Assembly: GCF_003627815.1 (NCBI RefSeq)
Contig: NZ_CP032698.1
Location: 1,550,001-1,614,000 of the forward strand
Source: Streptomyces hundungensis
GTDB lineage: Bacteria; Actinomycetota; Actinomycetes; Streptomycetales; Streptomycetaceae
Reading direction: 5' to 3'
Length of the DNA: 64,000 nucleotides
In this document: in pieces, positions 1 to 64,000 of the stretch
How positions within the stretch are numbered: the first letter of the stretch is position 1
Layout of the letters: every line of letters begins with the position of its first letter
The notes under the pieces: model-generated
The model's database searches: none
The model's input: the letters and a program-made list of their open reading frames with translations, nothing else
Told to the model about the DNA's origin: nothing
Made by a program: the position numbers and the translations under genes

Positions 1-1392
1 CACGTCCACGGCCTCGCGGAGCTGGCCCCGCAACTGGGCGGCGTCGCGTGGCGCGGCGATCCTGAGCCCGGGCACGACCTGGAGCACCGACAGGTCCCAC
101 ATGCCGTTGTGGGAGGGCCCGTCGACGCCGGTCACGCCGGCCCGGTCCAGGACGAACGTCACTCCGCACCGGTGCAGGGCCACGTCCATGAGCACTTGGT
201 CGAAGGCGCGGTTGAGGAAGGTCGCGTACACGGCGACCACCGGGTGCAGTCCGCCGGTGGCGAGCCCGGCGGCGCAGACCGCGGCGTGCTGTTCGGCGAT
301 GCCCACGTCCCACACCCGCTCCGGGAAGCGCTCGGCGAAACGGCTCAGGCCGGTGGGGTGCAGCATGGCGGCGGTGAGGGCGACGATGTCGGGCCGCTCG
401 GCGCCGAGTCGGGCGAGCTCCTCCCCGAACACCGACGTCCAGGACGGCCCGCCCGCCGGAGCCAGGGGTTCACAGGTCAGCGGGTCCATCGCGCCGACGG
501 TGTGGAACCGGTCGGCCTCGTCGTCGAGCGCGGCCTGGTAGCCGCGGCCCTTCTCGGTGAGGCAGTGCACGAGGACCGGACCGTGGAAGCGTTTGGCCCG
601 TACGAGGGCGGACTCGACGGCGTCGGTGTCGTGCCCGTCGATGGGCCCGACGTACTTCAGGCCCAGGTCCTCGAACATGCCCTGGGGGGCGACGGCGTCC
701 TTGAACCCCTTCTTCGCTCCGTGCAGCGACCCGTACAGCGGCTGCCCCACGACGGGTGTCCTGCGGAGCGCGTCCTTGCCCCACGCCAGGACCCGCTCGT
801 AGCCGTCGCTGGTGCGCAGGGCCGCGAGGTGACCGGCGAGAGCGCCGATGGTCGGCCCGTACGAGCGCGCGTTGTCGTTGACCACGATGATCAGCGGGCG
901 GTCGCGGACGGCGGCGATGTTGTTGAGCGCCTCCCAGGCCATGCCCCCGGTCAGCGCGCCGTCCCCGATGACGGCGACGACATGGCCGGACCGGCCGAGC
1001 ACCTCGTTCGCCTTGGCGAGCCCGTCGGCCCAGCCGAGGACGGTGGAGGCGTGCGAGTTCTCTATGACGTCGTGCTCGGACTCGGCGCGCGAGGGGTAGC
1101 CGGACAGGCCTCCCTTGGTGCGCAGCTTCGAGAAGTCCTGGCGTCCGGTGAGCAGTTTGTGTACGTAGCTCTGGTGGCCGGTGTCCCACAGGATGCGGTC
1201 GACCGGGGAGTCGAAGGCCCGGTGCAGGCCGATGGAGAGCTCGACCACCCCCAGGTTGGGGCCGAGGTGGCCGCCGGTGCGGGCCACCGCCTGGATGAGG
1301 AACTCCCGGATTTCCCGGGCGAGTTCACCCAAGGCCGTCCGGTCCAGCGCTTTCAGGTCGTGCGGCCCCCGGATGCTTTCCAAGATCGTCAC
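1..1392 (-). CDS. dxs: 1-deoxy-D-xylulose-5-phosphate synthase, C-terminus beyond window
   Basis: Condenses pyruvate and glyceraldehyde-3-phosphate to DXP, the first step of the MEP isoprenoid pathway, in the cytoplasm with thiamine diphosphate. About 464 of a usual 630-640 residues are visible. The thiamine-binding segment reads [18 protein letters not shown], followed by [10 protein letters not shown], and the start of the pyrimidine-binding domain ([16 protein letters not shown]) is present. The start is GTG at 1392, preceded by an AGAGGGGG ribosome-binding site. It is the last visible gene of the hopanoid operon, 131 bp after hpnH, and probably raises IPP supply for squalene. The 3' end is cut by the window edge. 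A second, housekeeping dxs elsewhere is likely, as in other streptomycetes (inference). Confidence 0.95.
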
Positions 1393-1489
1393 GTTCGGGC
1401 CCCCTCTTGTCGATCCCGTTCAGTTCACGAGCAACCCCGGGCCCGGCACGGCGGCCCTCGGCCACCTTCTGGCCACGGCCGCCGGGGAG

Positions 1490-1514
1490 CCCCGGAGAGA
1501 CCCGCTCTCCGGGG
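1490..1514 (-). terminator. Hairpin between hpnH and dxs
   Basis: Perfect 10-bp inverted repeat CCCCGGAGAG / CTCTCCGGGG with a 5-nt loop, starting 10 bp beyond the hpnH stop codon and 98 bp before the dxs start. There is no U-run. It may be a terminator or partial attenuator that lowers read-through from hpnH into dxs, or an mRNA processing/stability stem. Confidence 0.55.
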
Positions 1515-1523
1515 CCGTCGGCA

Positions 1524-2546
1524 TCAGCCGCGGTTTCCCTGGACGGTCTCGCGGACCGCCCGCAGCGACTCCTTCAGCGACCCCATGGTCGCGAGCACCG
1601 CGGTCGGCTCGTATCCGCAGTGCGCCATGCAGTTCGCGCACCGCTCGTCCTTGCCCCGGCCGTACTTGTCCCAGTCGGTCTCCTCGACCAGTTCGCGGTA
1701 GGTCGGCACATACCCGTCGCTCATCAGGTAGCAGGGTCGCTGCCAGCCGAAGAGCGAGTAGTTGGGGATCGCCCACGCCGTGCACGGGAAGTCGGCCTTG
1801 CCCTCCAGGAAGTCCAGGAAGAGCGGCGAGTGGTTGAGCCGCCAGCGTGCCCGGTTGCCGCCGGAGAACGCCTTCTTGAAGAGTTCCCTGGTCTGCTCGA
1901 CGCCCAGGAAGTGCTCCTGGTCGGGCGCCTTCTCGTAGGCGTACGCGGGCGAGATCATCATCTCGTCGACCTTGAGGTCGTCATTGAGGAAGTTGAGCAC
2001 CTCGATGATGGTCTGGGGGGTGTCGGTGTTGAAGAACGTCGAGTTGGTGGTGACCCGGAAGCCGCGCCGCTTGGCCTCCTTGATCGCCGCCACCGCCTCG
2101 TCGAACACGCCCTCCTTCGCCACCGACTCGTCGTGCCGCTCGCGCAGCCCGTCGATGTGCACGGCGAAGGCGAAGTAGGGCGACGGGGTGAAGTTCTCCA
2201 GCTTCTTGCGCATCAGGAGCGCGTTGGTGCACAGGAAGACATACTTCCGCTTGGCCACCAACTGCCGCACGATCTCATCGATCTGAGGATGCATCAGGGG
2301 CTCGCCACCGGCGATGGAGACCATCGGCGCACCGGATTCCAGGACCGCTCCGACGGCCTGGGCCACCGGCATGCGCTGCTTCAGGATCCCGGCCGGATGC
2401 TGGATCTTTCCGCAGCCCTCGCATTTCAGATTGCAGGCGAAAAGCGGTTCCAGCTCGACGATCAGCGGGAACTTCTCACGCTTGCGCAACTTCTGTTCAA
2501 AGAGATAGGTCCCGACCCTGATGGACTGGCGAAGCGGCATGGCCAT
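1524..2546 (-). CDS. hpnH: Hopanoid biosynthesis radical SAM protein HpnH
   Basis: Joins an adenosyl radical to diploptene to give adenosylhopane, the first step of C35 hopanoid side-chain formation. The protein is 340 residues, the normal family length. The radical-SAM cluster motif CNLKCEGCGK (CxxxCxxC) lies near residue 43, followed by the SAM-contact region AGGEPLMHP. The C-terminal part has further cysteines (CANCMAHCGYEP) typical of HpnH. I chose ATG 2546 rather than an upstream in-frame ATG because it has a strong AGGAGG site 8 nt before it. It begins 5 bp after the hpnG stop, so the two are co-translated. Confidence 0.95.
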   Translation of the reverse strand: MAMPLRQSIRVGTYLFEQKLRKREKFPLIVELEPLFACNLKCEGCGKIQHPAGILKQRMPVAQAVGAVLESGAPMVSIAGGEPLMHPQIDEIVRQLVAKRKYVFLCTNALLMRKKLENFTPSPYFAFAVHIDGLRERHDESVAKEGVFDEAVAAIKEAKRRGFRVTTNSTFFNTDTPQTIIEVLNFLNDDLKVDEMMISPAYAYEKAPDQEHFLGVEQTRELFKKAFSGGNRARWRLNHSPLFLDFLEGKADFPCTAWAIPNYSLFGWQRPCYLMSDGYVPTYRELVEETDWDKYGRGKDERCANCMAHCGYEPTAVLATMGSLKESLRAVRETVQGNRG

Positions 2547-2551
2547 CTGGC

Positions 2552-3193
2552 TCACCTCCTGGGGAGCGGCAAAGAACGGTGCCATTCAAAGAAAGCGGGA
2601 AGAACGGCACGAAGAACGCGGAAGGCTGATATTCCACCGCGCACCGTGCCGATCCGGACGAGTTCATGTTCTGGAGCGTCCACGACCACCCGTACGGCCG
2701 CAACCGGGCGCGATCCGGCCTGCTGGGCGACCGCGAGGGTGGCGGCGGACTCCATGTCCACCGCGATCGCCCCGGTCGCCCTCAGATCGGCCCGCTCCGG
2801 GCCCCGTACGACGTGGTCGGACCCGATGAGGGGGCCGGTGTGGACCGTGCGGCCCGGCAGCGCCTCGACGAGCGCCTTGGCGAGCACCTCGGTGTCGGTG
2901 CACACCGTGGTGCCCGCCGGGCCGCGGGTTTCCTCGGCGACGATCAGGTCCCCGGGGTGCATCCCGGGGACCAGGCCGGCGCAGAAGCCTGAGGCGATCA
3001 CCGCCGCGTCACGCAGCACGGCCCCGTCGAGGGCCCCCGCCATCGCGCGCTCGGCGGCCCTGGGTCCCATGCCACTGCGCACCACGGTGACCGGCCCTGC
3101 CGCGCCGCGGGCGCCGCGCAGCGCGAGCCGCTCGATGGTGAGCGCACACGCGATCACCAGCGGCACGGACCGCGGGGCCTGGGGTGTGTCCAT
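2552..3193 (-). CDS. hpnG: Adenosylhopane nucleosidase HpnG (phosphorylase superfamily)
   Basis: HpnG releases adenine from adenosylhopane, leading to ribosylhopane and then bacteriohopanetetrol or aminobacteriohopanetriol. The 213-residue product has the nucleoside phosphorylase/nucleosidase fold features: a GMGP segment near residue 41, ASGFCAGL, and the purine/ribose-contact segment AVDMESAA. The ATG overlaps the shc stop by one base (TGATG), which fixes the start and shows tight translational coupling. It is followed 5 bp later by hpnH, which supplies its substrate. No signal peptide or membrane segment is seen. Confidence 0.9.
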   Translation of the reverse strand: MDTPQAPRSVPLVIACALTIERLALRGARGAAGPVTVVRSGMGPRAAERAMAGALDGAVLRDAAVIASGFCAGLVPGMHPGDLIVAEETRGPAGTTVCTDTEVLAKALVEALPGRTVHTGPLIGSDHVVRGPERADLRATGAIAVDMESAATLAVAQQAGSRPVAAVRVVVDAPEHELVRIGTVRGGISAFRVLRAVLPAFFEWHRSLPLPRR

Positions 3194-5187
3194 CAACTCC
3201 CCTTGGCGCCGTTGGGGGAGAACGGTTCTCCATGGACATAGCGGCCGAGCGCGGTGAGCGGGAACACCTGCCGGTATAGGTGGTAGTTGATCGAGAAGTC
3301 CCAGGGGAAGCCGGTGCCCGTGAAGTACGGCTCGTCCCAGGAACCGTCCTCGCGCTGGTTCTCGGCGAGCCAGGCGACCCCGCGTTCGACCGCCTTGCCC
3401 TCCCGCTCCCCCGCCGCGAGAAGCGCGAGCAGCGCCCAGGCGGTCTGCGAGGCGGTGGAGGGGCCCCGGCCCACCCACTCCGTCTCACCGTACGAGCGCA
3501 GGTCCTCGCCCCAGCCGCCGTCGTCGTTCTGTACGCGCTCCAGCCAGCCCACCGCGCGGCGGATCGCGGGGTGCGCCGCGGGGAACCCGGCGGCCATGAG
3601 GGCGGGCACCACCGACCCGGTGCCGTAGACGTAGTTGACGCCCCAGCGCCCGAACCAGGCGCCGCTCGCCTCCTGCTCGGCGAGCAGCCACTCGATGCCG
3701 CGCCGGGTGCGCGGATCGTGCGACCGGCCCTCGTGGGCCAGCATCTCCACCACATGGGCGGTGACGTCGGCCGACGGAGGATCGATGACCTCGCCGAAGT
3801 CGCAGAACGGCAGCCGGTTGGGGAAGGAGCTGGTGTTGTCCGCGTCGAACGCGGCCCAGGCCCCGTTCCTCGACTGCATGCCGAGGGTCCAGCGGGCCCC
3901 GCGGGCGATGGCCGCCTCGACCTTCTCCGGCCGCGGATGCTTGACGCGGCGCAGCGCCAGGATCACCTCGGCGGTGTCGTCGATGTCGGGGTAGTTGTCG
4001 TTGTGGAACTCGAACGCCCAGCCCCCCGGCGGGAGTTCGGGCCTGCGCACCGCCCAGTCGCCGGGCCGGGTGATCTCCTCCTCCAGCATCCAGTCGGCCG
4101 CCTTGACGAGCGCCGGGTGGTCGCCCGGTACGCCCGCGTCGGCCAGCGCGATGACGGCGAGGCAGGTGTCCCACACCGGGGACTGGCAGGCCTCGATCAT
4201 CCGGGCGCCGTCCTCGCGCCACACCGCGAACCGGTCCAGCGACTCCAACCCGGCCCGCATCACGGGGTGTTGGAGGTCGTAGCCGAGCAGGTGCAGGGCG
4301 ATCACCGAGTACACCGCGGGGGGCTGGATGCCGCCCCAGCAGCCGTCGTTCTCCTGGCGCTCGACGATCCAGCGGGCGGCGCCGCGCATCGCGGCCCGGC
4401 GCAGCGCCCGGGGCGCCACCTTGTGGTAGGCGTGCAGCACCTTGTCGAGCCGCTGGAAGGCGCCGCTCCAACTCCGCAACGGGGAGAGCGGCTTGACGGG
4501 GTTGGGGCGCCGGGGGTCGGTGTGCAGCTCGTCGAGGGCGAAGGGCGCGGGGCGCACCGGGCGCTTCGCCGAGACCACGGTGAGCGGCACGATGGTCTGC
4601 CGGGCCCAGCAGCCGAAGTCGTAGATGTTGAGCGGCACCCAGGAGGGCAGGAAGATCAGTTCGGGTGGCAGCTCCGGAAGGTCGTCCCACTTCCACCAGC
4701 CGAACAGGGCCAGCCAGATCCGGGTGAACACCCGCGCCGAGGCGATCCCGCCCTTGGCCCTGATCCACGCGGAGGCGCGCGCCATGTGCGCGTCCTCGGG
4801 CCGGTCACCGGCCAGTCTGAGCGCGACGTACGCCTCGATGGTGGTGGAGAGCTCGCCCGGACCGCCGTAGAAGGTGGCCCAGGTCCCGTCGTCGCGCTGC
4901 TCGCCCCGGATGAACAGGGCGGCCGCCTGGAGGGTCTTCTCGTCCTGGATGCCCAGGAACTGACGCAGTAACAGGTCCTCGGCGTCCATGGTGACGTTGG
5001 TCTCCAGGTCGCCCTTCCACCAGCCCTGGGCGTCCTGTCTCGCGAGCAGGTGCCCGACCCCGCGCTCGGCTGCCTGCCGGGCGGCGTCGCGCACCGCGTT
5101 CGCGCCGGGAGGTGTCCCGGTTGTCGCACTGGCCGCGGCGGCCCGGGGCCGCGGGGCCCCGGTGCTTCCGTCGGTCGTCGCTGTCAT
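3193..5187 (-). CDS. shc: Squalene-hopene cyclase
   Basis: Membrane-associated class II triterpene cyclase that turns squalene into hopene and hopanol. It is 664 residues, close to the family length of 630-680. The protonating DxDD motif is DIDD at residues 401-404, and several QW repeats are visible (QDAQGWW, QENDGCWG, QNDDGGWG, QREDGSWDEP). The first 35 residues are an Ala/Gly-rich extension of low complexity. The ATG has a GAAGGGGAAG ribosome-binding site. A 107-bp gap separates it from the upstream prenyl synthase and contains the 10-bp palindrome AGTAGCTACT at 5204-5213, of unknown role. Confidence 0.97.
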   Translation of the reverse strand: MTATTDGSTGAPRPRAAAASATTGTPPGANAVRDAARQAAERGVGHLLARQDAQGWWKGDLETNVTMDAEDLLLRQFLGIQDEKTLQAAALFIRGEQRDDGTWATFYGGPGELSTTIEAYVALRLAGDRPEDAHMARASAWIRAKGGIASARVFTRIWLALFGWWKWDDLPELPPELIFLPSWVPLNIYDFGCWARQTIVPLTVVSAKRPVRPAPFALDELHTDPRRPNPVKPLSPLRSWSGAFQRLDKVLHAYHKVAPRALRRAAMRGAARWIVERQENDGCWGGIQPPAVYSVIALHLLGYDLQHPVMRAGLESLDRFAVWREDGARMIEACQSPVWDTCLAVIALADAGVPGDHPALVKAADWMLEEEITRPGDWAVRRPELPPGGWAFEFHNDNYPDIDDTAEVILALRRVKHPRPEKVEAAIARGARWTLGMQSRNGAWAAFDADNTSSFPNRLPFCDFGEVIDPPSADVTAHVVEMLAHEGRSHDPRTRRGIEWLLAEQEASGAWFGRWGVNYVYGTGSVVPALMAAGFPAAHPAIRRAVGWLERVQNDDGGWGEDLRSYGETEWVGRGPSTASQTAWALLALLAAGEREGKAVERGVAWLAENQREDGSWDEPYFTGTGFPWDFSINYHLYRQVFPLTALGRYVHGEPFSPNGAKGS

Positions 5188-5294
5188 GGCTTCCCCTTCG
5201 TGCAGTAGCTACTTCTGCTGTGCTGGGGTCTCCGTCGGAGGCGGCCCGGTCTCCCGGGCCCTTCCGGCGACTGCGCGTCATATGGGAATGGTGA

Positions 5295-6404
5295 TCATCT
5301 CTTTCGGACGACGACGAAGTCCGCGAGCGCGGTGAGCTGCGCGCGGACCTTTTCCGGCATGTCGACCGCGCCGAGTGCCTCGATCGCGATGGTGTGCTGC
5401 CTGCGGGCCTCCTGGGAGGTCCACTCACGGCCGCCGGCCTCCTCGATGAGGGCCGCGCGGGTGGCGAACTCGGCCTCGGAGAAGCTGTCGAAGTCGTTGC
5501 TCTTGGCGTCGGCGGCGAGCAGCTCGCCCAGACGCGTCGAGGCCGGGCCGCCCGCGGCGAGCGCGGCGACGACCGGCAGGGACTTCTTGCGCTGGCGCAG
5601 GTCGCTCCAGGTCTGCTTGCCCGTGGCGTCGGGGTCGCCCCAGATGCCGAGCAGGTCGTCGACGGCCTGGAAGGCGAGGCCGAGGTGGTAGCCGTACGCC
5701 TCCAGGGTGTCGGCCGTGCGGTCGTCGGCGCCGCCGAGGACCGCACCGATGGACACGGCGCAGGCGAGCAGCGCACCCGTCTTGTTGCCCTCCATCTCCA
5801 GGCACTCCTCGACGGTGACCCGCTCGCGGTGCTCGTAGGAGATGTCCTGGGCCTGACCGTCGATCAACTTCCGGGTGGCGGTGGTGAGTCGGCGGGTGGC
5901 GCGGCCCGCCTCGACGGTGCCGAGTTCCAGCAGGACCTCGTTGGCGAGGGCGAACAGGGCGTCTCCGACGAGGATCGCCTGGGCCGGGCCGTGCACCTTC
6001 CACACGGTGTCGCGGTGGCGGCGCTGCTCGTCGCCGTCCATGAGGTCGTCGTGCAACAGCGAGAAGTTGTGCACGAGTTCCACGGCGACCGCCCCGGGAA
6101 CACCGACCTCGGCGGCGGCGCCGGCCGCCTCGGCGGAGAGCAGGGCGAGCGCGGGCCGGACGGCCTTGCCGCCGTCGCCGTCCGCCGGACGCCCCTGGGC
6201 GTCGATCCACCCGAAGTGGTAGGCGGCGACGGTGTCCATGGGAGCCGCGAGCCGGTCGACGGCCGCGCGCAGCTCCGGAGTCGACAGCGCGCGCCCCCGC
6301 TCCAGCAGGGCGGTGACGTCCACGGCGTCCACAGCCGGATTCGCCGAAGCCGAAGGCACAGTCGGCACAGTCTCTCCTCTTGTTCCAGTACTGCTGACAG
6401 TCAT
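5295..6404 (-). CDS. Polyprenyl diphosphate synthase, probably FPP synthase for hopanoids
   Basis: Trans-prenyltransferase of 369 residues that would make farnesyl diphosphate for the squalene branch. The first Asp-rich motif is DDLMD (residues 119-123). The second is DDLLG (249-253), lacking the classic final Asp but followed by IWGD, as is usual in actinobacterial short-chain synthases. Its ATG overlaps the hpnE stop by four bases (ATGA), which fixes the start and places it inside the hopanoid operon. Product chain length is inferred from context; a geranylgeranyl product cannot be excluded by eye. Confidence 0.9.
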   Translation of the reverse strand: MTVSSTGTRGETVPTVPSASANPAVDAVDVTALLERGRALSTPELRAAVDRLAAPMDTVAAYHFGWIDAQGRPADGDGGKAVRPALALLSAEAAGAAAEVGVPGAVAVELVHNFSLLHDDLMDGDEQRRHRDTVWKVHGPAQAILVGDALFALANEVLLELGTVEAGRATRRLTTATRKLIDGQAQDISYEHRERVTVEECLEMEGNKTGALLACAVSIGAVLGGADDRTADTLEAYGYHLGLAFQAVDDLLGIWGDPDATGKQTWSDLRQRKKSLPVVAALAAGGPASTRLGELLAADAKSNDFDSFSEAEFATRAALIEEAGGREWTSQEARRQHTIAIEALGAVDMPEKVRAQLTALADFVVVRKR

Positions 6405-7783
6405 GCCGCCTCCTGAAGCGGATGAACGTGGGGGCGGCCAAGGGCTGCGAGCGCGGCGCCGGCGGCGCTGAAGCCGCTGCGCACGGCGCCTTCCATGGTC
6501 GCGGGCCAGCCGGTCGCGGTCCACGCGCCGGCCAGGTACAGGCCGTCCGCTCGGGTCCGCGCCGACGGCCGCAACCGTCCGACGCCGGGGGTGGGGGCGA
6601 ACGTCGCCGTCCGCTCCCGGGTGACGAAGAAGTCGAGGATCTCCGCGCCGCGCGCCGCGGGCAACAGCTTTTCCAGCTCGGGCAGATAGCGGGCGCGCAG
6701 TTCGGCCACCGGCAGCTCGATCTCGTCCCCGGCGTCCGACTGCGAGAGGGCCAGATACTGCCCCTGGCCGGTGAGGCCCGAGGAGTCCGTACGGTCGAAG
6801 ACCCACTGCACGGGGCTGCCGAGCGCGGCGAAGAAGGGCTGCTTCAGCACCTTGCGGTCGTAGACGACGTGCACGTTGAGGATCGGCGCGGTCTTGATGT
6901 CGAGCAGCCGGCCCGGGTCGTCGAGGGCGCCGTCGGGCAGCAGGTCGTGGGTCTCCTTCTGCGGTACGGCGAGCACGACGACCTCGGCGTCCAGCGTCTC
7001 GCCGCCCGCCCGTACCTGCCAACTCCCGTGTCCGGTACGGGAGATGGACTCGGCTTTGGTACGCGTCCCGACGCGTACACCCGCCGCGTCGAGGGCCTTG
7101 CGGGCCAGCGTGTCGTGCAGATGGCCGAGCGGCACCCGGGCCCAGCCGATGTCGGCGGCGCCCGCCTCGGAGAGCAGCCCGGTCTTGAAGACCATGGCGG
7201 CGAGGCCCAGCGAGGCGTGCGGCGCGGTGGCGTTGAGGGTCGCGACGCCCACCAGGTCCCACAGCGCCTCGATGGTGCGCCCGGACTGACCGTGCCGGCC
7301 GAGCCAGGTCGCGAAGTCCACGCCGTCCAGGGCGGGATCGGCCGGGTCGAGCTTCTTCAGGGCGAGCGCGGCGCGCCCGACGGAGGCCCGCTCGGCGAGC
7401 GAGAGGTGGGGATAGGTCGCCAGGCTGCGCGCGAGGTGCAGCGGCACGGGCAGCGCGTCGCGGCGCAGCCGGCCGAGCCGGGGGCCGCGGGGGTGGGCGA
7501 CATCGAGGACGGGGACGTCCAACCGGTCCTGGACCGGGGCGAGTTCGGCCCCGTCGACCCGGTCGAGGAACCAGCTGTAGGCGGTGCAGCAGCGCAGATA
7601 GACGTGCTGGCCGTTGTCCACGGTGAGCTCGCCGCGGCGGAAGGAGAACGCGAGGCCGCCGAGGCGCGGGCGGCCTTCGACCAAGGTCACGTCCAGGCCC
7701 GCGTCGGCCAGTTCGAGCGCCGCGGTGATGCCGGCGAGCCCGCCGCCGACCACCACCGCGCGTGGGGACTGCGCGTCGTTCAT
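6401..7783 (-). CDS. hpnE: Hydroxysqualene dehydroxylase HpnE
   Basis: FAD-dependent amine-oxidase-family protein of 460 residues that reduces hydroxysqualene to squalene, the last step before cyclisation. An N-terminal dinucleotide fold is clear (VVVGGGLAGITAALELADAG, near residues 9-28) and the C-terminal FAD segment reads LYLAGAWTATGWPATMEGAV. The ATG at 7783 has an AAGGAGAG site. The 136-bp gap behind hpnD contains no other convincing gene. It acts with HpnC and HpnD, encoded immediately upstream. Confidence 0.93.
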   Translation of the reverse strand: MNDAQSPRAVVVGGGLAGITAALELADAGLDVTLVEGRPRLGGLAFSFRRGELTVDNGQHVYLRCCTAYSWFLDRVDGAELAPVQDRLDVPVLDVAHPRGPRLGRLRRDALPVPLHLARSLATYPHLSLAERASVGRAALALKKLDPADPALDGVDFATWLGRHGQSGRTIEALWDLVGVATLNATAPHASLGLAAMVFKTGLLSEAGAADIGWARVPLGHLHDTLARKALDAAGVRVGTRTKAESISRTGHGSWQVRAGGETLDAEVVVLAVPQKETHDLLPDGALDDPGRLLDIKTAPILNVHVVYDRKVLKQPFFAALGSPVQWVFDRTDSSGLTGQGQYLALSQSDAGDEIELPVAELRARYLPELEKLLPAARGAEILDFFVTRERTATFAPTPGVGRLRPSARTRADGLYLAGAWTATGWPATMEGAVRSGFSAAGAALAALGRPHVHPLQEAA

Positions 7784-7919
7784 GCGCCCTCTCCTTGGAC
7801 CGTGCCGGCATCGCCCGCACGGCACGCCGATGCCCTCAGGGACGCCGTCGGACGCCGGGAAGTTGCACGTCGGGCCCGCGTAATGGTCCTCGGCCCTTCG
7901 TCCAGGTGGGCGTGGTGCA

Positions 7920-8870
7920 TCAGGCGCGCCTCCTGGCGGACTGCCGGGAGACGGTGCGCGTGTCGAGCCCCGACAGACCGCGTACCGCGACGTACGCCTT
8001 CTCCCGCCCGGGCAGCGAGACCCGCCCGCGCAGCACGGCCTCGGGGTCGCGTTCGATGCGGTCGAGCAGGCGCCGGTAGATGCCGGCCATGGCCGCCACG
8101 CAGGCCCCGCTGCGCCGGTCCAGCATGGGAAGCAGCCGGTAGCCCTCCGCGAACAAGGCCCGGGCGCGCCGGACTTCGAAGTGGACGAGCCCGGCGAAGT
8201 CCGAACCGGGCGGCGCCACGGGGCTGTTGAAACCCGTGGAGCAGCCGAACTTGGCGAGGTCGTCGGCGGGCAGATACGTCCGCCCGTTTCCGGCGTCCTC
8301 GCGAACGTCCCTGAGGATGTTGGTGAGTTGGAGTGCGAGCCCCAGCGTGTCGGCGTACTCCGCGGCGCGTTCGCTGCCCTGCGCCCCGGGCTGGGTGCCG
8401 AACACGCCGAGCGAGAGCCGCCCGATGGCGCCCGCGACACACCGGCAGTACACCTTCAGGTCGTCCCACGTCTCGTAGCTCTCGCCGTGGACGTCCATGA
8501 GGACGCCGTCGATGAGTTCGTCGAGGCCTTCGAGCGGGATCGGGAAGCGTCGCGCCGCGTCCGTGAGCGCCACCGCGACCGGGTCGGTGTCGTCCTCGTC
8601 GACCGCGCCGTCGCGGATCCGCCCGAGCAGCGCCCGGGTCTCCTCAAGGCGCGTCTGCTTGGCGTCCTCGGCGAGCGTGCCGTCACCGATGTCGTCGACC
8701 CGGCGCGAGAACGCGTACAGCGCCGACATCGCCTGCCGCTTGTCGGTCGGCAGCAGCCTGATGCCGTAGGCGAAATTGCGCGCCTGCTGCCCGGTCACGG
8801 CCTCGCAATAGCTGTATGCGGCCTGTACCGGTGCGGACACGGGTGCCTGTGCCTCCACTGTCCGGCTCAC
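7920..8870 (-). CDS. hpnD: Presqualene diphosphate synthase HpnD
   Basis: Squalene/phytoene synthase-family enzyme, 316 residues, that couples two farnesyl diphosphates into presqualene diphosphate. Both Asp-rich motifs are present: RRVDDIGD near residue 60 and NILRDVREDA near residue 186, with the typical YCRCVAGAIGRL segment between them. Its GTG start overlaps the TGA of the last hpnC frame (GTGA), which supports both the start and the intended end of hpnC. The downstream product is passed to HpnC and then HpnE. Confidence 0.93.
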   Translation of the reverse strand: MSRTVEAQAPVSAPVQAAYSYCEAVTGQQARNFAYGIRLLPTDKRQAMSALYAFSRRVDDIGDGTLAEDAKQTRLEETRALLGRIRDGAVDEDDTDPVAVALTDAARRFPIPLEGLDELIDGVLMDVHGESYETWDDLKVYCRCVAGAIGRLSLGVFGTQPGAQGSERAAEYADTLGLALQLTNILRDVREDAGNGRTYLPADDLAKFGCSTGFNSPVAPPGSDFAGLVHFEVRRARALFAEGYRLLPMLDRRSGACVAAMAGIYRRLLDRIERDPEAVLRGRVSLPGREKAYVAVRGLSGLDTRTVSRQSARRRA

Positions 8871-9777
8871 CCCTCTCTACGCGCTCTTCGCAAGACGGCT
8901 CCCACCTCGCGCATCAGCCTTGCCTTGGTGGGCTTGGGCGGCCCCGGGAGTACGTCGTGGCCGGCGGCAGCGACCGCGTCGAGCGCGGCGCGGCCTCCGG
9001 CCACGAAACCGGCCAGCAACAGCTTGAGTCTGCCGTGGACGCTACCCACCAGAGGGGTGCCTTCATTCAGCAACGACCCGGCGCGTTCGGCTTCGAACGC
9101 GACCAGGGCACGCACCGAGGCGCTCCCTCGGGGGCGGCCAGATCGGCCTGCGTGACATGGAAACGGGACATGTCCTCGGCCGGCAGATAGATCCGGTCCC
9201 GACCGAGGTCCTCCTTCACGTCCTGGAGGTGTTCGACGATCTGCAACGCCGTGCAGATCGCGTCGGAGCGGCGGACGCGCTCCGGGCTCGTGGTGCCGGT
9301 GATGGCGAGGACGAGCCGTCCCACGGGGTTGGCCGAAAGCTCGCAGTAGGCGAGCAGGTCCTCGTACGTCTCGTAGCGCCGCACCCGCTGGTCCTGGCGG
9401 TTGGCCGCGATGAGCCCGAGGAACGGCTCGGGGGTCAGCGAGCAGCGCCGCACGGTGGGCTTGAGGGCCGCGAGGAGGGGGTGGCGCGGACTGCCGTCGA
9501 AGACGCGGCGCAGGTCCGCCTCGAAGGCGTCCAGCATCAGGAGCCGGTCGTCCGCGTCGGCGGGGGCCACGCCGAGATGGCGGGCGTCCGCGCCGCCGGG
9601 GGCGAGGTCGCCGTCGCCGATGTCGTCGACGAGCCGGGCGAATCCGTAGACGGCCATCAGGTCGTCGCGCCAGGCGCGCGGCAGGAAGAAGGGGGCCACC
9701 GGGAAGTTCTCGTCCGTGGCCTTGTCGAGCGTGGCGCGCGTGGGGGATCCGGTGCGCACGTCCCGGACAGGGGTCAC
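8867..9777 (-). pseudogene. hpnC: Hydroxysqualene synthase hpnC, apparently frameshifted
   Basis: HpnC converts presqualene diphosphate to hydroxysqualene. Frame 1 (GTG at 9777) encodes ENFPVAPFFLPRAWRDDLM, the DDIGD motif and the second Asp motif EHLQDVKEDLGRD, then loses similarity after DLAAPEG and stops at 9067. The natural C-terminus (VRALVAFEAERAGSLLNEG through PGPPKPTKARL) lies in another frame from about 9130 to the stop at 8867. Adding one G to the GGG run at 9125-9127 joins the two as GSASVRALVAF and gives 303 residues, the normal length. The restored end overlaps hpnD by GTGA. This is either a real inactivating deletion or a homopolymer sequencing error. Confidence 0.85.
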
Positions 9778-9839
9778 CGGGGACCGCCCGGGGCGGGAAC
9801 GGCGGCCGTCCCTTGGAGCTGGAGATCTTCCGTAGCCAT
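9774..9839 (-). other. Possible 21-codon leader ORF overlapping the hpnC start
   Basis: ATG at 9839 opens a 21-codon frame (MATEDLQLQGTAAVPAPG...) whose TGA overlaps the hpnC GTG by four bases (GTGA). A GGAG lies 12 nt before the ATG, whereas the hpnC GTG has only a weak GGCGG. It could be a translationally coupled leader peptide, or the true N-terminus of hpnC displaced by a second indel. I cannot decide from the sequence alone. Confidence 0.3.
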
Positions 9840-10116
9840 GGCCGTCACATCTCCCGTTCTACACCGCCGACCCAATACATCCTATTTCGGACACGCCGCC
9901 TGACCTCCCCGGACGCCGTGACCTGCCGTGCGAGGAACCGGGGGCGTATCACCCCACTTGCCGCGAATCAGCACCGGTACAGCTTACGTTGTACAACGAC
10001 CGCCCCCGCGTCGGGGTGTTGCGAGCATTACAAGAACACCTCGATCCCGCCCAACCTTCCCCGTACAACGGCGCGTTGACGGGTCCTGACCCTCCGACCA
10101 CACCATAGGACGCACG
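9840..10116 (-). promoter_or_regulatory. Upstream region of the hopanoid operon with -10 candidate and palindrome
   Basis: This 277-bp stretch has no gene. On the minus strand a TAGGAT hexamer (plus-strand 9879-9884) resembles a Streptomyces -10 element, about 40 bp before the short leader ORF, but no good -35 is seen. A perfect 12-bp palindrome CGTTGTACAACG lies at 9987-9998. An imperfect related element, GTACAACG-GCG-CGTTGAC, lies at 10063-10080. The shared TTGTAC/GTACAA half-sites suggest operators for an unidentified repressor. Confidence 0.4.
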
Positions 10117-10146
10117 AGCCCCTGCCGTGGTTGATCGACAGGGGCT
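10117..10146 (-). terminator. Hairpin after the ABC exporter operon
   Basis: Perfect 8-bp inverted repeat AGCCCCTG / CAGGGGCT with a 14-nt loop, starting 31 bp past the stop of the ATP-binding subunit gene. It separates the exporter operon from the hopanoid operon transcribed in the same direction. Confidence 0.6.
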
Positions 10147-10176
10147 TGGAATCGCGGTCCGGTGGATGACCGTGCG

Positions 10177-10992
10177 TCAGCGGCCGGACTCCTTCTGATA
10201 GGCCTTGACGACCTCGTCGGTCGGCCCGTCCATGAGGAGCTCGCCGCGCTCCAGCCACAGCACGCGGTCGCAGGTGTCCCGGATGGAGCCGATGCTGTGG
10301 CTCACCAGGAACACGGTTCCGGCGTGCTTGCGCAGCTCCCTGATCCGCTCCTCGGAGCGGATCTGGAACTGGCGGTCACCGGTGGCGAGCGCCTCGTCGA
10401 TCATGAGGACGTCGTGGTCCTTGGCGGCGGCGATGGAGAACCGCAGGCGGGCCGCCATGCCGGAGGAGTACGTCCGCATCGGAAGGGAGATGAAGTCGCC
10501 CTTGTCGTTGATGCCGGAGAAGTCGACGATCTCCTCGTAGCGCTCCTTGACCTCCTCGCGCGACATGCCCATGGCGAGGCCGCCGAGGATCACGTTGCGC
10601 TCGCCGGTGAGGTCGTTCATCAGCGCCGCGTTGACGCCGAGGAGCGAGGGCTGGCCGTCGGTGTAGACCCGGCCGCTCTCGGGCGGCAGCAGCCCCGCGA
10701 TGGCGCGCAGCAGGGTCGACTTGCCGGAGCCGTTGGAGCCGATCAGGCCGATCGCCTCGCCCCGGTAGGCGGTGAACGACACGCCCTTGACCGCGTGCAC
10801 CCGCCGCATGCCCCGGCCGGCCCCGCCGGTCTTGTCCCGCTTCACGATGCGCGACAGGGCCGCGGTGGCGCTGCCCCGCCCGCCCCCGCCGCCGTTGACG
10901 GTGTACACGATGTGCACGTCGTCGCAGATGACGGTGGGAATGCGCGCGTCCTCGACGGCGACGCGGTCCTTGATGTCCTCAGCCACGGCCAT
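10177..10992 (-). CDS. ABC exporter ATP-binding subunit, TagH/Wzt-like
   Basis: ATPase of a polysaccharide or teichoic-acid type ABC-2 exporter, 271 residues. The Walker A is GSNGSGKST, the signature region YSSGMAARLRFSIA and the Walker B VLMIDEALATGD; the last is the form characteristic of TagH/KpsT/Wzt ATPases. There is an unusual N-terminal insert GGGGGRGSATAALS around residues 34-47 before the catalytic core. No extra C-terminal carbohydrate-binding domain is seen, so the substrate is not obvious. The ATG overlaps the end of the permease gene by 14 bp. It is the last gene of the region-2 operon, before a terminator hairpin. Confidence 0.9.
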   Translation of the reverse strand: MAVAEDIKDRVAVEDARIPTVICDDVHIVYTVNGGGGGRGSATAALSRIVKRDKTGGAGRGMRRVHAVKGVSFTAYRGEAIGLIGSNGSGKSTLLRAIAGLLPPESGRVYTDGQPSLLGVNAALMNDLTGERNVILGGLAMGMSREEVKERYEEIVDFSGINDKGDFISLPMRTYSSGMAARLRFSIAAAKDHDVLMIDEALATGDRQFQIRSEERIRELRKHAGTVFLVSHSIGSIRDTCDRVLWLERGELLMDGPTDEVVKAYQKESGR

Positions 10993-11860
10993 AACGCTCC
11001 TCAGCCTTCCAGAAGTACACGAATCCCAGGGCGCCGACGACCACGGCCCAGGCGGTCGCGAGCAGCCAGACGTGCGGGGGCAGGGACCCGCCGCCGTAAC
11101 CGTCCAGCAGGGCGTAGCGCGCCAGATCCATGTAGATCGCGGCGGGGTTCACCTGGAGGACGTGCTTGAGCCAGCTCGGCTTGTCGTGGAGCACCGCGGT
11201 GATGCTGAACATCACGCCGGACGAATACATCCAGGTCCGCATGATGAACGGCATCAGCTGCGCGAGGTCCGGCGTCTTGGCGCCGAGCCGCGCGAAGATC
11301 AGCGCCAGGCCGGTGTTGAAGACGAACTGGAGCGCCAGCACCGGGATGATCAGCGGCCAGGTCATGCCCGGGGTGAAGCCGGAGGCGACCACCACGATCA
11401 TCAGGACGATCATCGAGAACAGCAGCTGCTGGAGCTGCTGGAGCGCGAAGGAGATGGGCAGCGAGGCGCGCGGGAAGTGCAGCGCCCGCACCAGGCCCAG
11501 GTTGCCCGAGATCGCCCGTACGCCCGCCATCAGCGAGTTCTGCGTGAAGGTGAACAGGAACACGCCGGTCACCAGGAACGGGATGAAGACGTCGTTGGGG
11601 ATGCCCTTCCGCGTTCCCATGAGCACGCCGAAGATGAAGTAGTAGACCAGCGCGTTCAGCAGGGGCGTCGCCACCTGCCAGATCTGGCCGAGTTTCGCCT
11701 CGCTGTACTGCGCGGTCAGCTTGGCCGACGAGAACGACAGGATGAAGTGGCGCCGGCCCCACAGCTGCTTGATGTAAGCGGTGAGCCCGGGTCGGGCACC
11801 GCTCACCGACAGCCCGTGCTTGGCGGCGAGGTCCGCCGGGGACAGGGTTGTGTCACTCAC
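10979..11860 (-). CDS. ABC-2 type exporter permease, TagG/Wzm-like
   Basis: Integral membrane subunit of 293 residues with about six hydrophobic segments (for example ALVYYFIFGVLM, FLVTGVFLFTF, MIVLMIVVVASGF, VWLLATAWAVVVGALGFVYF) and the ABC-2 family layout. It begins with GTG at 11860, 72 bp after the glycosyltransferase stop. It pairs with the ATPase encoded next and would move a lipid-linked glycan or polyol-phosphate polymer across the membrane. The gene order (synthesis genes, permease, ATPase) matches teichoic-acid and O-antigen export operons; the actual cargo is inferred. Confidence 0.88.
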   Translation of the reverse strand: MSDTTLSPADLAAKHGLSVSGARPGLTAYIKQLWGRRHFILSFSSAKLTAQYSEAKLGQIWQVATPLLNALVYYFIFGVLMGTRKGIPNDVFIPFLVTGVFLFTFTQNSLMAGVRAISGNLGLVRALHFPRASLPISFALQQLQQLLFSMIVLMIVVVASGFTPGMTWPLIIPVLALQFVFNTGLALIFARLGAKTPDLAQLMPFIMRTWMYSSGVMFSITAVLHDKPSWLKHVLQVNPAAIYMDLARYALLDGYGGGSLPPHVWLLATAWAVVVGALGFVYFWKAEERYGRG

Positions 11861-11932
11861 AAGTGGAAACTTTCGTGTTCATGAAGTACGCCCGATGGTC
11901 GAGTACGCCCGATGGTCGCGGAGCCGAGACTC

Positions 11933-12832
11933 TCAGATGACGGGGGGACGGCCCAGCCGGGTGAGCTTGAAGACCGTACGCCACTTCATGGGGCGGCGGG
12001 GTCCGCAGGGCGTCGCCCAGCCCTCCTTGAAACCGCCGAACCAGGCCTTGAGCGCCGGCCCCGAGGGCTTGCGCGCCAGGGTCAGCAGCAGCCAGACCCC
12101 GAGGTAGACCGGGACGAGCGGCGCGGGCAGGTTGCGCCGGGCCAGCCAGACCCGGTTGCGGGCCACCATCCGGTGGTAGACCGCGTGCCGGGACGGGGCG
12201 GTCGTCGGGTGGTGCAGGACCATGTCCGCGCGGTAGTCGATCATCCAGCCGGCGTCCAGCGCCCGCCAGGCGAGGTCGGTTTCCTCGTGCGCGTAGAAGA
12301 ACTCGCCGGGCAGCGCCCCGACCTCCGCGAACACCCGGGTGCGTACGGCGTTGGCGCCGCCGAGGAAGGTCGTCACGCGTGAGGAGCGCATCGGGTCGGC
12401 GGCGCGCAGCCTCGGCACGTGGCGGCGCTGGGTGACGCCGGTGTCCGGGTCGGCGATCCGGAAGCTGATGATGCCGAGCTCCGGGTCGGCCGCGAAGGCC
12501 TGACGGCACAGCTCGGCGGTGTCCTTGTGCGCGAGCAGCCCGTCGTCGTCGAGGAAGAGCAGCACGTCCATCTCGCCGCCCGAGGGCCCGAACGCCTCGA
12601 TGCCGACGTTGCGACCGCCCGGGATGCCCAGGTTCTCCGGCAGCTCCACGGTGCGTACGCCGTCGGGGACCTCGGGGACCGGGGCTCCGTTGCCGACCAC
12701 CACGACCTCGATCCGGTCGCCGTCCTGCCCGGCCACCGAGTCGAGCAGGGCGCGCAGTTCGGCGGGGCGGTTGCCCATGGTGATGATCACCGCGCCGACC
12801 TTCAGGGGGCCGCCCTGCACCGGGGCGCTCAC
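11933..12832 (-). CDS. Family 2 glycosyltransferase
   Basis: GT-A fold glycosyltransferase of 299 residues. The N-terminus VGAVIITMGNRPAELRALL is the nucleotide-sugar strand, LENLGIPGGRNVGI-like residues follow, and the metal-binding DxD motif is in LLFLDDDGLLAH. The acceptor region contains ANAVRTRVF and FFYAHEETDLAWR, the ED-type catalytic segment of rhamnosyl/galactofuranosyl-type enzymes. The GTG start overlaps the stop of the preceding CDP-alcohol transferase (GTGA). It probably decorates or extends the lipid or polymer made by this operon. Donor and acceptor are unknown. Confidence 0.88.
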   Translation of the reverse strand: MSAPVQGGPLKVGAVIITMGNRPAELRALLDSVAGQDGDRIEVVVVGNGAPVPEVPDGVRTVELPENLGIPGGRNVGIEAFGPSGGEMDVLLFLDDDGLLAHKDTAELCRQAFAADPELGIISFRIADPDTGVTQRRHVPRLRAADPMRSSRVTTFLGGANAVRTRVFAEVGALPGEFFYAHEETDLAWRALDAGWMIDYRADMVLHHPTTAPSRHAVYHRMVARNRVWLARRNLPAPLVPVYLGVWLLLTLARKPSGPALKAWFGGFKEGWATPCGPRRPMKWRTVFKLTRLGRPPVI

Positions 12833-13608
12833 TTCAGCCTGCTCGACGCGAGGATGGACACGAGGTGCAGCAGCGTCTGGAGCAGCGCGATGCCGGCGAG
12901 CACCGCGACGCCAAGACGCGAGAAGTACAGATCGCCCCGGACCTGGTCCGCGACCGCGAGGACCAGGATCAGCAGGGACGCCTCGATGCCGAGGACGAGG
13001 CGGTGGAACTTCAGGCCCGCGGCGGCCCGGCGGGCCAGCGCCATGCCCGAGGAGCGCGGGGTGGCCGCCGCGTCCTTGACCGGCGGAAGGCCGCCCTGGT
13101 GGCGGGCGACGCCCACGAGGTCGGTCTCGGCCTTGATCAGGATCGCGCCGAGCGCGGCGAGCGTCCCGAGGAAGGCCCACAGCCAGTCGATGCGGCCGGG
13201 GCCCCACAGGTCGGCGGCGCGCAGGCCGAAGCCGACCAGGACCGCCGCGTCGCACAGGTAGGCGCCGACGCGGTCGAGGTAGACCCCGGAGAGCGAGAAC
13301 TGCTTCTTCCAGCGCGCCACTTCGCCGTCGACGCAGTCGAGCAGCAGATAGCCCTGGACGGCCACGACGCCGAGGACGGCGCCCCAGACGCCCGGCACCA
13401 GCAGGGCCGGAGCGGCGAGGACACCGCTGAGCGTCATCAGGTAGGTCAGCTGGTTCGGCGTGACCTTGGTGGTGACCAGGACGCGGGTGATGCGCAGGGA
13501 GATCTCGCGCATGTACAGGCGGCCGCCCCAGTGTTCGCCGCTGACCCGGTCCTTCACACCCGCCGGGTGCACGACCGGGCGGAGCTCAGCTACGGATGGT
13601 CTTGGCAT
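12829..13608 (-). CDS. CDP-alcohol phosphatidyltransferase-family membrane protein with altered motif
   Basis: Membrane enzyme family that moves a phospho-alcohol or phosphatidyl group from a CDP-linked donor. The 259-residue protein has several hydrophobic segments and most of the family signature: DCVDGEVARWKKQFSLSG then VYLD. The consensus ends DxxxD, but here the last position is Ala (DRVGA), so the fourth Asp, usually assigned as the general base, is missing. The larger paralogue encoded upstream keeps all four. It may be inactive, use another base, or have a binding role. It starts within the end of the dehydrogenase gene (23-bp overlap) and ends in a GTGA overlap with the glycosyltransferase. 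Confidence 0.85.
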   Translation of the reverse strand: MPRPSVAELRPVVHPAGVKDRVSGEHWGGRLYMREISLRITRVLVTTKVTPNQLTYLMTLSGVLAAPALLVPGVWGAVLGVVAVQGYLLLDCVDGEVARWKKQFSLSGVYLDRVGAYLCDAAVLVGFGLRAADLWGPGRIDWLWAFLGTLAALGAILIKAETDLVGVARHQGGLPPVKDAAATPRSSGMALARRAAAGLKFHRLVLGIEASLLILVLAVADQVRGDLYFSRLGVAVLAGIALLQTLLHLVSILASSRLK

Positions 13609-14647
13609 AGTCGGCGTACGCGTCCCTGATCTGGTCGGTGGACAGGTCGAGGTGTTCGAGGATGGTGTAGCGGCCGGGCCGGGTCTGCGGCGCGAACTCC
13701 ACGGCCCGCACGAACTCCTCGACGGTGAAGCCGAGTTCCTCCACCGTCACCGGCAGGGCGTGCCTGCGCAGCACCTCGGCCATGAGGGCGGACTGCTCGG
13801 CCGCGCCGCGCAGGTGCATCGCGAACGCGGCGCCCAGGCCGCACTGTTCGCCGTGGCTCGCGGCGCGCTGCGGGAAGAGCAGGTCGAAGGCGTGGCTGAT
13901 CTCGTGGCAGGCACCGGAGGAGGGCCGGCTGTCGCCGCTGATCGACATCGCGATGCCGGACATGACCAGGCCCTCGGAGAGGGTGACCAGGAAGTCGTCG
14001 TCGCCGACGGTGCCGGGGTGGCGCAGCACCGCCTCGCCCGCGCTGCGCGCCATGGCGGCGGCCAGGCCGTCGACGTGCTCCCCGGTCTCGCGGTGCGAGA
14101 GCTCCCAGTCCGCGATCGCGGAGAGGTTGGAGATCGCGTCGCCGATGCCCGAGCGCACGAAACGCGCGGGCGCCTCCCGGATCACGTCCAGGTCGATGAG
14201 GATCGCCAGCGGGGTGGGCACGCCGTAGGAGCCGCGCCCGTTGTCGTTGTCGAGGGTGGAGATCGGCGAGCAGATGCCGTCGTGCGACAGGTTCGTGGCG
14301 ACCGCGACCATCGGAAGCCCGACTCGGGCCGCCGCGTACTTGGTCACGTCGATGATCTTGCCGCCGCCGAGCGCCACGACCGCGTCGTAGCGCTTGCCGC
14401 GGATCTGGTCGGCGAGCTTGACCGCCGCGTCGATGGTGCCGCCGTCGACCGCGTACCACTCGGCGCCCGGCAGGACCGGGGCGAACTGCTCGCGCAGCTT
14501 CTGCCCCGATCCCCCGCTGACCGCGATCGCCAGATTGCCGTTGACGGAGATGCGCTGGTCGGCGAGGACGGTCGCGAGGTCGTCGAGGGCGCCGCGACGG
14601 ATGTCGACGACGACGGGCGAGGGGATCAGTCGCGTCAGTACTGGCAC
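13586..14647 (-). CDS. Iron-containing alcohol dehydrogenase, glycerol-1-phosphate dehydrogenase-like
   Basis: NAD(P)-dependent, metal-requiring dehydrogenase of 353 residues. The nucleotide site is ALGGGKIIDVTKY (near 92-104), followed by TNLSHDGICSPIS, a segment typical of the EgsA/AraM branch. Likely metal ligands are Asp170 (SGIGDAISN), His248 (GACHEISHAFD) and His265 (ASHGEQ). This branch reduces dihydroxyacetone phosphate to sn-glycerol-1-phosphate, but related enzymes act on other phospho-aldehydes or ketones, so the substrate is open. The GTG start lies 13 bp inside the nucleotidyltransferase gene, so the pair is translationally coupled. Confidence 0.85.
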   Translation of the reverse strand: MPVLTRLIPSPVVVDIRRGALDDLATVLADQRISVNGNLAIAVSGGSGQKLREQFAPVLPGAEWYAVDGGTIDAAVKLADQIRGKRYDAVVALGGGKIIDVTKYAAARVGLPMVAVATNLSHDGICSPISTLDNDNGRGSYGVPTPLAILIDLDVIREAPARFVRSGIGDAISNLSAIADWELSHRETGEHVDGLAAAMARSAGEAVLRHPGTVGDDDFLVTLSEGLVMSGIAMSISGDSRPSSGACHEISHAFDLLFPQRAASHGEQCGLGAAFAMHLRGAAEQSALMAEVLRRHALPVTVEELGFTVEEFVRAVEFAPQTRPGRYTILEHLDLSTDQIRDAYADYAKTIRS

Positions 14648-15372
14648 GCGATCTCACGGCCCTTCGCCAGGTCGTCGTGGTTGTCGATCTCGACCCACGA
14701 CACCTCGCCGATGGGGGCCACGTCGACGGTGAAGCCGCGGCTCACGAGCTCCTGGTAGCCGTCCTCGTAGTAGAGGTCGGGGTCGCGCTCGAAGGTGGCC
14801 TTCAGGGCGTCCGCGAGCTCCTCGGCGGCCTCCGCCTCGATGAGCGTGACGCCGATGTACTCGCCGGTGGCGTCGGCGGGGTCCATCAGCTTGGTGATGC
14901 GCTGAACGCCCTTGCCCTCGGCGGTGATGACCTTCATCTCCTCGTCGGCGAGGGACTTCACCGTGTCGAGGGCGAGGATGATCTTCTGGCCCTGGCCGCG
15001 CGCGGCCAGCAGGGTCTTCTCGACGGAGACGGGGTGGACCGTGTCGCCGTTGGCGAGGATCACACCGCGCTTGAGGACCTCACGGGCGCACCACAGGGAG
15101 TAGGCGTTGTTCCACTCCTCGGCCTTGTCGTTGTCGATCAGCGTGATCGTGACGCCGTACTTGGCCTCCAGGGCCTCCTTGCGGGCGTACACGGCTTCCT
15201 TGCGGTAGCCGACCACGACGGCGACTTCGGTGAGGCCGACCTCGGCGAAGTTCTTCAGCGCGATGTCCAGGACGGTGGTGTCACCGTCGACAGGCACGAG
15301 GGCCTTCGGAAGCGTGTCGGTGTAGGGGCGCAGACGGCGTCCGGCACCGGCTGCCAGTACGAGGCCAATCAT
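14635..15372 (-). CDS. Sugar/alcohol-phosphate nucleotidyltransferase (cytidylyltransferase-like)
   Basis: NTP_transferase-fold protein of 245 residues. The signature is at the N-terminus, LVLAAGAGRRLRPYTDTLPKAL, with the Lys at the usual substrate position; the metal-binding Asp is in ILANGDTVHP. Overall shape resembles phosphocholine or inositol-1-phosphate cytidylyltransferases rather than hexose pyrophosphorylases. A simple model is that it activates the product of the adjacent dehydrogenase as a CDP-alcohol for one of the two CDP-alcohol transferases. Its ATG overlaps the upstream stop (ATGA). Nucleotide and substrate specificity are inferred. Confidence 0.85.
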   Translation of the reverse strand: MIGLVLAAGAGRRLRPYTDTLPKALVPVDGDTTVLDIALKNFAEVGLTEVAVVVGYRKEAVYARKEALEAKYGVTITLIDNDKAEEWNNAYSLWCAREVLKRGVILANGDTVHPVSVEKTLLAARGQGQKIILALDTVKSLADEEMKVITAEGKGVQRITKLMDPADATGEYIGVTLIEAEAAEELADALKATFERDPDLYYEDGYQELVSRGFTVDVAPIGEVSWVEIDNHDDLAKGREIACQY

Positions 15373-17174
15373 GCTGTTTCTCCTTCGTCATGTACGGCAG
15401 GTGCTCCGGAGGACACCCAGAACCGGATGGACTCCACGAGCACCACGAGCGCGATGACCGCCGCGAGGACGGTGAGCGCCAGGGTGAAGTCGGTGGCTCG
15501 CGTGGCGAGGACGGCGGCCAGCACCGTCACCACGAGCGTGCGGCCCTCCTGGCCGCCGATCACCCGCACCAGCCACTGCGGCGGCGCGCCGGAGCCGCCC
15601 TTGATGCGGTAGACCGTGTCGTAGTGATGGTAGGCGACCGCGGAGACGAGCCCGAAGGCCGCGGGAAGGGCCCCGTCCACGTCCGAGCGGGCCGCGAGGA
15701 TGAGGACCGTGCTGTACTCGGCCACCCGGAAGAGTGGCGGTACGAGCCAGTCGAGGGCGCCCTTGAGGGGGCGGGAGACGGCGAGGCCGGAGAGGACCGC
15801 GTACAGGACGGCGGCGACGATCGTCCGGCGGCTGCCGACGGGCTGGGTCAGGGCGGCGGCGATCAGCGCGGCGGCTCCGACGGCCGCGACCACCGGCGCA
15901 CCCGGGATCCGCGGCGCCTTCGCGGCGACGAGCTGGGCGAGGGGCCCGCTGTCGGCGAGGTCGGCGAGTGCCCGGGCGGCGCGGTCGGTGCGGGGGGCGC
16001 GGCGGCTCACCGAGCGCAGGACGCGGCCCGCGGTGGTGTAGCAGGCGGCGAAGGAGCAGCCGATGAGCAGGGCGTAGAAGACGACGCGGGGCGTGGTGGC
16101 GGCGGTCAGCACGGCGATCATCGCCCAGCGCTCACCGATCGGCAGCACGATCATGCGGCGCACCCACACCGTCCAGCCGACCGCGTCGAGCTTGCCGGAG
16201 AGGGCCGCGGTGGGGCTGGTGTTGGCGGACGCGTCCGTGCCGACGACGTGTGCCTCGTTGAAGGAGAAGTCCACGACGTGGCGGCAGGTCTGGAGGACCA
16301 TCGCGCCGAGCGCCAGCGCCCATACGTCGTCGCCGCCGCGGGCCGCGCCGAGCGCGAGGCCCGCGTAGTAGGCGTACTCCTTGGCGCGGTCGAAGGTGGC
16401 GTCGAGCCAGGCGCCCATCGTCGAGTACTGGAGCGAGTAGCGGGCGAGCTGACCGTCGGTGCAGTCCAGGACGAACGAGACGATCAGCAGCACTCCGGCC
16501 GCGACATAGCCGCCCCTGGTCCCGGTCGCCGCGCAGCCGGCCGCGATCAACGCGGTGATCAGCGAGGCGGTGGTGACCTGGTTGGGGGTGAGCCCCCGGC
16601 GGGCGCACCAGCGGGCGATGTAGCGGGAGTAGGGGCTGATGAAGTGGGTGGTGAAGAAGCCGTCGCGGGACTTGACGGCGTTGCGCAGGCGCACGGCCTC
16701 GTCGTCGACGGCGCTCACGGCCCGGCTCGCGGCGGCCGCGGCGCTCTCGTCGGCGGGGACGGTCGCGATCAGCGAGCCGAGCTCGGGGTGGTGCACCGCG
16801 ACCCCGTCGGCCTCCAGGGCGGCGGCGACGCCGTCGGTGAGCACGGCAGCCGTACGGACCTGGGCGGCGGGCGCCGCAGGTGCCCCGGTCAGGGCGCGGG
16901 CGAGCGCGGGGCGTGCCTCGGCCTGGACGGCCAGGGCGCCCGGCACCGAGGCGGCCGGGAAGCGCGGGTCGGTCAGCGCCAGGCGCAGGGCGTGGAGGTG
17001 GCCGAGGAAGCGCGGGTCGACCAGCGCGACGCGTTCACCGGCCGGCACCTCGGCGAGCAGGCGGGGCAGATCGTCGGGGAGCGAGGCGTTCTGTACGTCG
17101 AATCCCAGCGCGCGCAGATCGTCTCCGAGCTGCGATCCGGGCACCGGCGGACCGGTAAGGATGGCGGTGGACAG
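15369..17174 (-). CDS. Large CDP-alcohol phosphatidyltransferase fusion (DUF5941-type), probable CTG start
   Basis: About 601 residues in three parts: a soluble N-terminal region (roughly 1-160, nucleotidyltransferase-like in composition), a CDP-alcohol transferase domain with the full signature DCTDGQLARYS...MGAWLDATFD at about 237-262, and a C-terminal multi-pass region with at least five hydrophobic segments. The first common start codon is GTG 17144, which has no ribosome-binding site. CTG 17174 has AAGGAG nine bases before it and adds LSTAILTGPP, which continues the domain naturally, so I prefer it. It is the first gene of the region-2 operon and overlaps the cytidylyltransferase by ATGA. 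It likely transfers a phospho-polyol to a lipid or second alcohol. Confidence 0.8.
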   Translation of the reverse strand: MSTAILTGPPVPGSQLGDDLRALGFDVQNASLPDDLPRLLAEVPAGERVALVDPRFLGHLHALRLALTDPRFPAASVPGALAVQAEARPALARALTGAPAAPAAQVRTAAVLTDGVAAALEADGVAVHHPELGSLIATVPADESAAAAASRAVSAVDDEAVRLRNAVKSRDGFFTTHFISPYSRYIARWCARRGLTPNQVTTASLITALIAAGCAATGTRGGYVAAGVLLIVSFVLDCTDGQLARYSLQYSTMGAWLDATFDRAKEYAYYAGLALGAARGGDDVWALALGAMVLQTCRHVVDFSFNEAHVVGTDASANTSPTAALSGKLDAVGWTVWVRRMIVLPIGERWAMIAVLTAATTPRVVFYALLIGCSFAACYTTAGRVLRSVSRRAPRTDRAARALADLADSGPLAQLVAAKAPRIPGAPVVAAVGAAALIAAALTQPVGSRRTIVAAVLYAVLSGLAVSRPLKGALDWLVPPLFRVAEYSTVLILAARSDVDGALPAAFGLVSAVAYHHYDTVYRIKGGSGAPPQWLVRVIGGQEGRTLVVTVLAAVLATRATDFTLALTVLAAVIALVVLVESIRFWVSSGAPAVHDEGETA

Positions 17175-17440
17175 ACGAATTCACTCCTTGCGACGGACAC
17201 GGCTGACGGCCCGGCCCGGCCCGGTACGGGGGCGGGCGGCACGTCGGCAGAGGCTATCGGATGCACGGAACCGGGAATTCACTGGCCGTTCACGCCCGCT
17301 GAGGCCCGGGAGCGCCGGTGCGAGGGGCGCCGCGATCATCATGGTGGATCAAGGGCGCACCCCACAAACCGCGTACCGAGGGGGCTTGTCCACTCGCCGC
17401 GCCGGGTCGGCCCCCAGGTGCTCGGCGTGATCTCCCCGGC
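17175..17440. other. Divergent intergenic region, region-2 operon side
   Basis: This 266-bp non-coding stretch lies upstream of the CDP-alcohol transferase operon (minus strand). The AAGGAG site for the CTG start is at its left edge. I see no convincing -35/-10 pair for the minus strand and no gene. Confidence 0.5.
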
Positions 17441-17474
17441 GCTCTGACCTGCAAGCATTTATGCAGGTCAGAGC
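17441..17474. repeat. 13-bp perfect inverted repeat upstream of zitB
   Basis: GCTCTGACCTGCA (17441-17453) and TGCAGGTCAGAGC (17462-17474) are perfectly complementary around an 8-nt spacer AGCATTTA. It lies between divergent genes, so it does not terminate any visible transcription unit. It sits directly upstream of the Zur-box-like site and may be part of an extended regulator footprint or a separate operator. Confidence 0.75.
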
Positions 17475-17477
17475 ATA

Positions 17478-17492
17478 TGACAACGGTGTTCA
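17478..17492 (+). promoter_or_regulatory. Zur-box-like operator upstream of zitB promoter
   Basis: TGACAACGGTGTTCA is a 15-bp quasi-palindrome (TGA..AC.GT..TCA) matching the general pattern of actinobacterial Zur boxes. It ends 8 bp before a -35-like TTGCAC at 17501. In S. coelicolor zinc-bound Zur is known to activate the zinc exporter gene zitB from a box immediately upstream of its promoter; the layout here is the same. The match is by eye, not by matrix score. Confidence 0.6.
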
Positions 17493-17500
17493 GTGCCGTG

Positions 17501-17529
17501 TTGCACATACCCCCTACCCGTAGTTCACT
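17501..17529 (+). promoter_or_regulatory. Candidate zitB promoter
   Basis: TTGCAC (17501-17506) is followed after 17 bp by TTCACT (17524-17529); an overlapping alternative -10 is TAGTTC at 17521. The weak -10 would fit a promoter that needs an activator. Transcription would begin about 60 bp before the zitB ATG. Confidence 0.45.
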
Positions 17530-17595
17530 TGGCCCTCGTACAGCGACGGAGTACAGGCGTCGGGACTGATCGGCAACGGACCCGGGAGGGCCTTC

Positions 17596-18537
17596 ATGGG
17601 GGCTGGGCACGACCACGGACACACGCACGGCGGTCCGCCGCCCAGCGGCACCGCGGCCGCCGCGTACCGGGGAAGACTGCGCATCGCGCTCGGCATCACA
17701 CTGACCGTGATGGTCGTGGAGATCGTCGGCGGGCTGCTCGCCGATTCCCTGGCGCTGGTCGCGGACGCGGCGCACATGGCGACCGACGGCCTCGGGCTCG
17801 CGATGGCGCTGCTCGCCATCCACTTCGCCAACCGCCCGGCCGGGGGCAACCGCACCTACGGGTACGCCCGCGCCGAGATCCTCGCCGCGCTCGCCAACTG
17901 CATGCTGCTGCTCGGCGTGGGCGGCTACATCCTGTTCGAGGCGGTGGCGCGGTTCGTGGAGCCGGCCGGCACCGCGGGCGGCACCGCCGTGGTGTTCGGC
18001 CTGATCGGCCTGGTCGCCAACTCGGTCTCTCTTTCGCTGCTCATGAAGGGGCAGCAGGACAGCCTCAATGTGCGCGGCGCGTTCCTGGAGGTCCTCTCGG
18101 ACGCGCTCGGCTCGGCGGCCGTCGTGGTGGCCGGCCTGGTGATCATGACCACCGGCTGGCAGGCGGCCGACCCCATCGCCTCGCTCGTGATCGGCCTGAT
18201 GATCGTCCCCAGGACCGTCAAGCTGCTGCGCGAAACCCTCAACGTGCTCCTGGAGTCGGCGCCCAAGGGGGTCGACATGGCGGAGGTGCGCGCCCACATC
18301 CTGGAGCTGCCGGGCGTGGAGGACGTCCACGACCTGCACGCCTGGACCATCACCTCGGGGATGCCGGTGCTCTCGGCGCACGTCGTGGTCAGCCAGGAGG
18401 TCCTGGACAGCGTGGGGCACGAGAAGCTGCTGCACGAGTTGCAGGGGTGTCTGGGGGACCACTTCGACGTCGAGCACTGCACCTTCCAGCTGGAGCCGGG
18501 CGGTCACGCCGAGCACGAGGCGAAGCTCTGCCACTGA
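17596..18537 (+). CDS. zitB: Cation diffusion facilitator, zinc exporter ZitB-like
   Basis: Six-transmembrane CDF proton antiporter of 313 residues that expels Zn2+ and possibly other divalent metals. A His-rich N-terminus (GHDHGHTHGG) and the metal site HMATD in helix 2 (DAAHMATDGLG) are clear. The helix 5 site reads EVLSDALGS, so the usual HxxxD is ExxxD, a variant that may alter metal preference. The cytoplasmic C-terminal domain contains DVHDLHAWTITSG and closes with a His-rich tail. ATG 17596 has GGGAGG upstream. Position next to idi and the upstream Zur-like box support orthology with S. coelicolor zitB. Confidence 0.9.
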   Translation: MGAGHDHGHTHGGPPPSGTAAAAYRGRLRIALGITLTVMVVEIVGGLLADSLALVADAAHMATDGLGLAMALLAIHFANRPAGGNRTYGYARAEILAALANCMLLLGVGGYILFEAVARFVEPAGTAGGTAVVFGLIGLVANSVSLSLLMKGQQDSLNVRGAFLEVLSDALGSAAVVVAGLVIMTTGWQAADPIASLVIGLMIVPRTVKLLRETLNVLLESAPKGVDMAEVRAHILELPGVEDVHDLHAWTITSGMPVLSAHVVVSQEVLDSVGHEKLLHELQGCLGDHFDVEHCTFQLEPGGHAEHEAKLCH

Positions 18538-18652
18538 GCCCTACGGTTCCCGGGGCCCCGCGTGGGGCAGGACATGCGGATGCCGGTCAATGGCGGACAC
18601 GCCGCTTTTGTACGGCAGACTGGGCAGCCGAGGACCGAAGCGAAGGATGGTT

Positions 18653-19258
18653 ATGCCGAGCACACCTGCCACCACGGCGAACAACTCGTCGACCGGGACC
18701 ACGGGCGCAGCAGCACCGGAGATCATGCTCGAACTCGTCGACGAGAGCGGCAACACCATCGGAACCGCGGAGAAGCTCTCCGCCCACCAGGCGCCCGGGC
18801 AGTTGCACCGGGCGTTCTCCGTCTTCCTCTTCGACCCGGCGGGCCGGCTGCTGCTCCAGCGGCGGGCGCTCGGCAAGTACCACTCCCCCGGCGTCTGGTC
18901 CAACACCTGCTGCGGCCACCCCTACCCCGGTGAGTCGCCGTTCGCGGCCGCCGCCCGGCGCACCCACGAGGAGCTCGGCATCTCGCCGACGCTGCTCGCC
19001 GAGGCGGGCACGGTGCGCTACAACCACCCGGACCCCGAGTCGGGCCTCGTCGAGCAGGAGTACAACCACCTCTTCGTGGGGCTGGTGCAGTCGCCGCTGC
19101 GGCCGGACCCGGAGGAGATCGGCGAGACCGCGTTCGTGACGCCCGAGGAGCTCACCGAGCGGCACGCCCGCGCCCCGTTCTCGGCCTGGTTCATGACGGT
19201 TCTCGACGCGGCGCGGCCGGCCGTCAAGGAGCTCACGGGGCCCGACGCGGGCTGGTGA
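18653..19258 (+). CDS. idi: Isopentenyl-diphosphate delta-isomerase, type I
   Basis: Nudix-fold isomerase of 201 residues that interconverts IPP and DMAPP. The catalytic Cys lies in SNTCCGHP (residue 87 aligns with the active-site position), the Nudix segment is AAARRTHEELGI and the catalytic Glu region is EQEYNHLFVG. I chose ATG 18653, preceded by GAAGGA, over an in-frame ATG at 18590 that has no site and adds non-family residues. It lies 115 bp after zitB and overlaps the convergent ATPase gene by 26 bp. It supplies DMAPP for the nearby hopanoid operon and general isoprenoids. Confidence 0.95.
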   Translation: MPSTPATTANNSSTGTTGAAAPEIMLELVDESGNTIGTAEKLSAHQAPGQLHRAFSVFLFDPAGRLLLQRRALGKYHSPGVWSNTCCGHPYPGESPFAAAARRTHEELGISPTLLAEAGTVRYNHPDPESGLVEQEYNHLFVGLVQSPLRPDPEEIGETAFVTPEELTERHARAPFSAWFMTVLDAARPAVKELTGPDAGW

Positions 19259-19733
19259 TCCCCGGCAGCGGGGCCAGCGGGAGTGCGGCCCAGACGACCT
19301 TTCCGCCACCGGCGGTCTGCTCGACGTCGCACACCCCGCCGGCCTCCTCGGTGATCTCGCGCACCAGGAGCAGGCCCCGGCCGCCGGTCTGCGCGTAGTC
19401 GGCCTCCAGGGCCTTGGGCCGGTAGGGGTGGTTGTCCTCGACGGACACCCGGATCCACTCGGCGCCGATGGCGACCTCGACGGCGACCTCGGGCGAGAGC
19501 AGCGCCGCGTGTCTGACCGCGTTGGTGACCAGCTCCGAGACGATCAGCAGCAGGCCCTGGACGAGGTCCTCGTGGGCCGGCACGCCCTGGCGGCGCAACA
19601 GGTCGCGCACCGCGTGCCGGGCCTGGGGGACGGAGGCGTCGACCGAGGGGGCGGTGAAGCGCCACACCCCCTCGTACGACTGCTGCCGGGCCGGAGCGGC
19701 GGGTTCGGGCGGCAGGCTCCCGCGGATCTCCAT
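19233..19733 (-). CDS. ATP-binding regulatory protein, RsbW/HATPase-like
   Basis: A 166-residue HATPase_c-like domain of the anti-sigma/serine kinase type abundant in Streptomyces. The N box is in IVSELVTNAVRHA and the G1 box region is VEDNHPYRP, with GGRGLLLVREI as G2. Such proteins bind or phosphorylate anti-anti-sigma partners; no sigma factor or STAS partner lies nearby, so the target is unknown. I chose ATG 19733 because the upstream in-frame extension looks non-conserved; the alternative is ATG 19832. Its 3' end overlaps idi tail to tail by 26 bp. Confidence 0.8.
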   Translation of the reverse strand: MEIRGSLPPEPAAPARQQSYEGVWRFTAPSVDASVPQARHAVRDLLRRQGVPAHEDLVQGLLLIVSELVTNAVRHAALLSPEVAVEVAIGAEWIRVSVEDNHPYRPKALEADYAQTGGRGLLLVREITEEAGGVCDVEQTAGGGKVVWAALPLAPLPGITSPRRAP

Positions 19734-19868
19734 TGTTCCGGCACCACCTTCGCGGCTCGACTGCACACCCGTCTGGTGAAGAGTGTCGGGAGTGCGCTGG
19801 TCCGGACCGGCCGACTGACCATAAGTCAGCATCTACTGCCGCTTTTTGATCCCCGTTGGACGAGAAGG

Positions 19869-20546
19869 TCACTTCTCCATCGGGTTGTGATCCCCGTCTG
19901 AGGGCTTTGCCATGGCTTGCGGGGGTGTCGGAGACATCGGAGGTGTGCCCTCCCCGCTCCCCGCGGGGGCCACCGCGTCACTCACGAGAGTGACGATTCT
20001 GCGGCCGCCCACTCCGATCGCGATCAGACCGAGACCGTCGAACAGCAGGGCCAGCGAGAAGAAGCAGCCGATGACGTACCGGCTGCTGCTCGGCCAGCTC
20101 GCGAGCACCAGGATGCCCAGGAGCACCCCGAACGCGCCCTGCACCAGCGTCCAGCCGAACTGCGGCCCGCGCACCACCACGCTGCCCACCAGGCGGAAGA
20201 CCCCGCCGGTCAGGAAGAGCAGGGCGGCGAACATGGTGAGCGCCTCGGCACTGCCCTCGGGGCGACGGATGATCACCACGCCGGCCGCCAGGTTCAGCGC
20301 GGCCACCACGACGGCCAGCCAGAAGAACCCCGAGCCGCGCGACTGGATCGCGTGCGCCAGACCCACGACACCGCCGATGAGCAGCAGCCAGCCGAAGAGC
20401 AGCATCGTGGTGAGGGTGGCGAACCCGGTGTAGGCGAGGCCCACCAGGCCGGCCACGACCAGGATCGCCCCGAGCAGGGCGAGCAGACCGAAGCTGCGGC
20501 TCAGTTTCCTGCCCTCGCGTCCGACGTTCTGCTTGGATCCGGCCAT
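19869..20546 (-). CDS. HdeD/DUF308-family membrane protein
   Basis: A 225-residue integral membrane protein with about six short hydrophobic segments (GLLALLGAILVVAGLVGLAY, MLLFGWLLLIGGVVGLAHAI, FFWLAVVVAALNLAAGVVII and others) arranged as the repeated hairpins of the HdeD family. The C-terminal 30 residues are Pro-rich and polar. HdeD relatives are linked to acid or envelope stress, but no specific function is known for actinobacterial members. The ATG at 20546 is preceded by GAGGAGACGCCC. A divergent enoyl-CoA hydratase gene starts 75 bp upstream. Confidence 0.82.
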   Translation of the reverse strand: MAGSKQNVGREGRKLSRSFGLLALLGAILVVAGLVGLAYTGFATLTTMLLFGWLLLIGGVVGLAHAIQSRGSGFFWLAVVVAALNLAAGVVIIRRPEGSAEALTMFAALLFLTGGVFRLVGSVVVRGPQFGWTLVQGAFGVLLGILVLASWPSSSRYVIGCFFSLALLFDGLGLIAIGVGGRRIVTLVSDAVAPAGSGEGTPPMSPTPPQAMAKPSDGDHNPMEK

Positions 20547-20621
20547 GGGCGTCTCCTCATCGATCCGCGTGCGGCCCCCCTTGCGATCATAGGTTTCGGG
20601 TGCCCGGATAGCATCCGGCGC

Positions 20622-21365
20622 ATGCAGCTGGAGCAGAGCCTGTCCGGGGGCGTCGCCACCGTCGTCATCAACCATCCCGCGAAGCGCAACGCGATGACGT
20701 CCGCGATGTGGCGGGCCCTTCCGCCGCTGCTCGAAGCCCTGGCCGCCGATCCGGACGTACGGGCTCTGGTGCTGACCGGGGCCGGGGAGACGTTCTGCGC
20801 GGGCGCGGACATCTCGACGCTGCGGGAGCCCGGCGAGGACCCCCGGGCGCTCGCGGTGGCGGCGGAGGAGGCGCTGGCGGCGTTCCCCAAGCCGACGCTG
20901 GCGGCGGTGCGCGGTCACTGCGTGGGCGGCGGCAGTCAGCTCGCGGTCGCCTGCGACCTGCGGTTCGCGCAGGAGGGCGCGCTGTTCGGGGTGACGCCCG
21001 CGAAGCTCGGCATCGTCTACCCCGCGTCCTCCACCCGGCGCCTCGCCGCGCTCGTGGGTCCCGCGACCGCCAAGTACCTGTTGTTCTCAGGTGAGTTGAT
21101 CGACAGCGCGCGGGCGCTGCGGACCGGTCTGGTGGACGAGGTGCTGCCCGAGGGCGAGTTGGACGAGCGGGTGGCCGCCTTCACCCGGGTCCTGGTGTCG
21201 CGCTCCCGGCTCACCCAGGCCGCGGCCAAGGAGTTCGCGGACGGCCGAACCGACCGGGACGCCCACTGGGCCGAGCAGGAGCGGGGCGCCGGCGACACCG
21301 CGGAGGGCATCGCCGCCTTTCTGGAGCGCCGAACGCCCCGCTTCATCTGGAGCCCTCAGACCTGA
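20622..21365 (+). CDS. Enoyl-CoA hydratase/isomerase family protein
   Basis: Crotonase-fold enzyme of 247 residues acting on acyl-CoA thioesters. The oxyanion-hole segments are TGAGETFCAGADISTL and RGHCVGGGSQLAVACDLRFA. One expected Glu of the hydratase pair is replaced by Gln in the second segment region (GGGSQLA), so hydration may not be its reaction; isomerase or hydrolase activity is possible. The ATG at 20622 lacks a strong ribosome-binding site. It ends by overlapping the convergent PfpI gene by 10 bp. It is separate from the beta-oxidation operon at 39-45 kb. Confidence 0.88.
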   Translation: MQLEQSLSGGVATVVINHPAKRNAMTSAMWRALPPLLEALAADPDVRALVLTGAGETFCAGADISTLREPGEDPRALAVAAEEALAAFPKPTLAAVRGHCVGGGSQLAVACDLRFAQEGALFGVTPAKLGIVYPASSTRRLAALVGPATAKYLLFSGELIDSARALRTGLVDEVLPEGELDERVAAFTRVLVSRSRLTQAAAKEFADGRTDRDAHWAEQERGAGDTAEGIAAFLERRTPRFIWSPQT

Positions 21366-21994
21366 GGGATCCCCTTGGCCCGGAAGTGCTCGACCAGTTC
21401 GGCGGGCGCGGTGCGCGGCGAGCCCGCGTCGTAGGGGGGTTGGGGGTCGTACTCCAGGAGGAGCTGTACGGCTTCGGCGTGACGGTCCCCGGCGATCTCC
21501 CCGGCGAGGGTGAGCCCCATGTCGATGCCGGCCGACACCCCGGCGGCGGTGACGTACTTGCGGTCCATGACGACCCGCTGCGCCGTGGGCGTCGCGCCGA
21601 AAGCGCGCAGCTCCTCCAGGGCCAGCCAGTGCGAGGTGGCGCGCCGCCCCTTGAGGAGCCCGGCCGCGCCGAGCAGCAGCGAGCCCGTGCACACCGAGGT
21701 CGTCCAGGTCGTCATGGTGTCGACGGCGCGCAGCCAGTCCAGGAGCGGGCCGCCCGCGAGGTGTGGCTCGACGGCCTCGGGCGGGGCTCCCGGCACGACC
21801 ACGATGTCGGGCCGGGTCACCTCCGCGAGGGACCGCTCGGCGACGAGGGTGAGGCTGCCCCTGTCGTTGCGTACGGGGCCGGCCTGCTCGGCCACGAACA
21901 CCGTCTCGGCTCCGGGGAGCGGGGCGAGCGTGTCGTACGGTCCGACGGCGTCCAGGGCGGTGAACCGGTCGTAGAGCAGGATCGCGATCTGCAT
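21356..21994 (-). CDS. DJ-1/PfpI family protein
   Basis: A 212-residue class I glutamine-amidotransferase-like protein. The nucleophile elbow Cys lies in TSVCTGSLLLGAAGLL, followed by RRATSHW, as in the isonitrile hydratase/PfpI branch. It begins 18 bp after the GlxA-type regulator gene and shares its N-terminal fold, so the two probably form an operon and arose by duplication. The enzyme might be an isonitrile hydratase or glyoxalase-like; no test of substrate can be made from sequence. Confidence 0.87.
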   Translation of the reverse strand: MQIAILLYDRFTALDAVGPYDTLAPLPGAETVFVAEQAGPVRNDRGSLTLVAERSLAEVTRPDIVVVPGAPPEAVEPHLAGGPLLDWLRAVDTMTTWTTSVCTGSLLLGAAGLLKGRRATSHWLALEELRAFGATPTAQRVVMDRKYVTAAGVSAGIDMGLTLAGEIAGDRHAEAVQLLLEYDPQPPYDAGSPRTAPAELVEHFRAKGIPQV

Positions 21995-22012
21995 GGGCTG
22001 CCTTTCGAGGAG

Positions 22013-22975
22013 CTAGGCGGAAGCGGGTCGAAAACGCCGGCGGTATTCGGCGGGCGCGGTGCCGAGGACCTTCACGAAGGCGCGCCGCATCGCCTCCGGG
22101 GTGCCGTATCCGGCGGCGCGGGACACCTCCTGGACGCCGTCCGCGGTCTCCTCCAGCAGGCGGCGGGCGTATTCCAGGCGGACGCGCTCGACGTAGCGGC
22201 CGGGGGTGATGCCGGTCTCGGCGTGGAAGGCGCGGGCGAAGTGGCGGGGCGAGAGGCTGGCCCGCCGGGCGAGCGCCTCCACCGACAGATCGGCGTCCGG
22301 ATGCTCGGTGATCCACTGCTGGAGTTCGCGCAGCGGCTCGCGCCGGGCGGTCTGCGCGGCGAGCTGGGCGCTGAACTGGGCCTGGTTTCCCGGCCGGCGC
22401 AGAAACACCACCAATAAGCGGGCGACGGCCAGGGCCACGTCCCTCCCGTGGTCCTCCTCCACCAGGGCGAGGGAGAGGTCGATGCCGGCGGTGACCCCGG
22501 CGGAGGTGGCGATGTTGCCGTCCCGCACGAAGATCGGATCCGCTTCGACCTGGACGTCGGGGTAGCCCCTGGCCAGCTTCGAGCACAGCGCCCAGTGCGT
22601 GGTGGCCCGGCGCCCGTCGAGCAGCCCGGCCTCGGCGAGCAGCAGCGAACCCGTGCACACCGAGACGAGCCGCCGGGCGCGGGGGCCGTGCGTCCGTATC
22701 CAGGCGACCAGCCGGGGGTCCGCGGCGGCGGCGCCGTCGCCGCCGGGAACGAGCAGGATGTCGGTGTCCGTGGCGTCGGTGAGCGCGCGGTCGGCCATGA
22801 GGCGCAGCCCGCTGTGCGACACCACCGGCGCGCCGTCGAGCGAGGCGAACCGCACCTGGTAGGCGCCCGGGTCGCCGACCACGCGGCCCGCCGCGGCGAA
22901 CACCTCGGCCGGTCCGGTCACATCGAGGCTCTGGACGTGGTCGAAGAGAACCATCAGGACGGAGCGCTGCGTCAT
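22013..22975 (-). CDS. GlxA-family transcriptional regulator (DJ-1 domain plus AraC DNA-binding domain)
   Basis: A 320-residue protein with an N-terminal DJ-1/PfpI domain (VSVCTGSLLLAEAGLLDGRRAT near 107-128) and a C-terminal AraC pair of helix-turn-helices (SVEALARRASLSPRHFARAF and VQEVSRAAGYGTPEAMRRAF). The start ATG 22975 follows GGATGGGGG. It is probably a regulator of itself and the following PfpI gene in response to a small metabolite. The nearest divergent gene (SCO6745 family, 123 bp away) could be a second target. Confidence 0.9.
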   Translation of the reverse strand: MTQRSVLMVLFDHVQSLDVTGPAEVFAAAGRVVGDPGAYQVRFASLDGAPVVSHSGLRLMADRALTDATDTDILLVPGGDGAAAADPRLVAWIRTHGPRARRLVSVCTGSLLLAEAGLLDGRRATTHWALCSKLARGYPDVQVEADPIFVRDGNIATSAGVTAGIDLSLALVEEDHGRDVALAVARLLVVFLRRPGNQAQFSAQLAAQTARREPLRELQQWITEHPDADLSVEALARRASLSPRHFARAFHAETGITPGRYVERVRLEYARRLLEETADGVQEVSRAAGYGTPEAMRRAFVKVLGTAPAEYRRRFRPASA

Positions 22976-23098
22976 GCCCCCATCCTTGGACGCGGCCGAC
23001 GATGGCCGCAATGACGAGAAGCCCACCTTTCCTGCCATCGGCCATCGGGTCCGGCCCACCTCTTCACTCCGTACCAACCAGTCGGTAACGTGCTGGCC

Positions 23099-23962
23099 AT
23101 GAGTTCTCTCCCGCCGCGCGCCGGCCGCCGTTGCCAGAGCCCGCTCAACTCGCTGCACGCAACCGTCTACTTCTCGCCCGACTACGCCGAGGAACTGGCC
23201 GGGCTCGGCATCGAGAACCCGAGGGCCGCCTACTTCGCGGGGCGGGCCGCCGCGATGGGCGCCGTGGGGCCGGGACCGGTGGCGGCCTCGTTCTACAACT
23301 TCCGCCACGGCCTGATCGCCGAGCACCTGCCCGCCGTGTGGCGCACCGCCTCCCCCGATGCCGTCCTGGCCGCCCGGCTGCGCTCGGTCGACACCACCCT
23401 GCGCCGGCTGCTCGGCGAGGAGACGCTCGCCTCGGACGAGATGGCGGAGGCGGCCCGCCTCGCGCTGCGCGCCACCGAGGGCTGCACCCGGCACGCCCGG
23501 CCCCTGTACGCCGCCCACGCCGACCTGCCCGTGCCCGAACAGCCGCACCTCGCCTTCTGGCACGCGGCCACGCTGCTGCGCGAGCACCGGGGCGACGGCC
23601 ACCTCGCCGCACTGCTCGACCTGGAACTCGACCCGGTGGAGGCCCTGGTCAGCCACACCGCGACCGGCAAGGGCATGGCACGGCGCTGGGTGCTGGCCAC
23701 GCGCGGCTGGGAGCAGTCGGACTGGGACGCGGCCGCCGAACGCCTCCAAAAGCGCGGACTGCTGGCCGCCGACGGCGAGTTGACCGAAGCGGGCGCGGCG
23801 CTCCGCGCCGAACTGGAGGACCGCACCGACCGCCTCGACCGCGCCCCCTACGAACTCCTCGGCGACCACGATGTGGCGCGGCTGACCGAACTCGCCAAGG
23901 GCTTCGTGGTCACCGCGGCCCTCGCGGGCGGTTTCCCCGCCGACCTCGTCGGCAAGGGCTGA
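23099..23962 (+). CDS. SCO6745-family protein
   Basis: A 287-residue actinobacterial protein of unknown function with an alpha-helical, Ala/Leu-rich sequence. The conserved core includes [18 protein letters not shown] and [17 protein letters not shown], and the C-terminal third resembles a winged-helix ([24 protein letters not shown] in two parts around residues 200-225). I used ATG 23099; an in-frame GTG is at 23090. A TAACGT hexamer ending 8 bp before the ATG would give a leaderless transcript. The position next to Tex follows the S. coelicolor order. No catalytic motif is recognised. Confidence 0.82.
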
Positions 23963-24029
23963 TCGTCGATTGCCGTCGCCGCCTGCCACAATTGGCGCCC
24001 CAGGCTCAGCGAGAAGGCGGTACGGCAAC

Positions 24030-26459
24030 GTGACGACGTCCATCGAAGGCAGGATCGCCGAGGAACTCGGCGTACGGGAGCGGCAGGTGAAGGCCGCCGT
24101 CGAGCTGCTCGACGGCGGGTCGACCGTCCCCTTCATCGCGCGCTACCGCAAGGAAGCGACCGAGATGCTGGACGACGCCCAGCTGCGCACCCTGGAGGAG
24201 CGGCTGCGTTATCTGCGGGAGCTGGAGGACCGGCGCACGGCGGTCCTCGACTCCGTACGGGAGCAGGGCAAGCTCACCGAAGCCCTGGAGGCGCGGATCC
24301 GGGCCGCCGACACCAAGGCCCGCCTGGAGGACATCTACCTGCCCTTCAAGCCGAAGCGGCGCACCAAGGCGCAGATCGCCCGCGAGGCGGGCCTGGAGCC
24401 GCTCGCGGACGGCCTGCTCGGCGACCCCTCGGTCGAGCCGCTCGCCGCGGCCGCCGCGTTCGTCGACGCGGACAAGGGTGTCGCCGATCCGGCGGCCGCC
24501 CTGGACGGCGCCCGCTCCATCCTGGCGGAGCGGTTCTCCGAGGACGCCGACCTGATCGGCGAGCTCCGCGAGCGCATGTGGACCAAGGGCCGCCTGGCGG
24601 CGAAGGTCCGCGCGGGCAAGGAGGAGGCGGGCGCCAAGTTCGCCGACTACTTCGACTTCACCGAGCCCTTCACCGCGCTGCCCTCGCACCGGGTCCTCGC
24701 GATGCTGCGCGGCGAGAAGGAGGAGGTCCTCGACCTCGTCCTGGAGCCCGAGGAGCCCTCGCCCGAGCCCGGCCCCTCGACGTACGAGAACATGGTGGCG
24801 CGCCGCTTCGGCGTGGCCGACCGGGGCCGCCCCGGCGACAAGTGGCTCGCCGACACGGTGCGTTGGGCCTGGCGCACCCGCATCCTGGTCCACCTCGGCA
24901 TCGATCTGCGGCTGCGGCTTCGTACGGCCGCCGAGGACGAGGCGGTCCGCGTCTTCGCCGCCAACCTGCGCGACCTGCTGCTCGCAGCCCCGGCCGGCAC
25001 CCGCGCCACGCTCGGCCTCGACCCCGGTTTCCGTACGGGTGTGAAGGTGGCCGTCGTCGACGCGACCGGCAAGGTCGTGGCCACCGAGGTGATCCACCCG
25101 CACGTCCCCGCCAACAAGTGGGACCAGGCGCTCGCGAAGCTGGCCGGGCTCTGCAAGGAGCACGCGGTCGAGCTGATCGCCATCGGCAACGGCACGGCCT
25201 CCCGCGAGACCGACAAGCTCGCCGGTGAACTCATCGACAAACACCCGGAGTTGAACCTCGCCAAGGTGATGGTGTCGGAGGCGGGCGCTTCGGTGTACTC
25301 GGCCTCGGCGTTCGCCTCGCAGGAGTTCCCGGACATGGACGTGTCGCTGCGCGGCGCGGTCTCCATCGCCCGGCGCCTCCAGGACCCGCTCGCCGAACTC
25401 GTCAAGATCGACCCGAAGTCCATCGGGGTGGGCCAGTACCAGCACGACCTGTCCGAGGTGAAGCTGTCGCGCTCCCTCGACGCGGTGGTCGAGGACTGTG
25501 TGAACGGCGTCGGCGTCGACGTCAACACCGCCTCCGCGCCGCTGCTTTCGCGGGTGTCCGGCATCAGCTCGGGCCTCGCCGAGAACATCGTGGCGCACCG
25601 CGACGGCAACGGCCCGTTCCGCTCGCGCCGCGCGCTCAAGGACGTGCCGCGGCTCGGCCCGAAGGCGTACGAGCAGTGCGCGGGCTTCCTGCGGATCCGG
25701 GACGGCGAGGACCCGTTGGACGCCTCCAGCGTGCACCCCGAGGCGTATCCGGTGGTGCGGCGGATGGTGAAGACGACCGGGAGCGAGGTCGCCTCGCTGA
25801 TCGGCAACACCGGGGTGCTGCGGTCGCTGCGGCCCGACGACTTCGTGGACGAGACCTTCGGTCTGCCCACGGTCACCGACATCCTGCGCGAGCTGGAGAA
25901 GCCGGGCCGCGACCCGCGACCGGCGTTCAAGACGGCCACCTTCAAGGAGGGCGTCGAGAAGATCGGCGACCTGGAGCCCGGGATGGTCCTCGAAGGCGTG
26001 GTCACCAATGTGGCGGCGTTCGGCGCGTTCATCGACATCGGCGTCCACCAGGACGGGCTCGCCCATGTCTCGGCGCTGTCGAAGACGTTCGTGAAGGACC
26101 CCCGGGACGTGGTGAAGCCGGGCGACATCGTCAAGGTGAAGGTGCTCGACGTCGATGTGCCGCGCAAGCGGATCTCGCTGACCCTGCGGCTCGACGACGA
26201 CGCGTCCGCGCCGGGTGGCGCCCCCAAGCGGGAGCGCGCCGAGCGGGGCGCCCGCGCTCAGGACGGCCGGCCTCCGCAGCAGCGACAGGGCCAGACGCGG
26301 GACCAGGGCCGCCGGCCCCGGGGCGACGGGAACGTCGCCCAGCCCGCCGGCGGCAACCGCCCGGCGCGCGGGGCGGCCCCGGCCACCTCGAACAGCGCGA
26401 TGGCGGACGCCCTGCGCAAGGCGGGCCTGCTCGACCCGAAGGGCCGCGGCGGCCGCTGA
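24030..26459 (+). CDS. tex: Tex-family RNA-binding transcription accessory protein
   Basis: An 809-residue homologue of Tex/Spt6. Recognisable parts in order: helical N-terminus ([20 protein letters not shown]), the YqgF-like nuclease fold ([18 protein letters not shown]), helix-hairpin-helix modules ([36 protein letters not shown]) and an S1 RNA-binding domain ([21 protein letters not shown]). A basic, Gln/Arg/Gly-rich tail of about 70 residues precedes a conserved [11 protein letters not shown] end. The start is GTG 24030, with AAGG 12 nt upstream. It acts in the cytoplasm on nucleic acid; the precise role in streptomycetes is not settled. Confidence 0.95.
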
Positions 26460-26482
26460 GCCGACCGCGCGCTCACGCGCCC

Positions 26483-26539
26483 CGAGGGGCGGCCGCAGGT
26501 CAACTGGCTTACGGCCAACTGGCTTGCGGCCGCCCCTCG
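26483..26539. terminator. Bidirectional terminator with nested direct repeats
   Basis: A 15-bp perfect stem, CGAGGGGCGGCCGCA (26483-26497) with TGCGGCCGCCCCTCG (26525-26539), lies between convergent tex and ABC-F genes. The loop and right arm contain two adjacent 15-bp near-identical copies, CAACTGGCTTACGGC at 26501-26515 and CAACTGGCTTGCGGC at 26516-26530. Confidence 0.85.
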
Positions 26540-26574
26540 TTGATGCCCGCGCTTCACCCCTCCCGGGCGCGCGG

Positions 26575-28212
26575 TCAGACTTCGGTGACCTTGCCGCCCG
26601 CGACTTCGAGCCGGCGGGTGGTGTGCACGGCGTCGAGCATCCGGCGGTCGTGGGTGACCAGGAGGAGCGTGCCCGTGTACGAGTCCAGCGCGGATTCGAG
26701 CTGCTCGATCGCCGGCAGGTCCAGGTGGTTGGTCGGCTCGTCGAGGACCAGCAGGTTGACGCCGCGGCCCTGGAGCAGGGCCAGCGCCGCCCGGGTGCGC
26801 TCGCCCGGGGAGAGCGATCCGGCGGGCCGCAGCACGTGGTGCGCCTTGAGGCCGAACTTGGCGAGCAGCGTCCGCACCTCGGCCGGCTCCGTCTCGGGGA
26901 CGGCCGCGCAGAACGCGTCGAGCAGCGGTTCCTCACCCAGGAACAGACCGCGCGCCTGGTCGACCTCACCGACCACGACCCCCGATCCGAGCGCGGCGTG
27001 GCCCGCGTCCAGCGGCAGCCTGCCGAGGAGGGCGGCGAGCAGGGTGGACTTGCCGGAGCCGTTGGCGCCGGTGATGGCGACGCGGTCCGCCCAGTCGACC
27101 TGGAGCGAGACGGGCCCGAAGGTGAAGCCCTCGCGGTGCACCTCGGCGCCGTTCAGGGTCGCTACGACGGCACCCGAGCGGGGCGCGGCGGCGATCTCCA
27201 TGCGCAGCTCCCACTCCTTGCGGGGCTCCTCCACGACGTCGAGGCGTTCGATCATGCGCTGGGTCTGGCGGGCCTTGGACGCCTGCTTCTCGCTGGCTTC
27301 GCTGCGGAACTTCTTTCCGAGCTTGTCGCTGTCGGTGGCCTTGCGCCGGGCGTTCTTGACGCCCTTGTCCATCCAGGACCGCTGCATCTGGGCCCGGCCT
27401 TCGAGCGCGGAGCGCTTGTCGGCGTACTCCTCGAAGTCGTCGCGGGCGTGGCGGCGAGCGGTGGCGCGCTCGTCGAGGTAGGCCTCGTAACCGCCGCCGT
27501 ACAGGTTGATCTGCTGCTGGGCGAGGTCGAGTTCGAGGACCTTGGTGACGGTGCGGGCGAGGAACTCGCGGTCGTGGCTGACGACGACGGTGCCGGCCCG
27601 CAGCCCCTTCACGAAGGCTTCGAGCCGCTCCAGGCCGTCCAGGTCGAGGTCGTTGGTCGGCTCGTCGAGCAGGAAGACGTCGTAACGCGACAGGAGCAGC
27701 GAGGCGAGTCCCGCGCGGGCGGCCTGGCCGCCGGAGAGCGCGGTCATCGGCTGGTCGAGGCCGGTGGTCAGGCCGAGCGACGCGGCGACCTCCTCGGCCC
27801 GCTCGTCTAGGTCGGCGCCGCCGAGCGCGAGCCAGCGCTCCAGGCTGTCGGCGTACGCGTCGTCGGAGCCGGGCGCACCGTCGACCAGGGCCTGGGTCGC
27901 GACGTCCATCGTCTCCTGGGCGGCGGCGACCCCGGTGCGGCGGGCGAGGAAGGCCCGGATCGTCTCGCCGGGGCGCCGGTCGGGCTCCTGCGGAAGGTGG
28001 CCGACGCTCGCGCCGGGCGGGGAGAGCCTCAGCTCGCCCTGTTCCGGGGTGTCGAGCCCGGCGAGCAGCCGCAGCAGCGAGGACTTGCCCGCGCCGTTGG
28101 GTCCGACGAGGCCGATGACGTCGCCGGGGGCGACCACCAGGTCGAGCCCGGCGAACAGGGTGCGGTCGCCGTGGCCGGCGGCGAGGTCCTTGGCGACGAG
28201 AGTTGCAGTCAT
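26575..28212 (-). CDS. ABC-F family ATPase
   Basis: Soluble twin-ATPase of 545 residues without membrane segments. The first domain has Walker A GPNGAGKSS and signature LSGGQAARAGLA; the second has Walker A GANGSGKST, signature LSPGERTRAALA and Walker B LLVLDEPTNHLDL. The charged inter-domain linker (EEYADKRSALEGRAQMQRSW region) is that of ABC-F translation factors. It may act at the ribosome in housekeeping or antibiotic protection. A TAGGAT at 28223-28228 lies just before the ATG and no ribosome-binding site is seen, so the transcript is probably almost leaderless. Confidence 0.9.
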   Translation of the reverse strand: MTATLVAKDLAAGHGDRTLFAGLDLVVAPGDVIGLVGPNGAGKSSLLRLLAGLDTPEQGELRLSPPGASVGHLPQEPDRRPGETIRAFLARRTGVAAAQETMDVATQALVDGAPGSDDAYADSLERWLALGGADLDERAEEVAASLGLTTGLDQPMTALSGGQAARAGLASLLLSRYDVFLLDEPTNDLDLDGLERLEAFVKGLRAGTVVVSHDREFLARTVTKVLELDLAQQQINLYGGGYEAYLDERATARRHARDDFEEYADKRSALEGRAQMQRSWMDKGVKNARRKATDSDKLGKKFRSEASEKQASKARQTQRMIERLDVVEEPRKEWELRMEIAAAPRSGAVVATLNGAEVHREGFTFGPVSLQVDWADRVAITGANGSGKSTLLAALLGRLPLDAGHAALGSGVVVGEVDQARGLFLGEEPLLDAFCAAVPETEPAEVRTLLAKFGLKAHHVLRPAGSLSPGERTRAALALLQGRGVNLLVLDEPTNHLDLPAIEQLESALDSYTGTLLLVTHDRRMLDAVHTTRRLEVAGGKVTEV

Positions 28213-28605
28213 GAGGTGACCGATCCTAAGCGGTAGCCGCCCCCTGCCCGCTACGGGTCCACCGGGCCCCTGACGCGCCCCGCGCTCCCCCGGCCCACCG
28301 AGCGGCTTACGCGAGCCCGCCTCGACCTCGCGACGGCGCCCGCCCGATCCTCGCCCTCGCCCCCGTACCCGCACCCGTACCCGCGACCCCCACCCTGGCC
28401 GAAACGGGACGTCCGTCGGACGGTGCGATGCCAGACTGCTCGCCGAGGGGGCCGTACGGGGCGGCGCCCCTCGACGCGTGGTTCGGTCGTCGGCCGGGGC
28501 CGCGTGCGCAGCCCGCCCCGCCCCGCTCGGGGGTGCCGGGGGCCGGGCCGCTGGTCGGCGCGGGCCCCCGGACCGCCCTCCCGCACCTCCGGAGGTTTCC
28601 GCACC
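28213..28605. other. Divergent intergenic region with simple-sequence tract
   Basis: This 393-bp stretch lies between the ABC-F gene (minus) and the thioesterase gene (plus). On the minus strand TAGGAT (28223-28228) is a good -10 for the ABC-F gene. Around 28360-28395 there is a C-rich run of CCCGTA/CCCGCA hexamer-like repeats, and CGTCCG-T-CGGACG forms a short palindrome near 28410. No coding region is convincing. GGAGG near 28590 is the thioesterase ribosome-binding site. Confidence 0.5.
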
Positions 28606-29379
28606 ATGAGCCCTGCCGTGTCGCCCCGTTGGCTGTTCACCGGGCCGCCGCGTCCTGGCGCCCCCAGCCTGTACTGCTTCGCGCACGCGGGCGGCTCGGT
28701 CATCGAGTACATCCGCTGGGCCCGCGACACGCCGGCCGCCCAGCTCCAGGGCGTGCAGCTGCCGGGCCGCGGCTCGCGGTACGGCGAGCCGATGTTCGCC
28801 TCCCTCAGGGCGCTGGTGGCCGCGTTCCTCGACGAGGTCCCGCTCGGCCCCGAGCCGTTCGCCTTCTTCGGGCACAGCCTGGGTTCCCTCATCGCGTACG
28901 AGGTCACCCGCGCCCTGCGGGACGCGGGCCGGCCGCTGCCGTACCGGCTGATCCTGTCCGGGTACCCGGCGCCGCACCGCCGCCATGTCCGCGCCACCGA
29001 CCCGCTGCACCGGCTGCCCGACGACGAGCTCATCGAGCGGGTCGCGAAGCTCCACGGCGGCATCCCGCAGGAGGTACTCGACTCGGCCGAGCTGCGGGAG
29101 CTGATCGTCGGGCCGCTGCGGGACGACTATCGCGTCCTGGAGACGTACACCTGGCGCGAGGCGGAGCCGCTGCCCGTGCCGATCACCCTGCTCGGCGGCA
29201 GCGCGGACCACACGCGCGAGGAGCTCGACGCCTGGCGGGAGCACACCACAGAGGATCTGACGATACGTCAATTCCCTGGTGGCCACTTCTACTTGCGCCA
29301 GCACCCCGCCCCGGTGTTGCGGGCCCTGGAGGAGGCGCTGTGTGACGTGGGGGCGCGACAGGAACGAACGGCGCGCTGA
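28606..29379 (+). CDS. Type II thioesterase (alpha/beta hydrolase)
   Basis: A 257-residue editing thioesterase of the kind that clears mis-acylated carrier proteins in polyketide or peptide synthases. The N-terminal CFAHAGGSV segment, nucleophile motif FFGHSLGS (Ser91), Asp in GGSADHTREE and His in FPGGHFYLRQHP form the expected triad. The ATG follows GGAGG by 10 nt. No PKS or NRPS gene is in the window, so it is an orphan and may serve clusters elsewhere or a carrier protein of lipid metabolism. Confidence 0.92.
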   Translation: MSPAVSPRWLFTGPPRPGAPSLYCFAHAGGSVIEYIRWARDTPAAQLQGVQLPGRGSRYGEPMFASLRALVAAFLDEVPLGPEPFAFFGHSLGSLIAYEVTRALRDAGRPLPYRLILSGYPAPHRRHVRATDPLHRLPDDELIERVAKLHGGIPQEVLDSAELRELIVGPLRDDYRVLETYTWREAEPLPVPITLLGGSADHTREELDAWREHTTEDLTIRQFPGGHFYLRQHPAPVLRALEEALCDVGARQERTAR

Positions 29380-29438
29380 TCCTCGTCCGGCGCGAGACGG
29401 CCGTGGCCACCCTCCGCCGGCTGGGCTACCGTCCCGGC

Positions 29439-30376
29439 ATGAGCGACGATGTGATCGTGGTGGGTGGCGGGGTCATCGGCTTGACGACGGCGATAGTGCT
29501 GGCCGAATCCGGCCGTCGGGTCCAGATGTGGTGCGGGCAGCGCGCGGCGGAGTCGACGTCCGCGGTGGCGGGGGCGCTGTGGTGGCCCTACCGCATCGAG
29601 CCCGAGGAGCGGGCCGGCGCCTGGGCGCTGGCTTCGCTGCGGGTGTACGAGGAGTTGGCGGCCGACCCGCGCGAGAGCGGGGTGCGGCTGGTCGAGGGGC
29701 TGCACGCGGGGGCCCGGCTGGACGGCTTCGGGCCGTGGACCGCCCAGGTGGCCGGGATCACCGAAGGGCCCCAGGGCGTACGGGCCCGGCTCCCGCTGAT
29801 CGACATGCCGGCCCATCTGCGCCGGCTCGAACAGCGCTTGGAGGAGGCGGGCGGAACGATCGAGCTCCGGCGGGTCGAGCGCCTCCCGGACGCGCCGTAC
29901 GTCGTCAACTGCACCGGCACGGGCGCACGAGACCTCGTACCCGACCCCGAAGTACGGCCCGTGCGCGGCCAGTTGGTGGTGGTCGAGAACCCGGGCATCA
30001 GCGACTGGTACACCGCGGTGGAGCACGACGGCGAGGAGACCACCTACTTCATGCCCCAGCCGTACGGGCTGCTGCTCGGCGGCACCGCCCAGGAGGACGA
30101 CTGGAACCTCGTCCCCGACCCGGCGACGGCCACGCGGATCATCGAGCGGTGTGCGCGGATCCGACCCGAGATCGCGAACGCCCGCGTCCTGGAACACCGG
30201 GTGGGACTGCGCCCGGCCCGGGACTCGGGGGTACGGGTCGAGCGTGAACTCACCGCGTCGGGCGGGGTGTTGGTGCACAACTACGGGCACGGCGGGGCCG
30301 GCGTGACGGTCGCCTTGGGATGCGCGGAGGAGGCCGCGGTGCTGGCCGCCCCCTCCCCGCGTCCCGATCCCACTGA
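29439..30376 (+). CDS. D-amino-acid oxidase-like FAD protein without an in-frame stop
   Basis: FAD-dependent oxidase of the DAO family, which deaminates D-amino acids. The FAD fold VIVVGGGVIGLTTAIVLAES is at the N-terminus, AGALWWPYRIEP follows, and the C-terminal HNYGHGGAGVTVALGCAEEA is where the family normally ends. The frame then has no stop and stays open, antisense to the peptidase gene, to 32327. Insertion of one C in the run near 30344-30357 would end it at TGA 30374-30376, the end given here by inference. ATG 29439 is chosen because TACCGT 7 bp upstream suits a leaderless start. Either the sequence has an indel or the stop was lost. Confidence 0.75.
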
Positions 30377-30377
30377 C

Positions 30378-32360
30378 TCAGCCCTGACCGGCTCCCGGAA
30401 GCCGCCGCGTCATCCGCGGCACCGGCACGCCCTCGGGGGATGCCGGAGCGCCGAGCCGGGCAGCCGTCCCGGCGGTGGCCCGTGCGAACGCCCGGGCGCC
30501 GCCGACGAAGGGCACCTCGGCCGCCGTACGCGCCAGGTCCACGGTGAGGGTCGGCCGGCTCGCGGCCGGCTCGATCAGCCCGTTGTCGGTGCCCGCGACG
30601 ATCAGCGCGAGCCGGTGGCCGGCCGGTACGACATGGTCGGTCGCGGCCAGGTCGAGGGTGATCGTGTAGGGCCTGCCCGGGGTGAGCGCGACGCCGTGGG
30701 TGGCGGAGGCGTAGTGGCCGAGGTCGGCCCAACCGCGGCTGAAGACGGTGTGGCCCACGTCGACGGTGGCCGCCGAGGTCGTCAGATAGCAGGAGCTGTC
30801 GGCGGCCGTGCTCGCGCCCCAGCAGGTGCGCTCGGTGCCGGTGCGGATGCCCTCGCCGGACCCTCCGTAGTCGCGGATGGTGTCGGGCCCGAGGTCGACG
30901 AGGACGGCCGAGAGGTGGGCGCTGCTGGTGGAGGGGGTCGCGGTGAGGGTCACCCGGGACGAGCCGGACACCCGGAGCTCCTTGGTCAGCGGCTGGGTGA
31001 CGAATCCCGCCTTGTCGGGCGTGGACGTGTCGATGCTGGTGGCCCAACTCTGCTCGTCCAGCGCCGGGTTGTCGGTGAACGCGGCGGTGGCTCCGCTCGG
31101 CGCGGCCTTCAGGGAGAGCCCGCCGACGCCCGGGGCCGGCCCGCTCACGGGGTGGACGGTGGTCGCCGCGGTGGCGGACGGCGGCCAGACGCGGTCGGTG
31201 CTCCACTGGTCGGGGTGGCGCTCGACGTCGGCCATCGGGCGGCGCTCGATGCCGTTGTCGTAACCGAGGAGGTAGTGGTCGAACCACTGGTGCAGGGTGT
31301 CCACCCAGGTGTCACGCCGGTAGTCGAACGGGTCGACATGGCCGGTTTGGGACAGCCAGATCTTGCGCTCCACCCCGTTCTTGGCGAGCGCGTCCCACCA
31401 CTGGCCGAAGTTCTTCGTGCGGACGTTGAGGTCCTGCATGCCGTGCACGACGAAGACGCTGGCCTTCACCTTGTCCGCGCCGCGCACATAGTCCCGTTCG
31501 GTCCACAGCGGGGTCCAGTCGCCGTTGCGCGGCGCCCCGTCGACCAGTTTCTGCCGGGCCGCGGCGCAGCGGGTCCGCGCGTCGGGGCTCGTGACGTAGT
31601 CGCCGAGGTCGGCGGGGCCGCCGTCGTACAGGGCGGCGCCCTTGGCGAAGTAGTAGTCGTACCAGGAGGAGATCGCGCTGATCGGCACGATGGTGCGCAG
31701 GCCCTCGACGCCGGTGGCGGCGACTCCGTTGGCGATGGAGCCGTCCCAGCTCTTGCCGATCATGCCGGTGCGGCCGTTGGTCCACCCGGCGGTGGCGCGC
31801 TCGCTTCCGGTCCGTGTCGTGTAGGCGCGGGCGCGGCCGTTCAGCCAGTCGACGACCGCTTTCGCGGACAGGACGTCGGAGCGTCCGCCGACGTCTTCGC
31901 AGCCGTCCGAGCGATTGGTTCCGGTCAGGTCCACGCCGACGAAGGCGTAGCCGCGCGGCACGAAGTAGTTGTCGTAGAACAGCGGCATCTGCTGGATGAC
32001 ACCGTTGGCGTCGTACGTCTTGAGCTGGCTCTCGTTGCCGCGCCCGCAGCACGCGTAGTAGGGGCTGGCATCCATGATGACCGGTATCTTGCGCCCCTGC
32101 TGGGCGGGTTCGCGGGGCCGGACGATGTCGACGGCGACCCGGTCGGTCCGGCCGTTCCCGTCGCCGTCCAGGCCGGTGTCGACCCACACCGCCTCGCGTA
32201 TGGCGTTCTCGTAGGAGTAGACGGGACGGCTCTCCCGGGCCGGGGCCGCCTGGGCGCCGACCGGGGTCAGGAGCACCGCCGCGAGGGCGGTCACCGCCGC
32301 GAGGACGAGTGCTCTGGGGGATCGTGACCTGTGGCGGGTGCCCCGCGCGCGTATCGGCAT
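30378..32360 (-). CDS. Secreted Xaa-Pro dipeptidyl-peptidase (CocE/NonD hydrolase)
   Basis: A 660-residue exported alpha/beta hydrolase of the X-Pro dipeptidyl-peptidase S15 type. A signal peptide is clear (basic start, then ALVLAAVTALAAVLLTPVGAQA ending at about residue 38, written here in two parts: ALVLAAVTALAAVLL and TPVGAQA). The nucleophile is Ser204 in GKSWDGS, the Asp lies in VHGMQDLNV and the His in SQTGHVDPF. The last 200 residues form the jelly-roll domain common to the family (GHRLALIVAGTDN). It would release dipeptides from Pro-containing peptides outside the cell. Its stop is 2 bp beyond the inferred end of the flavoprotein gene. Confidence 0.9.
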   Translation of the reverse strand: MPIRARGTRHRSRSPRALVLAAVTALAAVLLTPVGAQAAPARESRPVYSYENAIREAVWVDTGLDGDGNGRTDRVAVDIVRPREPAQQGRKIPVIMDASPYYACCGRGNESQLKTYDANGVIQQMPLFYDNYFVPRGYAFVGVDLTGTNRSDGCEDVGGRSDVLSAKAVVDWLNGRARAYTTRTGSERATAGWTNGRTGMIGKSWDGSIANGVAATGVEGLRTIVPISAISSWYDYYFAKGAALYDGGPADLGDYVTSPDARTRCAAARQKLVDGAPRNGDWTPLWTERDYVRGADKVKASVFVVHGMQDLNVRTKNFGQWWDALAKNGVERKIWLSQTGHVDPFDYRRDTWVDTLHQWFDHYLLGYDNGIERRPMADVERHPDQWSTDRVWPPSATAATTVHPVSGPAPGVGGLSLKAAPSGATAAFTDNPALDEQSWATSIDTSTPDKAGFVTQPLTKELRVSGSSRVTLTATPSTSSAHLSAVLVDLGPDTIRDYGGSGEGIRTGTERTCWGASTAADSSCYLTTSAATVDVGHTVFSRGWADLGHYASATHGVALTPGRPYTITLDLAATDHVVPAGHRLALIVAGTDNGLIEPAASRPTLTVDLARTAAEVPFVGGARAFARATAGTAARLGAPASPEGVPVPRMTRRLPGAGQG

Positions 32361-32482
32361 GGCCGGAAGGTACTCCGGTCAACTCCCTTGCAAAAGGGGG
32401 CAGTCCAAGAAGCGGAAGGAGGAGGGAGCACACGTCAACATGTCGGCCGAATGGCGATCGTGTGACAGCAGGGGCCATGGAC

Positions 32483-32540
32483 ATGACCGGGCCGGTGCGG
32501 GCTGAATAGGCTCCGAAGAGATCGTTCACCATCGTTCACC
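32483..32540 (+). promoter_or_regulatory. Promoter and tandem GTTCACC repeat before the M1 peptidase
   Basis: ATGACC (32483-32488), 18 bp, then TAGGCT (32507-32512) form a plausible promoter. Immediately downstream is an exact tandem duplication of ATCGTTCACC (32521-32530 and 32531-32540). GTTCACC is the core of Streptomyces PhoP boxes, but the spacing here is 10 bp rather than the usual 11, so the assignment is tentative. Confidence 0.5.
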
Positions 32541-32572
32541 CCACGACGACACTGACGACTTGGAGCTCTTTC

Positions 32573-34096
32573 GTGCACCGCAAAATCATCGCCCCGAGTG
32601 TGCTCGCCGCCTCCCTGCTGCTGGTGATCCCGGCGTCGGCCGCGGACTTCACTCCGGGCGCCCCGGGCATCGGCGACCCCTACTACCCGGCCAGCGGCAA
32701 CGGCGGCTACGACGTCTCCCACTACGACCTGAGGCTCACCTACCAGCCGAAGACGGACCTGCTGGAGGGCACGGCCACCCTGCTCGCCACCACGCAGCAG
32801 GACCTGTCCCGCTTCAACCTGGACTTCGGCCTCGCGGTGAGCGAGGTGCGCGTGAACGGCACCAAGGCGAGCTTCGCGAAGTCCGGCAGCCACGAGCTGG
32901 AGGTCACCCCGGCGGCGCCGCTGCCCAAGGGCAGGGCGATCACGGTGGTCGTCAAGTACGCGGGAAAGCCTTTCGAGTTGAAGGTCGACGGCTGGACGGC
33001 GTGGCAGCGCACCCCGGACGGCGGGGTGGCGGCCCAGGAGCCGGACTCGGCGGTGTGGTGGTTCCCCTCCAACGACCACCCCCTGGACAAGGCCACCTAC
33101 GACGTGACGGTGAAGGTGCCCGACGGCACCCAGACCGTCAGCAACGGGGTGTTGCAGAGCCAGAGTTCCAAGCTCGGCTGGACCACCTACCACTGGCGCT
33201 CCAACAAGCCGCAGGCCTCCTACCTGACCACGCTCGCGGTCGGCAAGTTCGACATCACCACCGACAAGACCGCGAGCGGCCTTCCGATCCTCAACGCGTA
33301 CAGCAAGGACCTGGGCGACAACGACGGGGCGGCGCGCGCCAGCGTCGAGCGCACCAAGGACGTCGCGGAGTGGCTGGAGAGCGTGTTCGGCAGCTACCCC
33401 TTCAACGCGCTCGGCGGTTACGTCCCGAACGTGCCGACCCACTTCGCCCTCGAAACGCAGACGCGCCCCTTCTACAGCCCGGCCCAGTTCGCGGGCGGCG
33501 CCAACGTGTCCGTGGTCGTCCACGAGTTGGCGCACCAGTGGTACGGCGACAGTGTCTCGGTCAAGGGGTGGAAGGACATCTGGGACAACGAGGGCTTCGC
33601 GTCCTACGCCCAGTGGCTGTGGTCGGAGAAGGAGGGCGAGGGCACCGCACAGGAGCTGGCGGACTGGGTGTACGCGCAGCACCCCGCCGACGACCCGTTC
33701 TGGAAGGTGAAGCCGGGCGACCCGGGCCCGGACGACCAGTTCGACGGCGCCGTCTACGACCGGGGCGCCCTCGCGATCCAGGCGCTGCGCAACACGGTCG
33801 GCGACGCGTCCTTCTTCAAGATCCTCAAGGGCTGGCCGGCCGAGCACGCCTACGGCAACGCGGCGGTCGGGGACTTCGTGAAGTACGCCGAGAAGGTCTC
33901 GGGCAAGCCGCTGGCGGAGCTCTTCGACACCTGGCTCTACCAGCCGTCCAAGCCGTCCGCCTCCGCGGCCACCAAGGCGAAGGTGGCTCCCCGCGCGGGC
34001 CTTGCGGCCTCGCCCTCGGCCCCGTCGGCCGCCCCGGTGGAGCCCAAGTCGTGGAAGAAGATCACCGAGTCCCACGCGGCCCACGGCGGCCACTGA
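32573..34096 (+). CDS. Secreted M1-family zinc metallopeptidase
   Basis: A 507-residue exported aminopeptidase-like protein. Residues 1-23 are a signal peptide (IIAPSVLAASLLLVIPASA). The beta-sandwich N-domain is followed by the catalytic domain with zinc motif HELAH (317-321) and third ligand Glu340 in WDNEGFA. The substrate-contact loop is ALETQTRP in place of the classical GAMEN. The chain is short because the long C-terminal helical domain of larger M1 enzymes is absent; it ends in an Ala/Pro/Ser-rich tail with SHAAHGGH. GTG 32573 has GGAG 8 nt upstream. Confidence 0.92.
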   Translation: MHRKIIAPSVLAASLLLVIPASAADFTPGAPGIGDPYYPASGNGGYDVSHYDLRLTYQPKTDLLEGTATLLATTQQDLSRFNLDFGLAVSEVRVNGTKASFAKSGSHELEVTPAAPLPKGRAITVVVKYAGKPFELKVDGWTAWQRTPDGGVAAQEPDSAVWWFPSNDHPLDKATYDVTVKVPDGTQTVSNGVLQSQSSKLGWTTYHWRSNKPQASYLTTLAVGKFDITTDKTASGLPILNAYSKDLGDNDGAARASVERTKDVAEWLESVFGSYPFNALGGYVPNVPTHFALETQTRPFYSPAQFAGGANVSVVVHELAHQWYGDSVSVKGWKDIWDNEGFASYAQWLWSEKEGEGTAQELADWVYAQHPADDPFWKVKPGDPGPDDQFDGAVYDRGALAIQALRNTVGDASFFKILKGWPAEHAYGNAAVGDFVKYAEKVSGKPLAELFDTWLYQPSKPSASAATKAKVAPRAGLAASPSAPSAAPVEPKSWKKITESHAAHGGH

Positions 34097-34197
34097 CCCG
34101 GCTGACTCCGCTCCCCTCGACACGGCTCTCCTCGACACCGCGCTCCTGGACACGGCTCTCGCGCGGCTGGAAGGCGGGGGGCGGCGGGCGGAGGCGG

Positions 34198-34335
34198 GTG
34201 GCGGCGGGTCCGGTGACCCCGGGCACAGGCGGTGGTGAGAGCGCTCTCGGGCGGCGGGCGCGTGGCGGCGGGTCCGGCGACCCCGGGCACAGGCGGTGGT
34301 GAGAGCGCTCTCGGGCGGCGGGCGCGTGGCGGCGG
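34198..34335. repeat. 64-bp tandem repeat carrying LacI-type operators
   Basis: Two nearly identical 64-bp units (34198-34261 and 34262-34325) differ at one visible position (GGTGACC versus GGCGACC), and a third partial copy begins at 34326. Each full copy contains one GAGAGCGCTCTC palindrome. It follows the M1 gene and precedes the LacI regulator gene. The remaining part of the 380-bp gap (34097-34197) is GC-rich with no gene. Confidence 0.9.
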
Positions 34336-34367
34336 ACGCCGGGGCGCCCGGCGCCGAAAGCGCTCTC
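34237..34367 (+). promoter_or_regulatory. Three LacI-family operator sites upstream of the lacI-type gene
   Basis: Perfect palindromes GAGAGCGCTCTC at 34237-34248 and 34301-34312, and the near match GAAAGCGCTCTC at 34356-34367, fit the central CG dyad of LacI-family operators. Spacing is 64 and 55 bp. They lie 110-240 bp before the regulator start, suggesting autoregulation with DNA looping or cooperative binding. Confidence 0.7.
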
Positions 34368-34476
34368 TCCCCGCCGGTCCGAGCAGCCGATACGCTGCCG
34401 GGCAACGCGGCTTCGCCAGGGCCAGCCACGGTCCCGCCGTGCCCCGCCGCGCCGCCGCCGATGAGGAGAACCCGCC

Positions 34477-35502
34477 GTGACCGAGCAGTACTTCGGGACG
34501 CGCCCCACGCTCGAAGCCGTCGCGGCGCGCGCCGGCGTTTCCCGCGCCACCGCGTCCCGGGTCGTCAACGGCGGTTCAGGGGTGCGGCCGACGCTGGTCG
34601 ACCGGGTGCGCCAGGCGGTCGAGGAGTTGGGCTATGTGCCCAATCCGGCGGCCCGTTCCCTGGTCACCCGGCGCACCGGGGCGGTCGCCGTGATCGTCGC
34701 CGAGCCGGAGACCAGGTTCTTCTCCGACCCCTTCTTCTCGCGGCAGATCCGCGGCATCAGCAAGGAACTAGCCGCGCATGACAGCCAGTTGGTGCTGCTG
34801 CTCGTCGAGGGCCCGGACGACTACGGGCGGATCTCCCGCTATCTGACGGGGGGTCATGTGGACGGCGCGCTCGCCTTCTCCCTGCACGACGAGGATCCGC
34901 TGCCCGCGATCACCCGGGGCGCCGGCGTGCTGACGGTCTTCGGCGGCCGGCCCGGGTTTCCCGCCGCCGTGCCCTATGTGGACGCCGACAACCGGGGCGG
35001 CGCACGCGAGGCCGTACGCCATCTGCTCTCGCTCGGCCGCCGGCAGATCGCGCACATCGCGGGCCCCCTGGACCAGACGGCTTCCACGGACCGGCTCGAC
35101 GGCTATCGCGACGTACTGCCGGAGGCCGACCCGGCGCTGGTGGTGGAAGGCGCGTTCACCGCGGAGAGCGGGGCCCGGGCGATGGCCCAACTCCTCGCGC
35201 TGCGACCGGAGTTGGACGCGGTGTTCGCCGCCAACGACCTGATGGCCTCGGGCGCGCTGCGGGTGCTGCGCGAGCACGGCCGACGGGTGCCGGAGGATGT
35301 CGCGCTGGTCGGCTTCGACGACATGGCCTCCGTCGCGGAGGCCACCGATCCCCCGCTGACGACCGTCCGCCAGGAGATCGAGGAGATGGGCCGCCTGATG
35401 GCGCGCCTGCTGTTGCGCGGCCTCGACCAGGGCGGCACAGGAGCGGTCGAGCCCACCTCCGTGATCACGCCGACCTCGCTCGTTCGGCGCGCTTCCGCCT
35501 GA
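34477..35502 (+). CDS. LacI-family transcriptional regulator
   Basis: A 341-residue repressor with an N-terminal helix-turn-helix and hinge (PTLEAVAARAGVSRATASRV then YVPNPAARSL) and a periplasmic-binding-protein-like ligand domain ending in the usual VGFDDMASVAEATDPPLTTV region. The GTG start has GAGGAG 10 nt upstream. No sugar transporter or hydrolase is next to it, so the ligand and regulon are unknown; the repeated operators upstream point to self-control. A short hairpin ends the gene. Confidence 0.93.
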   Translation: MTEQYFGTRPTLEAVAARAGVSRATASRVVNGGSGVRPTLVDRVRQAVEELGYVPNPAARSLVTRRTGAVAVIVAEPETRFFSDPFFSRQIRGISKELAAHDSQLVLLLVEGPDDYGRISRYLTGGHVDGALAFSLHDEDPLPAITRGAGVLTVFGGRPGFPAAVPYVDADNRGGAREAVRHLLSLGRRQIAHIAGPLDQTASTDRLDGYRDVLPEADPALVVEGAFTAESGARAMAQLLALRPELDAVFAANDLMASGALRVLREHGRRVPEDVALVGFDDMASVAEATDPPLTTVRQEIEEMGRLMARLLLRGLDQGGTGAVEPTSVITPTSLVRRASA

Positions 35503-35533
35503 AGCGGGGGAACGGGCCCGGCGGGTCGCTCCA

Positions 35534-35551
35534 GCGGGGGCGCTCCCCCGC
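35534..35551. terminator. Hairpin between lacI-type and MpaB-like genes
   Basis: GCGGGGG (35534-35540) and CCCCCGC (35545-35551) form a 7-bp stem with loop CGCT between convergent genes; the right arm abuts the stop codon of the MpaB-like gene. Confidence 0.6.
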
Positions 35552-35552
35552 G

Positions 35553-36431
35553 TCAGCGGGAGCCCGCGCCCCGGGCCGCCGAGCAGCGGAACTCCGCGCG
35601 GGCCCGGCGGGCGAGCGGCAGATACCGCAGCCGGTCGGGCAGCAGGGGCACGAGCAACCGCACCGCCCGGCCCAGTCGACGCAGCGTGCGTTCCTGTGCG
35701 TCGCTCCACTCCAGACCGATCGCCTCGCGCGCGTCCGGCGGCATGAACCCGATGGTGACGAACCGCCGGAAGCGCGCGAGCGGCGGGAACAGCACCGGCC
35801 AGAGCGCTCTCAGGAGCAGCCGCAGCGGCAGGGGACCCCGGTCGGGGGCCGGGACGGGACGGTCGGTGGCGAGGAGTTCCTCGACCACGGCATTGGTGCC
35901 GATCTCGTCGGCCAGCACCTTGCGGTAGTAGGGCCAGAACTCCTCGATGGTCTGGGGCATGTCCCGGTCGTGGAGCCCCAGGATCCGGCCGACCCGGAGC
36001 CACTCCGCGTACAGCGCGCGGTGCTGGGCGTCGGTGAAGGGGCGGCCGATGTACTGCTGGGCGTGGGCGTAGACGGGATAGCCGGTGGCGTGCACCCACG
36101 CGTAGTAGGCGGGGGTGAGCGCGTGATAGCGCCGGCCCGTGGCGTCAGTGCCCTGGATGGTCTTGTGGAGTTCGCGCAGCCTGCGCCCCTCCTCGGCGGC
36201 CCGCTCGCCTCCGTACACCCACAGCTGGAGCGAGCGCAGCGATCGCTCGCCGCGCCCCCAGGGGTCGGTGCGGAACACCGAGTGCTCGTCCACGCCCGCC
36301 CCGACCGCGGGGTGCGCGACCTGCAAGGTGAGCGCGGCGGGCAGGGTGAGCAGCATCCGGACGTCTCCGGCCAGGCTCCACAGCACGCCCCCGGGCGGCG
36401 GAGGCACGGGCGGGACGTCGCGGCGGCTCAT
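35553..36431 (-). CDS. Oxygenase MpaB-family protein (DUF2236)
   Basis: A 292-residue helical protein of the family that includes the latex-clearing/rubber oxygenase-type catalytic domain. Conserved pieces are LTLQVAHPAVGAGVDEHS, FRTDPWGRGERSL and YAWVHATGYPVY, which carry His residues suited to haem or metal binding. No signal peptide is seen. ATG 36431 has AGGAG 8 nt upstream. The substrate in streptomycetes is unknown. The gene stands alone on the minus strand between two convergent or divergent units. Confidence 0.85.
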   Translation of the reverse strand: MSRRDVPPVPPPPGGVLWSLAGDVRMLLTLPAALTLQVAHPAVGAGVDEHSVFRTDPWGRGERSLRSLQLWVYGGERAAEEGRRLRELHKTIQGTDATGRRYHALTPAYYAWVHATGYPVYAHAQQYIGRPFTDAQHRALYAEWLRVGRILGLHDRDMPQTIEEFWPYYRKVLADEIGTNAVVEELLATDRPVPAPDRGPLPLRLLLRALWPVLFPPLARFRRFVTIGFMPPDAREAIGLEWSDAQERTLRRLGRAVRLLVPLLPDRLRYLPLARRARAEFRCSAARGAGSR

Positions 36432-36543
36432 GACGGGGCTCCTGGGGCTGGCGGCTCCGGAGCACACAGATGTGACTCCGGGGATTCCAGTATGCGATCG
36501 CCCAGGTCACGACGGCACGGAGGGGCTCTCGCGCCGCCCCGGC

Positions 36544-37017
36544 TCAGCTTCCGATCGGCGCCGACAGGGGCTCGCCCAGGATGCGGCCGGCCAGTTCGGC
36601 GGCGAGGGCGTCGACGTGCGGGCGCAGTTCGGCCTCGGCGGCGGCGCGGGCGGCGGCGATGCCCGCGGTCGCGGCGGCGACGAGCTCGTCCCGCTCGCGT
36701 ATGCCGTCCGCGCGGGCCGCGGTCATCGCCGCGGTGCCCTCCTCCTTGGCCTGCTGTCGGATACGGGCCGCCTCGTGCCGCGCCGCGGTGAGCTCGGCCT
36801 CGTAACGGGCACGCACCTCGGCGGCCTCGGCGAGCGTGGCCTCGGCCTCGCTCGCACGGCCCGTGGTCAGCGCCTCGCGCTCCCGCAGCGTCCGGTTGAT
36901 GCGGGGCAGCAGCAGGCCCGCCATCACCCAGAAGCAGAGCAGGAACAGCACCAGGCCGATCAGCAGATCCGGCACGGTCGGATTGAGCGGACCCACATTC
37001 ATGGGGAGCAGCTTCAC
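36544..37017 (-). CDS. Orphan F0F1 ATP synthase subunit b-like protein
   Basis: A 157-residue protein with one N-terminal membrane helix (DLLIGLVLFLLCFWVMAGLL) followed by a long charged coiled-coil (residues 45-130, rich in Ala, Glu and Arg), the architecture of subunit b. Other ATP synthase genes are absent, so it is not part of an atp operon and may serve as a membrane-anchored coiled-coil of another complex. Starts are ambiguous: GTG 37017 has GGGAAGG at good spacing, and ATG 37002 and GTG 37026 are alternatives. It is divergent from the sphingomyelinase-like gene. Confidence 0.78.
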   Translation of the reverse strand: MKLLPMNVGPLNPTVPDLLIGLVLFLLCFWVMAGLLLPRINRTLREREALTTGRASEAEATLAEAAEVRARYEAELTAARHEAARIRQQAKEEGTAAMTAARADGIRERDELVAAATAGIAAARAAAEAELRPHVDALAAELAGRILGEPLSAPIGS

Positions 37018-37112
37018 GCCTGGCACCTTCCCTCGCGCACCTACCCGTGGGCCACACCATCCCCGGGATTCGTACTCCTGATCGTACGACAGGGGTAAGA
37101 CAGTGGGCGCAC

Positions 37113-37133
37113 GGAGGTTACCTCCAGGTAACC
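37113..37133. promoter_or_regulatory. Nested inverted repeats upstream of the sphingomyelinase-like gene
   Basis: GGTTACC-TCCA-GGTAACC (37116-37133) is a perfect 7-bp dyad, and GGAGGT-T-ACCTCC (37113-37125) overlaps it. They lie 58 bp before the GTG of the secreted phosphodiesterase and 96 bp before the b-like gene on the other strand, a likely operator for one or both. Confidence 0.55.
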
Positions 37134-37190
37134 GCAGCTGCTTTGATGTGCGCGCCGGGCCAAATCACCACTCCAGACACGGGAGTTCAT

Positions 37191-38174
37191 GTGCCGCACC
37201 CATCGCGCCGCCGGGTCCACGGGGCGGTCCTCGCCGCCGCGCTCACCGCGCTCACGCTGGCCGCCGCCCCCGCTCCGGCGGCCGCCGCCGAACCGCCCCG
37301 CCTGAAGGTGCTGACGTACAACACCTTCCTGATGAGCCAGAGCCTGTATCCGAACTGGGGTCAGGACCACCGGGCCCAGGCGATACCGGCCGCGCCCTTC
37401 TTCCAGGGCAACGACGTGGTCGTCCTTCAGGAGGCGTTCGACAACTCCGCCTCGGACGCGCTGAAGCGGAACGCCTCGGCCCAGTACCCGTACCAGACGC
37501 CCGTCGTGGGCCGCGGCAAGGACGGCTGGGACGCCACCGGCGGCTCCTACTCCTCGACCACCCCCGAGGACGGCGGCGTCACCCTGCTGAGCAAGTGGCC
37601 GATCCTGCGCAAGGAGCAGTACGTCTACAAGGACGCCTGCGGCTCCGACTGGTGGTCCAACAAGGGCTTCGTCTATGCCGTGTTGAACGTGAACGGCGCG
37701 AAGGTGCACATCGTGGGCACCCACACCCAGTCGACGGACTCCGGGTGCGGCGCGGGCGAGGCCGTCAAGGACCGCGCCCTCCAGTTCAAGGCCATCAAGT
37801 CCTTCCTCGACGCCAAGAACATCCCGGCCGGCGAGGAGGTCATGGTGGCGGGCGACCTCAACGTGGACTCGCACGGTCCGGAGTACGCCTCGATGCTCGC
37901 CAACGGCGGCCTGGTGGGCGCCGACGCACGGACCGGCCACGCGTACTCCTTCGACACCGCCGAGAACTCCATCGCGCACTACCGCTACCCCACGGACCCG
38001 AGCGAGGACCTCGACTACGTCCTGCACGTCGCGGGCCACGCCCGCCCGTCCGGCTGGAACAACACCGTGGTGCAGCAGCCCACCGCGCCCTGGACGGTGA
38101 GCAGTTGGGGCACCGACTACACCTACACCGACCTCAGCGACCACTACCCGCTCCAGGCGGGACGGACCGCGTAG
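37191..38174 (+). CDS. Secreted sphingomyelinase C-like phosphodiesterase
   Basis: A 327-residue exported enzyme of the DNase I/exo-endonuclease-phosphatase fold. The signal peptide has RRRVHG then AVLAAALTALTLAAAPAPAA. Catalytic features of neutral sphingomyelinases are visible: the Mg-binding Glu in VVVLQEAFDN, AGDLNVDSHG with Asp/Asn, and the general base in LSDHYPLQ. The hydrophobic hairpin-like WW in SDWWSNKGF matches bacterial haemolytic sphingomyelinases. It would hydrolyse phospholipid headgroups outside the cell, releasing phosphocholine or similar. GTG 37191 follows GGGAG by 5 nt. Confidence 0.88.
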   Translation: MPHPSRRRVHGAVLAAALTALTLAAAPAPAAAAEPPRLKVLTYNTFLMSQSLYPNWGQDHRAQAIPAAPFFQGNDVVVLQEAFDNSASDALKRNASAQYPYQTPVVGRGKDGWDATGGSYSSTTPEDGGVTLLSKWPILRKEQYVYKDACGSDWWSNKGFVYAVLNVNGAKVHIVGTHTQSTDSGCGAGEAVKDRALQFKAIKSFLDAKNIPAGEEVMVAGDLNVDSHGPEYASMLANGGLVGADARTGHAYSFDTAENSIAHYRYPTDPSEDLDYVLHVAGHARPSGWNNTVVQQPTAPWTVSSWGTDYTYTDLSDHYPLQAGRTA

Positions 38175-38231
38175 CCCCTCTCGGAGACGAGGCACGCCCC
38201 CCGCCCCGGCCGGCCGGCAGCCCCGGGCATA

Positions 38232-38288
38232 TTGAGCAGTGCTGGTGAGACAGCAATACTGTTGCACCGGAATTACTGTTGCACCGGA
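38232..38288 (+). promoter_or_regulatory. Promoter and direct-repeat operator of the MerR-type gene
   Basis: TTGAGC (38232-38237), 17 bp, AATACT (38255-38260) is a good promoter. Two exact 15-bp copies of TACTGTTGCACCGGA (38257-38271 and 38274-38288) overlap its -10 and the start region, an arrangement that fits autorepression. Confidence 0.65.
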
Positions 38289-38338
38289 TCGGCCGCGCAC
38301 GAGGCCGGCCGGGGACAGCGGGGAGACGAGGCACTGCC

Positions 38339-39076
38339 ATGGCGACGGAGACCGAGGAGCCGACCCTCACGGTTGACGAGCTGGCCGCGCGGGCCGGCGT
38401 CACCGTGCGCACCATCCGCTTCTACAGCACCCGGGGGCTGCTGCCGCCGCCGGTGATCGGGCCGCGCCGCGTCGGGCACTACGGCCCGGCCCATCTGTCC
38501 CGGCTCGCGCTGATCGAGGAGTTGCAGCACCACGGGATGACGCTGGCCGCGATCGAGCGCCACCTCCAGCGGCTGCCGGCCGATCTGAGCGCGCACGACC
38601 TGGCCATCCACCGGGCCGTGGTCGCCTCCTGGGCGCCGGACTCGGCGGACGACGCCGGCCGGGCGGAGCTGGAGCGGCGGGCCGGACGTTCGCTGTCCGA
38701 CACCGACATCGACCGGCTCACCGCGATGGACGTCCTGGAGCGGATCCCGGGCTCCCCCGACACCTTCCGCGTCGACGCCGGCCTGCTCGCGCTGGGCGTC
38801 CAGCTCCTGGACGTGCCGATCGCGCACGAGACGATCCTGGCGGCCCGCACGGTGCTGATGGAACACACGCGCTCGGCCGCGCACGAGCTGACCCGGCTCT
38901 TTCGCGACGAGGTCTGGAACCCCTACCGCGAACGGGAGTCGGACCCCGACCACGTCGAGGCGATGAAATCGCTCTCGGCCCATATGCAGCCGATGGTCCT
39001 CCAGGCCCTGGTCACCGCCTTCCAACGCTCCCTGAAAGCAGAACTACGAGCCGCCTTCGGCCCCCCAGCCCCCTGA
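38339..39076 (+). CDS. MerR-family transcriptional regulator
   Basis: A 245-residue regulator with the MerR winged helix (LTVDELAARAGVTVRTIRFY, then LLPPPVIGPRRVGHYG). The remaining 150 residues form a helical sensor domain with no Cys-rich metal site, so a metal ligand is unlikely. It converges on the beta-oxidation operon (39.3-45.1 kb), and a ligand such as an acyl-CoA is possible but unproven. ATG 38339 has GAGG 9 nt upstream. Confidence 0.9.
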   Translation: MATETEEPTLTVDELAARAGVTVRTIRFYSTRGLLPPPVIGPRRVGHYGPAHLSRLALIEELQHHGMTLAAIERHLQRLPADLSAHDLAIHRAVVASWAPDSADDAGRAELERRAGRSLSDTDIDRLTAMDVLERIPGSPDTFRVDAGLLALGVQLLDVPIAHETILAARTVLMEHTRSAAHELTRLFRDEVWNPYRERESDPDHVEAMKSLSAHMQPMVLQALVTAFQRSLKAELRAAFGPPAP

Positions 39077-39091
39077 AGCACACGCCCCCCA

Positions 39092-39320
39092 AGGGGCGCG
39101 AGGACCTGCGCGCCCAGCCCCCACCGCCCCGCACACAACCACCACACCCCACCCCCTAGGGGCGCGAGGAACTGCGCAACCAGCCCCCAACCCCCTGAAG
39201 CACACGCGAAACCACCCCACAACCCGCTAAGGGGCGCGGGGAACTGCGCGCCCAGCCCCCACCGGTCCGCACACAACCAGAGACCCCCAGGGGCGCGGGG
39301 AACTGCGCAAACCAGCCCCG
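39092..39320. repeat. Four copies of the Streptomyces short intergenic repeat
   Basis: Units beginning AGGGGCGCGRGGAACTGCGC and continuing into CCAGCCCC start at 39092, 39158, 39230 and 39289, spaced 59-72 bp. Copies 1 and 2 read GCGAGG where 3 and 4 read GCGGGG; copy 1 also has GGACCTG for GGAACTG. The element is common between Streptomyces genes and can fold into a GC hairpin. It fills the gap between the convergent MerR and fadB genes and may act as a terminator or mRNA stabiliser. Confidence 0.85.
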
Positions 39321-39351
39321 CGCCCACGGACCCCCCCACCCCCCGGAGGGC

Positions 39352-41526
39352 TCACGCGTCCCCGAACACCTCCCCCTTCTCCGCCTTCTCCACCAGCAAC
39401 CCCGGCGGCTGGAAGCGCTCTCCGTACCGCTCGGCCAGCTCCCGCGCACGGGCCACGAAGCCGGGCAGCCCGCCCTCGTACCCGTTGATGTACTGGATGA
39501 CGCCGCCCGTCCAGGCGGGAAACCCGATGCCCATGATCGAGCCGATGTTGGCGTCGGCGACCGAGGTCAGGACGCCCTCCTCGAAGAGGCGGACGGTGTC
39601 CAGGGACTCCGAGAAGAGCATCCGCTCCTTCATGTCCTCGAACGGGATCTCCGCACCCTGCCGCGTGAAGTGCTCGCGCAGTCCGGGCCAGAGCCTGCCG
39701 CGCTTGCCGTCCTCGCCGTACTCGTAGAACCCGGCGCCGCCGCTGCGTCCGGTGCGGCCGAACTCGTCGACCATGCGGTCGATCACCGCGTCCGAGGGGT
39801 GACCGGGCCAGACGCCGCCCGCCTCCTCGACCGCCCGCTTCGACTCGTCGCGGATCTTGCGGGGCAGGGTCAGCGTCAGCTCGTCCATCAGGGAGAGCAC
39901 CTTGGCCGGGTAGCCGGCCTGGCCCGCCGCCTGCTCGATGGAGGCGGGCTCGATGCCCTCGCCGACCATCGCGACGCCCTCGTTGATGAACTGGCCGATC
40001 ACGCGCGAGGTGAAGAAGCCCCGCGAGTCGTTCACCACGATCGGCGTCTTCTTGATCTGGCGCACCAGGTCGAAGGCGCGCGCCAAGGCCTCCGCGCCCG
40101 TGCGCTCGCCCTTGATGATCTCCACGAGCGGCATCTTGTCGACCGGCGAGAAGAAGTGCAGCCCGATGAAGTCGGCCTGCCGCGCAACGCCCTCGGCGAG
40201 CCCGGTGATGGGCAGCGTCGAGGTGTTGGAGCAGAGCAGTGCGTCCGGCGCGACGATGTCCTGGATCTCCTGGAACACCTTGTGCTTGAGAGCGGTGTCC
40301 TCGAAGACCGCCTCGATGACGGCGTCACAGCCCGCGAGGTCCTGCGGGTCGGCGGTCGGCGTGATCAGCGCGAGCAGCGCGTCCCGCTTCGCCTCGGTCG
40401 TACGCCCCCGTGAGAGCGCTTTCGCGAGGAGCTTCTCCGAGTACGCCTTGCCCTTCCGGGCGGCTTCGGGCGACACGTCCTTGAGGACGACCTCGATGCC
40501 GGCCCGGGCGCAGGAGTACGCGATGCCCGCGCCCATCATCCCGGCGCCGAGGACCGCGACCTTGCGGACGGGGCGCGGCTCGATCCCCTGGGGGCGGCTG
40601 ACACCGGAGTTGACGGCCTGGAGGTCGAAGAAGAACGCCTGGATCATGTTCTTCGAGGTCTGCCCCGTCACCAGCTCGGTGAAGTACCGGGCCTCGATGG
40701 TGAGAGCGCTCTCGAAGTCGACCTGGGAGCCCTCGACGGCCGCCGCAAGGATGTTGCGCGGGGCCGGGTAGGGGGCGCCCTGGAGCTGCTTCTTCAGGTT
40801 GGCGGGGAAGGCCGGCAGATTGGCGGCGAAGCGCGGGTTGGACGGCGTACCGCCGGGGATCTTGTAGCCCTTGACGTCCCAGGGCTGCTGGGACTCGGGG
40901 TGGGCGTCGATGAAGGCACGCGCCTTGGCGAGCATCTCCTCGGGCGTGGCCGCCACTTCGTGGACGAGGCCGTTTTCGAGGGCACGCTGCGGGGAGTACT
41001 GGGTGCCCTGGAGCAGCACCTTGAGCAGGGCGTCGGCGATGCCCATGAGGCGTACGGTGCGGGTCACGCCGCCGCCTGCGGGAAGCAGGCCGAGGGTGAC
41101 CTCGGGCAGGCCGATCTTGGAGCCGGGCGCGTCGAGGGCGACACGGTGGTGGGAGGCGAGAGCGATCTCGTAACCGCCGCCCAGGGCCGCGCCGTTGATG
41201 GCGGCGACGACCGGCTTGCCGAGCGTCTCGATGCGGCGCAGCGAGCTCTTGATGGCGGTGCCGGTGTCGAAGGCCTGCTGGGCGAGTTCGGGGCCGACCT
41301 TGATCATGTCCTTGAGGTCGCCGCCCGCGAAGAACGTCTTCTTGGCGGAGGTGTAGATGATGCCCCGGATGGAGTCCTTCTCGGCCTCGGCGCGTTCGGC
41401 GACGGCGGCGATGGATTCCTTGAAGGCCTGGTTCATCGTGTTGGCGGACTGGTTGGGGTCGTCGAGTACGAGGGTGACGACGCCGGTCTCGTCCTGTTCC
41501 CAGCGGATGGTGGTGCTCGTGGTCAT
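39352..41526 (-). CDS. fadB: Fatty acid oxidation complex alpha subunit (enoyl-CoA hydratase/3-hydroxyacyl-CoA dehydrogenase)
   Basis: A 724-residue two-function enzyme. The N-terminal crotonase domain has INGAALGGGYEIALASHHRV and GLPEVTLGLLPAGGG; the NAD-binding domain starts with VAVLGAGMMGAGIAYSCARAG near residue 328, and the dehydrogenase C-terminal domains follow (IGLHFFSPVDKMPLVEII, with the catalytic His). It performs hydration and oxidation in beta-oxidation, working with the thiolase encoded just before it. ATG 41526 has CGGAG upstream. A 12-bp LacI-operator-like palindrome GAGAGCGCTCTC is inside the coding region at 40702-40713. Confidence 0.96.
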   Translation of the reverse strand: MTTSTTIRWEQDETGVVTLVLDDPNQSANTMNQAFKESIAAVAERAEAEKDSIRGIIYTSAKKTFFAGGDLKDMIKVGPELAQQAFDTGTAIKSSLRRIETLGKPVVAAINGAALGGGYEIALASHHRVALDAPGSKIGLPEVTLGLLPAGGGVTRTVRLMGIADALLKVLLQGTQYSPQRALENGLVHEVAATPEEMLAKARAFIDAHPESQQPWDVKGYKIPGGTPSNPRFAANLPAFPANLKKQLQGAPYPAPRNILAAAVEGSQVDFESALTIEARYFTELVTGQTSKNMIQAFFFDLQAVNSGVSRPQGIEPRPVRKVAVLGAGMMGAGIAYSCARAGIEVVLKDVSPEAARKGKAYSEKLLAKALSRGRTTEAKRDALLALITPTADPQDLAGCDAVIEAVFEDTALKHKVFQEIQDIVAPDALLCSNTSTLPITGLAEGVARQADFIGLHFFSPVDKMPLVEIIKGERTGAEALARAFDLVRQIKKTPIVVNDSRGFFTSRVIGQFINEGVAMVGEGIEPASIEQAAGQAGYPAKVLSLMDELTLTLPRKIRDESKRAVEEAGGVWPGHPSDAVIDRMVDEFGRTGRSGGAGFYEYGEDGKRGRLWPGLREHFTRQGAEIPFEDMKERMLFSESLDTVRLFEEGVLTSVADANIGSIMGIGFPAWTGGVIQYINGYEGGLPGFVARARELAERYGERFQPPGLLVEKAEKGEVFGDA

Positions 41527-41565
41527 TGCTGAAATCTCCGTATGAGGGGGCGCGGGGCAGGACGG

Positions 41566-42780
<1,215 letters not shown>

Positions 42781-42817
42781 CGTCGGGCCTTTCGGATGAG
42801 GTGGGGGGTGAGCGTGG

Positions 42818-43960
42818 TCAGCCGAGCAGGGAACGGCCGATGATTTCCTTCATGATCTCGGTCGTGCCGCCGTAGATCGTCTGGATTCGGCCGTCCGTGA
42901 AGGCCTTGGCAACCCGGTACTCGGTCATGTAGCCGTATCCGCCGTGCAGTTGGAGGCAGCGGTCGGCGACGCGTTTTTGCAGTTCGGTCGCCCACCACTT
43001 GGCCATGGAGGCGTGCACGGCGTCCAGTTCTCCGTTCGCGTGGTCGACGATGCAGCGGTCGAGGAAGGTGCGGGTGACGGCGCACTCGGTGGCCATCTCG
43101 GCGATCTCGAACCGGATGTGCTGGAGCTTGGAGAGCGGTCGGCCGAACGCCTCGCGCTCCTTGACATAGCTCGTGGTGATCTCCAGGAGGTGTTCGGCGG
43201 CGGCGATCCCGGCGACCGCGATGCCCATCCGCTCCTGGGCCAGGTTGGTCATCAAATGAACGAAGGCACCGTTGAGCTCGCCGAGCAGATTGTCCTTGGG
43301 GACGCGTACGTCGTGGAAGAACAGCTCGGCGGTGTCCTGCGACTTCTGGCCGATCTTGTCGAGGTTGCGGCCGCGTTCGAAGCCCTCGGCGCCGCGCTCG
43401 ACGACGAGCAGGGACAGTCCCTTGGCGCCGCCCTCGGGGGTGGTCTTGGCGACGACGACGACCAGGTCGGCGAGGATCCCGTTGGAGATGAAGGTCTTGG
43501 AGCCGTTGAGCAGCCAGTACTCGCCCCGGTCCTCGGCGGTGGTGCGGATGCCCTGGAGGTCGGATCCGGCGCCGGGTTCCGTCATCGCGATGGCGGTGAT
43601 CAGCGAGCCGTCGCAGAATCCCGGCAGCCAGCGCCGCTTCTGCTCCTCGGTGGCGAGCCCGGTCAGATACGGCCCGATGATGTCGTTGTGCAGGCCGAGC
43701 GCGAGCCCGGCGGCGCCGGCGCGGGTGAACTCCTCGGCGAGGACGGCGCTGTAGCGGAAGTCGCTCTGGCCGCCGCCCCCGTACTCCTCGGGCACGGCGA
43801 GGCCGAGGAGCCCCTGCTTCCCGGCGGCGAGCCACGCCTGCCGCGAGACGATGCCGTCCTGCTCCCACTGCTCGTAGTGCGGCAGAACTTCCTTGGCGAG
43901 GAAGGTGCGGACGGTGTCGCGGAACGCCTCGTGCTCGGCGTGGAAAATCTGCCGTTTCAA
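42818..43960 (-). CDS. Acyl-CoA dehydrogenase
   Basis: FAD enzyme of 380 residues that makes the first double bond in beta-oxidation. The flavin and substrate segments [20 protein letters not shown] and [18 protein letters not shown] are standard, and the catalytic base is in [18 protein letters not shown] near the end. The TTG start at 43960 has a perfect AGGAGG six bases upstream, sitting inside the last codons of the CoA transferase gene. Electrons would go to an ETF encoded elsewhere. Chain-length preference is unknown. Confidence 0.95.
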
Positions 43961-43961
43961 C

Positions 43962-45110
43962 TCAAGCCTCCTGTACGGGAGTTGACTCCGGGCCCGGGCG
44001 GAGCGCCGGCAGGTCCCAGTCGCGGGCCACGTCCGCCGTGTCGGCGCCCGGCAGGGCGGGGGGCCGCCGGATGGATCCGGGGGTGGCGGAGAAGCGGGGC
44101 GCGGGCGCGGGCTGGGTGATCCCGCCGTGCCCGGTGAAGGTGGCGCGCGCCGCGAGATGGGGGTGGTGCGGCGCCTCCTTCAAGGAGAGGACGGGGGCCA
44201 CACAGGCGTCCGAGCCCTCGAAGACGGCCGTCCACTCCTCGCGGGTCCGGGTGCGGAACCGGTCGGCGATGGTGGTGCGCAGCGCGGGCCAGCGGGCCAG
44301 GTCCTTGCGGGCGGGGGCCTCGTCCTCGATGCCGAGGAGGCGGACGAATTCGTCGTAGAACCGCTGCTCGAGGGAGCCGACCGCCATGTACTGGCCGTCG
44401 GAGGTCTCGTACGTCCCGTAGAAGGGGCAGCCGCCGTCGAGGAGGTTGGCCGCACGCCGGTCCTGCCAGCCGCCGGCCGCCATCATGCCGTGGATCATCG
44501 TGGCGAGGTGGGCGGCGCCGTCGACGATCGCCGCGTCCACGACCTGGCCCGCTCCCCCGCCCCGTGCGTGCTGGAGGGCGGCGAGGACACCGATGACGAG
44601 ATAGAGCGAGCCGCCGGCGTAGTCACCGACGAGGTTGGCCGGGACGACCGGCCCCCCGTCGGCGCCGCCGATCATGCCGAGGGTGCCGGTGACGGCGATG
44701 TAGGCGATGTCGTGTCCGGCCCGCTGGGCGAGCGGGCCGTCCTGGCCCCAGCCGGTCATCCGGCCGTAGACGAGCCGGGGGTTGCGGCCGAGGCACTCCT
44801 CGGGGCCGACCCCCAGGCGCTCGGCGACGCCGGGTCGATAGCCCTCGATCAGGATGTCGGCGCGTTCGACGAGATCGAGGACGAGGCCGGGTCCTTCGGC
44901 CGCCTTGAGGTCGACGATCACGGAGCGTTTGTTGCGGTTGGTCAGGTCGTACTCCGGGTCGACGGCGAGGCCGGCGCCGCCCGGGCGGTCCACGCGCACC
45001 ACGTCGGCGCCGAGGTCGGCGAGGAGCATGGCGGCGAACGGGCCGGGCCCGATGCCCGCCAGCTCGACCACGCGCACCCCGGCGAGCGGGCCGGTTCCTG
45101 TCGCTGCCAT
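43962..45110 (-). CDS. CaiB/BaiF family CoA transferase
   Basis: Family III CoA transferase or acyl-CoA racemase of 382 residues. LAGVRVVELAGIGPGPFAAM, DVVRVDRPGG and the nucleophilic Asp in NLVGDYAGGSLYLVIG are diagnostic. The phrase MIHGMMAAGGW and the length favour the alpha-methylacyl-CoA racemase branch, which would let branched acyl-CoAs enter beta-oxidation; this is inferred. It is the first gene of the operon, with the promoter and palindrome directly upstream. Confidence 0.9.
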   Translation of the reverse strand: MAATGTGPLAGVRVVELAGIGPGPFAAMLLADLGADVVRVDRPGGAGLAVDPEYDLTNRNKRSVIVDLKAAEGPGLVLDLVERADILIEGYRPGVAERLGVGPEECLGRNPRLVYGRMTGWGQDGPLAQRAGHDIAYIAVTGTLGMIGGADGGPVVPANLVGDYAGGSLYLVIGVLAALQHARGGGAGQVVDAAIVDGAAHLATMIHGMMAAGGWQDRRAANLLDGGCPFYGTYETSDGQYMAVGSLEQRFYDEFVRLLGIEDEAPARKDLARWPALRTTIADRFRTRTREEWTAVFEGSDACVAPVLSLKEAPHHPHLAARATFTGHGGITQPAPAPRFSATPGSIRRPPALPGADTADVARDWDLPALRPGPESTPVQEA

Positions 45111-45135
45111 CAAGCCCCCAGCACTGTGACACAAC

Positions 45136-45180
45136 TGATGTAACATCAATGATGCTAAGAACACGTTCCACTGTGCACAA
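45136..45180 (-). promoter_or_regulatory. Promoter and palindromic operator of the beta-oxidation operon
   Basis: On the minus strand TTGTGC (45175-45180), 17 bp, TAGCAT (45152-45157) forms a good promoter. A 13-bp palindrome TGATGTAACATCA (45136-45148) covers the predicted transcription start, the classic position for a repressor. The region is notably AT-rich against its surroundings. The regulator may be the MerR protein or an unlinked TetR/GntR-type FadR. Confidence 0.65.
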
Positions 45181-45381
45181 GCCCCCATGAGCAACCGCTC
45201 AGCATGTCGGGCGGTCACCGTGGCGCCGGTTGCCCCGATACGTCGGGCTTGCCCGCCGTCACCCCGCCGCCAGATCACCTCACCCCTGGCCCCGGGTGCC
45301 CGGAACCGGGCCCGCACGCTAGCCTCACAACCCGGCTTCGGCCGACGGCGTCACCAGGCAGCGGACACACGGAGGCACACG

Positions 45382-46563
45382 GTGGAACCCTCGAAGCGCG
45401 ACTACGACATCGTGCTGTTCGGCGCGACGGGCTTCGTCGGGGCGCTGACCGCCCAATATCTCGCCACCCGCGCACCCGCCGACTGCCGGTGGGCGATCGC
45501 GGGCCGCAACCGGACCAAACTGGAGCGACTGCGCGAGCGGCTCACCGAACTCAACCCGGCCTGCGCCACGATCCCGCTGCTGACCGCCGACTCCACGGAC
45601 CCCGCGTCGCTGCGCTCGCTCGCCGAGTCGGCGCGCGTGGTGGCCACCACCGTCGGCCCCTATGTCTGGTACGGCGAGGGCCTGGTGGCGGCGTGCGCCG
45701 AGGCGGGCACCGACTACCTCGATCTGACCGGGGAGCCGGAGTTCGTCGACACCATGTACGTACGCCATGACGCGCGGGCCCGTGAGCGCGGGGCCCGGCT
45801 GGTGCACGCCTGCGGCTTCGACTCGGTGCCGCACGACCTCGGCGTCCAGTTCACCGTGGGCCACCTCCCGGCGGGAGTGCCGCTGCGCGTCGACGGGTTC
45901 GTGCGGACGAACGCGATGTTCTCCGGCGGCACGCTGGCCTCGGCGCTGACCGCGCTGGGCCGGGGCGCGCAGACCGCGCGGGCCGCCCGCGAGCGCCGGC
46001 TGCACGAGCCGCGCCTGGTGGGCCGACGGGCCCGCGCGCCGCTCGGCGCCCCGCACTTCAGCAAGGAGACCGGCACCTGGGCGCTGCCGATGCCCACCAT
46101 CGACCCCCAGGTCATCGCCCGCTCGGCGGCGGCCGACGAACGCTACGGGCCGGACTTCCGCTACCGGCACTTCGCCTCGGTCAAGCACCTTCCGGTGGCG
46201 ATCGGCTCGGTCGCGGCCCTGGGCACGGTCGCCGCCGTCACCCAACTCCCGCCCGCACGCGACTGGTTGATGGGCCGTTACGAAGCGGGCCAGGGCCCGG
46301 ACGAGGCGCGGCGCCGGCGCAGTTGGTTCACCGTCCGCTTCGTCGGCGAGGGCGGGGGGCGCCGGGTCTTCACCGAGGTGTCGGGCGGCGACCCGGGCTA
46401 CGAGGAGACGGCGAAGATCCTCGCCGAGGGCGCCCTCAGCCTCGCCTTCGACGAACTCCCCAAGCTCTCGGGCCAGTTGACCCCAGCGACCGCGATGGGG
46501 CCGGCCCTCACCGAGCGGCTGCGGGGCGCCGGGATGCGCTTCCGGGTGGTCGACACCCGCTGA
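45382..46563 (+). CDS. Saccharopine dehydrogenase-like protein, trans-acting enoyl reductase family
   Basis: A 393-residue NAD(P)-binding protein related to mycobacterial Rv2449c/Rv2953-type trans-acting enoyl reductases. The Rossmann motif DIVLFGATGFVGALTAQYLA begins at residue 8; WAIAGRNRTKL and DSVPHDLG follow. The GTG start has GGAGG 7 nt upstream. In mycobacteria the family acts on polyketide-derived lipids; here no such cluster is present, so a lipid or acyl-thioester substrate is only a guess. The gene diverges from the beta-oxidation operon. Confidence 0.88.
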   Translation: MEPSKRDYDIVLFGATGFVGALTAQYLATRAPADCRWAIAGRNRTKLERLRERLTELNPACATIPLLTADSTDPASLRSLAESARVVATTVGPYVWYGEGLVAACAEAGTDYLDLTGEPEFVDTMYVRHDARARERGARLVHACGFDSVPHDLGVQFTVGHLPAGVPLRVDGFVRTNAMFSGGTLASALTALGRGAQTARAARERRLHEPRLVGRRARAPLGAPHFSKETGTWALPMPTIDPQVIARSAAADERYGPDFRYRHFASVKHLPVAIGSVAALGTVAAVTQLPPARDWLMGRYEAGQGPDEARRRRSWFTVRFVGEGGGRRVFTEVSGGDPGYEETAKILAEGALSLAFDELPKLSGQLTPATAMGPALTERLRGAGMRFRVVDTR

Positions 46564-46585
46564 TCGTCCCCATCGCTCGCTCCAA

Positions 46586-47296
46586 CTAAGGCTGTACGGC
46601 GGCCTGTTGGACCTCCTTGAGCGCTCGCCGGCACAGCGCGTCGGCGTGCCGGGTGGACTCGGGGAGCCGGTAGCGCCGGGCGAGGGCGAGCGTGTGGGCG
46701 CAGGCACCTTCGAGGCCCACCCGGTGGCCGACCGAGACGAAGACGGGTTTGGTCGCGTCCTGGGTGCGCAGGGCGCGGCCGACCTCGGTGCCGTCGTCGG
46801 CGAGCAGCGCGGAGCTGTCGCCGCGCCGGGGTCCGGGCTGCTCGTAGGTGAAGGTGAACGGGTTCTTGGCGACGCCCATGACGGGGAGCCCGGTGAGCAC
46901 GCCGAGGTGGCTCGCCAGACCGAAGCGTCGCGGGTGCGCGAGGCCGTACCCGTCGCAAATGACCATCCCGGGACCGGAGTCCAGCCGCTCCAGGGCGGCG
47001 AGCACGGTGGGGATCTCGCGGAACGCGAGCAGCCCGGGAACGTAGGGGAAGGCCACCCGCCCCACGGCGGTGGCCTCCTCGACCACCTCCAGGGTGGCCG
47101 CGTCGAGCACGACGGCAGCCGCGACGACCAGGTCCCGCTCGTCGTCGTAGGCGACGTCCACGCCCGTGACGAGCCCGCCGCCGGGCGGCGGACCGGGCTC
47201 GTCGAGGACGACCCGGTCCCGCAACTCGTCCTGGACGGCGAGCGCGGCCGCGTCGTCCGCGGGCCAGCCGTCCGGAATCCCCGTGATGATCTCCAT
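46586..47296 (-). CDS. nfi: Endonuclease V (deoxyinosine 3' endonuclease)
   Basis: DNA repair nuclease of 236 residues that nicks near deoxyinosine. The metal-binding carboxylates are in VTGVDVAYDDE and VICDGYGLAHPRRFGLASH, and the lysine in MGVAKNPF. The YVPGLLAFREIPTVLAAL segment is the wedge region. ATG 47296 is used because upstream sequence is not family-like. It converges with the enoyl-reductase-like gene, 22 bp away. Confidence 0.93.
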   Translation of the reverse strand: MEIITGIPDGWPADDAAALAVQDELRDRVVLDEPGPPPGGGLVTGVDVAYDDERDLVVAAAVVLDAATLEVVEEATAVGRVAFPYVPGLLAFREIPTVLAALERLDSGPGMVICDGYGLAHPRRFGLASHLGVLTGLPVMGVAKNPFTFTYEQPGPRRGDSSALLADDGTEVGRALRTQDATKPVFVSVGHRVGLEGACAHTLALARRYRLPESTRHADALCRRALKEVQQAAVQP

Positions 47297-47437
47297 GGCG
47301 CCCAGCGTAGGCCGTGCCGTGAGTGGCTCACGCCGTGCCCGGCCCGGCCCCGACGGGCATGGCCGCGACGGGCATGGCCGCGACGTTCCGTGCGGCCCCC
47401 CGAGGCGTTCTTGAGCGACCCGAGTAGCCTGACGATC

Positions 47438-47737
47438 ATGTTCATACTCGAGCTGACCTACGTCGCCCCCCTCGACCGCGTCGACGCGCTGCTCGGCGAG
47501 CACGTCGCCTGGCTCGACACCCATTACGCGGCCGGCGTCTTCATCGCCTCCGGGCGCAAGGAGCCGCGCGACGGCGGTGTCATTCTGGCCGTCGGGGACG
47601 ATCGCGCGGCCATGGAAGAGCTCGTCGCGACCGACCCCTTCGCCCTCGGCGGATGCGCCACGTACCGGGTCACCGAGTTCCTGGCGACCAAGGTCGCCCC
47701 TCAACTCCTGCCGTATCAGCAGCAGTTGCCGAACTAG
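47438..47737 (+). CDS. YciI-family protein
   Basis: A 99-residue ferredoxin-like-fold protein of the YciI family. It contains LLGEHVAWLDTHYAAGVF with the family His and SGRKEPRDGGVILA, then DPFALGGCATYRVTEF. Members are putative dehalogenases or muconolactone isomerase relatives, with no firm activity in actinobacteria. A TAGCCT 9 bp before the ATG suggests a leaderless mRNA. Confidence 0.88.
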   Translation: MFILELTYVAPLDRVDALLGEHVAWLDTHYAAGVFIASGRKEPRDGGVILAVGDDRAAMEELVATDPFALGGCATYRVTEFLATKVAPQLLPYQQQLPN

Positions 47738-47821
47738 CCACTCGGACCGACGCGCGCTCGGACCTGCACGCGCTCGGGCTGACGCGCGCTCGGACCTGCA
47801 CGCGCTCGGACGATCGCGGCC

Positions 47822-48919
47822 TCAGCGGGCGAGCCGGGCCACCCGCCCCCGCTCCCCCGCGGCCCAACAGCCGCCGTCCGCCGTGCAGTCGACGGTGTCG
47901 TAGGAGCCCGTGTCCACGGTGCGCCAGGTGCGGCCGCCGTCGCGGGTGAGGTCCGTGCCGGTCGGCCCGACCGCGAGTGCGGCCGAGCGCGCGTGCGGCA
48001 GCCAGGCGACACCCGAGCGATAGGCGGCCACCGGTGTCGCCGAGGGGCGCCAGGTGCGGCCACCGTCGCCGGTGACGGCCGCGGCCCGGGGAGAGGGCTG
48101 GTCCGCGCGGTAGTCGCCGCCGACCGCGATGCCGTGCGTCCGGTCGCGGAAGGCGAGGCCGAACACCCCGCGGGCCGGATCGCCGGCGGGGATCGTCGAC
48201 TCGGCGGCCGTCCAGGTCAGCCCCCGGTCCGACGAGTGCAAAACGCGGCCGGTGGCGCCGCCGCCGGTGGCGAGCCAGACGTCCCGGGGCCCGGAGCTGA
48301 CCAGGCACTGGCCGCTCGCGGCGAAGCCCGCCTCACCGGTCTGGGCGGCCGGCATCCCTTCGCTCGGCAGGACCCGCCAGGAGCGGCCGCCGTCCGCGGT
48401 GGACAGGATGCGGTACTTGCCGTCCACGGGGTCGCTCATCGCCAGGCCGTGGCGCGGGTCGAAGAAGGTCAGGCAGTCGTAGAACGCCTTCGGATCGGTG
48501 TTGCGGAACGACTCGCTCCAGCTCGCTCCGCCGTCCTCGGTGCGATAGACCCGGGACGCCTCGCCCTCGCCGATCGCGAGCACCACCGCGCGCCGCCCGT
48601 CGAAGGCCTCGACGTCCCGGAACTCCAGGGCGCCCGCGCCGGGCGGCGACACGTTCCGCCAGGTGCGGCCGCCGTCGGAGGTCCGCAGGACCGTTCCCTT
48701 GGTGCCCGCCACCCACGCGGTCGACCGGCTGACCGCCGCCAGCCCCCGGAAGCGGGCGTCGGTCCCGGTGCCCTTCACCTCCCACGCCACGCTCCCGCCC
48801 CCGTGCCCGTACTCGTGCCCGTACTCGTGTGCCTGGGCCGGCACGGCGAGCGCGGTCACCAAGGCCATCCCGCCCAGCCCCACCGACAGCATGCGTCTCG
48901 TCTTCCCCATGGACCTCAT
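47822..48919 (-). CDS. Secreted BNR-repeat/YCF48-like beta-propeller protein
   Basis: A 365-residue exported protein. The signal peptide (GKTRRMLSVGLGGMALVTAL then AVPAQA) is followed by a His/Gly-rich stretch HEYGHEYGHGGG and six Asp-box repeats such as TSDGGRTWR, TEDGGASWS, SSDRGLTWT and TRDGGRTWR, which form a propeller. Such proteins are often called oxidoreductase or sialidase-like, but catalytic sialidase residues are not visible. A promoter ends 8 bp before ATG 48919, so the transcript looks leaderless; ATG 48910 is the alternative. Confidence 0.85.
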   Translation of the reverse strand: MRSMGKTRRMLSVGLGGMALVTALAVPAQAHEYGHEYGHGGGSVAWEVKGTGTDARFRGLAAVSRSTAWVAGTKGTVLRTSDGGRTWRNVSPPGAGALEFRDVEAFDGRRAVVLAIGEGEASRVYRTEDGGASWSESFRNTDPKAFYDCLTFFDPRHGLAMSDPVDGKYRILSTADGGRSWRVLPSEGMPAAQTGEAGFAASGQCLVSSGPRDVWLATGGGATGRVLHSSDRGLTWTAAESTIPAGDPARGVFGLAFRDRTHGIAVGGDYRADQPSPRAAAVTGDGGRTWRPSATPVAAYRSGVAWLPHARSAALAVGPTGTDLTRDGGRTWRTVDTGSYDTVDCTADGGCWAAGERGRVARLAR

Positions 48920-48927
48920 GGCGTCGG

Positions 48928-48957
48928 AAGCTAGCCCAGCCCACCCCACCCGTCCAG
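48928..48957 (-). promoter_or_regulatory. Promoter of the BNR-repeat protein gene
   Basis: On the minus strand CTGGAC (48952-48957), 18 bp, TAGCTT (48928-48933). The -10 is 8 bp before the ATG, so transcription would start at or next to the start codon. Confidence 0.55.
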
Positions 48958-49282
48958 GGTGCGTACGCCACCGGCCCCGGGACGGCGAGCCGTTGGACGT
49001 ACGCACCGTGCGTCCGAGCACTCCGCTGCGCCTGGCGACCCTCTTGAAGAGGAGGCGACGTTGTCGAAGAGGCGGAAAGAAGTGAGCGCGAAGTTACGGG
49101 GGTGATGTGGTGTGGTCCGCGCGGGAGGGGGAAGCCGCCCTGATACGAGCAATCCGGACCCGTGCGCCACGTCCCGGCGTTCGCCGTGACGCAGGTCACG
49201 TGAACCCCCGGTGCACGGAACGCCGAATTTCGACGTCTTTCCGGGCGGCAGGAGAGAACCCCGAGGTTGAGGGAGCAGGGCT
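48958..49282. other. Upstream region of ssgD
   Basis: This 325-bp gap has no convincing gene. A 6-bp dyad CGTGAC-GCAG-GTCACG lies at 49185-49200, about 85 bp before the ssgD start, and a GGGAG precedes the TTG. I could not identify a standard -10/-35 pair; developmental promoters in streptomycetes often lack them. Confidence 0.45.
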
Positions 49283-49699
49283 TTGTCCACCGTCATCGAG
49301 CAGCCCGTCCAGGTGCGCCTGATCGCGTCCGCGCCCCGTATGGAAACCGTGCCCGCGACGCTGCGCTACGACCCCGATGACCCCTTCGCCGTCCACATGG
49401 CCTTCCCCGCCCCGGCCACCCTCGAAGGCGCCGAGGTCTCCTGGGAGTTCGCCCGCGAGCTGCTCGAAGCGGGCATCGAGGAGCCGGCCGGAGTGGGCGA
49501 CGTCCGGGTGCGGCCGTACGGCTACGACCGCACGGTGCTCGAATTCCACGCCCGTGAAGGCGTCGCCATGGTCCACATCCGCACCTCCGAAGTGCGTCGC
49601 TTCCTCGAACGCACCCGGCTCGTGGTGCCGCCCGGCCGGGAGTACCAGCACCTCGACCTGGACGGCGACCTCACCGCGCTGCTGCGCGACGCCTGCTGA
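49283..49699 (+). CDS. ssgD: SsgA-like sporulation/cell division protein SsgD
   Basis: A 138-residue SALP-family protein, found only in morphologically complex actinomycetes, where members direct septum and peptidoglycan events. The family core is LRYDPDDPFAVHMAFP, VRVRPYGYDRTVLEF and ERTRLVVPPGREYQHLDLD. The N-terminus STVIEQPVQVRLIASAPRM and the position match S. coelicolor SsgD better than SsgA or SsgB. The start is TTG 49283 with GGGAGCAGGG upstream. Confidence 0.88.
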   Translation: MSTVIEQPVQVRLIASAPRMETVPATLRYDPDDPFAVHMAFPAPATLEGAEVSWEFARELLEAGIEEPAGVGDVRVRPYGYDRTVLEFHAREGVAMVHIRTSEVRRFLERTRLVVPPGREYQHLDLDGDLTALLRDAC

Positions 49700-49839
49700 T
49701 ACACCCCCGCAGAACGCACACCTGCCGCACCGCCTCCGCTCCTGCCCGGTCGCGGCGGTGCCCGACGCCTGTGCCCCTCGCCCTCTTGCCCCCGACCCGC
49801 GCCTGATCACCGGGCGTGCGGGCCCCGCTTTTAAATGGT
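49700..49839. other. Gap between ssgD and the ABC-F promoter
   Basis: 140 bp without a gene, GC-rich and pyrimidine-biased on the plus strand. A short AT-rich tract (TTTTAAATGG, 49829-49838) lies just before the -35 of the ABC-F gene and may act as an upstream promoter element. No clear ssgD terminator is seen. Confidence 0.4.
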
Positions 49840-49868
49840 TTGCGGGACGCGGGGCGTCGGCGTAGGTT
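49840..49868 (+). promoter_or_regulatory. Promoter of the leader-controlled ABC-F gene
   Basis: TTGCGG (49840-49845), exactly 17 bp, TAGGTT (49863-49868) is a strong Streptomyces housekeeping-type promoter. Transcription from about 49875 would give a leader of roughly 208 nt before the ABC-F ATG. Confidence 0.7.
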
Positions 49869-49905
49869 CGTGTCTGGCCCTGTTGTCGTCGAATGGAGTA
49901 GGACG

Positions 49906-49917
49906 TTGCTCGTCTGA
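49906..49917 (+). CDS. Three-codon upstream ORF (TTG-CTC-GTC-stop)
   Basis: TTG CTC GTC TGA encodes Met-Leu-Val and is preceded by GGAG at 49895-49898 with a 7-nt spacer, an ideal ribosome-binding site. A still shorter ATG-GAG-TAG overlaps that site. Minimal uORFs of this type sense ribosome-targeting antibiotics in ABC-F leaders. Five bases after its stop begins the left arm of the leader stem, within the footprint of a ribosome paused on the uORF. Confidence 0.55.
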   Translation: MLV

Positions 49918-49922
49918 GGCCC

Positions 49923-50039
49923 CTGAGACACCGTTTCGCGCACTCCCTTCCGTGTCGCGCGCGCCGGTGTGACTGCTGCCTCCGAGCCATGTCCCCCACC
50001 ACGACCAGGGCCTTTTTCCTGCCCTGAGCGGTGTCTCAG
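49923..50039 (+). promoter_or_regulatory. Leader RNA stem, putative ribosome-mediated attenuator
   Basis: CTGAGACACCG (49923-49933) and CGGTGTCTCAG (50029-50039) are perfectly complementary over 11 bp across 95 nt. Inside, CAGGGC (50006-50011) pairs with GCCCTG (50021-50026) around a CTTTTTCCT loop containing five U. The outer right arm ends 43 nt before the ABC-F ATG. A ribosome stalled on the upstream ORF would cover the left arm and change the fold, which is how such leaders switch on ABC-F genes. Confidence 0.65.
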
Positions 50040-50082
50040 AACCCCCGTTGCCCCCTTCCTTCCCCGCAACCGGGAGACCCGT

Positions 50083-51723
50083 ATGTCATCTTTCCCTCCT
50101 CAGATCAGCTCCGCCGCGCTGTCCTTCGCGTGGCCGGACGGCACCCCCGTCTTCGAGGACTTCCAGCTCTCCGTCGGCCCCGGCCGCACCGGGCTCGTCG
50201 GCCTCAACGGGTCCGGCAAATCAACCCTGTTGAAGCTGATCGCCGGTGTCCTCACGCCGACCGACGGCAGCGTCACCATCGCGGGCGAGGTCGGTCATCT
50301 GCCGCAGAACCTGGTCCTCGACACCGCTTTGCGGGTGGACCAGGCGCTCGGCATCGACGCGGTCCGCGCCGCCCTGCACGCCATTGAGGACGGCGACGCC
50401 GACGAGCGCCACTTCGAGACGGTGGGCGACGACTGGGACGTCGAGGAGCGGGCCCGCGCCACCCTCGACCAGCTCGGCCTCGGGTCCATCGGTCTCGACC
50501 GCACGATCGGCGAGGTCTCAGGCGGCGAGTCGGTGCTGCTGCGGCTGGCCGCGCTGCTCCTGCGCCGCCCGGACGTGCTGCTGCTGGACGAGCCCACCAA
50601 CAACCTGGACCTGCCGGCCCGACGGCGGCTGTACGACGCGGTCGACGCCTGGAGCGGAGTGCTCGTGGTGGTCAGCCACGACCGGGAGCTGCTGGACCGG
50701 GTGGACCGGATCGCCGACCTCCGCGAGGGCCAACTCACGTGGTACGGCGGGAACTTCACGTCGTACGAGGAAGCCCTGCGGGCCGAGCAGGAGGCGGCCG
50801 AGCGGATGGTGCGGGTCGCCGAGGCCGATGTGCAGCGCCAGAAGCGTGAACTGTCCGACGCCCAGGTCAAGTTGGCCCGGCGACGGCGTTATGGGCAGAA
50901 GAGTTACGACAACAAGGTGGTGCCGAGGATCGTCGCCAACAACCGGCGTCGCGAGGCGCAGGTGTCGGCGGGCAAGCACCGCATCCTCCAGACCGAGCGC
51001 CTCGGCCAGGCGCGCGAGCGGCTCGACCAGGCCGTGGAGGCGGTGCGCGACGACGAGGAGATCCGCATCGAACTCCCCTCCACCAAGGTGCACCCCGGCC
51101 GCTCCGTCCTGACCCTGCGCGAGCTCCAACTCCCTTACGGCGCGCGGATGGAGGGGGAACTCGAGGTGCGCGGACCGGAGCGGATCGCCCTGGTGGGCCG
51201 CAACGGCTCGGGCAAGACGACGCTGCTGCGCACGCTCGCGGGGCAGTTGCAACCGGTGGCGGGCGAGGCGGTGACCCATGTGCCGCTGCGGTTTCTGCCC
51301 CAGCGCCTCGACGTGCTCGACGACACGCTGAGCGTGGTGGAGAACGTGGCCCGCTACGCACCGGGGGCGACGGACAACGCGATCAGGGCGCGGCTTGCGC
51401 GCTTCCTGTTCAAGGGGGCCAGGGCCGCCCAGCCGGCCGGGACCCTCTCGGGCGGGGAGCGTTTTCGTGCCGCGCTCGCCGCGCTGCTGCTCGCGGAGCC
51501 CGCGCCCCAACTGCTGATGCTGGACGAGCCCACCAACAATCTGGACATGGCCAGCGTGCGCGCTCTGCAAGCCGCGCTCGACGCCTATGAGGGCGCGCTG
51601 ATCGTGGCGAGCCATGACGTGCCGTTCCTGGAGTCGATCGGCGTCACCCGCTGGCTGCTGCTCGACGGCGCACTCGCCGACACCACGGCCGAGGAGGTCA
51701 CCGGCGGGCTCGGGGCCCGCTGA
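50083..51723 (+). CDS. ABC-F ATPase, probable antibiotic-resistance ribosome protection factor
   Basis: Soluble twin-ATPase of 546 residues. Walker A motifs are GLNGSGKST and GRNGSGKTT; signatures are VSGGESVLLRLA and LSGGERFRAALA; Walker B segments are VLLLDEPTNNLDL and LLMLDEPTNNLDM. The linker between domains (KRELSDAQVKLARRRRYGQK region, about 265-300) is long and basic, as in proteins that reach the ribosomal peptidyl-transferase centre. No membrane domain exists. The GGGAG site lies 7 nt before ATG 50083. The leader with uORF and stem supports drug-inducible expression; the drug class is unknown. Confidence 0.92.
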   Translation: MSSFPPQISSAALSFAWPDGTPVFEDFQLSVGPGRTGLVGLNGSGKSTLLKLIAGVLTPTDGSVTIAGEVGHLPQNLVLDTALRVDQALGIDAVRAALHAIEDGDADERHFETVGDDWDVEERARATLDQLGLGSIGLDRTIGEVSGGESVLLRLAALLLRRPDVLLLDEPTNNLDLPARRRLYDAVDAWSGVLVVVSHDRELLDRVDRIADLREGQLTWYGGNFTSYEEALRAEQEAAERMVRVAEADVQRQKRELSDAQVKLARRRRYGQKSYDNKVVPRIVANNRRREAQVSAGKHRILQTERLGQARERLDQAVEAVRDDEEIRIELPSTKVHPGRSVLTLRELQLPYGARMEGELEVRGPERIALVGRNGSGKTTLLRTLAGQLQPVAGEAVTHVPLRFLPQRLDVLDDTLSVVENVARYAPGATDNAIRARLARFLFKGARAAQPAGTLSGGERFRAALAALLLAEPAPQLLMLDEPTNNLDMASVRALQAALDAYEGALIVASHDVPFLESIGVTRWLLLDGALADTTAEEVTGGLGAR

Positions 51724-51737
51724 GAGCGCTGCACAGG

Positions 51738-51771
51738 GGGCGGGGCCGGTCGGATTCGGCCGGCCCCGCCC
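51738..51771 (+). terminator. Terminator after the ABC-F gene
   Basis: A 12-bp perfect stem GGGCGGGGCCGG (51738-51749) / CCGGCCCCGCCC (51760-51771) with a 10-nt loop, 15 bp past the stop codon. Confidence 0.8.
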
Positions 51772-51868
51772 GCTTGCTCGGCCCGGTTCGGGAGGTGACT
51801 TGCCTCTCCTTCGACCGCAACGACCTGCACATATAGCAGAACGTAACCGGACGAAGGGGAAGGAGGGC

Positions 51869-51927
51869 TTGGCCTGGGGCTTACGGCCGCCTTAACCTAC
51901 GGTCTCGTAACCTACGTATGCGTAGGT
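51869..51927 (+). promoter_or_regulatory. Promoter and operator of the acyl-ACP desaturase gene
   Basis: TTGGCC (51869-51874), 18 bp, TAACCT (51893-51898). TAACCTACG occurs twice (51893-51901 and 51908-51916), and ACCTACG-TATG-CGTAGGT (51910-51927) is a perfect 7-bp dyad just after the predicted start of transcription. This suits a TetR-type repressor of membrane unsaturation. Confidence 0.6.
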
Positions 51928-51969
51928 ACGTTTGACGTCCCCCCTTTCCCGTCCCCCTGGAGCACACCC

Positions 51970-52938
51970 GTGACGATCACTTCTCCCCACCTCGGCAGTT
52001 CGGACGCGTGGACCGACGCCCGGCTGCTGTTCGCGCTGGAAGAGGTAGTCGAAAAGGAGCTCAACCGGCACCTCAAGGTCGCCAAGGACTGGATGCCGCA
52101 CGACTACGTGCCGTGGTCGGACGCCCGCAACTTCCCCGGTCTCTTCGAGGACGGCGAGGCCTGGGAGCCCCAGCAGTCCAAGGTGACCGACATCGGCAAG
52201 ATCGCCCTGGTGGTCAATCTGCTCACCGAGGACAACCTGCCGAGCTACCACCACGAGATCGCCTCGCTGTTCGGGCGCGACGGCGCCTGGGGCACCTGGG
52301 TGCACCGCTGGACCGCCGAGGAGGGCCGCCACGGCATCGTGATGCGGGACTATCTGCTCGCCTCGCGGGCCGTGGACCCGGACAAGCTGGAGCAGTTCCG
52401 CATGGCGCACATGAGCGAGGGCTTCGAGTCGGACAACCGGCACTCGATGCTGCACTCGGTGGCCTATGTGGCCTTCCAGGAGCTCGCCACCCGGGTTTCG
52501 CACCGCAACACCGGCCACCAGTCGGGCGACCCGGTGTGCGACCGGATGCTGGCGCGGATCGCGACCGACGAGAACCTACACATGGTCTTCTACCGCAACC
52601 TCCTGGGCGCGGCCTTCGAGCTCGCCCCGGACCTGACGATGCAGTCGGTGCGCGATGTCGTCGTGAACTTCCGGATGCCCGGTCACGGCATGCCGGGCTT
52701 CGAGCGGGCGGCCGCGCAGATGGCGATCGGCGAGATCTACAACATGCGCATCCACCACGACGACGTGCTCCAGCCGGTGCTGCGCAACCTCAGGGTCCTG
52801 GAGATCGACGGGCTCGGCCCCGAGGGTCTCAAGGCCCAGGAGGAGCTCGGCCTGTACATGGGCGGGCTCGACGCCGAGGCGTCCAAGTTCGACGAGAAGC
52901 TCGCCGCGCGCAAGGCCCGGATGGCCGCTCGCCGCTGA
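51970..52938 (+). CDS. Acyl-ACP desaturase (ferritin-like di-iron)
   Basis: A 322-residue soluble desaturase of the plant stearoyl-ACP type, which inserts a cis double bond into acyl-ACP. The di-iron ligands are in TAEEGRHGIVMRDYL and IATDENLHMVFYRN, with the first Glu in FALEEVVEKELNRH. No transmembrane segments are seen. It needs ferredoxin and a reductase encoded elsewhere. GTG 51970 is chosen; the upstream CCTGGAGCACACCC gives a GGAG site 8 nt before it. Confidence 0.92.
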   Translation: MTITSPHLGSSDAWTDARLLFALEEVVEKELNRHLKVAKDWMPHDYVPWSDARNFPGLFEDGEAWEPQQSKVTDIGKIALVVNLLTEDNLPSYHHEIASLFGRDGAWGTWVHRWTAEEGRHGIVMRDYLLASRAVDPDKLEQFRMAHMSEGFESDNRHSMLHSVAYVAFQELATRVSHRNTGHQSGDPVCDRMLARIATDENLHMVFYRNLLGAAFELAPDLTMQSVRDVVVNFRMPGHGMPGFERAAAQMAIGEIYNMRIHHDDVLQPVLRNLRVLEIDGLGPEGLKAQEELGLYMGGLDAEASKFDEKLAARKARMAARR

Positions 52939-52998
52939 CGCTCCGGCGTCGGCGGCGCGTCCGGGCACGCCGGACGATCCGGGGTGCCCGGCGCCCGG

Positions 52999-53061
52999 CC
53001 CGGCTCGGGCCCCGCGCCCCGCCCGGCTCGGGCCCCGTGCCCCGCCCGGCTCGGGCGGGGC
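52999..53061. terminator. 23-bp tandem repeats ending in a bidirectional terminator
   Basis: CCCGGCTCGGGC recurs at 52999, 53022 and 53045 with an exact 23-bp period. The last copy forms a 10-bp stem GCCCCGCCCG (53039-53048) / CGGGCGGGGC (53052-53061) with loop GCT, between convergent desaturase and WhiB genes. Confidence 0.75.
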
Positions 53062-53069
53062 GCCGTTCT

Positions 53070-53321
53070 TCAGCCCTGGCGCGTGCGTTGCAGCGCGAAC
53101 CGTTCCTTCTCGGAGAGGCCGCCCCACACGCCGAATCGCTCGTCGTGGGCCAGCGCGTACTCAAGACATGCCGTGCGTTGTTCGCAGGCTCCGCAGAGCT
53201 GCTTGGCCTCACGCGTCGAGCTGCCCGGGGCGGGGAAGAAGAACTCGGGGCCCGCCTGGCGGCACAACGCGGTCTCCTGCCAAGCGAGTTCCTGGCCGGC
53301 GGTCATGGTGTCGTTCAGCAT
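53070..53321 (-). CDS. wblJ: WhiB-family Fe-S regulatory protein, WblJ-like
   Basis: A small (83-residue from this start) actinobacterial regulator that binds a [4Fe-4S] cluster. The four Cys are in TALCRQAG, LCGACEQRTAC (CxxC plus the fourth), and the turn GVWGGLSEKER precedes a basic C-terminus. Start sites are uncertain: ATG 53321 is used, with GTG 53330 and ATG 53306 also in frame and none with a clear ribosome-binding site. The name rests on order relative to S. coelicolor SCO6715. The target genes are unknown. Confidence 0.85.
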   Translation of the reverse strand: MLNDTMTAGQELAWQETALCRQAGPEFFFPAPGSSTREAKQLCGACEQRTACLEYALAHDERFGVWGGLSEKERFALQRTRQG

Positions 53322-53424
53322 GCGGCACACGCTGCCGGGCGCTGATCAACGTCCGGTCAACGAATGGTGAACGCGCCCGTCGACCCCCTGCTCACCGGCC
53401 GCCTCCGACGCTTCCAGTGGCCCG

Positions 53425-54216
53425 CTAGGACGCCCCGGAGGCGCTCGTGATGAGGGCGATGCGGCCGCCGAACGGGTCGGCGATCTTGCCGAGCCGGCCC
53501 ACGCCCTCGACGTCCATCGGAGCCATCCTGACGGTGCCGCCCAGCTCTCGCGCCTTGGCGGCGCTCGTATCGGCGTCGGCCACTTCGATGTACGGCATCC
53601 AGTAGGCGCCCGCCTCGGCCTCCAGCGGGTCGCTGTCGAGCGGAACGACGCCGCCGAACATCGCGTCGGGCCCCGCGGCCGCGGGGTTGACGGTCGTATA
53701 GGTGCCGCCCGGGAAGCTCACCTCGGTGGTCTCCCAGCCGAAGACCGCGTGGTAGAAGCCGAGGGCCGCCGCGACGTCGGGCGTGCTCAGCTCGACCCAG
53801 GCGAGCGTGCCGGGCTCGCCGGCCGCCTCCATCCCGCTCATCGCCTTCGGCTGCCAGGCCGAGAAGCCGACGCCCGCCGGGTCCTTGAAGCAGGCGCTGC
53901 GGCCGAGCTCCATGACGTCCACGGGCTGGAGGGTGACGCTGCCGCCGTCCTGCTCGACGGCCCGGGCCGTGGCCTCGACGTCCGTCGTCTGGAAGTACAC
54001 GTTCCACCCGGGGGCGCCCTGCTCGGCCGGGACGGTCATCGCGCCGGCGACGGTCCTGCCAGCGGACTGGAACGTGCCGTATCCGCCGACCTCGGGACCG
54101 CCCGGGGTGTAGGTCCAGCCGAAGACACCGGTGTAGAAGGCGACCGCGGCGTCAAGATCCGGGGTGGCGAGGTCGAACCAGCTGGGCGAGCCCGTGACGT
54201 ACTGGGTGGTGAGCAT
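53425..54216 (-). CDS. VOC-family (glyoxalase/bleomycin resistance-like) protein, two domains
   Basis: A 263-residue protein with two tandem vicinal-oxygen-chelate domains, each opening with a similar phrase: SWFDLATPDLDAAVAFYTGV at the start and AWVELSTPDVAAALGFYHAV at about residue 137. The hydrolase-type metal ligands are not obvious in both halves. AAGGAG lies five bases before ATG 54216. The function is unknown; members bind small molecules, drugs or carry out dioxygenation or isomerisation. Confidence 0.88.
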   Translation of the reverse strand: MLTTQYVTGSPSWFDLATPDLDAAVAFYTGVFGWTYTPGGPEVGGYGTFQSAGRTVAGAMTVPAEQGAPGWNVYFQTTDVEATARAVEQDGGSVTLQPVDVMELGRSACFKDPAGVGFSAWQPKAMSGMEAAGEPGTLAWVELSTPDVAAALGFYHAVFGWETTEVSFPGGTYTTVNPAAAGPDAMFGGVVPLDSDPLEAEAGAYWMPYIEVADADTSAAKARELGGTVRMAPMDVEGVGRLGKIADPFGGRIALITSASGAS

Positions 54217-54463
54217 GTGAGCTCCTTGGGAGTCCCGTTCTCCTGCCATCTTGAGTCGTGCAGCAGGCACTGACAATTCGGGACGGAGCGGGGCGCGGCC
54301 GCCCGGGGGCCCGGCACGCGGGGCCCCGGGGGGCGGGCAGGACGTCCGGGACCTCGGGTCCGCGCGGTCGTACGCGGACGAGACCTCGCCCGGCGCGTCC
54401 TTTCGGGACCATCGGCCCCCCCGCATCGCGCCCAACGGCGGGCTCCCGGGCCGCGTGCGCCTG

Positions 54464-55231
54464 TCAGCGTGGTTGGAGTGTGGTGCGCAGCCGGTAGCGG
54501 TCCCCGCTGTACTCGACAGTCGACAGGAGCACCGGACGCTGGTCGCGCGCGTAGATCGTCTGGTCCAGGGCGAGCACGGGCGAGCCGGGCTCGATCGCGA
54601 GGTGGTCCGCCAGCGTACGGTCTGCGCCGCGCGCCTCGATGGTGGTCTCGGAGCGGTCCAACTCGACGCCCCGCGCGTGCAGTTCCTCGAAGAGCGAGGC
54701 TTTCGCGAAGTCCACCGCGTCGAGGCCGGGCGCGAGCGTGGCCACCAGCAGGGTGCGGTCGACGGCGATACGTACGTCGTCGAGGAGTCGGACGCGCTCC
54801 AGGCGCAGCAGGGGGGCGCCGGCCGGCACGTCCAGTCGGTCGGCGTCGTCCAGGGTCGCGGGGCGCAGATCCTGGTGCAGCACGAGGGAGCTCGGCGTCA
54901 TGTGCTTGCGGCGGGCGGTCGCCGTGAACGACTCCAGGTCGTTGGGCCACTCGCGCGGCGCCACGGGGGCCGCCACGAACCAGCCCCGGCCGTGCGAGGC
55001 GGTCACCAGACCCTGGTCGACGAGATGGGCGAGGGCCTTGCGCAGGGTGACCCGGGAGATGTCGAGCCGCTCGCCGAGTTCGCGCTCGGGGGGCAGCCGG
55101 GCGCCGGCGGTCAGCCCGCGGCGCTGGATCTCGTCCTGGATGAGTTCGGCGGTCTGGGCCCACAGCGGGGACGGCCCGCTGCCTCGCTCGGGGAAGCGGA
55201 CGGGGCGGTCAGGGGTGGCGTCGGCGCTCAT
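54464..55231 (-). CDS. GntR/HutC-family transcriptional regulator
   Basis: A 255-residue repressor with an N-terminal winged helix (LPPERELGERLDISRVTLRKA, written as two segments: LPPERELGERLDIS and RVTLRKAL) and a UTRA ligand domain that binds phosphorylated sugars in relatives such as DasR and NagR. It is divergent from the PTS permease and SIS genes, its likely targets. ATG 55231 has GGAGG 5 nt upstream. Operator-like repeats lie in the intergenic region. Confidence 0.92.
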   Translation of the reverse strand: MSADATPDRPVRFPERGSGPSPLWAQTAELIQDEIQRRGLTAGARLPPERELGERLDISRVTLRKALAHLVDQGLVTASHGRGWFVAAPVAPREWPNDLESFTATARRKHMTPSSLVLHQDLRPATLDDADRLDVPAGAPLLRLERVRLLDDVRIAVDRTLLVATLAPGLDAVDFAKASLFEELHARGVELDRSETTIEARGADRTLADHLAIEPGSPVLALDQTIYARDQRPVLLSTVEYSGDRYRLRTTLQPR

Positions 55232-55256
55232 CGGAACCTCCAGCGGGATCCCCGGA

Positions 55257-55377
55257 GCATACCACCGCATACCACTGGATCCGGCCCACTCCACCGGCGC
55301 CGAGCTCCGGGCCTTTGGTCACCTTTCGAGAAAGGGAGCAGACCACTATTGACCACTCAAATACCACTGCATACCTT
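55257..55377. promoter_or_regulatory. Shared control region of gntR-type and PTS genes
   Basis: A 15-bp element, ATACCACCGCATACC (55259-55273), recurs as ATACCACTGCATACC (55361-55375), one mismatch, 102 bp apart. ACCACT half-sites are at 55342, 55352 and 55363. They flank a good plus-strand promoter TTGACC (55349-55354), 17 bp, TACCTT (55372-55377). The first element lies 28 bp upstream of the gntR start, so both divergent units may be under one regulator. The AGACCACT part resembles half of the DasR consensus. Confidence 0.65.
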
Positions 55378-55471
55378 TGGGTCGCGGCACCCGGTGGAAC
55401 CGGCGGCCGGCCGGTTCGGTGACCACGCCCGTGGAGGGCAGCGGGACCGCTTGCGCGATGGAGGAAGACGG

Positions 55472-56866
55472 ATGAGTACGGGTCGAGCCAAGGCCGCCGA
55501 CAAGCGGCGCGGCAGCGGTGTCATGGCGGTCATGCAGCGCATCGGGCGCAGCCTGATGCTCCCGGTGGCGACACTTCCGGCGGCCGCGCTCCTGCTGCGA
55601 CTAGGCGCCAAGGACCTGCTCGGCCGGGAGGAGCTCCCCGAGCTGATCCGCAAGTTCGGCATGGTCCTGGCCGCCGGCGGTCAGACCGTCTTCGACAACC
55701 TGCCGCTCCTGTTCGCCATCGGCGTGGCCATCGGCTTCGCCAAGAAGGCGGACGGCTCCACCGCGCTCGCCGCCGCCGTCGGCTACCTCGTCTTCAAGGC
55801 GGTGCTCGCCAGCGACGCCTTCCCGAAGGGCGTCGACGGCAAGCCGCTGGACGCCAAGGTGCTCGGCGGCATCGTCATGGGCCTGGTCGCGGCGCTGCTC
55901 TACCAGCGCTTCAGCCGCACCAAACTCCCCGACTGGCTGGGCTTCTTCGGCGGCCGCAGGCTGGTCCCGATCCTCAGCGCCTTCGCGGGCGTCGGCATGG
56001 GCGTGGTGTTCGGCGTGGTCTGGCCGATGGTGGGGGGCTGGTTCTACCACTTCGGCGAGTGGCTGGTGGGCACCGGCGCCTGGGGCGCGGGCCTCTTCGG
56101 CCTGGTGGTCCGCGCGCTGATCCCGATCGGGATGCACCACTTCTTCACGTTCTTCCCGTGGTTCGACGCCGGAACGTTCGTCAACCCCTCCACCGGCGCC
56201 GAGGTCCACGGCGACATCGCGCGCTTCCTGGCGGGCGACCCGAGCGCCGGCCAGTTCATGACCGGCGGCTTCCCGATCTACATGTTCGCGCTGCCCGCCG
56301 CCGCCCTCGCGATCGCGCACACCGCGCGGCCCGAGAACCGCACCATGGTCAAGGGCATGATGATCTCGGTCGCGCTCACCTCGTTCGTCACGGGTGTCAC
56401 CGAGCCCATCGAGTTCAGTTTCATGTTCGTCGCCCCGCTCCTGTACGCCGTCCACGCGGTGCTGTTCGGCGTCTCCATGGCGGTCTGCTACGCGCTGGGC
56501 ATCCGCGACGGGTTCGGCTTCTCCTCCGGCGCGATCGACTACGTCGTCAACTACGGCATCGCCACCAAGCCCTGGCTCCTGATCCCCATCGGCCTGGCGT
56601 TCGCCGCGCTCTACTACGTCATCTTCCGGTTCGCGATTCTTCGGTTCGACCTGCCGACGCCGGGACGCGAACCCGCCGAAGGCGAAGGCGCGGCCGCCGA
56701 TCCGGCCGAAGGCGGCCTTCCGTCGGGCGAGCCCGCCGAAGGCGGGGCCCGCGCGGGTGAACCCGCCGCCGCGTCCGCCGACACACCGTCCGGCACTCCC
56801 GTGCGCTCCCCCGACGCCGTTCCCCCGGGCGCCGCCCTAAGGGACGATCCGGCGTCCAATGCCTGA
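55472..56866 (+). CDS. PTS EIIC permease, glucose/N-acetylglucosamine type
   Basis: A 464-residue membrane transporter of the PTS glucose family. About eight to ten hydrophobic segments are visible, with the family signatures LPVATLPAAALLLRLG, GGQTVFDNLPLLFAIGVAIG and SFVTGVTEPIEFSFMFVAP; the last contains the sugar-binding Glu. No EIIB or EIIA domain is fused or adjacent, so it depends on EIIB/EIIA encoded elsewhere. The last 60 residues are a Pro/Glu/Ala/Gly-rich tail with repeated AEGG and GEPA, not part of the usual 400-residue domain. ATG 55472 has GGAGGA upstream. Confidence 0.9.
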   Translation: MSTGRAKAADKRRGSGVMAVMQRIGRSLMLPVATLPAAALLLRLGAKDLLGREELPELIRKFGMVLAAGGQTVFDNLPLLFAIGVAIGFAKKADGSTALAAAVGYLVFKAVLASDAFPKGVDGKPLDAKVLGGIVMGLVAALLYQRFSRTKLPDWLGFFGGRRLVPILSAFAGVGMGVVFGVVWPMVGGWFYHFGEWLVGTGAWGAGLFGLVVRALIPIGMHHFFTFFPWFDAGTFVNPSTGAEVHGDIARFLAGDPSAGQFMTGGFPIYMFALPAAALAIAHTARPENRTMVKGMMISVALTSFVTGVTEPIEFSFMFVAPLLYAVHAVLFGVSMAVCYALGIRDGFGFSSGAIDYVVNYGIATKPWLLIPIGLAFAALYYVIFRFAILRFDLPTPGREPAEGEGAAADPAEGGLPSGEPAEGGARAGEPAAASADTPSGTPVRSPDAVPPGAALRDDPASNA

Positions 56867-56937
56867 CGCTCCACCCGCCACCCCTGTCGCGCTCTCCCGC
56901 CGTCCGCATCCGGCGGGGCCTACGAAAGGACTCCTTC

Positions 56938-57990
56938 ATGTCCGGATCGCGTATCACCTTCCTCGACGGCCAGAGCGGCCAGCCGCAGGCGCTGGAACGC
57001 GTGATCGCCCATGTGCGGCGGCAGCTCGACGAGGCGGCCCTGAGCCGGCTCGGCACCAAGCGGCGACCACTGCTCGCCGGGATCGGCGCCTCCTACGCGG
57101 CGCTCGCCGTCCCGGTCGAAGTGCTCCGCGGCCACGGCGTACCGGCCCAGCGGGTGCTCTCCAGCGAGATCGAGGACGGGCTGCGCGGCTTCGACACCGA
57201 TCTCCTGATCGGGGTGTCGCAGGGTGGCCGCAGCTCGGAGACGATCGCCGCGTTCAGGGCCGCGAGCGACGTGCCGACGCTCGCCGTCCTCAACGTCACG
57301 CCCTCGCCGCTGGGTGAACTCGCCGATCTGACCGTCGACTTGGGCAATGAGCCCGACTCGTACGCCTCGACCGTCGGCTTCACCGCCACGGTCGTGGCGC
57401 TCGATCTGATCGCCGGGGCCGTCGCCGGACGCGTGGACGATCCCTGGGACGGCATCGCCTCCCGGGTGGCGGCCGTCCGCGCCCGCGCCACCGAGGTGGT
57501 CGGCGCGCTCCGCGCCCGCGCGGCCCGCTGTGTGGCGGCCGACTGCGTGGCCTCCGGCGCCTCCCGGGTCAGCGCCGAGGAGGCGGCCCTGCTGCTGCGC
57601 GAGGTGCCCCGGATGCCGGCGGCGGCCTCGGTCACCCGCAACTATTTGCACGGCGAGATGGAGTCGGCGGGCAACACCCTGCACCTCGTCTTCGGCGACG
57701 GCCGCGAGGTCGAACTGGCCCGCTCGCTCTCCTCGGCCGGCCACCTCACCCTGCTGATCACCACTCAGGACGTCGAGGTGGCCGAGAACCTCGGTGTCAT
57801 ATGTCTGCCGAGGACGGCCCCCAGCGTCCGGGTCGTCCTGGAGACGGTGGTGGTGCAGGAGCTCGTGGCCGCGCTCAGCGAGGAACGCGACGTGCCCATC
57901 GAGTCGTTCGTGTTCGCCAACGACGACACCAAGGAGGGCGGCGTCGACGCCGCCGACTTCGAGCTGGCCTCGCCCGTCGCGGCCGCCTGA
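56938..57990 (+). CDS. SIS-domain aminosugar isomerase/deaminase-like protein
   Basis: A 350-residue protein with two SIS (sugar isomerase) domains like the GlmS C-terminus or AgaS. The sugar-phosphate motif is in LIGVSQGGRSSETIAAF; the second domain contains RNYLHGEMESA, matching the conserved E-x-HG segment. It probably deaminates or isomerises the sugar phosphate delivered by the PTS permease, 71 bp upstream in the same operon. The exact substrate is open. ATG 56938 follows AAAGGA. Confidence 0.88.
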   Translation: MSGSRITFLDGQSGQPQALERVIAHVRRQLDEAALSRLGTKRRPLLAGIGASYAALAVPVEVLRGHGVPAQRVLSSEIEDGLRGFDTDLLIGVSQGGRSSETIAAFRAASDVPTLAVLNVTPSPLGELADLTVDLGNEPDSYASTVGFTATVVALDLIAGAVAGRVDDPWDGIASRVAAVRARATEVVGALRARAARCVAADCVASGASRVSAEEAALLLREVPRMPAAASVTRNYLHGEMESAGNTLHLVFGDGREVELARSLSSAGHLTLLITTQDVEVAENLGVICLPRTAPSVRVVLETVVVQELVAALSEERDVPIESFVFANDDTKEGGVDAADFELASPVAAA

Positions 57991-57995
57991 GCGCG

Positions 57996-59012
57996 CTATT
58001 TCTCCTTGGCGGCACGGCTCGGCTGTACCCGCTTGGGCTCCCCCGGCATCTTGGGATAGTCCGGCGGGTACGGCATGTCGCCGAGTTCGTGGTCGCGCTC
58101 GTCGCGTTCGGCGAGTTCGAGGAGCGGCTCCAGACCGAAGGCGTGGTCGTCCATGTCCGCGTGCAGATCGCCGAGTTCGGCGTAGCGCGCGGGCATGGTC
58201 CGCAGGTCGAAGTCCTCGGGGTGGACGTCGTCGAGTTCGTCCCAGCGCAGCGGCGCCGAGACGGGGGCGTGCGGCTTGGGGCGTACCGAATAGGCCGAGG
58301 CGATGGTGCGGTCGCGGGCGGTCTGGTTGTAGTCCACGAAGATCCGCTCGCCGCGCTCCTCCTTCCACCAGGCGGTGGTGACCTTCCCCGCCATGCGGCG
58401 CTCCAGCTCGCGGCCGAGGGCGATGGCGCAGCGGCGCACCTCGGTGAAGGTCCAGCGCGGCTCGATCGGCACGAAGACGTGGATGCCCCGGCCGCCGGAC
58501 GTCTTGGGCCAGCCCGTGATGCCCAACTCGCCCAACAGGGCGCGCAGTTCATGGGCTACGGGGACGGCGTCGTCGAAGTCGGTGCCGGGCTGGGGGTCGA
58601 GGTCGATGCGGAGTTCGTCGGGGTGGTCGGTCGCCTCGCGCCGTACCGGCCAGGGGTGGAAGGTCAAGGTGCCCAGCTGCGCGGCCCACAGGACGGCGGC
58701 GGGCTCGGTGGGGCACATCTCGTCGGCGTGCCGGCCGCTGGGGAAGGCGATGCGCGCGGTGGGGATCCAGTCGGGCACGTTCTTGGGGGCCCGCTTCTGG
58801 AAGAAGGACTCGCCGTCCACGCCGTCGGGGTAGCGCTCCAGGGTGGTGGGGCGGTCGCGCAGGGCGCGCGTGATGCCGTCCGCGACGGCCAGGTAGTACC
58901 GCGCCACGTCCAGCTTGGTGTAGCCGCGCTCCGGAAAGTAGACCTTGTCCGGGTTGGAGAGGCGGACGGTGCGCCCGCCGACCTCCAGCTCGATCGCTTC
59001 GCCCTTGCCCAT
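57996..59012 (-). CDS. LigD-type polymerase domain protein (NHEJ primase-polymerase)
   Basis: A 338-residue stand-alone LigD polymerase (archaeo-eukaryotic primase fold). Diagnostic parts are RLSNPDKVYFPERGYTKLDV, ERYPDGVDGESFFQKR, the catalytic Asp pair in LRIDLDPQPGTDF, and KTSGGRGIHVFVPI. It fills gaps and adds (ribo)nucleotides at double-strand breaks. It is divergent from the DNA ligase gene with 55 bp between the starts and converges with the SIS gene (5 bp gap). Confidence 0.95.
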   Translation of the reverse strand: MGKGEAIELEVGGRTVRLSNPDKVYFPERGYTKLDVARYYLAVADGITRALRDRPTTLERYPDGVDGESFFQKRAPKNVPDWIPTARIAFPSGRHADEMCPTEPAAVLWAAQLGTLTFHPWPVRREATDHPDELRIDLDPQPGTDFDDAVPVAHELRALLGELGITGWPKTSGGRGIHVFVPIEPRWTFTEVRRCAIALGRELERRMAGKVTTAWWKEERGERIFVDYNQTARDRTIASAYSVRPKPHAPVSAPLRWDELDDVHPEDFDLRTMPARYAELGDLHADMDDHAFGLEPLLELAERDERDHELGDMPYPPDYPKMPGEPKRVQPSRAAKEK

Positions 59013-59067
59013 GCAGGCCACGGTAGGCGGAGGGCGACAATGCCGCATATCGGTGAGAATCGGTTGT

Positions 59068-60144
59068 ATGGATCTCCCGGTGATGCCTCCTGTGAAGCCG
59101 ATGCTCGCCAAGTCCGTGGCGAAGATCCCGCCCGGGATGCAGTACGAGGCCAAGTGGGACGGGTTCCGGGCCATCGTGCACCGCGACGGCGCCGAGATCG
59201 TCATCGGCAGCCGCAACGGCAAACCCCTGACCCGCTACTTCCCCGAGCTGGCGGCCGCCCTCGCGGAGCGCCTTCCCGCGCGGTGCGTGGTGGACGGCGA
59301 GATCGTCATCGCTTACGACGGCCGCCTCGACTTCGACCGGCTCAGCGAGCGCATCCACCCCGCCGCGTCCCGGGTGAAGCTGCTCGCCGAGCAGACCCCG
59401 GCGAGTTTCATCACCTTCGACCTGCTCGCCCTCGACGACGTCCCGCTCCTCGACACCCCGCTCGCCGAACGGCGCGCGCTGCTCGCCACGGCCCTCGACG
59501 GCGTATCACCACCGGTGCACCTCGCACCGGCCACCACCGACATCGAGGTGGCCCGCCGATGGTTCGAGGAGTACGAGGGCGCCGGGCTCGACGGGGTCGT
59601 CGCCAAGCCCCTCGACCTTCCCTACCGGCCGGACGCCCGCCTCATGTACAAGATCAAGCACGAGCGGACGGCGGACGTGGTGATCGCCGGATACCGCCAC
59701 CACAAGAGCGGCCCGGTCGTCGGCTCGCTCCTGCTCGGCCTGTACGACCCGGCGGGCGCGCTCCAGCACGTCGGGGTGTGCGCCGCCTTCCCGATGAAGC
59801 GCCGGGCGGAACTGATCGACGAGCTCGCGCCGCTGCTCATGGCCGACCCGGTCACCGAGGGCCACCCCTGGGCCGCGTGGGCGCAGGAGGCCGCGCACGA
59901 GAGCGCCCGCCTGCCGGGCGCCCCCAGCCGCTGGACCGGCAAGAAGGACCTGTCGTGGGTGGCGGTCCGCCCCGAGCGGGTGGTGGAGGTGGCGTACGAC
60001 CACATGGAGGGCGACCGGTTCCGGCACACCGCGCAGTTCCGCCGCTGGCGCCCGGACCGCATTCCCGAAAGCTGCACCTACGCACAGTTGGAGGAGCCGG
60101 TCCGCTACGACCTCGCGCAGGTCCTGTCGTCAGGGGGCGGGTGA
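59068..60144 (+). CDS. ATP-dependent DNA ligase (LigC-type, NHEJ)
   Basis: A 358-residue ligase with the adenylation and OB domains only. The active-site Lys is Lys29 in QYEAKWDGFRA, followed by SRNGKPLTRYFPEL, VVDGEIVI, GLDGVVAKPLD and the motif V lysines in YKIKHERT. It seals breaks with the neighbouring polymerase and presumably a Ku protein encoded elsewhere. ATG 59068 has no strong ribosome-binding site. The 3' end overlaps the convergent lytic transglycosylase gene by 15 bp. Confidence 0.95.
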   Translation: MDLPVMPPVKPMLAKSVAKIPPGMQYEAKWDGFRAIVHRDGAEIVIGSRNGKPLTRYFPELAAALAERLPARCVVDGEIVIAYDGRLDFDRLSERIHPAASRVKLLAEQTPASFITFDLLALDDVPLLDTPLAERRALLATALDGVSPPVHLAPATTDIEVARRWFEEYEGAGLDGVVAKPLDLPYRPDARLMYKIKHERTADVVIAGYRHHKSGPVVGSLLLGLYDPAGALQHVGVCAAFPMKRRAELIDELAPLLMADPVTEGHPWAAWAQEAAHESARLPGAPSRWTGKKDLSWVAVRPERVVEVAYDHMEGDRFRHTAQFRRWRPDRIPESCTYAQLEEPVRYDLAQVLSSGGG

Positions 60145-61374
60145 GGGGCACCCCGGCGCGGACGGCGTGCCGGACGGGCCCGGCGTGGGCGATGCCGAGG
60201 ACGACGGCGTCGGACACTCCGGCACACCGGGGCCGCCGGACGGTGAGGGACTCGGGCTCGTGCTGGGGCTCGTGCTCGACGACGGCGAGGGAGACGGGCT
60301 CGAAGTCGGCGAGGACGAGGAAGACGAAGGTGAAGGCGTGGCCGAGGGCGGTGGCGACTGCGGCGGGCGCGAGGCCGACGGGCTGCCGCCGGGATGCGCG
60401 GGGGCCGGGGCGGAGGGCTTGCCGCTCGGCTGGGGCCCGATCACGATGCCGCCGCCCTGTTTGCGCCCCCGGTCGGCGTCGAGTTGGCCGGCGCTGCCCG
60501 CGCCGGGCGTGCTCGGCAGCACCCCCGTGCCGTCCGGCACGCCATGGGCGCCCCGACGGTAGAACTCCAGCCACGCCAGGACCGTCCGCAGATAGTCGGC
60601 CGAGTGGTTGTAGGCGAGCACCGCACGGTTCAGATCCGCCGGGACCGCCAGGTCACGCCCGTCCGCACACAGATAGGACCCGGCGGCGAGCGACGCGTCG
60701 AAGACGTTGTCGGGATCCTTGCGGCCGTCGTCGTTGCCGTCCCGTCCCCAGGTGGCCCAGGTGGAGGGGATGAACTGCATCGGCCCGACCGCGCGGTCGT
60801 GACGGGCGTCCCCGTCCAGGGTTCCGTGGTCGGTGTCGGCGATGTCCGCGAAGCCGGCCCCGTTGAGCACCGGCCCCAGGATCGGTGTGAGGGTCGTGCC
60901 GTGCGCGTCGACCCGCCCGCCGCCCGCGTGGCCCGACTCCACCTTGCCAAGCGCCGCCAGGAGTTGCCACGGCAGATGACAGTGCGGCGCGCTCCCCGCC
61001 AGCCGCTGCGCCGCCCGCTGGTACGCGGCGAGAACGGTGGCCGCAATGCCTTCCTGCGTCCACACCGGGTCGACGACGCCCACCGTCGGCGGGGTGCCCG
61101 GCGGCATCGGCGTCGGTTTCGGCGAGACCAGCGGCGGAAGCTCGGTGTGGTACGCGCCGTCGGACGGCTGTTCCGTACGTACGGCGCCGGCGGGTCCCGC
61201 GACGGGCTCGCTCGGGGCCGACGGCGTGGGACGCAGGAGTCCCGGTGCCTGCGAGCCGGTGAGGGCGGCCATCGCGACGGCCGCGACGGCACTACCGGTG
61301 AGCCCGCGCCGTAACCGCCGGTGCCCCCGCAGCGAAAGCCGACGCGGGTCCAGGAGCCGGTCGCGGGCCTTCAC
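60130..61374 (-). CDS. Secreted lytic murein transglycosylase with Ser/Pro-rich tail
   Basis: A 414-residue exported peptidoglycan lyase. A basic N-terminus and hydrophobic helix (LTGSAVAAVAMAALTGS) precede a Pro-rich linker. The catalytic domain has LLAALGKVESGHAG (catalytic Glu), VGPMQFIPSTWATWGRDGN and VLAYNHSADYL, typical of the MltB/SLT group. The last 110 residues are Ser/Pro repeats, likely a wall-spanning linker with no domain after it. The GTG start overlaps the upstream stop (GTGA). It is the last gene of the Mce-associated run. Confidence 0.9.
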   Translation of the reverse strand: MKARDRLLDPRRLSLRGHRRLRRGLTGSAVAAVAMAALTGSQAPGLLRPTPSAPSEPVAGPAGAVRTEQPSDGAYHTELPPLVSPKPTPMPPGTPPTVGVVDPVWTQEGIAATVLAAYQRAAQRLAGSAPHCHLPWQLLAALGKVESGHAGGGRVDAHGTTLTPILGPVLNGAGFADIADTDHGTLDGDARHDRAVGPMQFIPSTWATWGRDGNDDGRKDPDNVFDASLAAGSYLCADGRDLAVPADLNRAVLAYNHSADYLRTVLAWLEFYRRGAHGVPDGTGVLPSTPGAGSAGQLDADRGRKQGGGIVIGPQPSGKPSAPAPAHPGGSPSASRPPQSPPPSATPSPSSSSSSPTSSPSPSPSSSTSPSTSPSPSPSGGPGVPECPTPSSSASPTPGPSGTPSAPGCPSPAP

Positions 61375-62171
61375 GATCCCTGCCCGAAGGTGTCGATCCC
61401 GGAGATCTGCCAGGCCCCGCCGTCCCGGCGCACCACGTCGACGGCGAACATGGCGGCGGCGTACGTCGTTTCGGGCTTCTTGCCCGCGGTACGCGTGCTG
61501 CTCTGATCGGCGTAGACGAGCACCCGGGCGCGGGAGCCGTCGATCATCTCCACGCCGCTCTCGGTCGCGGTGGTGGTCAGCACCAGCTTCTGCTCCTTGG
61601 CCTGGGCCCGCACGGCGGTCAGCATGTCGTGGTGCTGCTGAACGGCCTTGCCGGTGAGCCACGTTGAGGCCGCTTTATCGGCGGCGGCGGCGTCCGCGTA
61701 GCTGTACGAGAACAGCGCGGCCACGGCCTTCTCGGTCTGCCCCTTGACCTCGCTGGTACGGGCGGGATCGGTCAGGGCGACATTGCGGGCGGCCGGATCG
61801 GAGCGCAGGGAGCCGGCCCGGACCAGGGCGAGGGCGCCGAAGGCGCCGAGCAGCACGACCAGGACGCACAGGGCGACGGGGGCCCGCACGCGGAGCAGGC
61901 GGCGCAGGGCTCCCGCGGAGCGCGTCGGGCGCGGCGCCGCCGTCTCCGTGGACCGTGCTCGGGACGGCCGGGAGCGGGGGGATAGCCGTCCGCGGGGCAC
62001 ACGTGCCGCATCGCGCGCAGAGCCCGCCTCGCCCTCCGAACTACCGTTGACAGAAGGGGACTTGCTGATCGTCACGCCGCTCCGTGATGGAGCTTCGGTG
62101 ATAGTTCGGGCGGCGGCCTCGGCCTGGGCCAGTCGGCGCTGACGGTTGACCAGATGACGGGTTGTCGACAT
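61371..62171 (-). CDS. Mce-associated membrane protein (first type)
   Basis: A 266-residue protein with a long, basic and Ser/Arg-rich cytoplasmic N-terminus (about 95 residues), one membrane helix (PVALCVLVVLLGAFGALALV) and an extracytoplasmic alpha/beta domain ending in GGAWQISGIDTF, as in Mas/Mam proteins of mce operons. Such proteins stabilise or regulate Mce lipid/sterol importers. It overlaps the transglycosylase by GTGA. Confidence 0.85.
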   Translation of the reverse strand: MSTTRHLVNRQRRLAQAEAAARTITEAPSRSGVTISKSPSVNGSSEGEAGSARDAARVPRGRLSPRSRPSRARSTETAAPRPTRSAGALRRLLRVRAPVALCVLVVLLGAFGALALVRAGSLRSDPAARNVALTDPARTSEVKGQTEKAVAALFSYSYADAAAADKAASTWLTGKAVQQHHDMLTAVRAQAKEQKLVLTTTATESGVEMIDGSRARVLVYADQSSTRTAGKKPETTYAAAMFAVDVVRRDGGAWQISGIDTFGQGS

Positions 62172-62202
62172 GTGCGGCTCCTGTCCGGATGCGAGAAGGG
62201 GG

Positions 62203-62730
62203 TCAGTTGGCCGCGCTGTTGCCGACCGGCGCCTGGCCGAGGGCGCTGAGCTTCCAGCCGGCGGGGGTACGGGTGAGTTCGCCGAGCATCCTGCTGTCCT
62301 TGGCGGCGGGCTTCTCCTTCGGCGCCTGCACGGTGATGCGCAGCGCCACCATCACCCGGGCCCGGCCCGCCCGGTCGTCCAGCTCGGTGACCGCGCCGTC
62401 CAGCACCTTGGCCGTGGTGACCGTCTGCGCCTGTTGGACCTGCTTCTCGAACTCGCCGCGTCCATCGGTGAGTTGGCGGCGCAGATCGCCGGTGGTGGAG
62501 TCCTGCCACATGTCCAGGCCGTGGGCCAGGTCCTTGTGGTCGAGCGTGGAAAGGTTCTGCACGGCCTGCTCGCCGGCCGCGAGGACCTCGTCGCGGGAGG
62601 CGGCGTAGGCGGCGGCATCGTCGTGCGCGGCGCCGTACCAGGACCAGCCCGCCCACCCGGCGAACCCGCCCGCGAGCAGCGTGAGCACCATCGCGGCGAT
62701 GAGCAGGGGCTGGATCGTCATGCGTGCCAT
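62203..62730 (-). CDS. Mce-associated membrane protein (second type)
   Basis: A 175-residue protein with an N-terminal membrane helix (PLLIAAMVLTLLAGGFAGWA) and a small NTF2-like extracytoplasmic domain: AYAASRDEVLAAGEQAVQNL, LDMWQDSTTGDL, ending TPAGWKLSALGQAP. This is the same fold and order as the partial gene at the right edge, so the four genes form two alternating pairs. ATG 62730 is used; ATG 62721 is an alternative. Confidence 0.85.
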   Translation of the reverse strand: MARMTIQPLLIAAMVLTLLAGGFAGWAGWSWYGAAHDDAAAYAASRDEVLAAGEQAVQNLSTLDHKDLAHGLDMWQDSTTGDLRRQLTDGRGEFEKQVQQAQTVTTAKVLDGAVTELDDRAGRARVMVALRITVQAPKEKPAAKDSRMLGELTRTPAGWKLSALGQAPVGNSAAN

Positions 62731-62773
62731 GTGGTTCGTGCTTCCTCTCGCGGGGCCCGGCGGCGGGCTCGTC

Positions 62774-63523
62774 CTAGCGGGCTCGGATGTCAGTGATCTG
62801 CCAGTGCCCAGCGCTGAGTTCGGCGGTGACGGACAGCTGGGCGGCGGCGGTGGTCGCGGGCTTGGTGTCCCGCTGGGACCGCTGGTCGAGGAAGACGAGC
62901 AGCTCCGCCCGGTCGCGGGTGAGCCGGATGACTCCGGCCCGGACGACATGGGTGGTCAGACTGAGCTTCTGGTCCACGGCCCGCTGCCTCAACTCGCCGA
63001 ACAGGGCGCTGTACTGTCCGGCCGCTCGGCCGCCCAGCAGTTCCTTGGCCGCGTCCTCGGTGGCGGAGGTGTCCTGGGAGGCGTACGAGAAGACCTTGCC
63101 GAGGGTGTTGCTGACGTCGCCGATGACGCGGGTGGTGGCGGAGGCGTCCGTGAGCGCGTGGTTGCTCAGGGCGGGCGCGGAGGTCAACTGCCGTGCTCGG
63201 AACAGCAGTCCGGCCCCCGCCAGAAGAAGCACGAGGACACCGCCGAGAGCGAGGAGACGCCACAACCGTCCACCCCGCAACGGGGCAACCCTCCCGCCCC
63301 GGACTTCTGCCCCGGCTTCCCGGTCCGCTTCCGGTTGCTCGGCGGAGGCGGATTTCCCGGCGGGGGCGGACTCTTCGGCGGGGGCGGACTCTTCGGCGTG
63401 CTCGGGTTCGGGCTTGGGTTCCGCCTCCGGCCCCGGCTCGGGATCGAGCTTGGGCCCCGGCTCGCGCTCCGGCCAGGACTCCGGCTCGGGCCCGGTGGCC
63501 GGCTTCGTCTCTGCTGTGCTCAC
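62774..63523 (-). CDS. Mce-associated membrane protein (first type) with Pro/Glu repeat region
   Basis: A 249-residue protein paralogous to the one at 61371-62171. Residues 1-75 are a low-complexity acidic/Pro repeat (PEPGPEAEPKPEPEHAEES; APAEESAPAGKSASAE), followed by one membrane helix (LLALGGVLVLLLAGAGLLF) and the extracytoplasmic domain ending HWQITDIRAR. The repeats may span the cytosolic face or bind a partner. ATG 63523 has GGGAGAGAACGC upstream. Confidence 0.85.
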   Translation of the reverse strand: MSTAETKPATGPEPESWPEREPGPKLDPEPGPEAEPKPEPEHAEESAPAEESAPAGKSASAEQPEADREAGAEVRGGRVAPLRGGRLWRLLALGGVLVLLLAGAGLLFRARQLTSAPALSNHALTDASATTRVIGDVSNTLGKVFSYASQDTSATEDAAKELLGGRAAGQYSALFGELRQRAVDQKLSLTTHVVRAGVIRLTRDRAELLVFLDQRSQRDTKPATTAAAQLSVTAELSAGHWQITDIRAR

Positions 63524-63548
63524 GCGTTCTCTCCCTATCGGTCCGTCG

Positions 63549-64000
63549 TCAGGGCGTGGCGACCGGGACCGCGCTGAGTGCCTTCACCTTCCAGCCGGCT
63601 TCGGTGCGTTCGAGGGCCGCCTCCAAACGCTTGCGGTCATCGGTGGCGGCACCCCCCGCCGGGGTCAGGCGAACCCGCACCGTCGCGATGAGCTTCGCCG
63701 TACCGGAGCGGTCGTCGAGTTGGGTGACGGCCGCGTCGGTGACCTCGCCCCGGGCCGACGTGGTGGGCTTTCCCGCGCCCGCGCGGCGGAGCTCGTCGCG
63801 GAGGGGGCCCGTCGAGGCGTCGAGCCAGCCGCGCAGGGTCGCGTCGGGGTGGGCCGCGTCCAGGGTGGAGAGCGCGGCGATCCGTGTGCGGCCCGCCGCC
63901 AGGGCGGCATCGCGGGAGGTGGCGTACGCGACCGAGGAGTCGTCCCGCGCCTGGAGGTACCTCCATCCACCGAACGCGGCGAAGAGGGCCGAGACCGTGA
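63549..64000 (-). CDS. Mce-associated membrane protein (second type), N-terminus beyond window
   Basis: An open frame without a start inside the window runs from the right edge to TGA at 63549-63551, about 150 codons. It reads ALFAAFGGWRYLQARDDSSV, AYATSRDAALAAGRTRIAAL, TLRGWLDASTGPLRDELRRA and ends TEAGWKVKALSAVPVATP, clearly homologous to the protein at 62203-62730. The membrane helix at its N-terminus is cut off. It precedes the next gene by 25 bp and belongs to the same operon, most of which lies to the right. Confidence 0.85.
   Translation of the reverse strand, partial: TVSALFAAFGGWRYLQARDDSSVAYATSRDAALAAGRTRIAALSTLDAAHPDATLRGWLDASTGPLRDELRRAGAGKPTTSARGEVTDAAVTQLDDRSGTAKLIATVRVRLTPAGGAATDDRKRLEAALERTEAGWKVKALSAVPVATP

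What the first reader, a model, noticed from the sequence alone, without database searches (positions are those of the whole stretch)
49840..50082. ABC-F leader with a three-codon uORF and 11-bp long-range stem
Promoter, ideal ribosome-binding site, Met-Leu-Val uORF, then a left stem arm beginning five bases after its stop and pairing across 95 nt with an arm just before the ABC-F ribosome-binding site. This is a compact antibiotic-sensing attenuator: a drug-stalled ribosome on the uORF would free the right arm and switch on ABC-F. The very short uORF means initiation or the first peptide bonds are sensed, fitting drugs at the peptidyl-transferase centre.
Basis: inference. Interest (0 to 1): 0.8.

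Follow-up and report, generated by a model that had tools for sequence, protein, structure and literature searches.

The report
Streptomyces antibiotic-sensing ABC-F gene leader

Summary
The described parts are present: TTG-CTC-GTC-TGA (49906-49917) behind a good RBS, and a perfect 11-bp inverted repeat (49923-49933/50029-50039), reached in 2 of 300 shuffles. It is the leader of the are5sc orthologue (SCO6720 of S. coelicolor), whose TTG-started MLV uORF, start-codon stalling by lincosamides, tiamulin and pristinamycin IIA, and drug induction are published (PMC12421871). Comparing 147 leaders supports the arms but changes the mechanism. (1) The first ~45 nt of the transcript, uORF and RBS included, pair with a conserved middle element into a long hairpin followed directly by UUUUU (50013-50017): probably a terminator made of the uORF itself. 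(2) The right arm also lies in a hairpin over the ABC-F Shine-Dalgarno. (3) A ribosome stalled on the start codon covers the terminator strand and ends just before the left arm, so left:right pairing is predicted in the drug-stalled, ON state (median pairing probability 0.04 to 0.99). The logic is that of B. subtilis vmlR. Known kind; new is the comparison: uORF length is nearly fixed, its peptide is not, and the two layers seem separable. Opening of the Shine-Dalgarno was not shown.

The parts
49840..49868 (+). promoter-like pair TTGCGG - 17 nt - TAGGTT; transcript start expected near 49874-49876 (inferred)
   Evidence: sequence; a TTGn3 / 16-18 nt / TAn3T pair in 143 of 147 leaders, 37 nt from -10 to TTG in 107
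49876..49920 (+). 5' strand of the proposed terminator hairpin: transcript 5' end, uORF RBS, uORF and stop region
   Evidence: free fold of the window: 49876-82:50006-12, 49885-89:50001-05, 49901-06:49989-94, 49908-12:49983-87, 49916-20:49978-82; own-versus-permuted energies z -4.1 to -4.8 for the whole hairpin
49895..49898 (+). Shine-Dalgarno of the uORF (GGAG)
   Evidence: an SD motif in 147 of 147 leaders
49906..49917 (+). three-codon uORF TTG CTC GTC TGA (fMet-Leu-Val)
   Evidence: exactly three sense codons in 146 of 147 leaders; identical to are5scL1 (MLV, TTG start) of PMC12421871
49923..49933 (+). left arm CTGAGACACCG
49928..49970 (+). apical part of the OFF hairpin: left-arm bases 49928-49933 (ACACCG) pair with 49965-49970 (CGGTGT), competing with the right arm
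   Evidence: window fold; apical stem covariation z -10.2 over 35 clusters
49978..50012 (+). middle element: 3' strand of the proposed terminator hairpin
50013..50017 (+). U-tract TTTTT directly behind the hairpin
   Evidence: U-tract directly behind the stem in 73 of 132 leaders against 11.5% of random windows
50006..50026 (+). small hairpin 50006-50011:50021-50026 with the U-tract in its loop; possible alternative to the terminator
   Evidence: window fold with a start-stalled mask; z -2.9 to -4.1 over 20 clusters
50029..50039 (+). right arm CGGTGTCTCAG
50033..50078 (+). SD-sequestering hairpin: 50033-36:50075-78, 50043-45:50072-74, 50047-51:50066-70
   Evidence: window fold; right-arm 3' part plus stem against SD region z -4.3 to -5.3 over 38 clusters
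50072..50077 (+). Shine-Dalgarno region of the ABC-F gene (GGGAGA)
50083..51723 (+). ABC-F ATPase gene, 546 aa, are5sc orthologue
   Evidence: Pfam ABC_tran, two stretches; NCBIfam ribo_prot_ABC_F 344 bits, below its cut-off of 380; orthology by the published SCO6720 guide

Best explanation
This is the are5sc-type, ribosome-mediated attenuator of an ABC-F gene, with two layers. Without drug, ribosomes finish the three-codon uORF and leave; the 5' end of the transcript, with uORF RBS, uORF and stop region, then pairs with the middle element and forms a terminator hairpin followed by the U-tract 50013-50017, so most transcription stops. In transcripts that escape, the left arm is held in the apical part of that hairpin and the right arm pairs with the ABC-F Shine-Dalgarno region, holding translation down too. 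When a drug of the peptidyl-transferase centre stalls the ribosome on the TTG start codon, it covers about 49886-49921: the 5' strand of the terminator cannot pair, transcription goes on, and the uncovered left arm (from 49923) pairs with the right arm and takes it off the Shine-Dalgarno region. Shown by others for the orthologue: uORF translation, start-codon stalling, induction in transcriptional and translational fusions. Shown here: conservation, covariation, geometry, U-tract. Inferred: that this hairpin terminates in vivo, the order of events, and how much the SD layer adds.
For: Orthologue published with the same uORF and drug response. Covariation by own-versus-permuted duplex energies over leader clusters: arms -4.4 to -5.5, right arm plus stem with SD region -4.3 to -5.3; transcript 5' end with the stretch before the U-tract -3.3 to -4.1, uORF region with middle element -5.2 to -6.0, two controls between -1.3 and +0.7. 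U-tract directly behind the stem in 73 of 132. A start-codon mask moves left:right pairing from mean 0.35 (median 0.04) to 0.76 (0.99) and right-arm:SD pairing from 0.54 to 0.24 (143 of 147 leaders). uORF length nearly fixed, nine peptides; GAGG begins at nt 11 from the start codon in 146 of 147. Compensating arm changes in L043, L008, L044/L046, and of the GAGGTC:GACCTC stem in L228.
Against: The SD stays mostly paired in all three folded states (mean unpaired 0.122 free, 0.117 start-stalled, 0.066 terminating; start above free in 28, below in 36 of 143). RNAalifold on 22 leaders recovered only part of the long hairpin. The pair count is 94.3% paired and 3 pairs with double changes, reached by 13 of 500 shuffles, but the structure slid by -3 columns also has 3 such pairs and more such cells (6 against 3), though only 33.2% paired. 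59 of 132 stems have no U-tract directly behind. A terminating ribosome would also cover part of the terminator strand, so repression needs the uORF to be empty when the middle element emerges. Permutation among clusters is not a phylogenetic test.
Confidence: 0.68

Rival explanations
1. One reading: left:right pairing is the OFF structure, and the drug-stalled ribosome breaks it to release the ABC-F ribosome-binding site.
For: The arms are conserved and the right arm lies shortly before the SD.
Against: The start-stalled ribosome, the published stall site, ends just before the left arm; masking it raises left:right pairing. The right arm itself does not contain the SD; it can pair with the SD region instead.
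Confidence: 0.1
2. Transcription attenuation alone: the terminator does the work and the arms and SD hairpin are minor.
For: are5sc responds in transcriptional fusions; two relatives keep the uORF and a middle element but show no right arm by eye (L228, L030); the SD hardly opens in the folds.
Against: Arms pair in 129 of 147 leaders and covary with each other and with the SD region; one clade keeps the arms and lacks the terminator.
Confidence: 0.12
3. Translational attenuation alone: left:right pairing against the SD hairpin, with the drop in mRNA seen in reporters a result of untranslated message.
For: Eleven cluster-3 leaders without the middle element keep uORF, arms and SD hairpin; the published transcriptional fusion includes a third of the coding sequence, so polarity could contribute (inference).
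Against: The long hairpin with the U-tract directly behind and its covariation are not needed by this model.
Confidence: 0.08

Closest known systems
are5sc (SCO6720) leader of Streptomyces coelicolor, uORF are5scL1 (PMC12421871: abstract, sections 7, 11, 12 and passages read)
   Same: Orthologous gene, same uORF (MLV from TTG), same kind of leader; the published SCO6720 guide matches 7 of 392 genus genomes and the gene start about 1.54 kb upstream is preceded by a TTGCTCGTCTGAGG leader in 7 of 7.
   Different: The window lacks the second overlapping frame (L2): CTG AGG CCC CTG runs on for 37 codons. The published terminator and antiterminator figure was not available to me, so I cannot say whether it is the hairpin proposed here.
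vmlR leader of Bacillus subtilis, uORF MIN (PMC9226507: section 18 and passages read)
   Same: Three-codon uORF inside a 5' hairpin, intrinsic terminator, SD-sequestering hairpin that an upstream pairing undoes in read-through transcripts; peptide variants MDN and MDK work.
   Different: There the uORF hairpin is an anti-antiterminator and the terminator is a separate hairpin; here the uORF strand seems to be the terminator's own 5' strand. Unrelated host and leader sequence.
cplR leader of Clostridioides difficile, uORF MRI (PMC10201436: passages read)
   Same: Three-codon uORF; transcriptional and translational attenuation together.
   Different: There the terminator stem itself sequesters the SD; here terminator and SD hairpin are separate.
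lmrC leader of Streptomyces lincolnensis (PMC8546547: passages read)
   Same: ARE5 gene; a uORF overlapping the terminator; response to lincosamides, streptogramin A and pleuromutilins.
   Different: Mutating the start codon of that uORF gave constitutive expression; the model here predicts the non-inducible low state.
tiaA (SCO0636) leader, uORF MVGDDDISG (PMC12421871)
   Same: Paralogous ARE5 gene with a uORF stalled at its start codon by the same drugs.
   Different: Nine-codon uORF; leaders of that type here (L230, L231, L233-L236) show neither the three-codon uORF nor the arms (by eye).

Membership tests
are5sc-type ribosome-mediated attenuator | TTG-started uORF encoding MLV upstream of the gene | tested here: met
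   TTG CTC GTC TGA at 49906-49917
are5sc-type ribosome-mediated attenuator | downstream gene is the orthologue of SCO6720 | tested here: met
   73-81% identity to the genes behind the same leader type in relatives; the published guide for SCO6720 lies in genes of that group: inside the matched gene in G224, about 1.54 kb from the leader in the other six (reading frames between were not traced). SCO6720 itself was not fetched.
are5sc-type ribosome-mediated attenuator | ribosome stalls on the uORF start codon with lincosamides, tiamulin, pristinamycin IIA, not erythromycin | not testable with these tools
   published for the orthologue only
are5sc-type ribosome-mediated attenuator | drug-dependent induction through the leader | not testable with these tools
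   published for the orthologue only
are5sc-type ribosome-mediated attenuator | second overlapping frame L2 (MRS/LRS) | tested here: not met
   no stop after three codons in the window; three-codon L2 in 93 of 147 leaders. The paper found L2 not translated, so this is not a functional criterion.
vmlR-like two-layer attenuation (works like, not a member) | intrinsic terminator in the leader | tested here: inconclusive
   hairpin plus U-tract in the window, enrichment and covariation; the simple consensus scan found no terminator; no 3'-end data
vmlR-like two-layer attenuation (works like, not a member) | SD-sequestering hairpin undone by an upstream pairing | tested here: inconclusive
   mutually exclusive pairings covary, but the SD is not predicted to open
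Rfam families (release 15) | match at or above the gathering score | tested here: not met
   window 49600-50300 gave one match, AS1890 at 49621-49724, 16.9 bits against 39

The most novel reading that the evidence does not exclude
In this family the uORF is not only read by the ribosome: its codons and its RBS form one strand of the transcription terminator. The nearly invariant MLV codons, and the published but untranslated L2 frame, would then be kept by RNA pairing with the middle element and not by the peptide, while the three-codon length sets the ribosome edge: on the start codon it covers the terminator strand and spares the left arm, on the stop codon it covers part of the left arm. 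The terminator layer and the SD layer are separable modules that different actinomycete lineages have lost one at a time.
Probability: 0.55. Interest if true: 0.5.

Novelty: new member of a known kind. Interest (0 to 1): 0.38.

Why it matters
Three-codon uORFs are about the simplest drug sensors known, and why their peptides are conserved in some families and free in others is open. This leader family suggests a testable answer: the codons are one strand of a terminator, and only the length matters for sensing. It also offers natural variants that seem to have lost one layer, so the parts played by transcription and translation in ABC-F induction could be separated in harmless Streptomyces.

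Tried and rejected
A short version of the terminator (GAGCCGTCC with GGAnCAGGGC) had no covariation support (z +1.2; -0.8 to +0.3, where failed duplexes also spoil the energies) and was dropped once the window fold pointed to the transcript's 5' end as partner; that partner was therefore found by looking and then tested on the same leaders. A pairing of GCGACC with the stretch before the right arm had none (z -1.0); the left arm with the 3' side of the apical region alone was weak (z -1.3). The SD hairpin without the right arm gave z -1.4 with one choice of segments and -3.3 to -4.0 with another; right arm with SD alone gave -2.0 to -2.9. A global column-pair scan was dominated by relatedness and not used as evidence. 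Rfam gave nothing above threshold; the simple promoter and terminator scan found neither.

Rows dropped: of 218 loci held, seven (L132-L138) were set aside as gene-internal; 147 of the other 211 passed the filter (similarity to a leader consensus, length, no N, an SD motif), so the sample leans towards leaders like the window's. One search used 143 of 147. Searches counted L199 and L054 among 134 leaders with a middle element although they lack a typical one; one search removed them (132). One search aligned 22 of the 33 representatives printed, chosen by me, leaving out among others the most divergent ones.

Full report
What is there. The window lies on an 8.4-Mb chromosome (G000, 1550001-1614000), Streptomyces by its relatives (named loci; inference). 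The leader is at the stated place: promoter-like hexamers 49840-49868, uORF SD 49895-49898, uORF TTG CTC GTC TGA 49906-49917, left arm 49923-49933, right arm 50029-50039, ABC-F gene 50083-51723. An 11-bp perfect inverted repeat is reached in 2 of 300 dinucleotide shuffles, so the arms alone are suggestive; conservation makes the case.

It is a known system. A full-text search found PMC12421871, of which I read the abstract, sections 7, 11 and 12 and passages. In S. coelicolor the ARE5 genes tiaA (SCO0636) and are5sc (SCO6720) have attenuator leaders. are5sc has the uORF are5scL1, MLV from a TTG start. [quoted passage not shown] are5sc is induced in transcriptional fusions; in translational fusions lincomycin and clindamycin induce it in all strains, tiamulin and pristinamycin IIA only without TiaA. 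The window gene belongs to the same orthologous group: the 20-nt guide published for SCO6720 occurs exactly in 7 of 392 genus genomes and a TTGCTCGTCTGAGG leader stands before the gene start in 7 of 7 (L180; L219-L224). A search for SCO6720 listed two papers, this one and a supercoiling study seen only in the listing. The upstream neighbour is an SsgA-family protein, the downstream one a fatty-acid desaturase family protein; ssgD is SCO6722 in S. coelicolor (PMC10771440, passages), which fits the same neighbourhood (inference).

Comparison of leaders. From loci, 147 distinct leaders passed the filter. The uORF starts with TTG in 147 and has exactly three sense codons in 146; the exception is L199. 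Nine peptides occur: MLV in 29 of 38 leader clusters, MLF in 5, MRI in 3, MLL in 2, and MKV, MIF, MRY, MFV and MYL in one each. GAGG begins at nt 11 from the start codon in 146 of 147. The arms can form at least 8 of 9 pairs in 129 of 147, against 1 of 147 for random 13-mers; compensating changes are seen in L043, L008 and L044/L046. Outside Streptomyces, three-codon frames followed by TGAG stand before ABC-F genes of Planomonospora (L049), Actinomadura (L050), Saccharopolyspora (L062), Amycolatopsis (L056), Kribbella (L055) and Asanoa (L047); other hits of that scan may be chance. In 121 genus genomes a 25-nt uORF pattern matched 83, with no match of its reversed control; one match (G106) looks like chance.

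Three alternative pairings. I compared duplex energies of strands from the same leader with strands permuted among leader clusters. Left with right arm: z -4.4 to -5.5. Right-arm 3' part plus following stem with the SD region: -4.3 to -5.3 (both 38 clusters). Transcript 5' end with the stretch before the U-tract: -3.3 to -4.1; uORF region with the middle element: -5.2 to -6.0; uORF codons with the last part of the middle element: -2.7 to -4.1; two controls between -1.3 and +0.7. In the window the free fold runs from 49876 to 50012 as one long, interrupted hairpin, GGCCCTG with CAGGGCC at its base and TTTTT directly behind. In 73 of 132 leaders the predicted stem is followed directly by a U-tract, against 11.5% of random windows of the rest of the leader. 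RNAalifold on 22 leaders recovered only part of this hairpin. Counting 16 of its inner pairs gave 94.3% of cells paired, at most 48.2% when slid, and 3 pairs with double changes, reached by 13 of 500 shuffles; but one slid version (-3) also has 3 such pairs and more such cells. This is supportive, not overwhelming, because the columns hardly vary.

How it probably works. A ribosome on the start codon has its front edge about 16 nt downstream (toeprint +16 reported for vmlR), at 49922 here. It covers the uORF and the GAGGC element of the terminator stem and leaves the left arm, from 49923, free. With this mask, left:right pairing rises from a mean of 0.35 (median 0.04) to 0.76 (0.99) in 143 leaders, and right-arm pairing to the SD region falls from 0.54 to 0.24. 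A ribosome on the stop codon gives 0.05 and 0.67; for the left arm this follows partly from the mask. Against full confidence: the SD itself stays mostly paired in all three folds (0.122, 0.117, 0.066 unpaired).

Two layers. Of 13 short leaders flagged, eleven form one cluster (cluster 3) that lacks the middle element but keeps uORF, arms and SD hairpin; the other two are L054 and L199. Conversely L228 and L030 keep a uORF (L030 of four codons) and middle-element remnants but show no right arm by eye. In L228 the stem reads GAGATC with GATCTC instead of GAGGTC with GACCTC, a further compensating change. The layers thus look separable; few lineages support this.

Relation to known systems. The logic is that of vmlR in B. 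subtilis (uORF MIN; PMC9226507, section 18 and passages) and of cplR in C. difficile (uORF MRI, both kinds of attenuation; PMC10201436, passages). What differs is that here the uORF strand itself seems to be the 5' strand of the terminator. For lmrC a uORF overlapping the terminator was reported, with constitutive expression on loss of its start codon (PMC8546547, passages). Whether the are5sc terminator of PMC12421871 is the one proposed here I cannot say, since its supplementary figure was not available. Paper searches made; I claim no absence from print beyond them.

Verdict. Real, conserved, functional in its orthologue, and already explained in outline. This analysis adds the probable sign of the arms, the terminator made of the uORF, and the separable layers.

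Noticed in passing
L199 (leader): A natural deletion: the middle element is gone, left and right arm meet as a tight hairpin, and the frame from TTG reads five codons.
   Followed up: partly
L056, about 82 nt before the ABC-F match: Amycolatopsis leader with a three-codon frame GTG ATC TTC TGA close behind a -10-like TAGCCT, perhaps leaderless, whose stop region pairs with the ABC-F SD and start (TGAGAC..CCTGCG with CGCAGG..GTCTCA, by eye): a possible minimal version of the switch.
   Followed up: no
L055, about 107 nt before the ABC-F match: Kribbella leader with uORF TTG CGC AAC TGA and a 9-bp pairing GAGATCTTC / GAAGATCTC from the stop region to just before the SD.
   Followed up: no
L230, L231, L233-L236: Leaders of the tiaA type in several genomes, with a longer frame close to the published MVGDDDISG and no three-codon uORF.
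   Followed up: no
window 50006-50026: A covarying small hairpin that puts the U-tract in its loop; could be an antiterminator or a protein-binding element.
   Followed up: partly
G127: L156 and L178: One genome carries two ABC-F genes with this leader type on different contigs, both with the MLV uORF.
   Followed up: no
window 49283-49699 (+) and 51970-52938 (+): Neighbours of the ABC-F gene: an SsgA-family sporulation protein and a fatty-acid desaturase family protein.
   Followed up: partly
window 53070-53330 (-): A small WhiB-family protein gene near the ABC-F gene; WblC/WhiB7 is tied to this resistance response in the literature, but this protein was not assigned to a subfamily.
   Followed up: no
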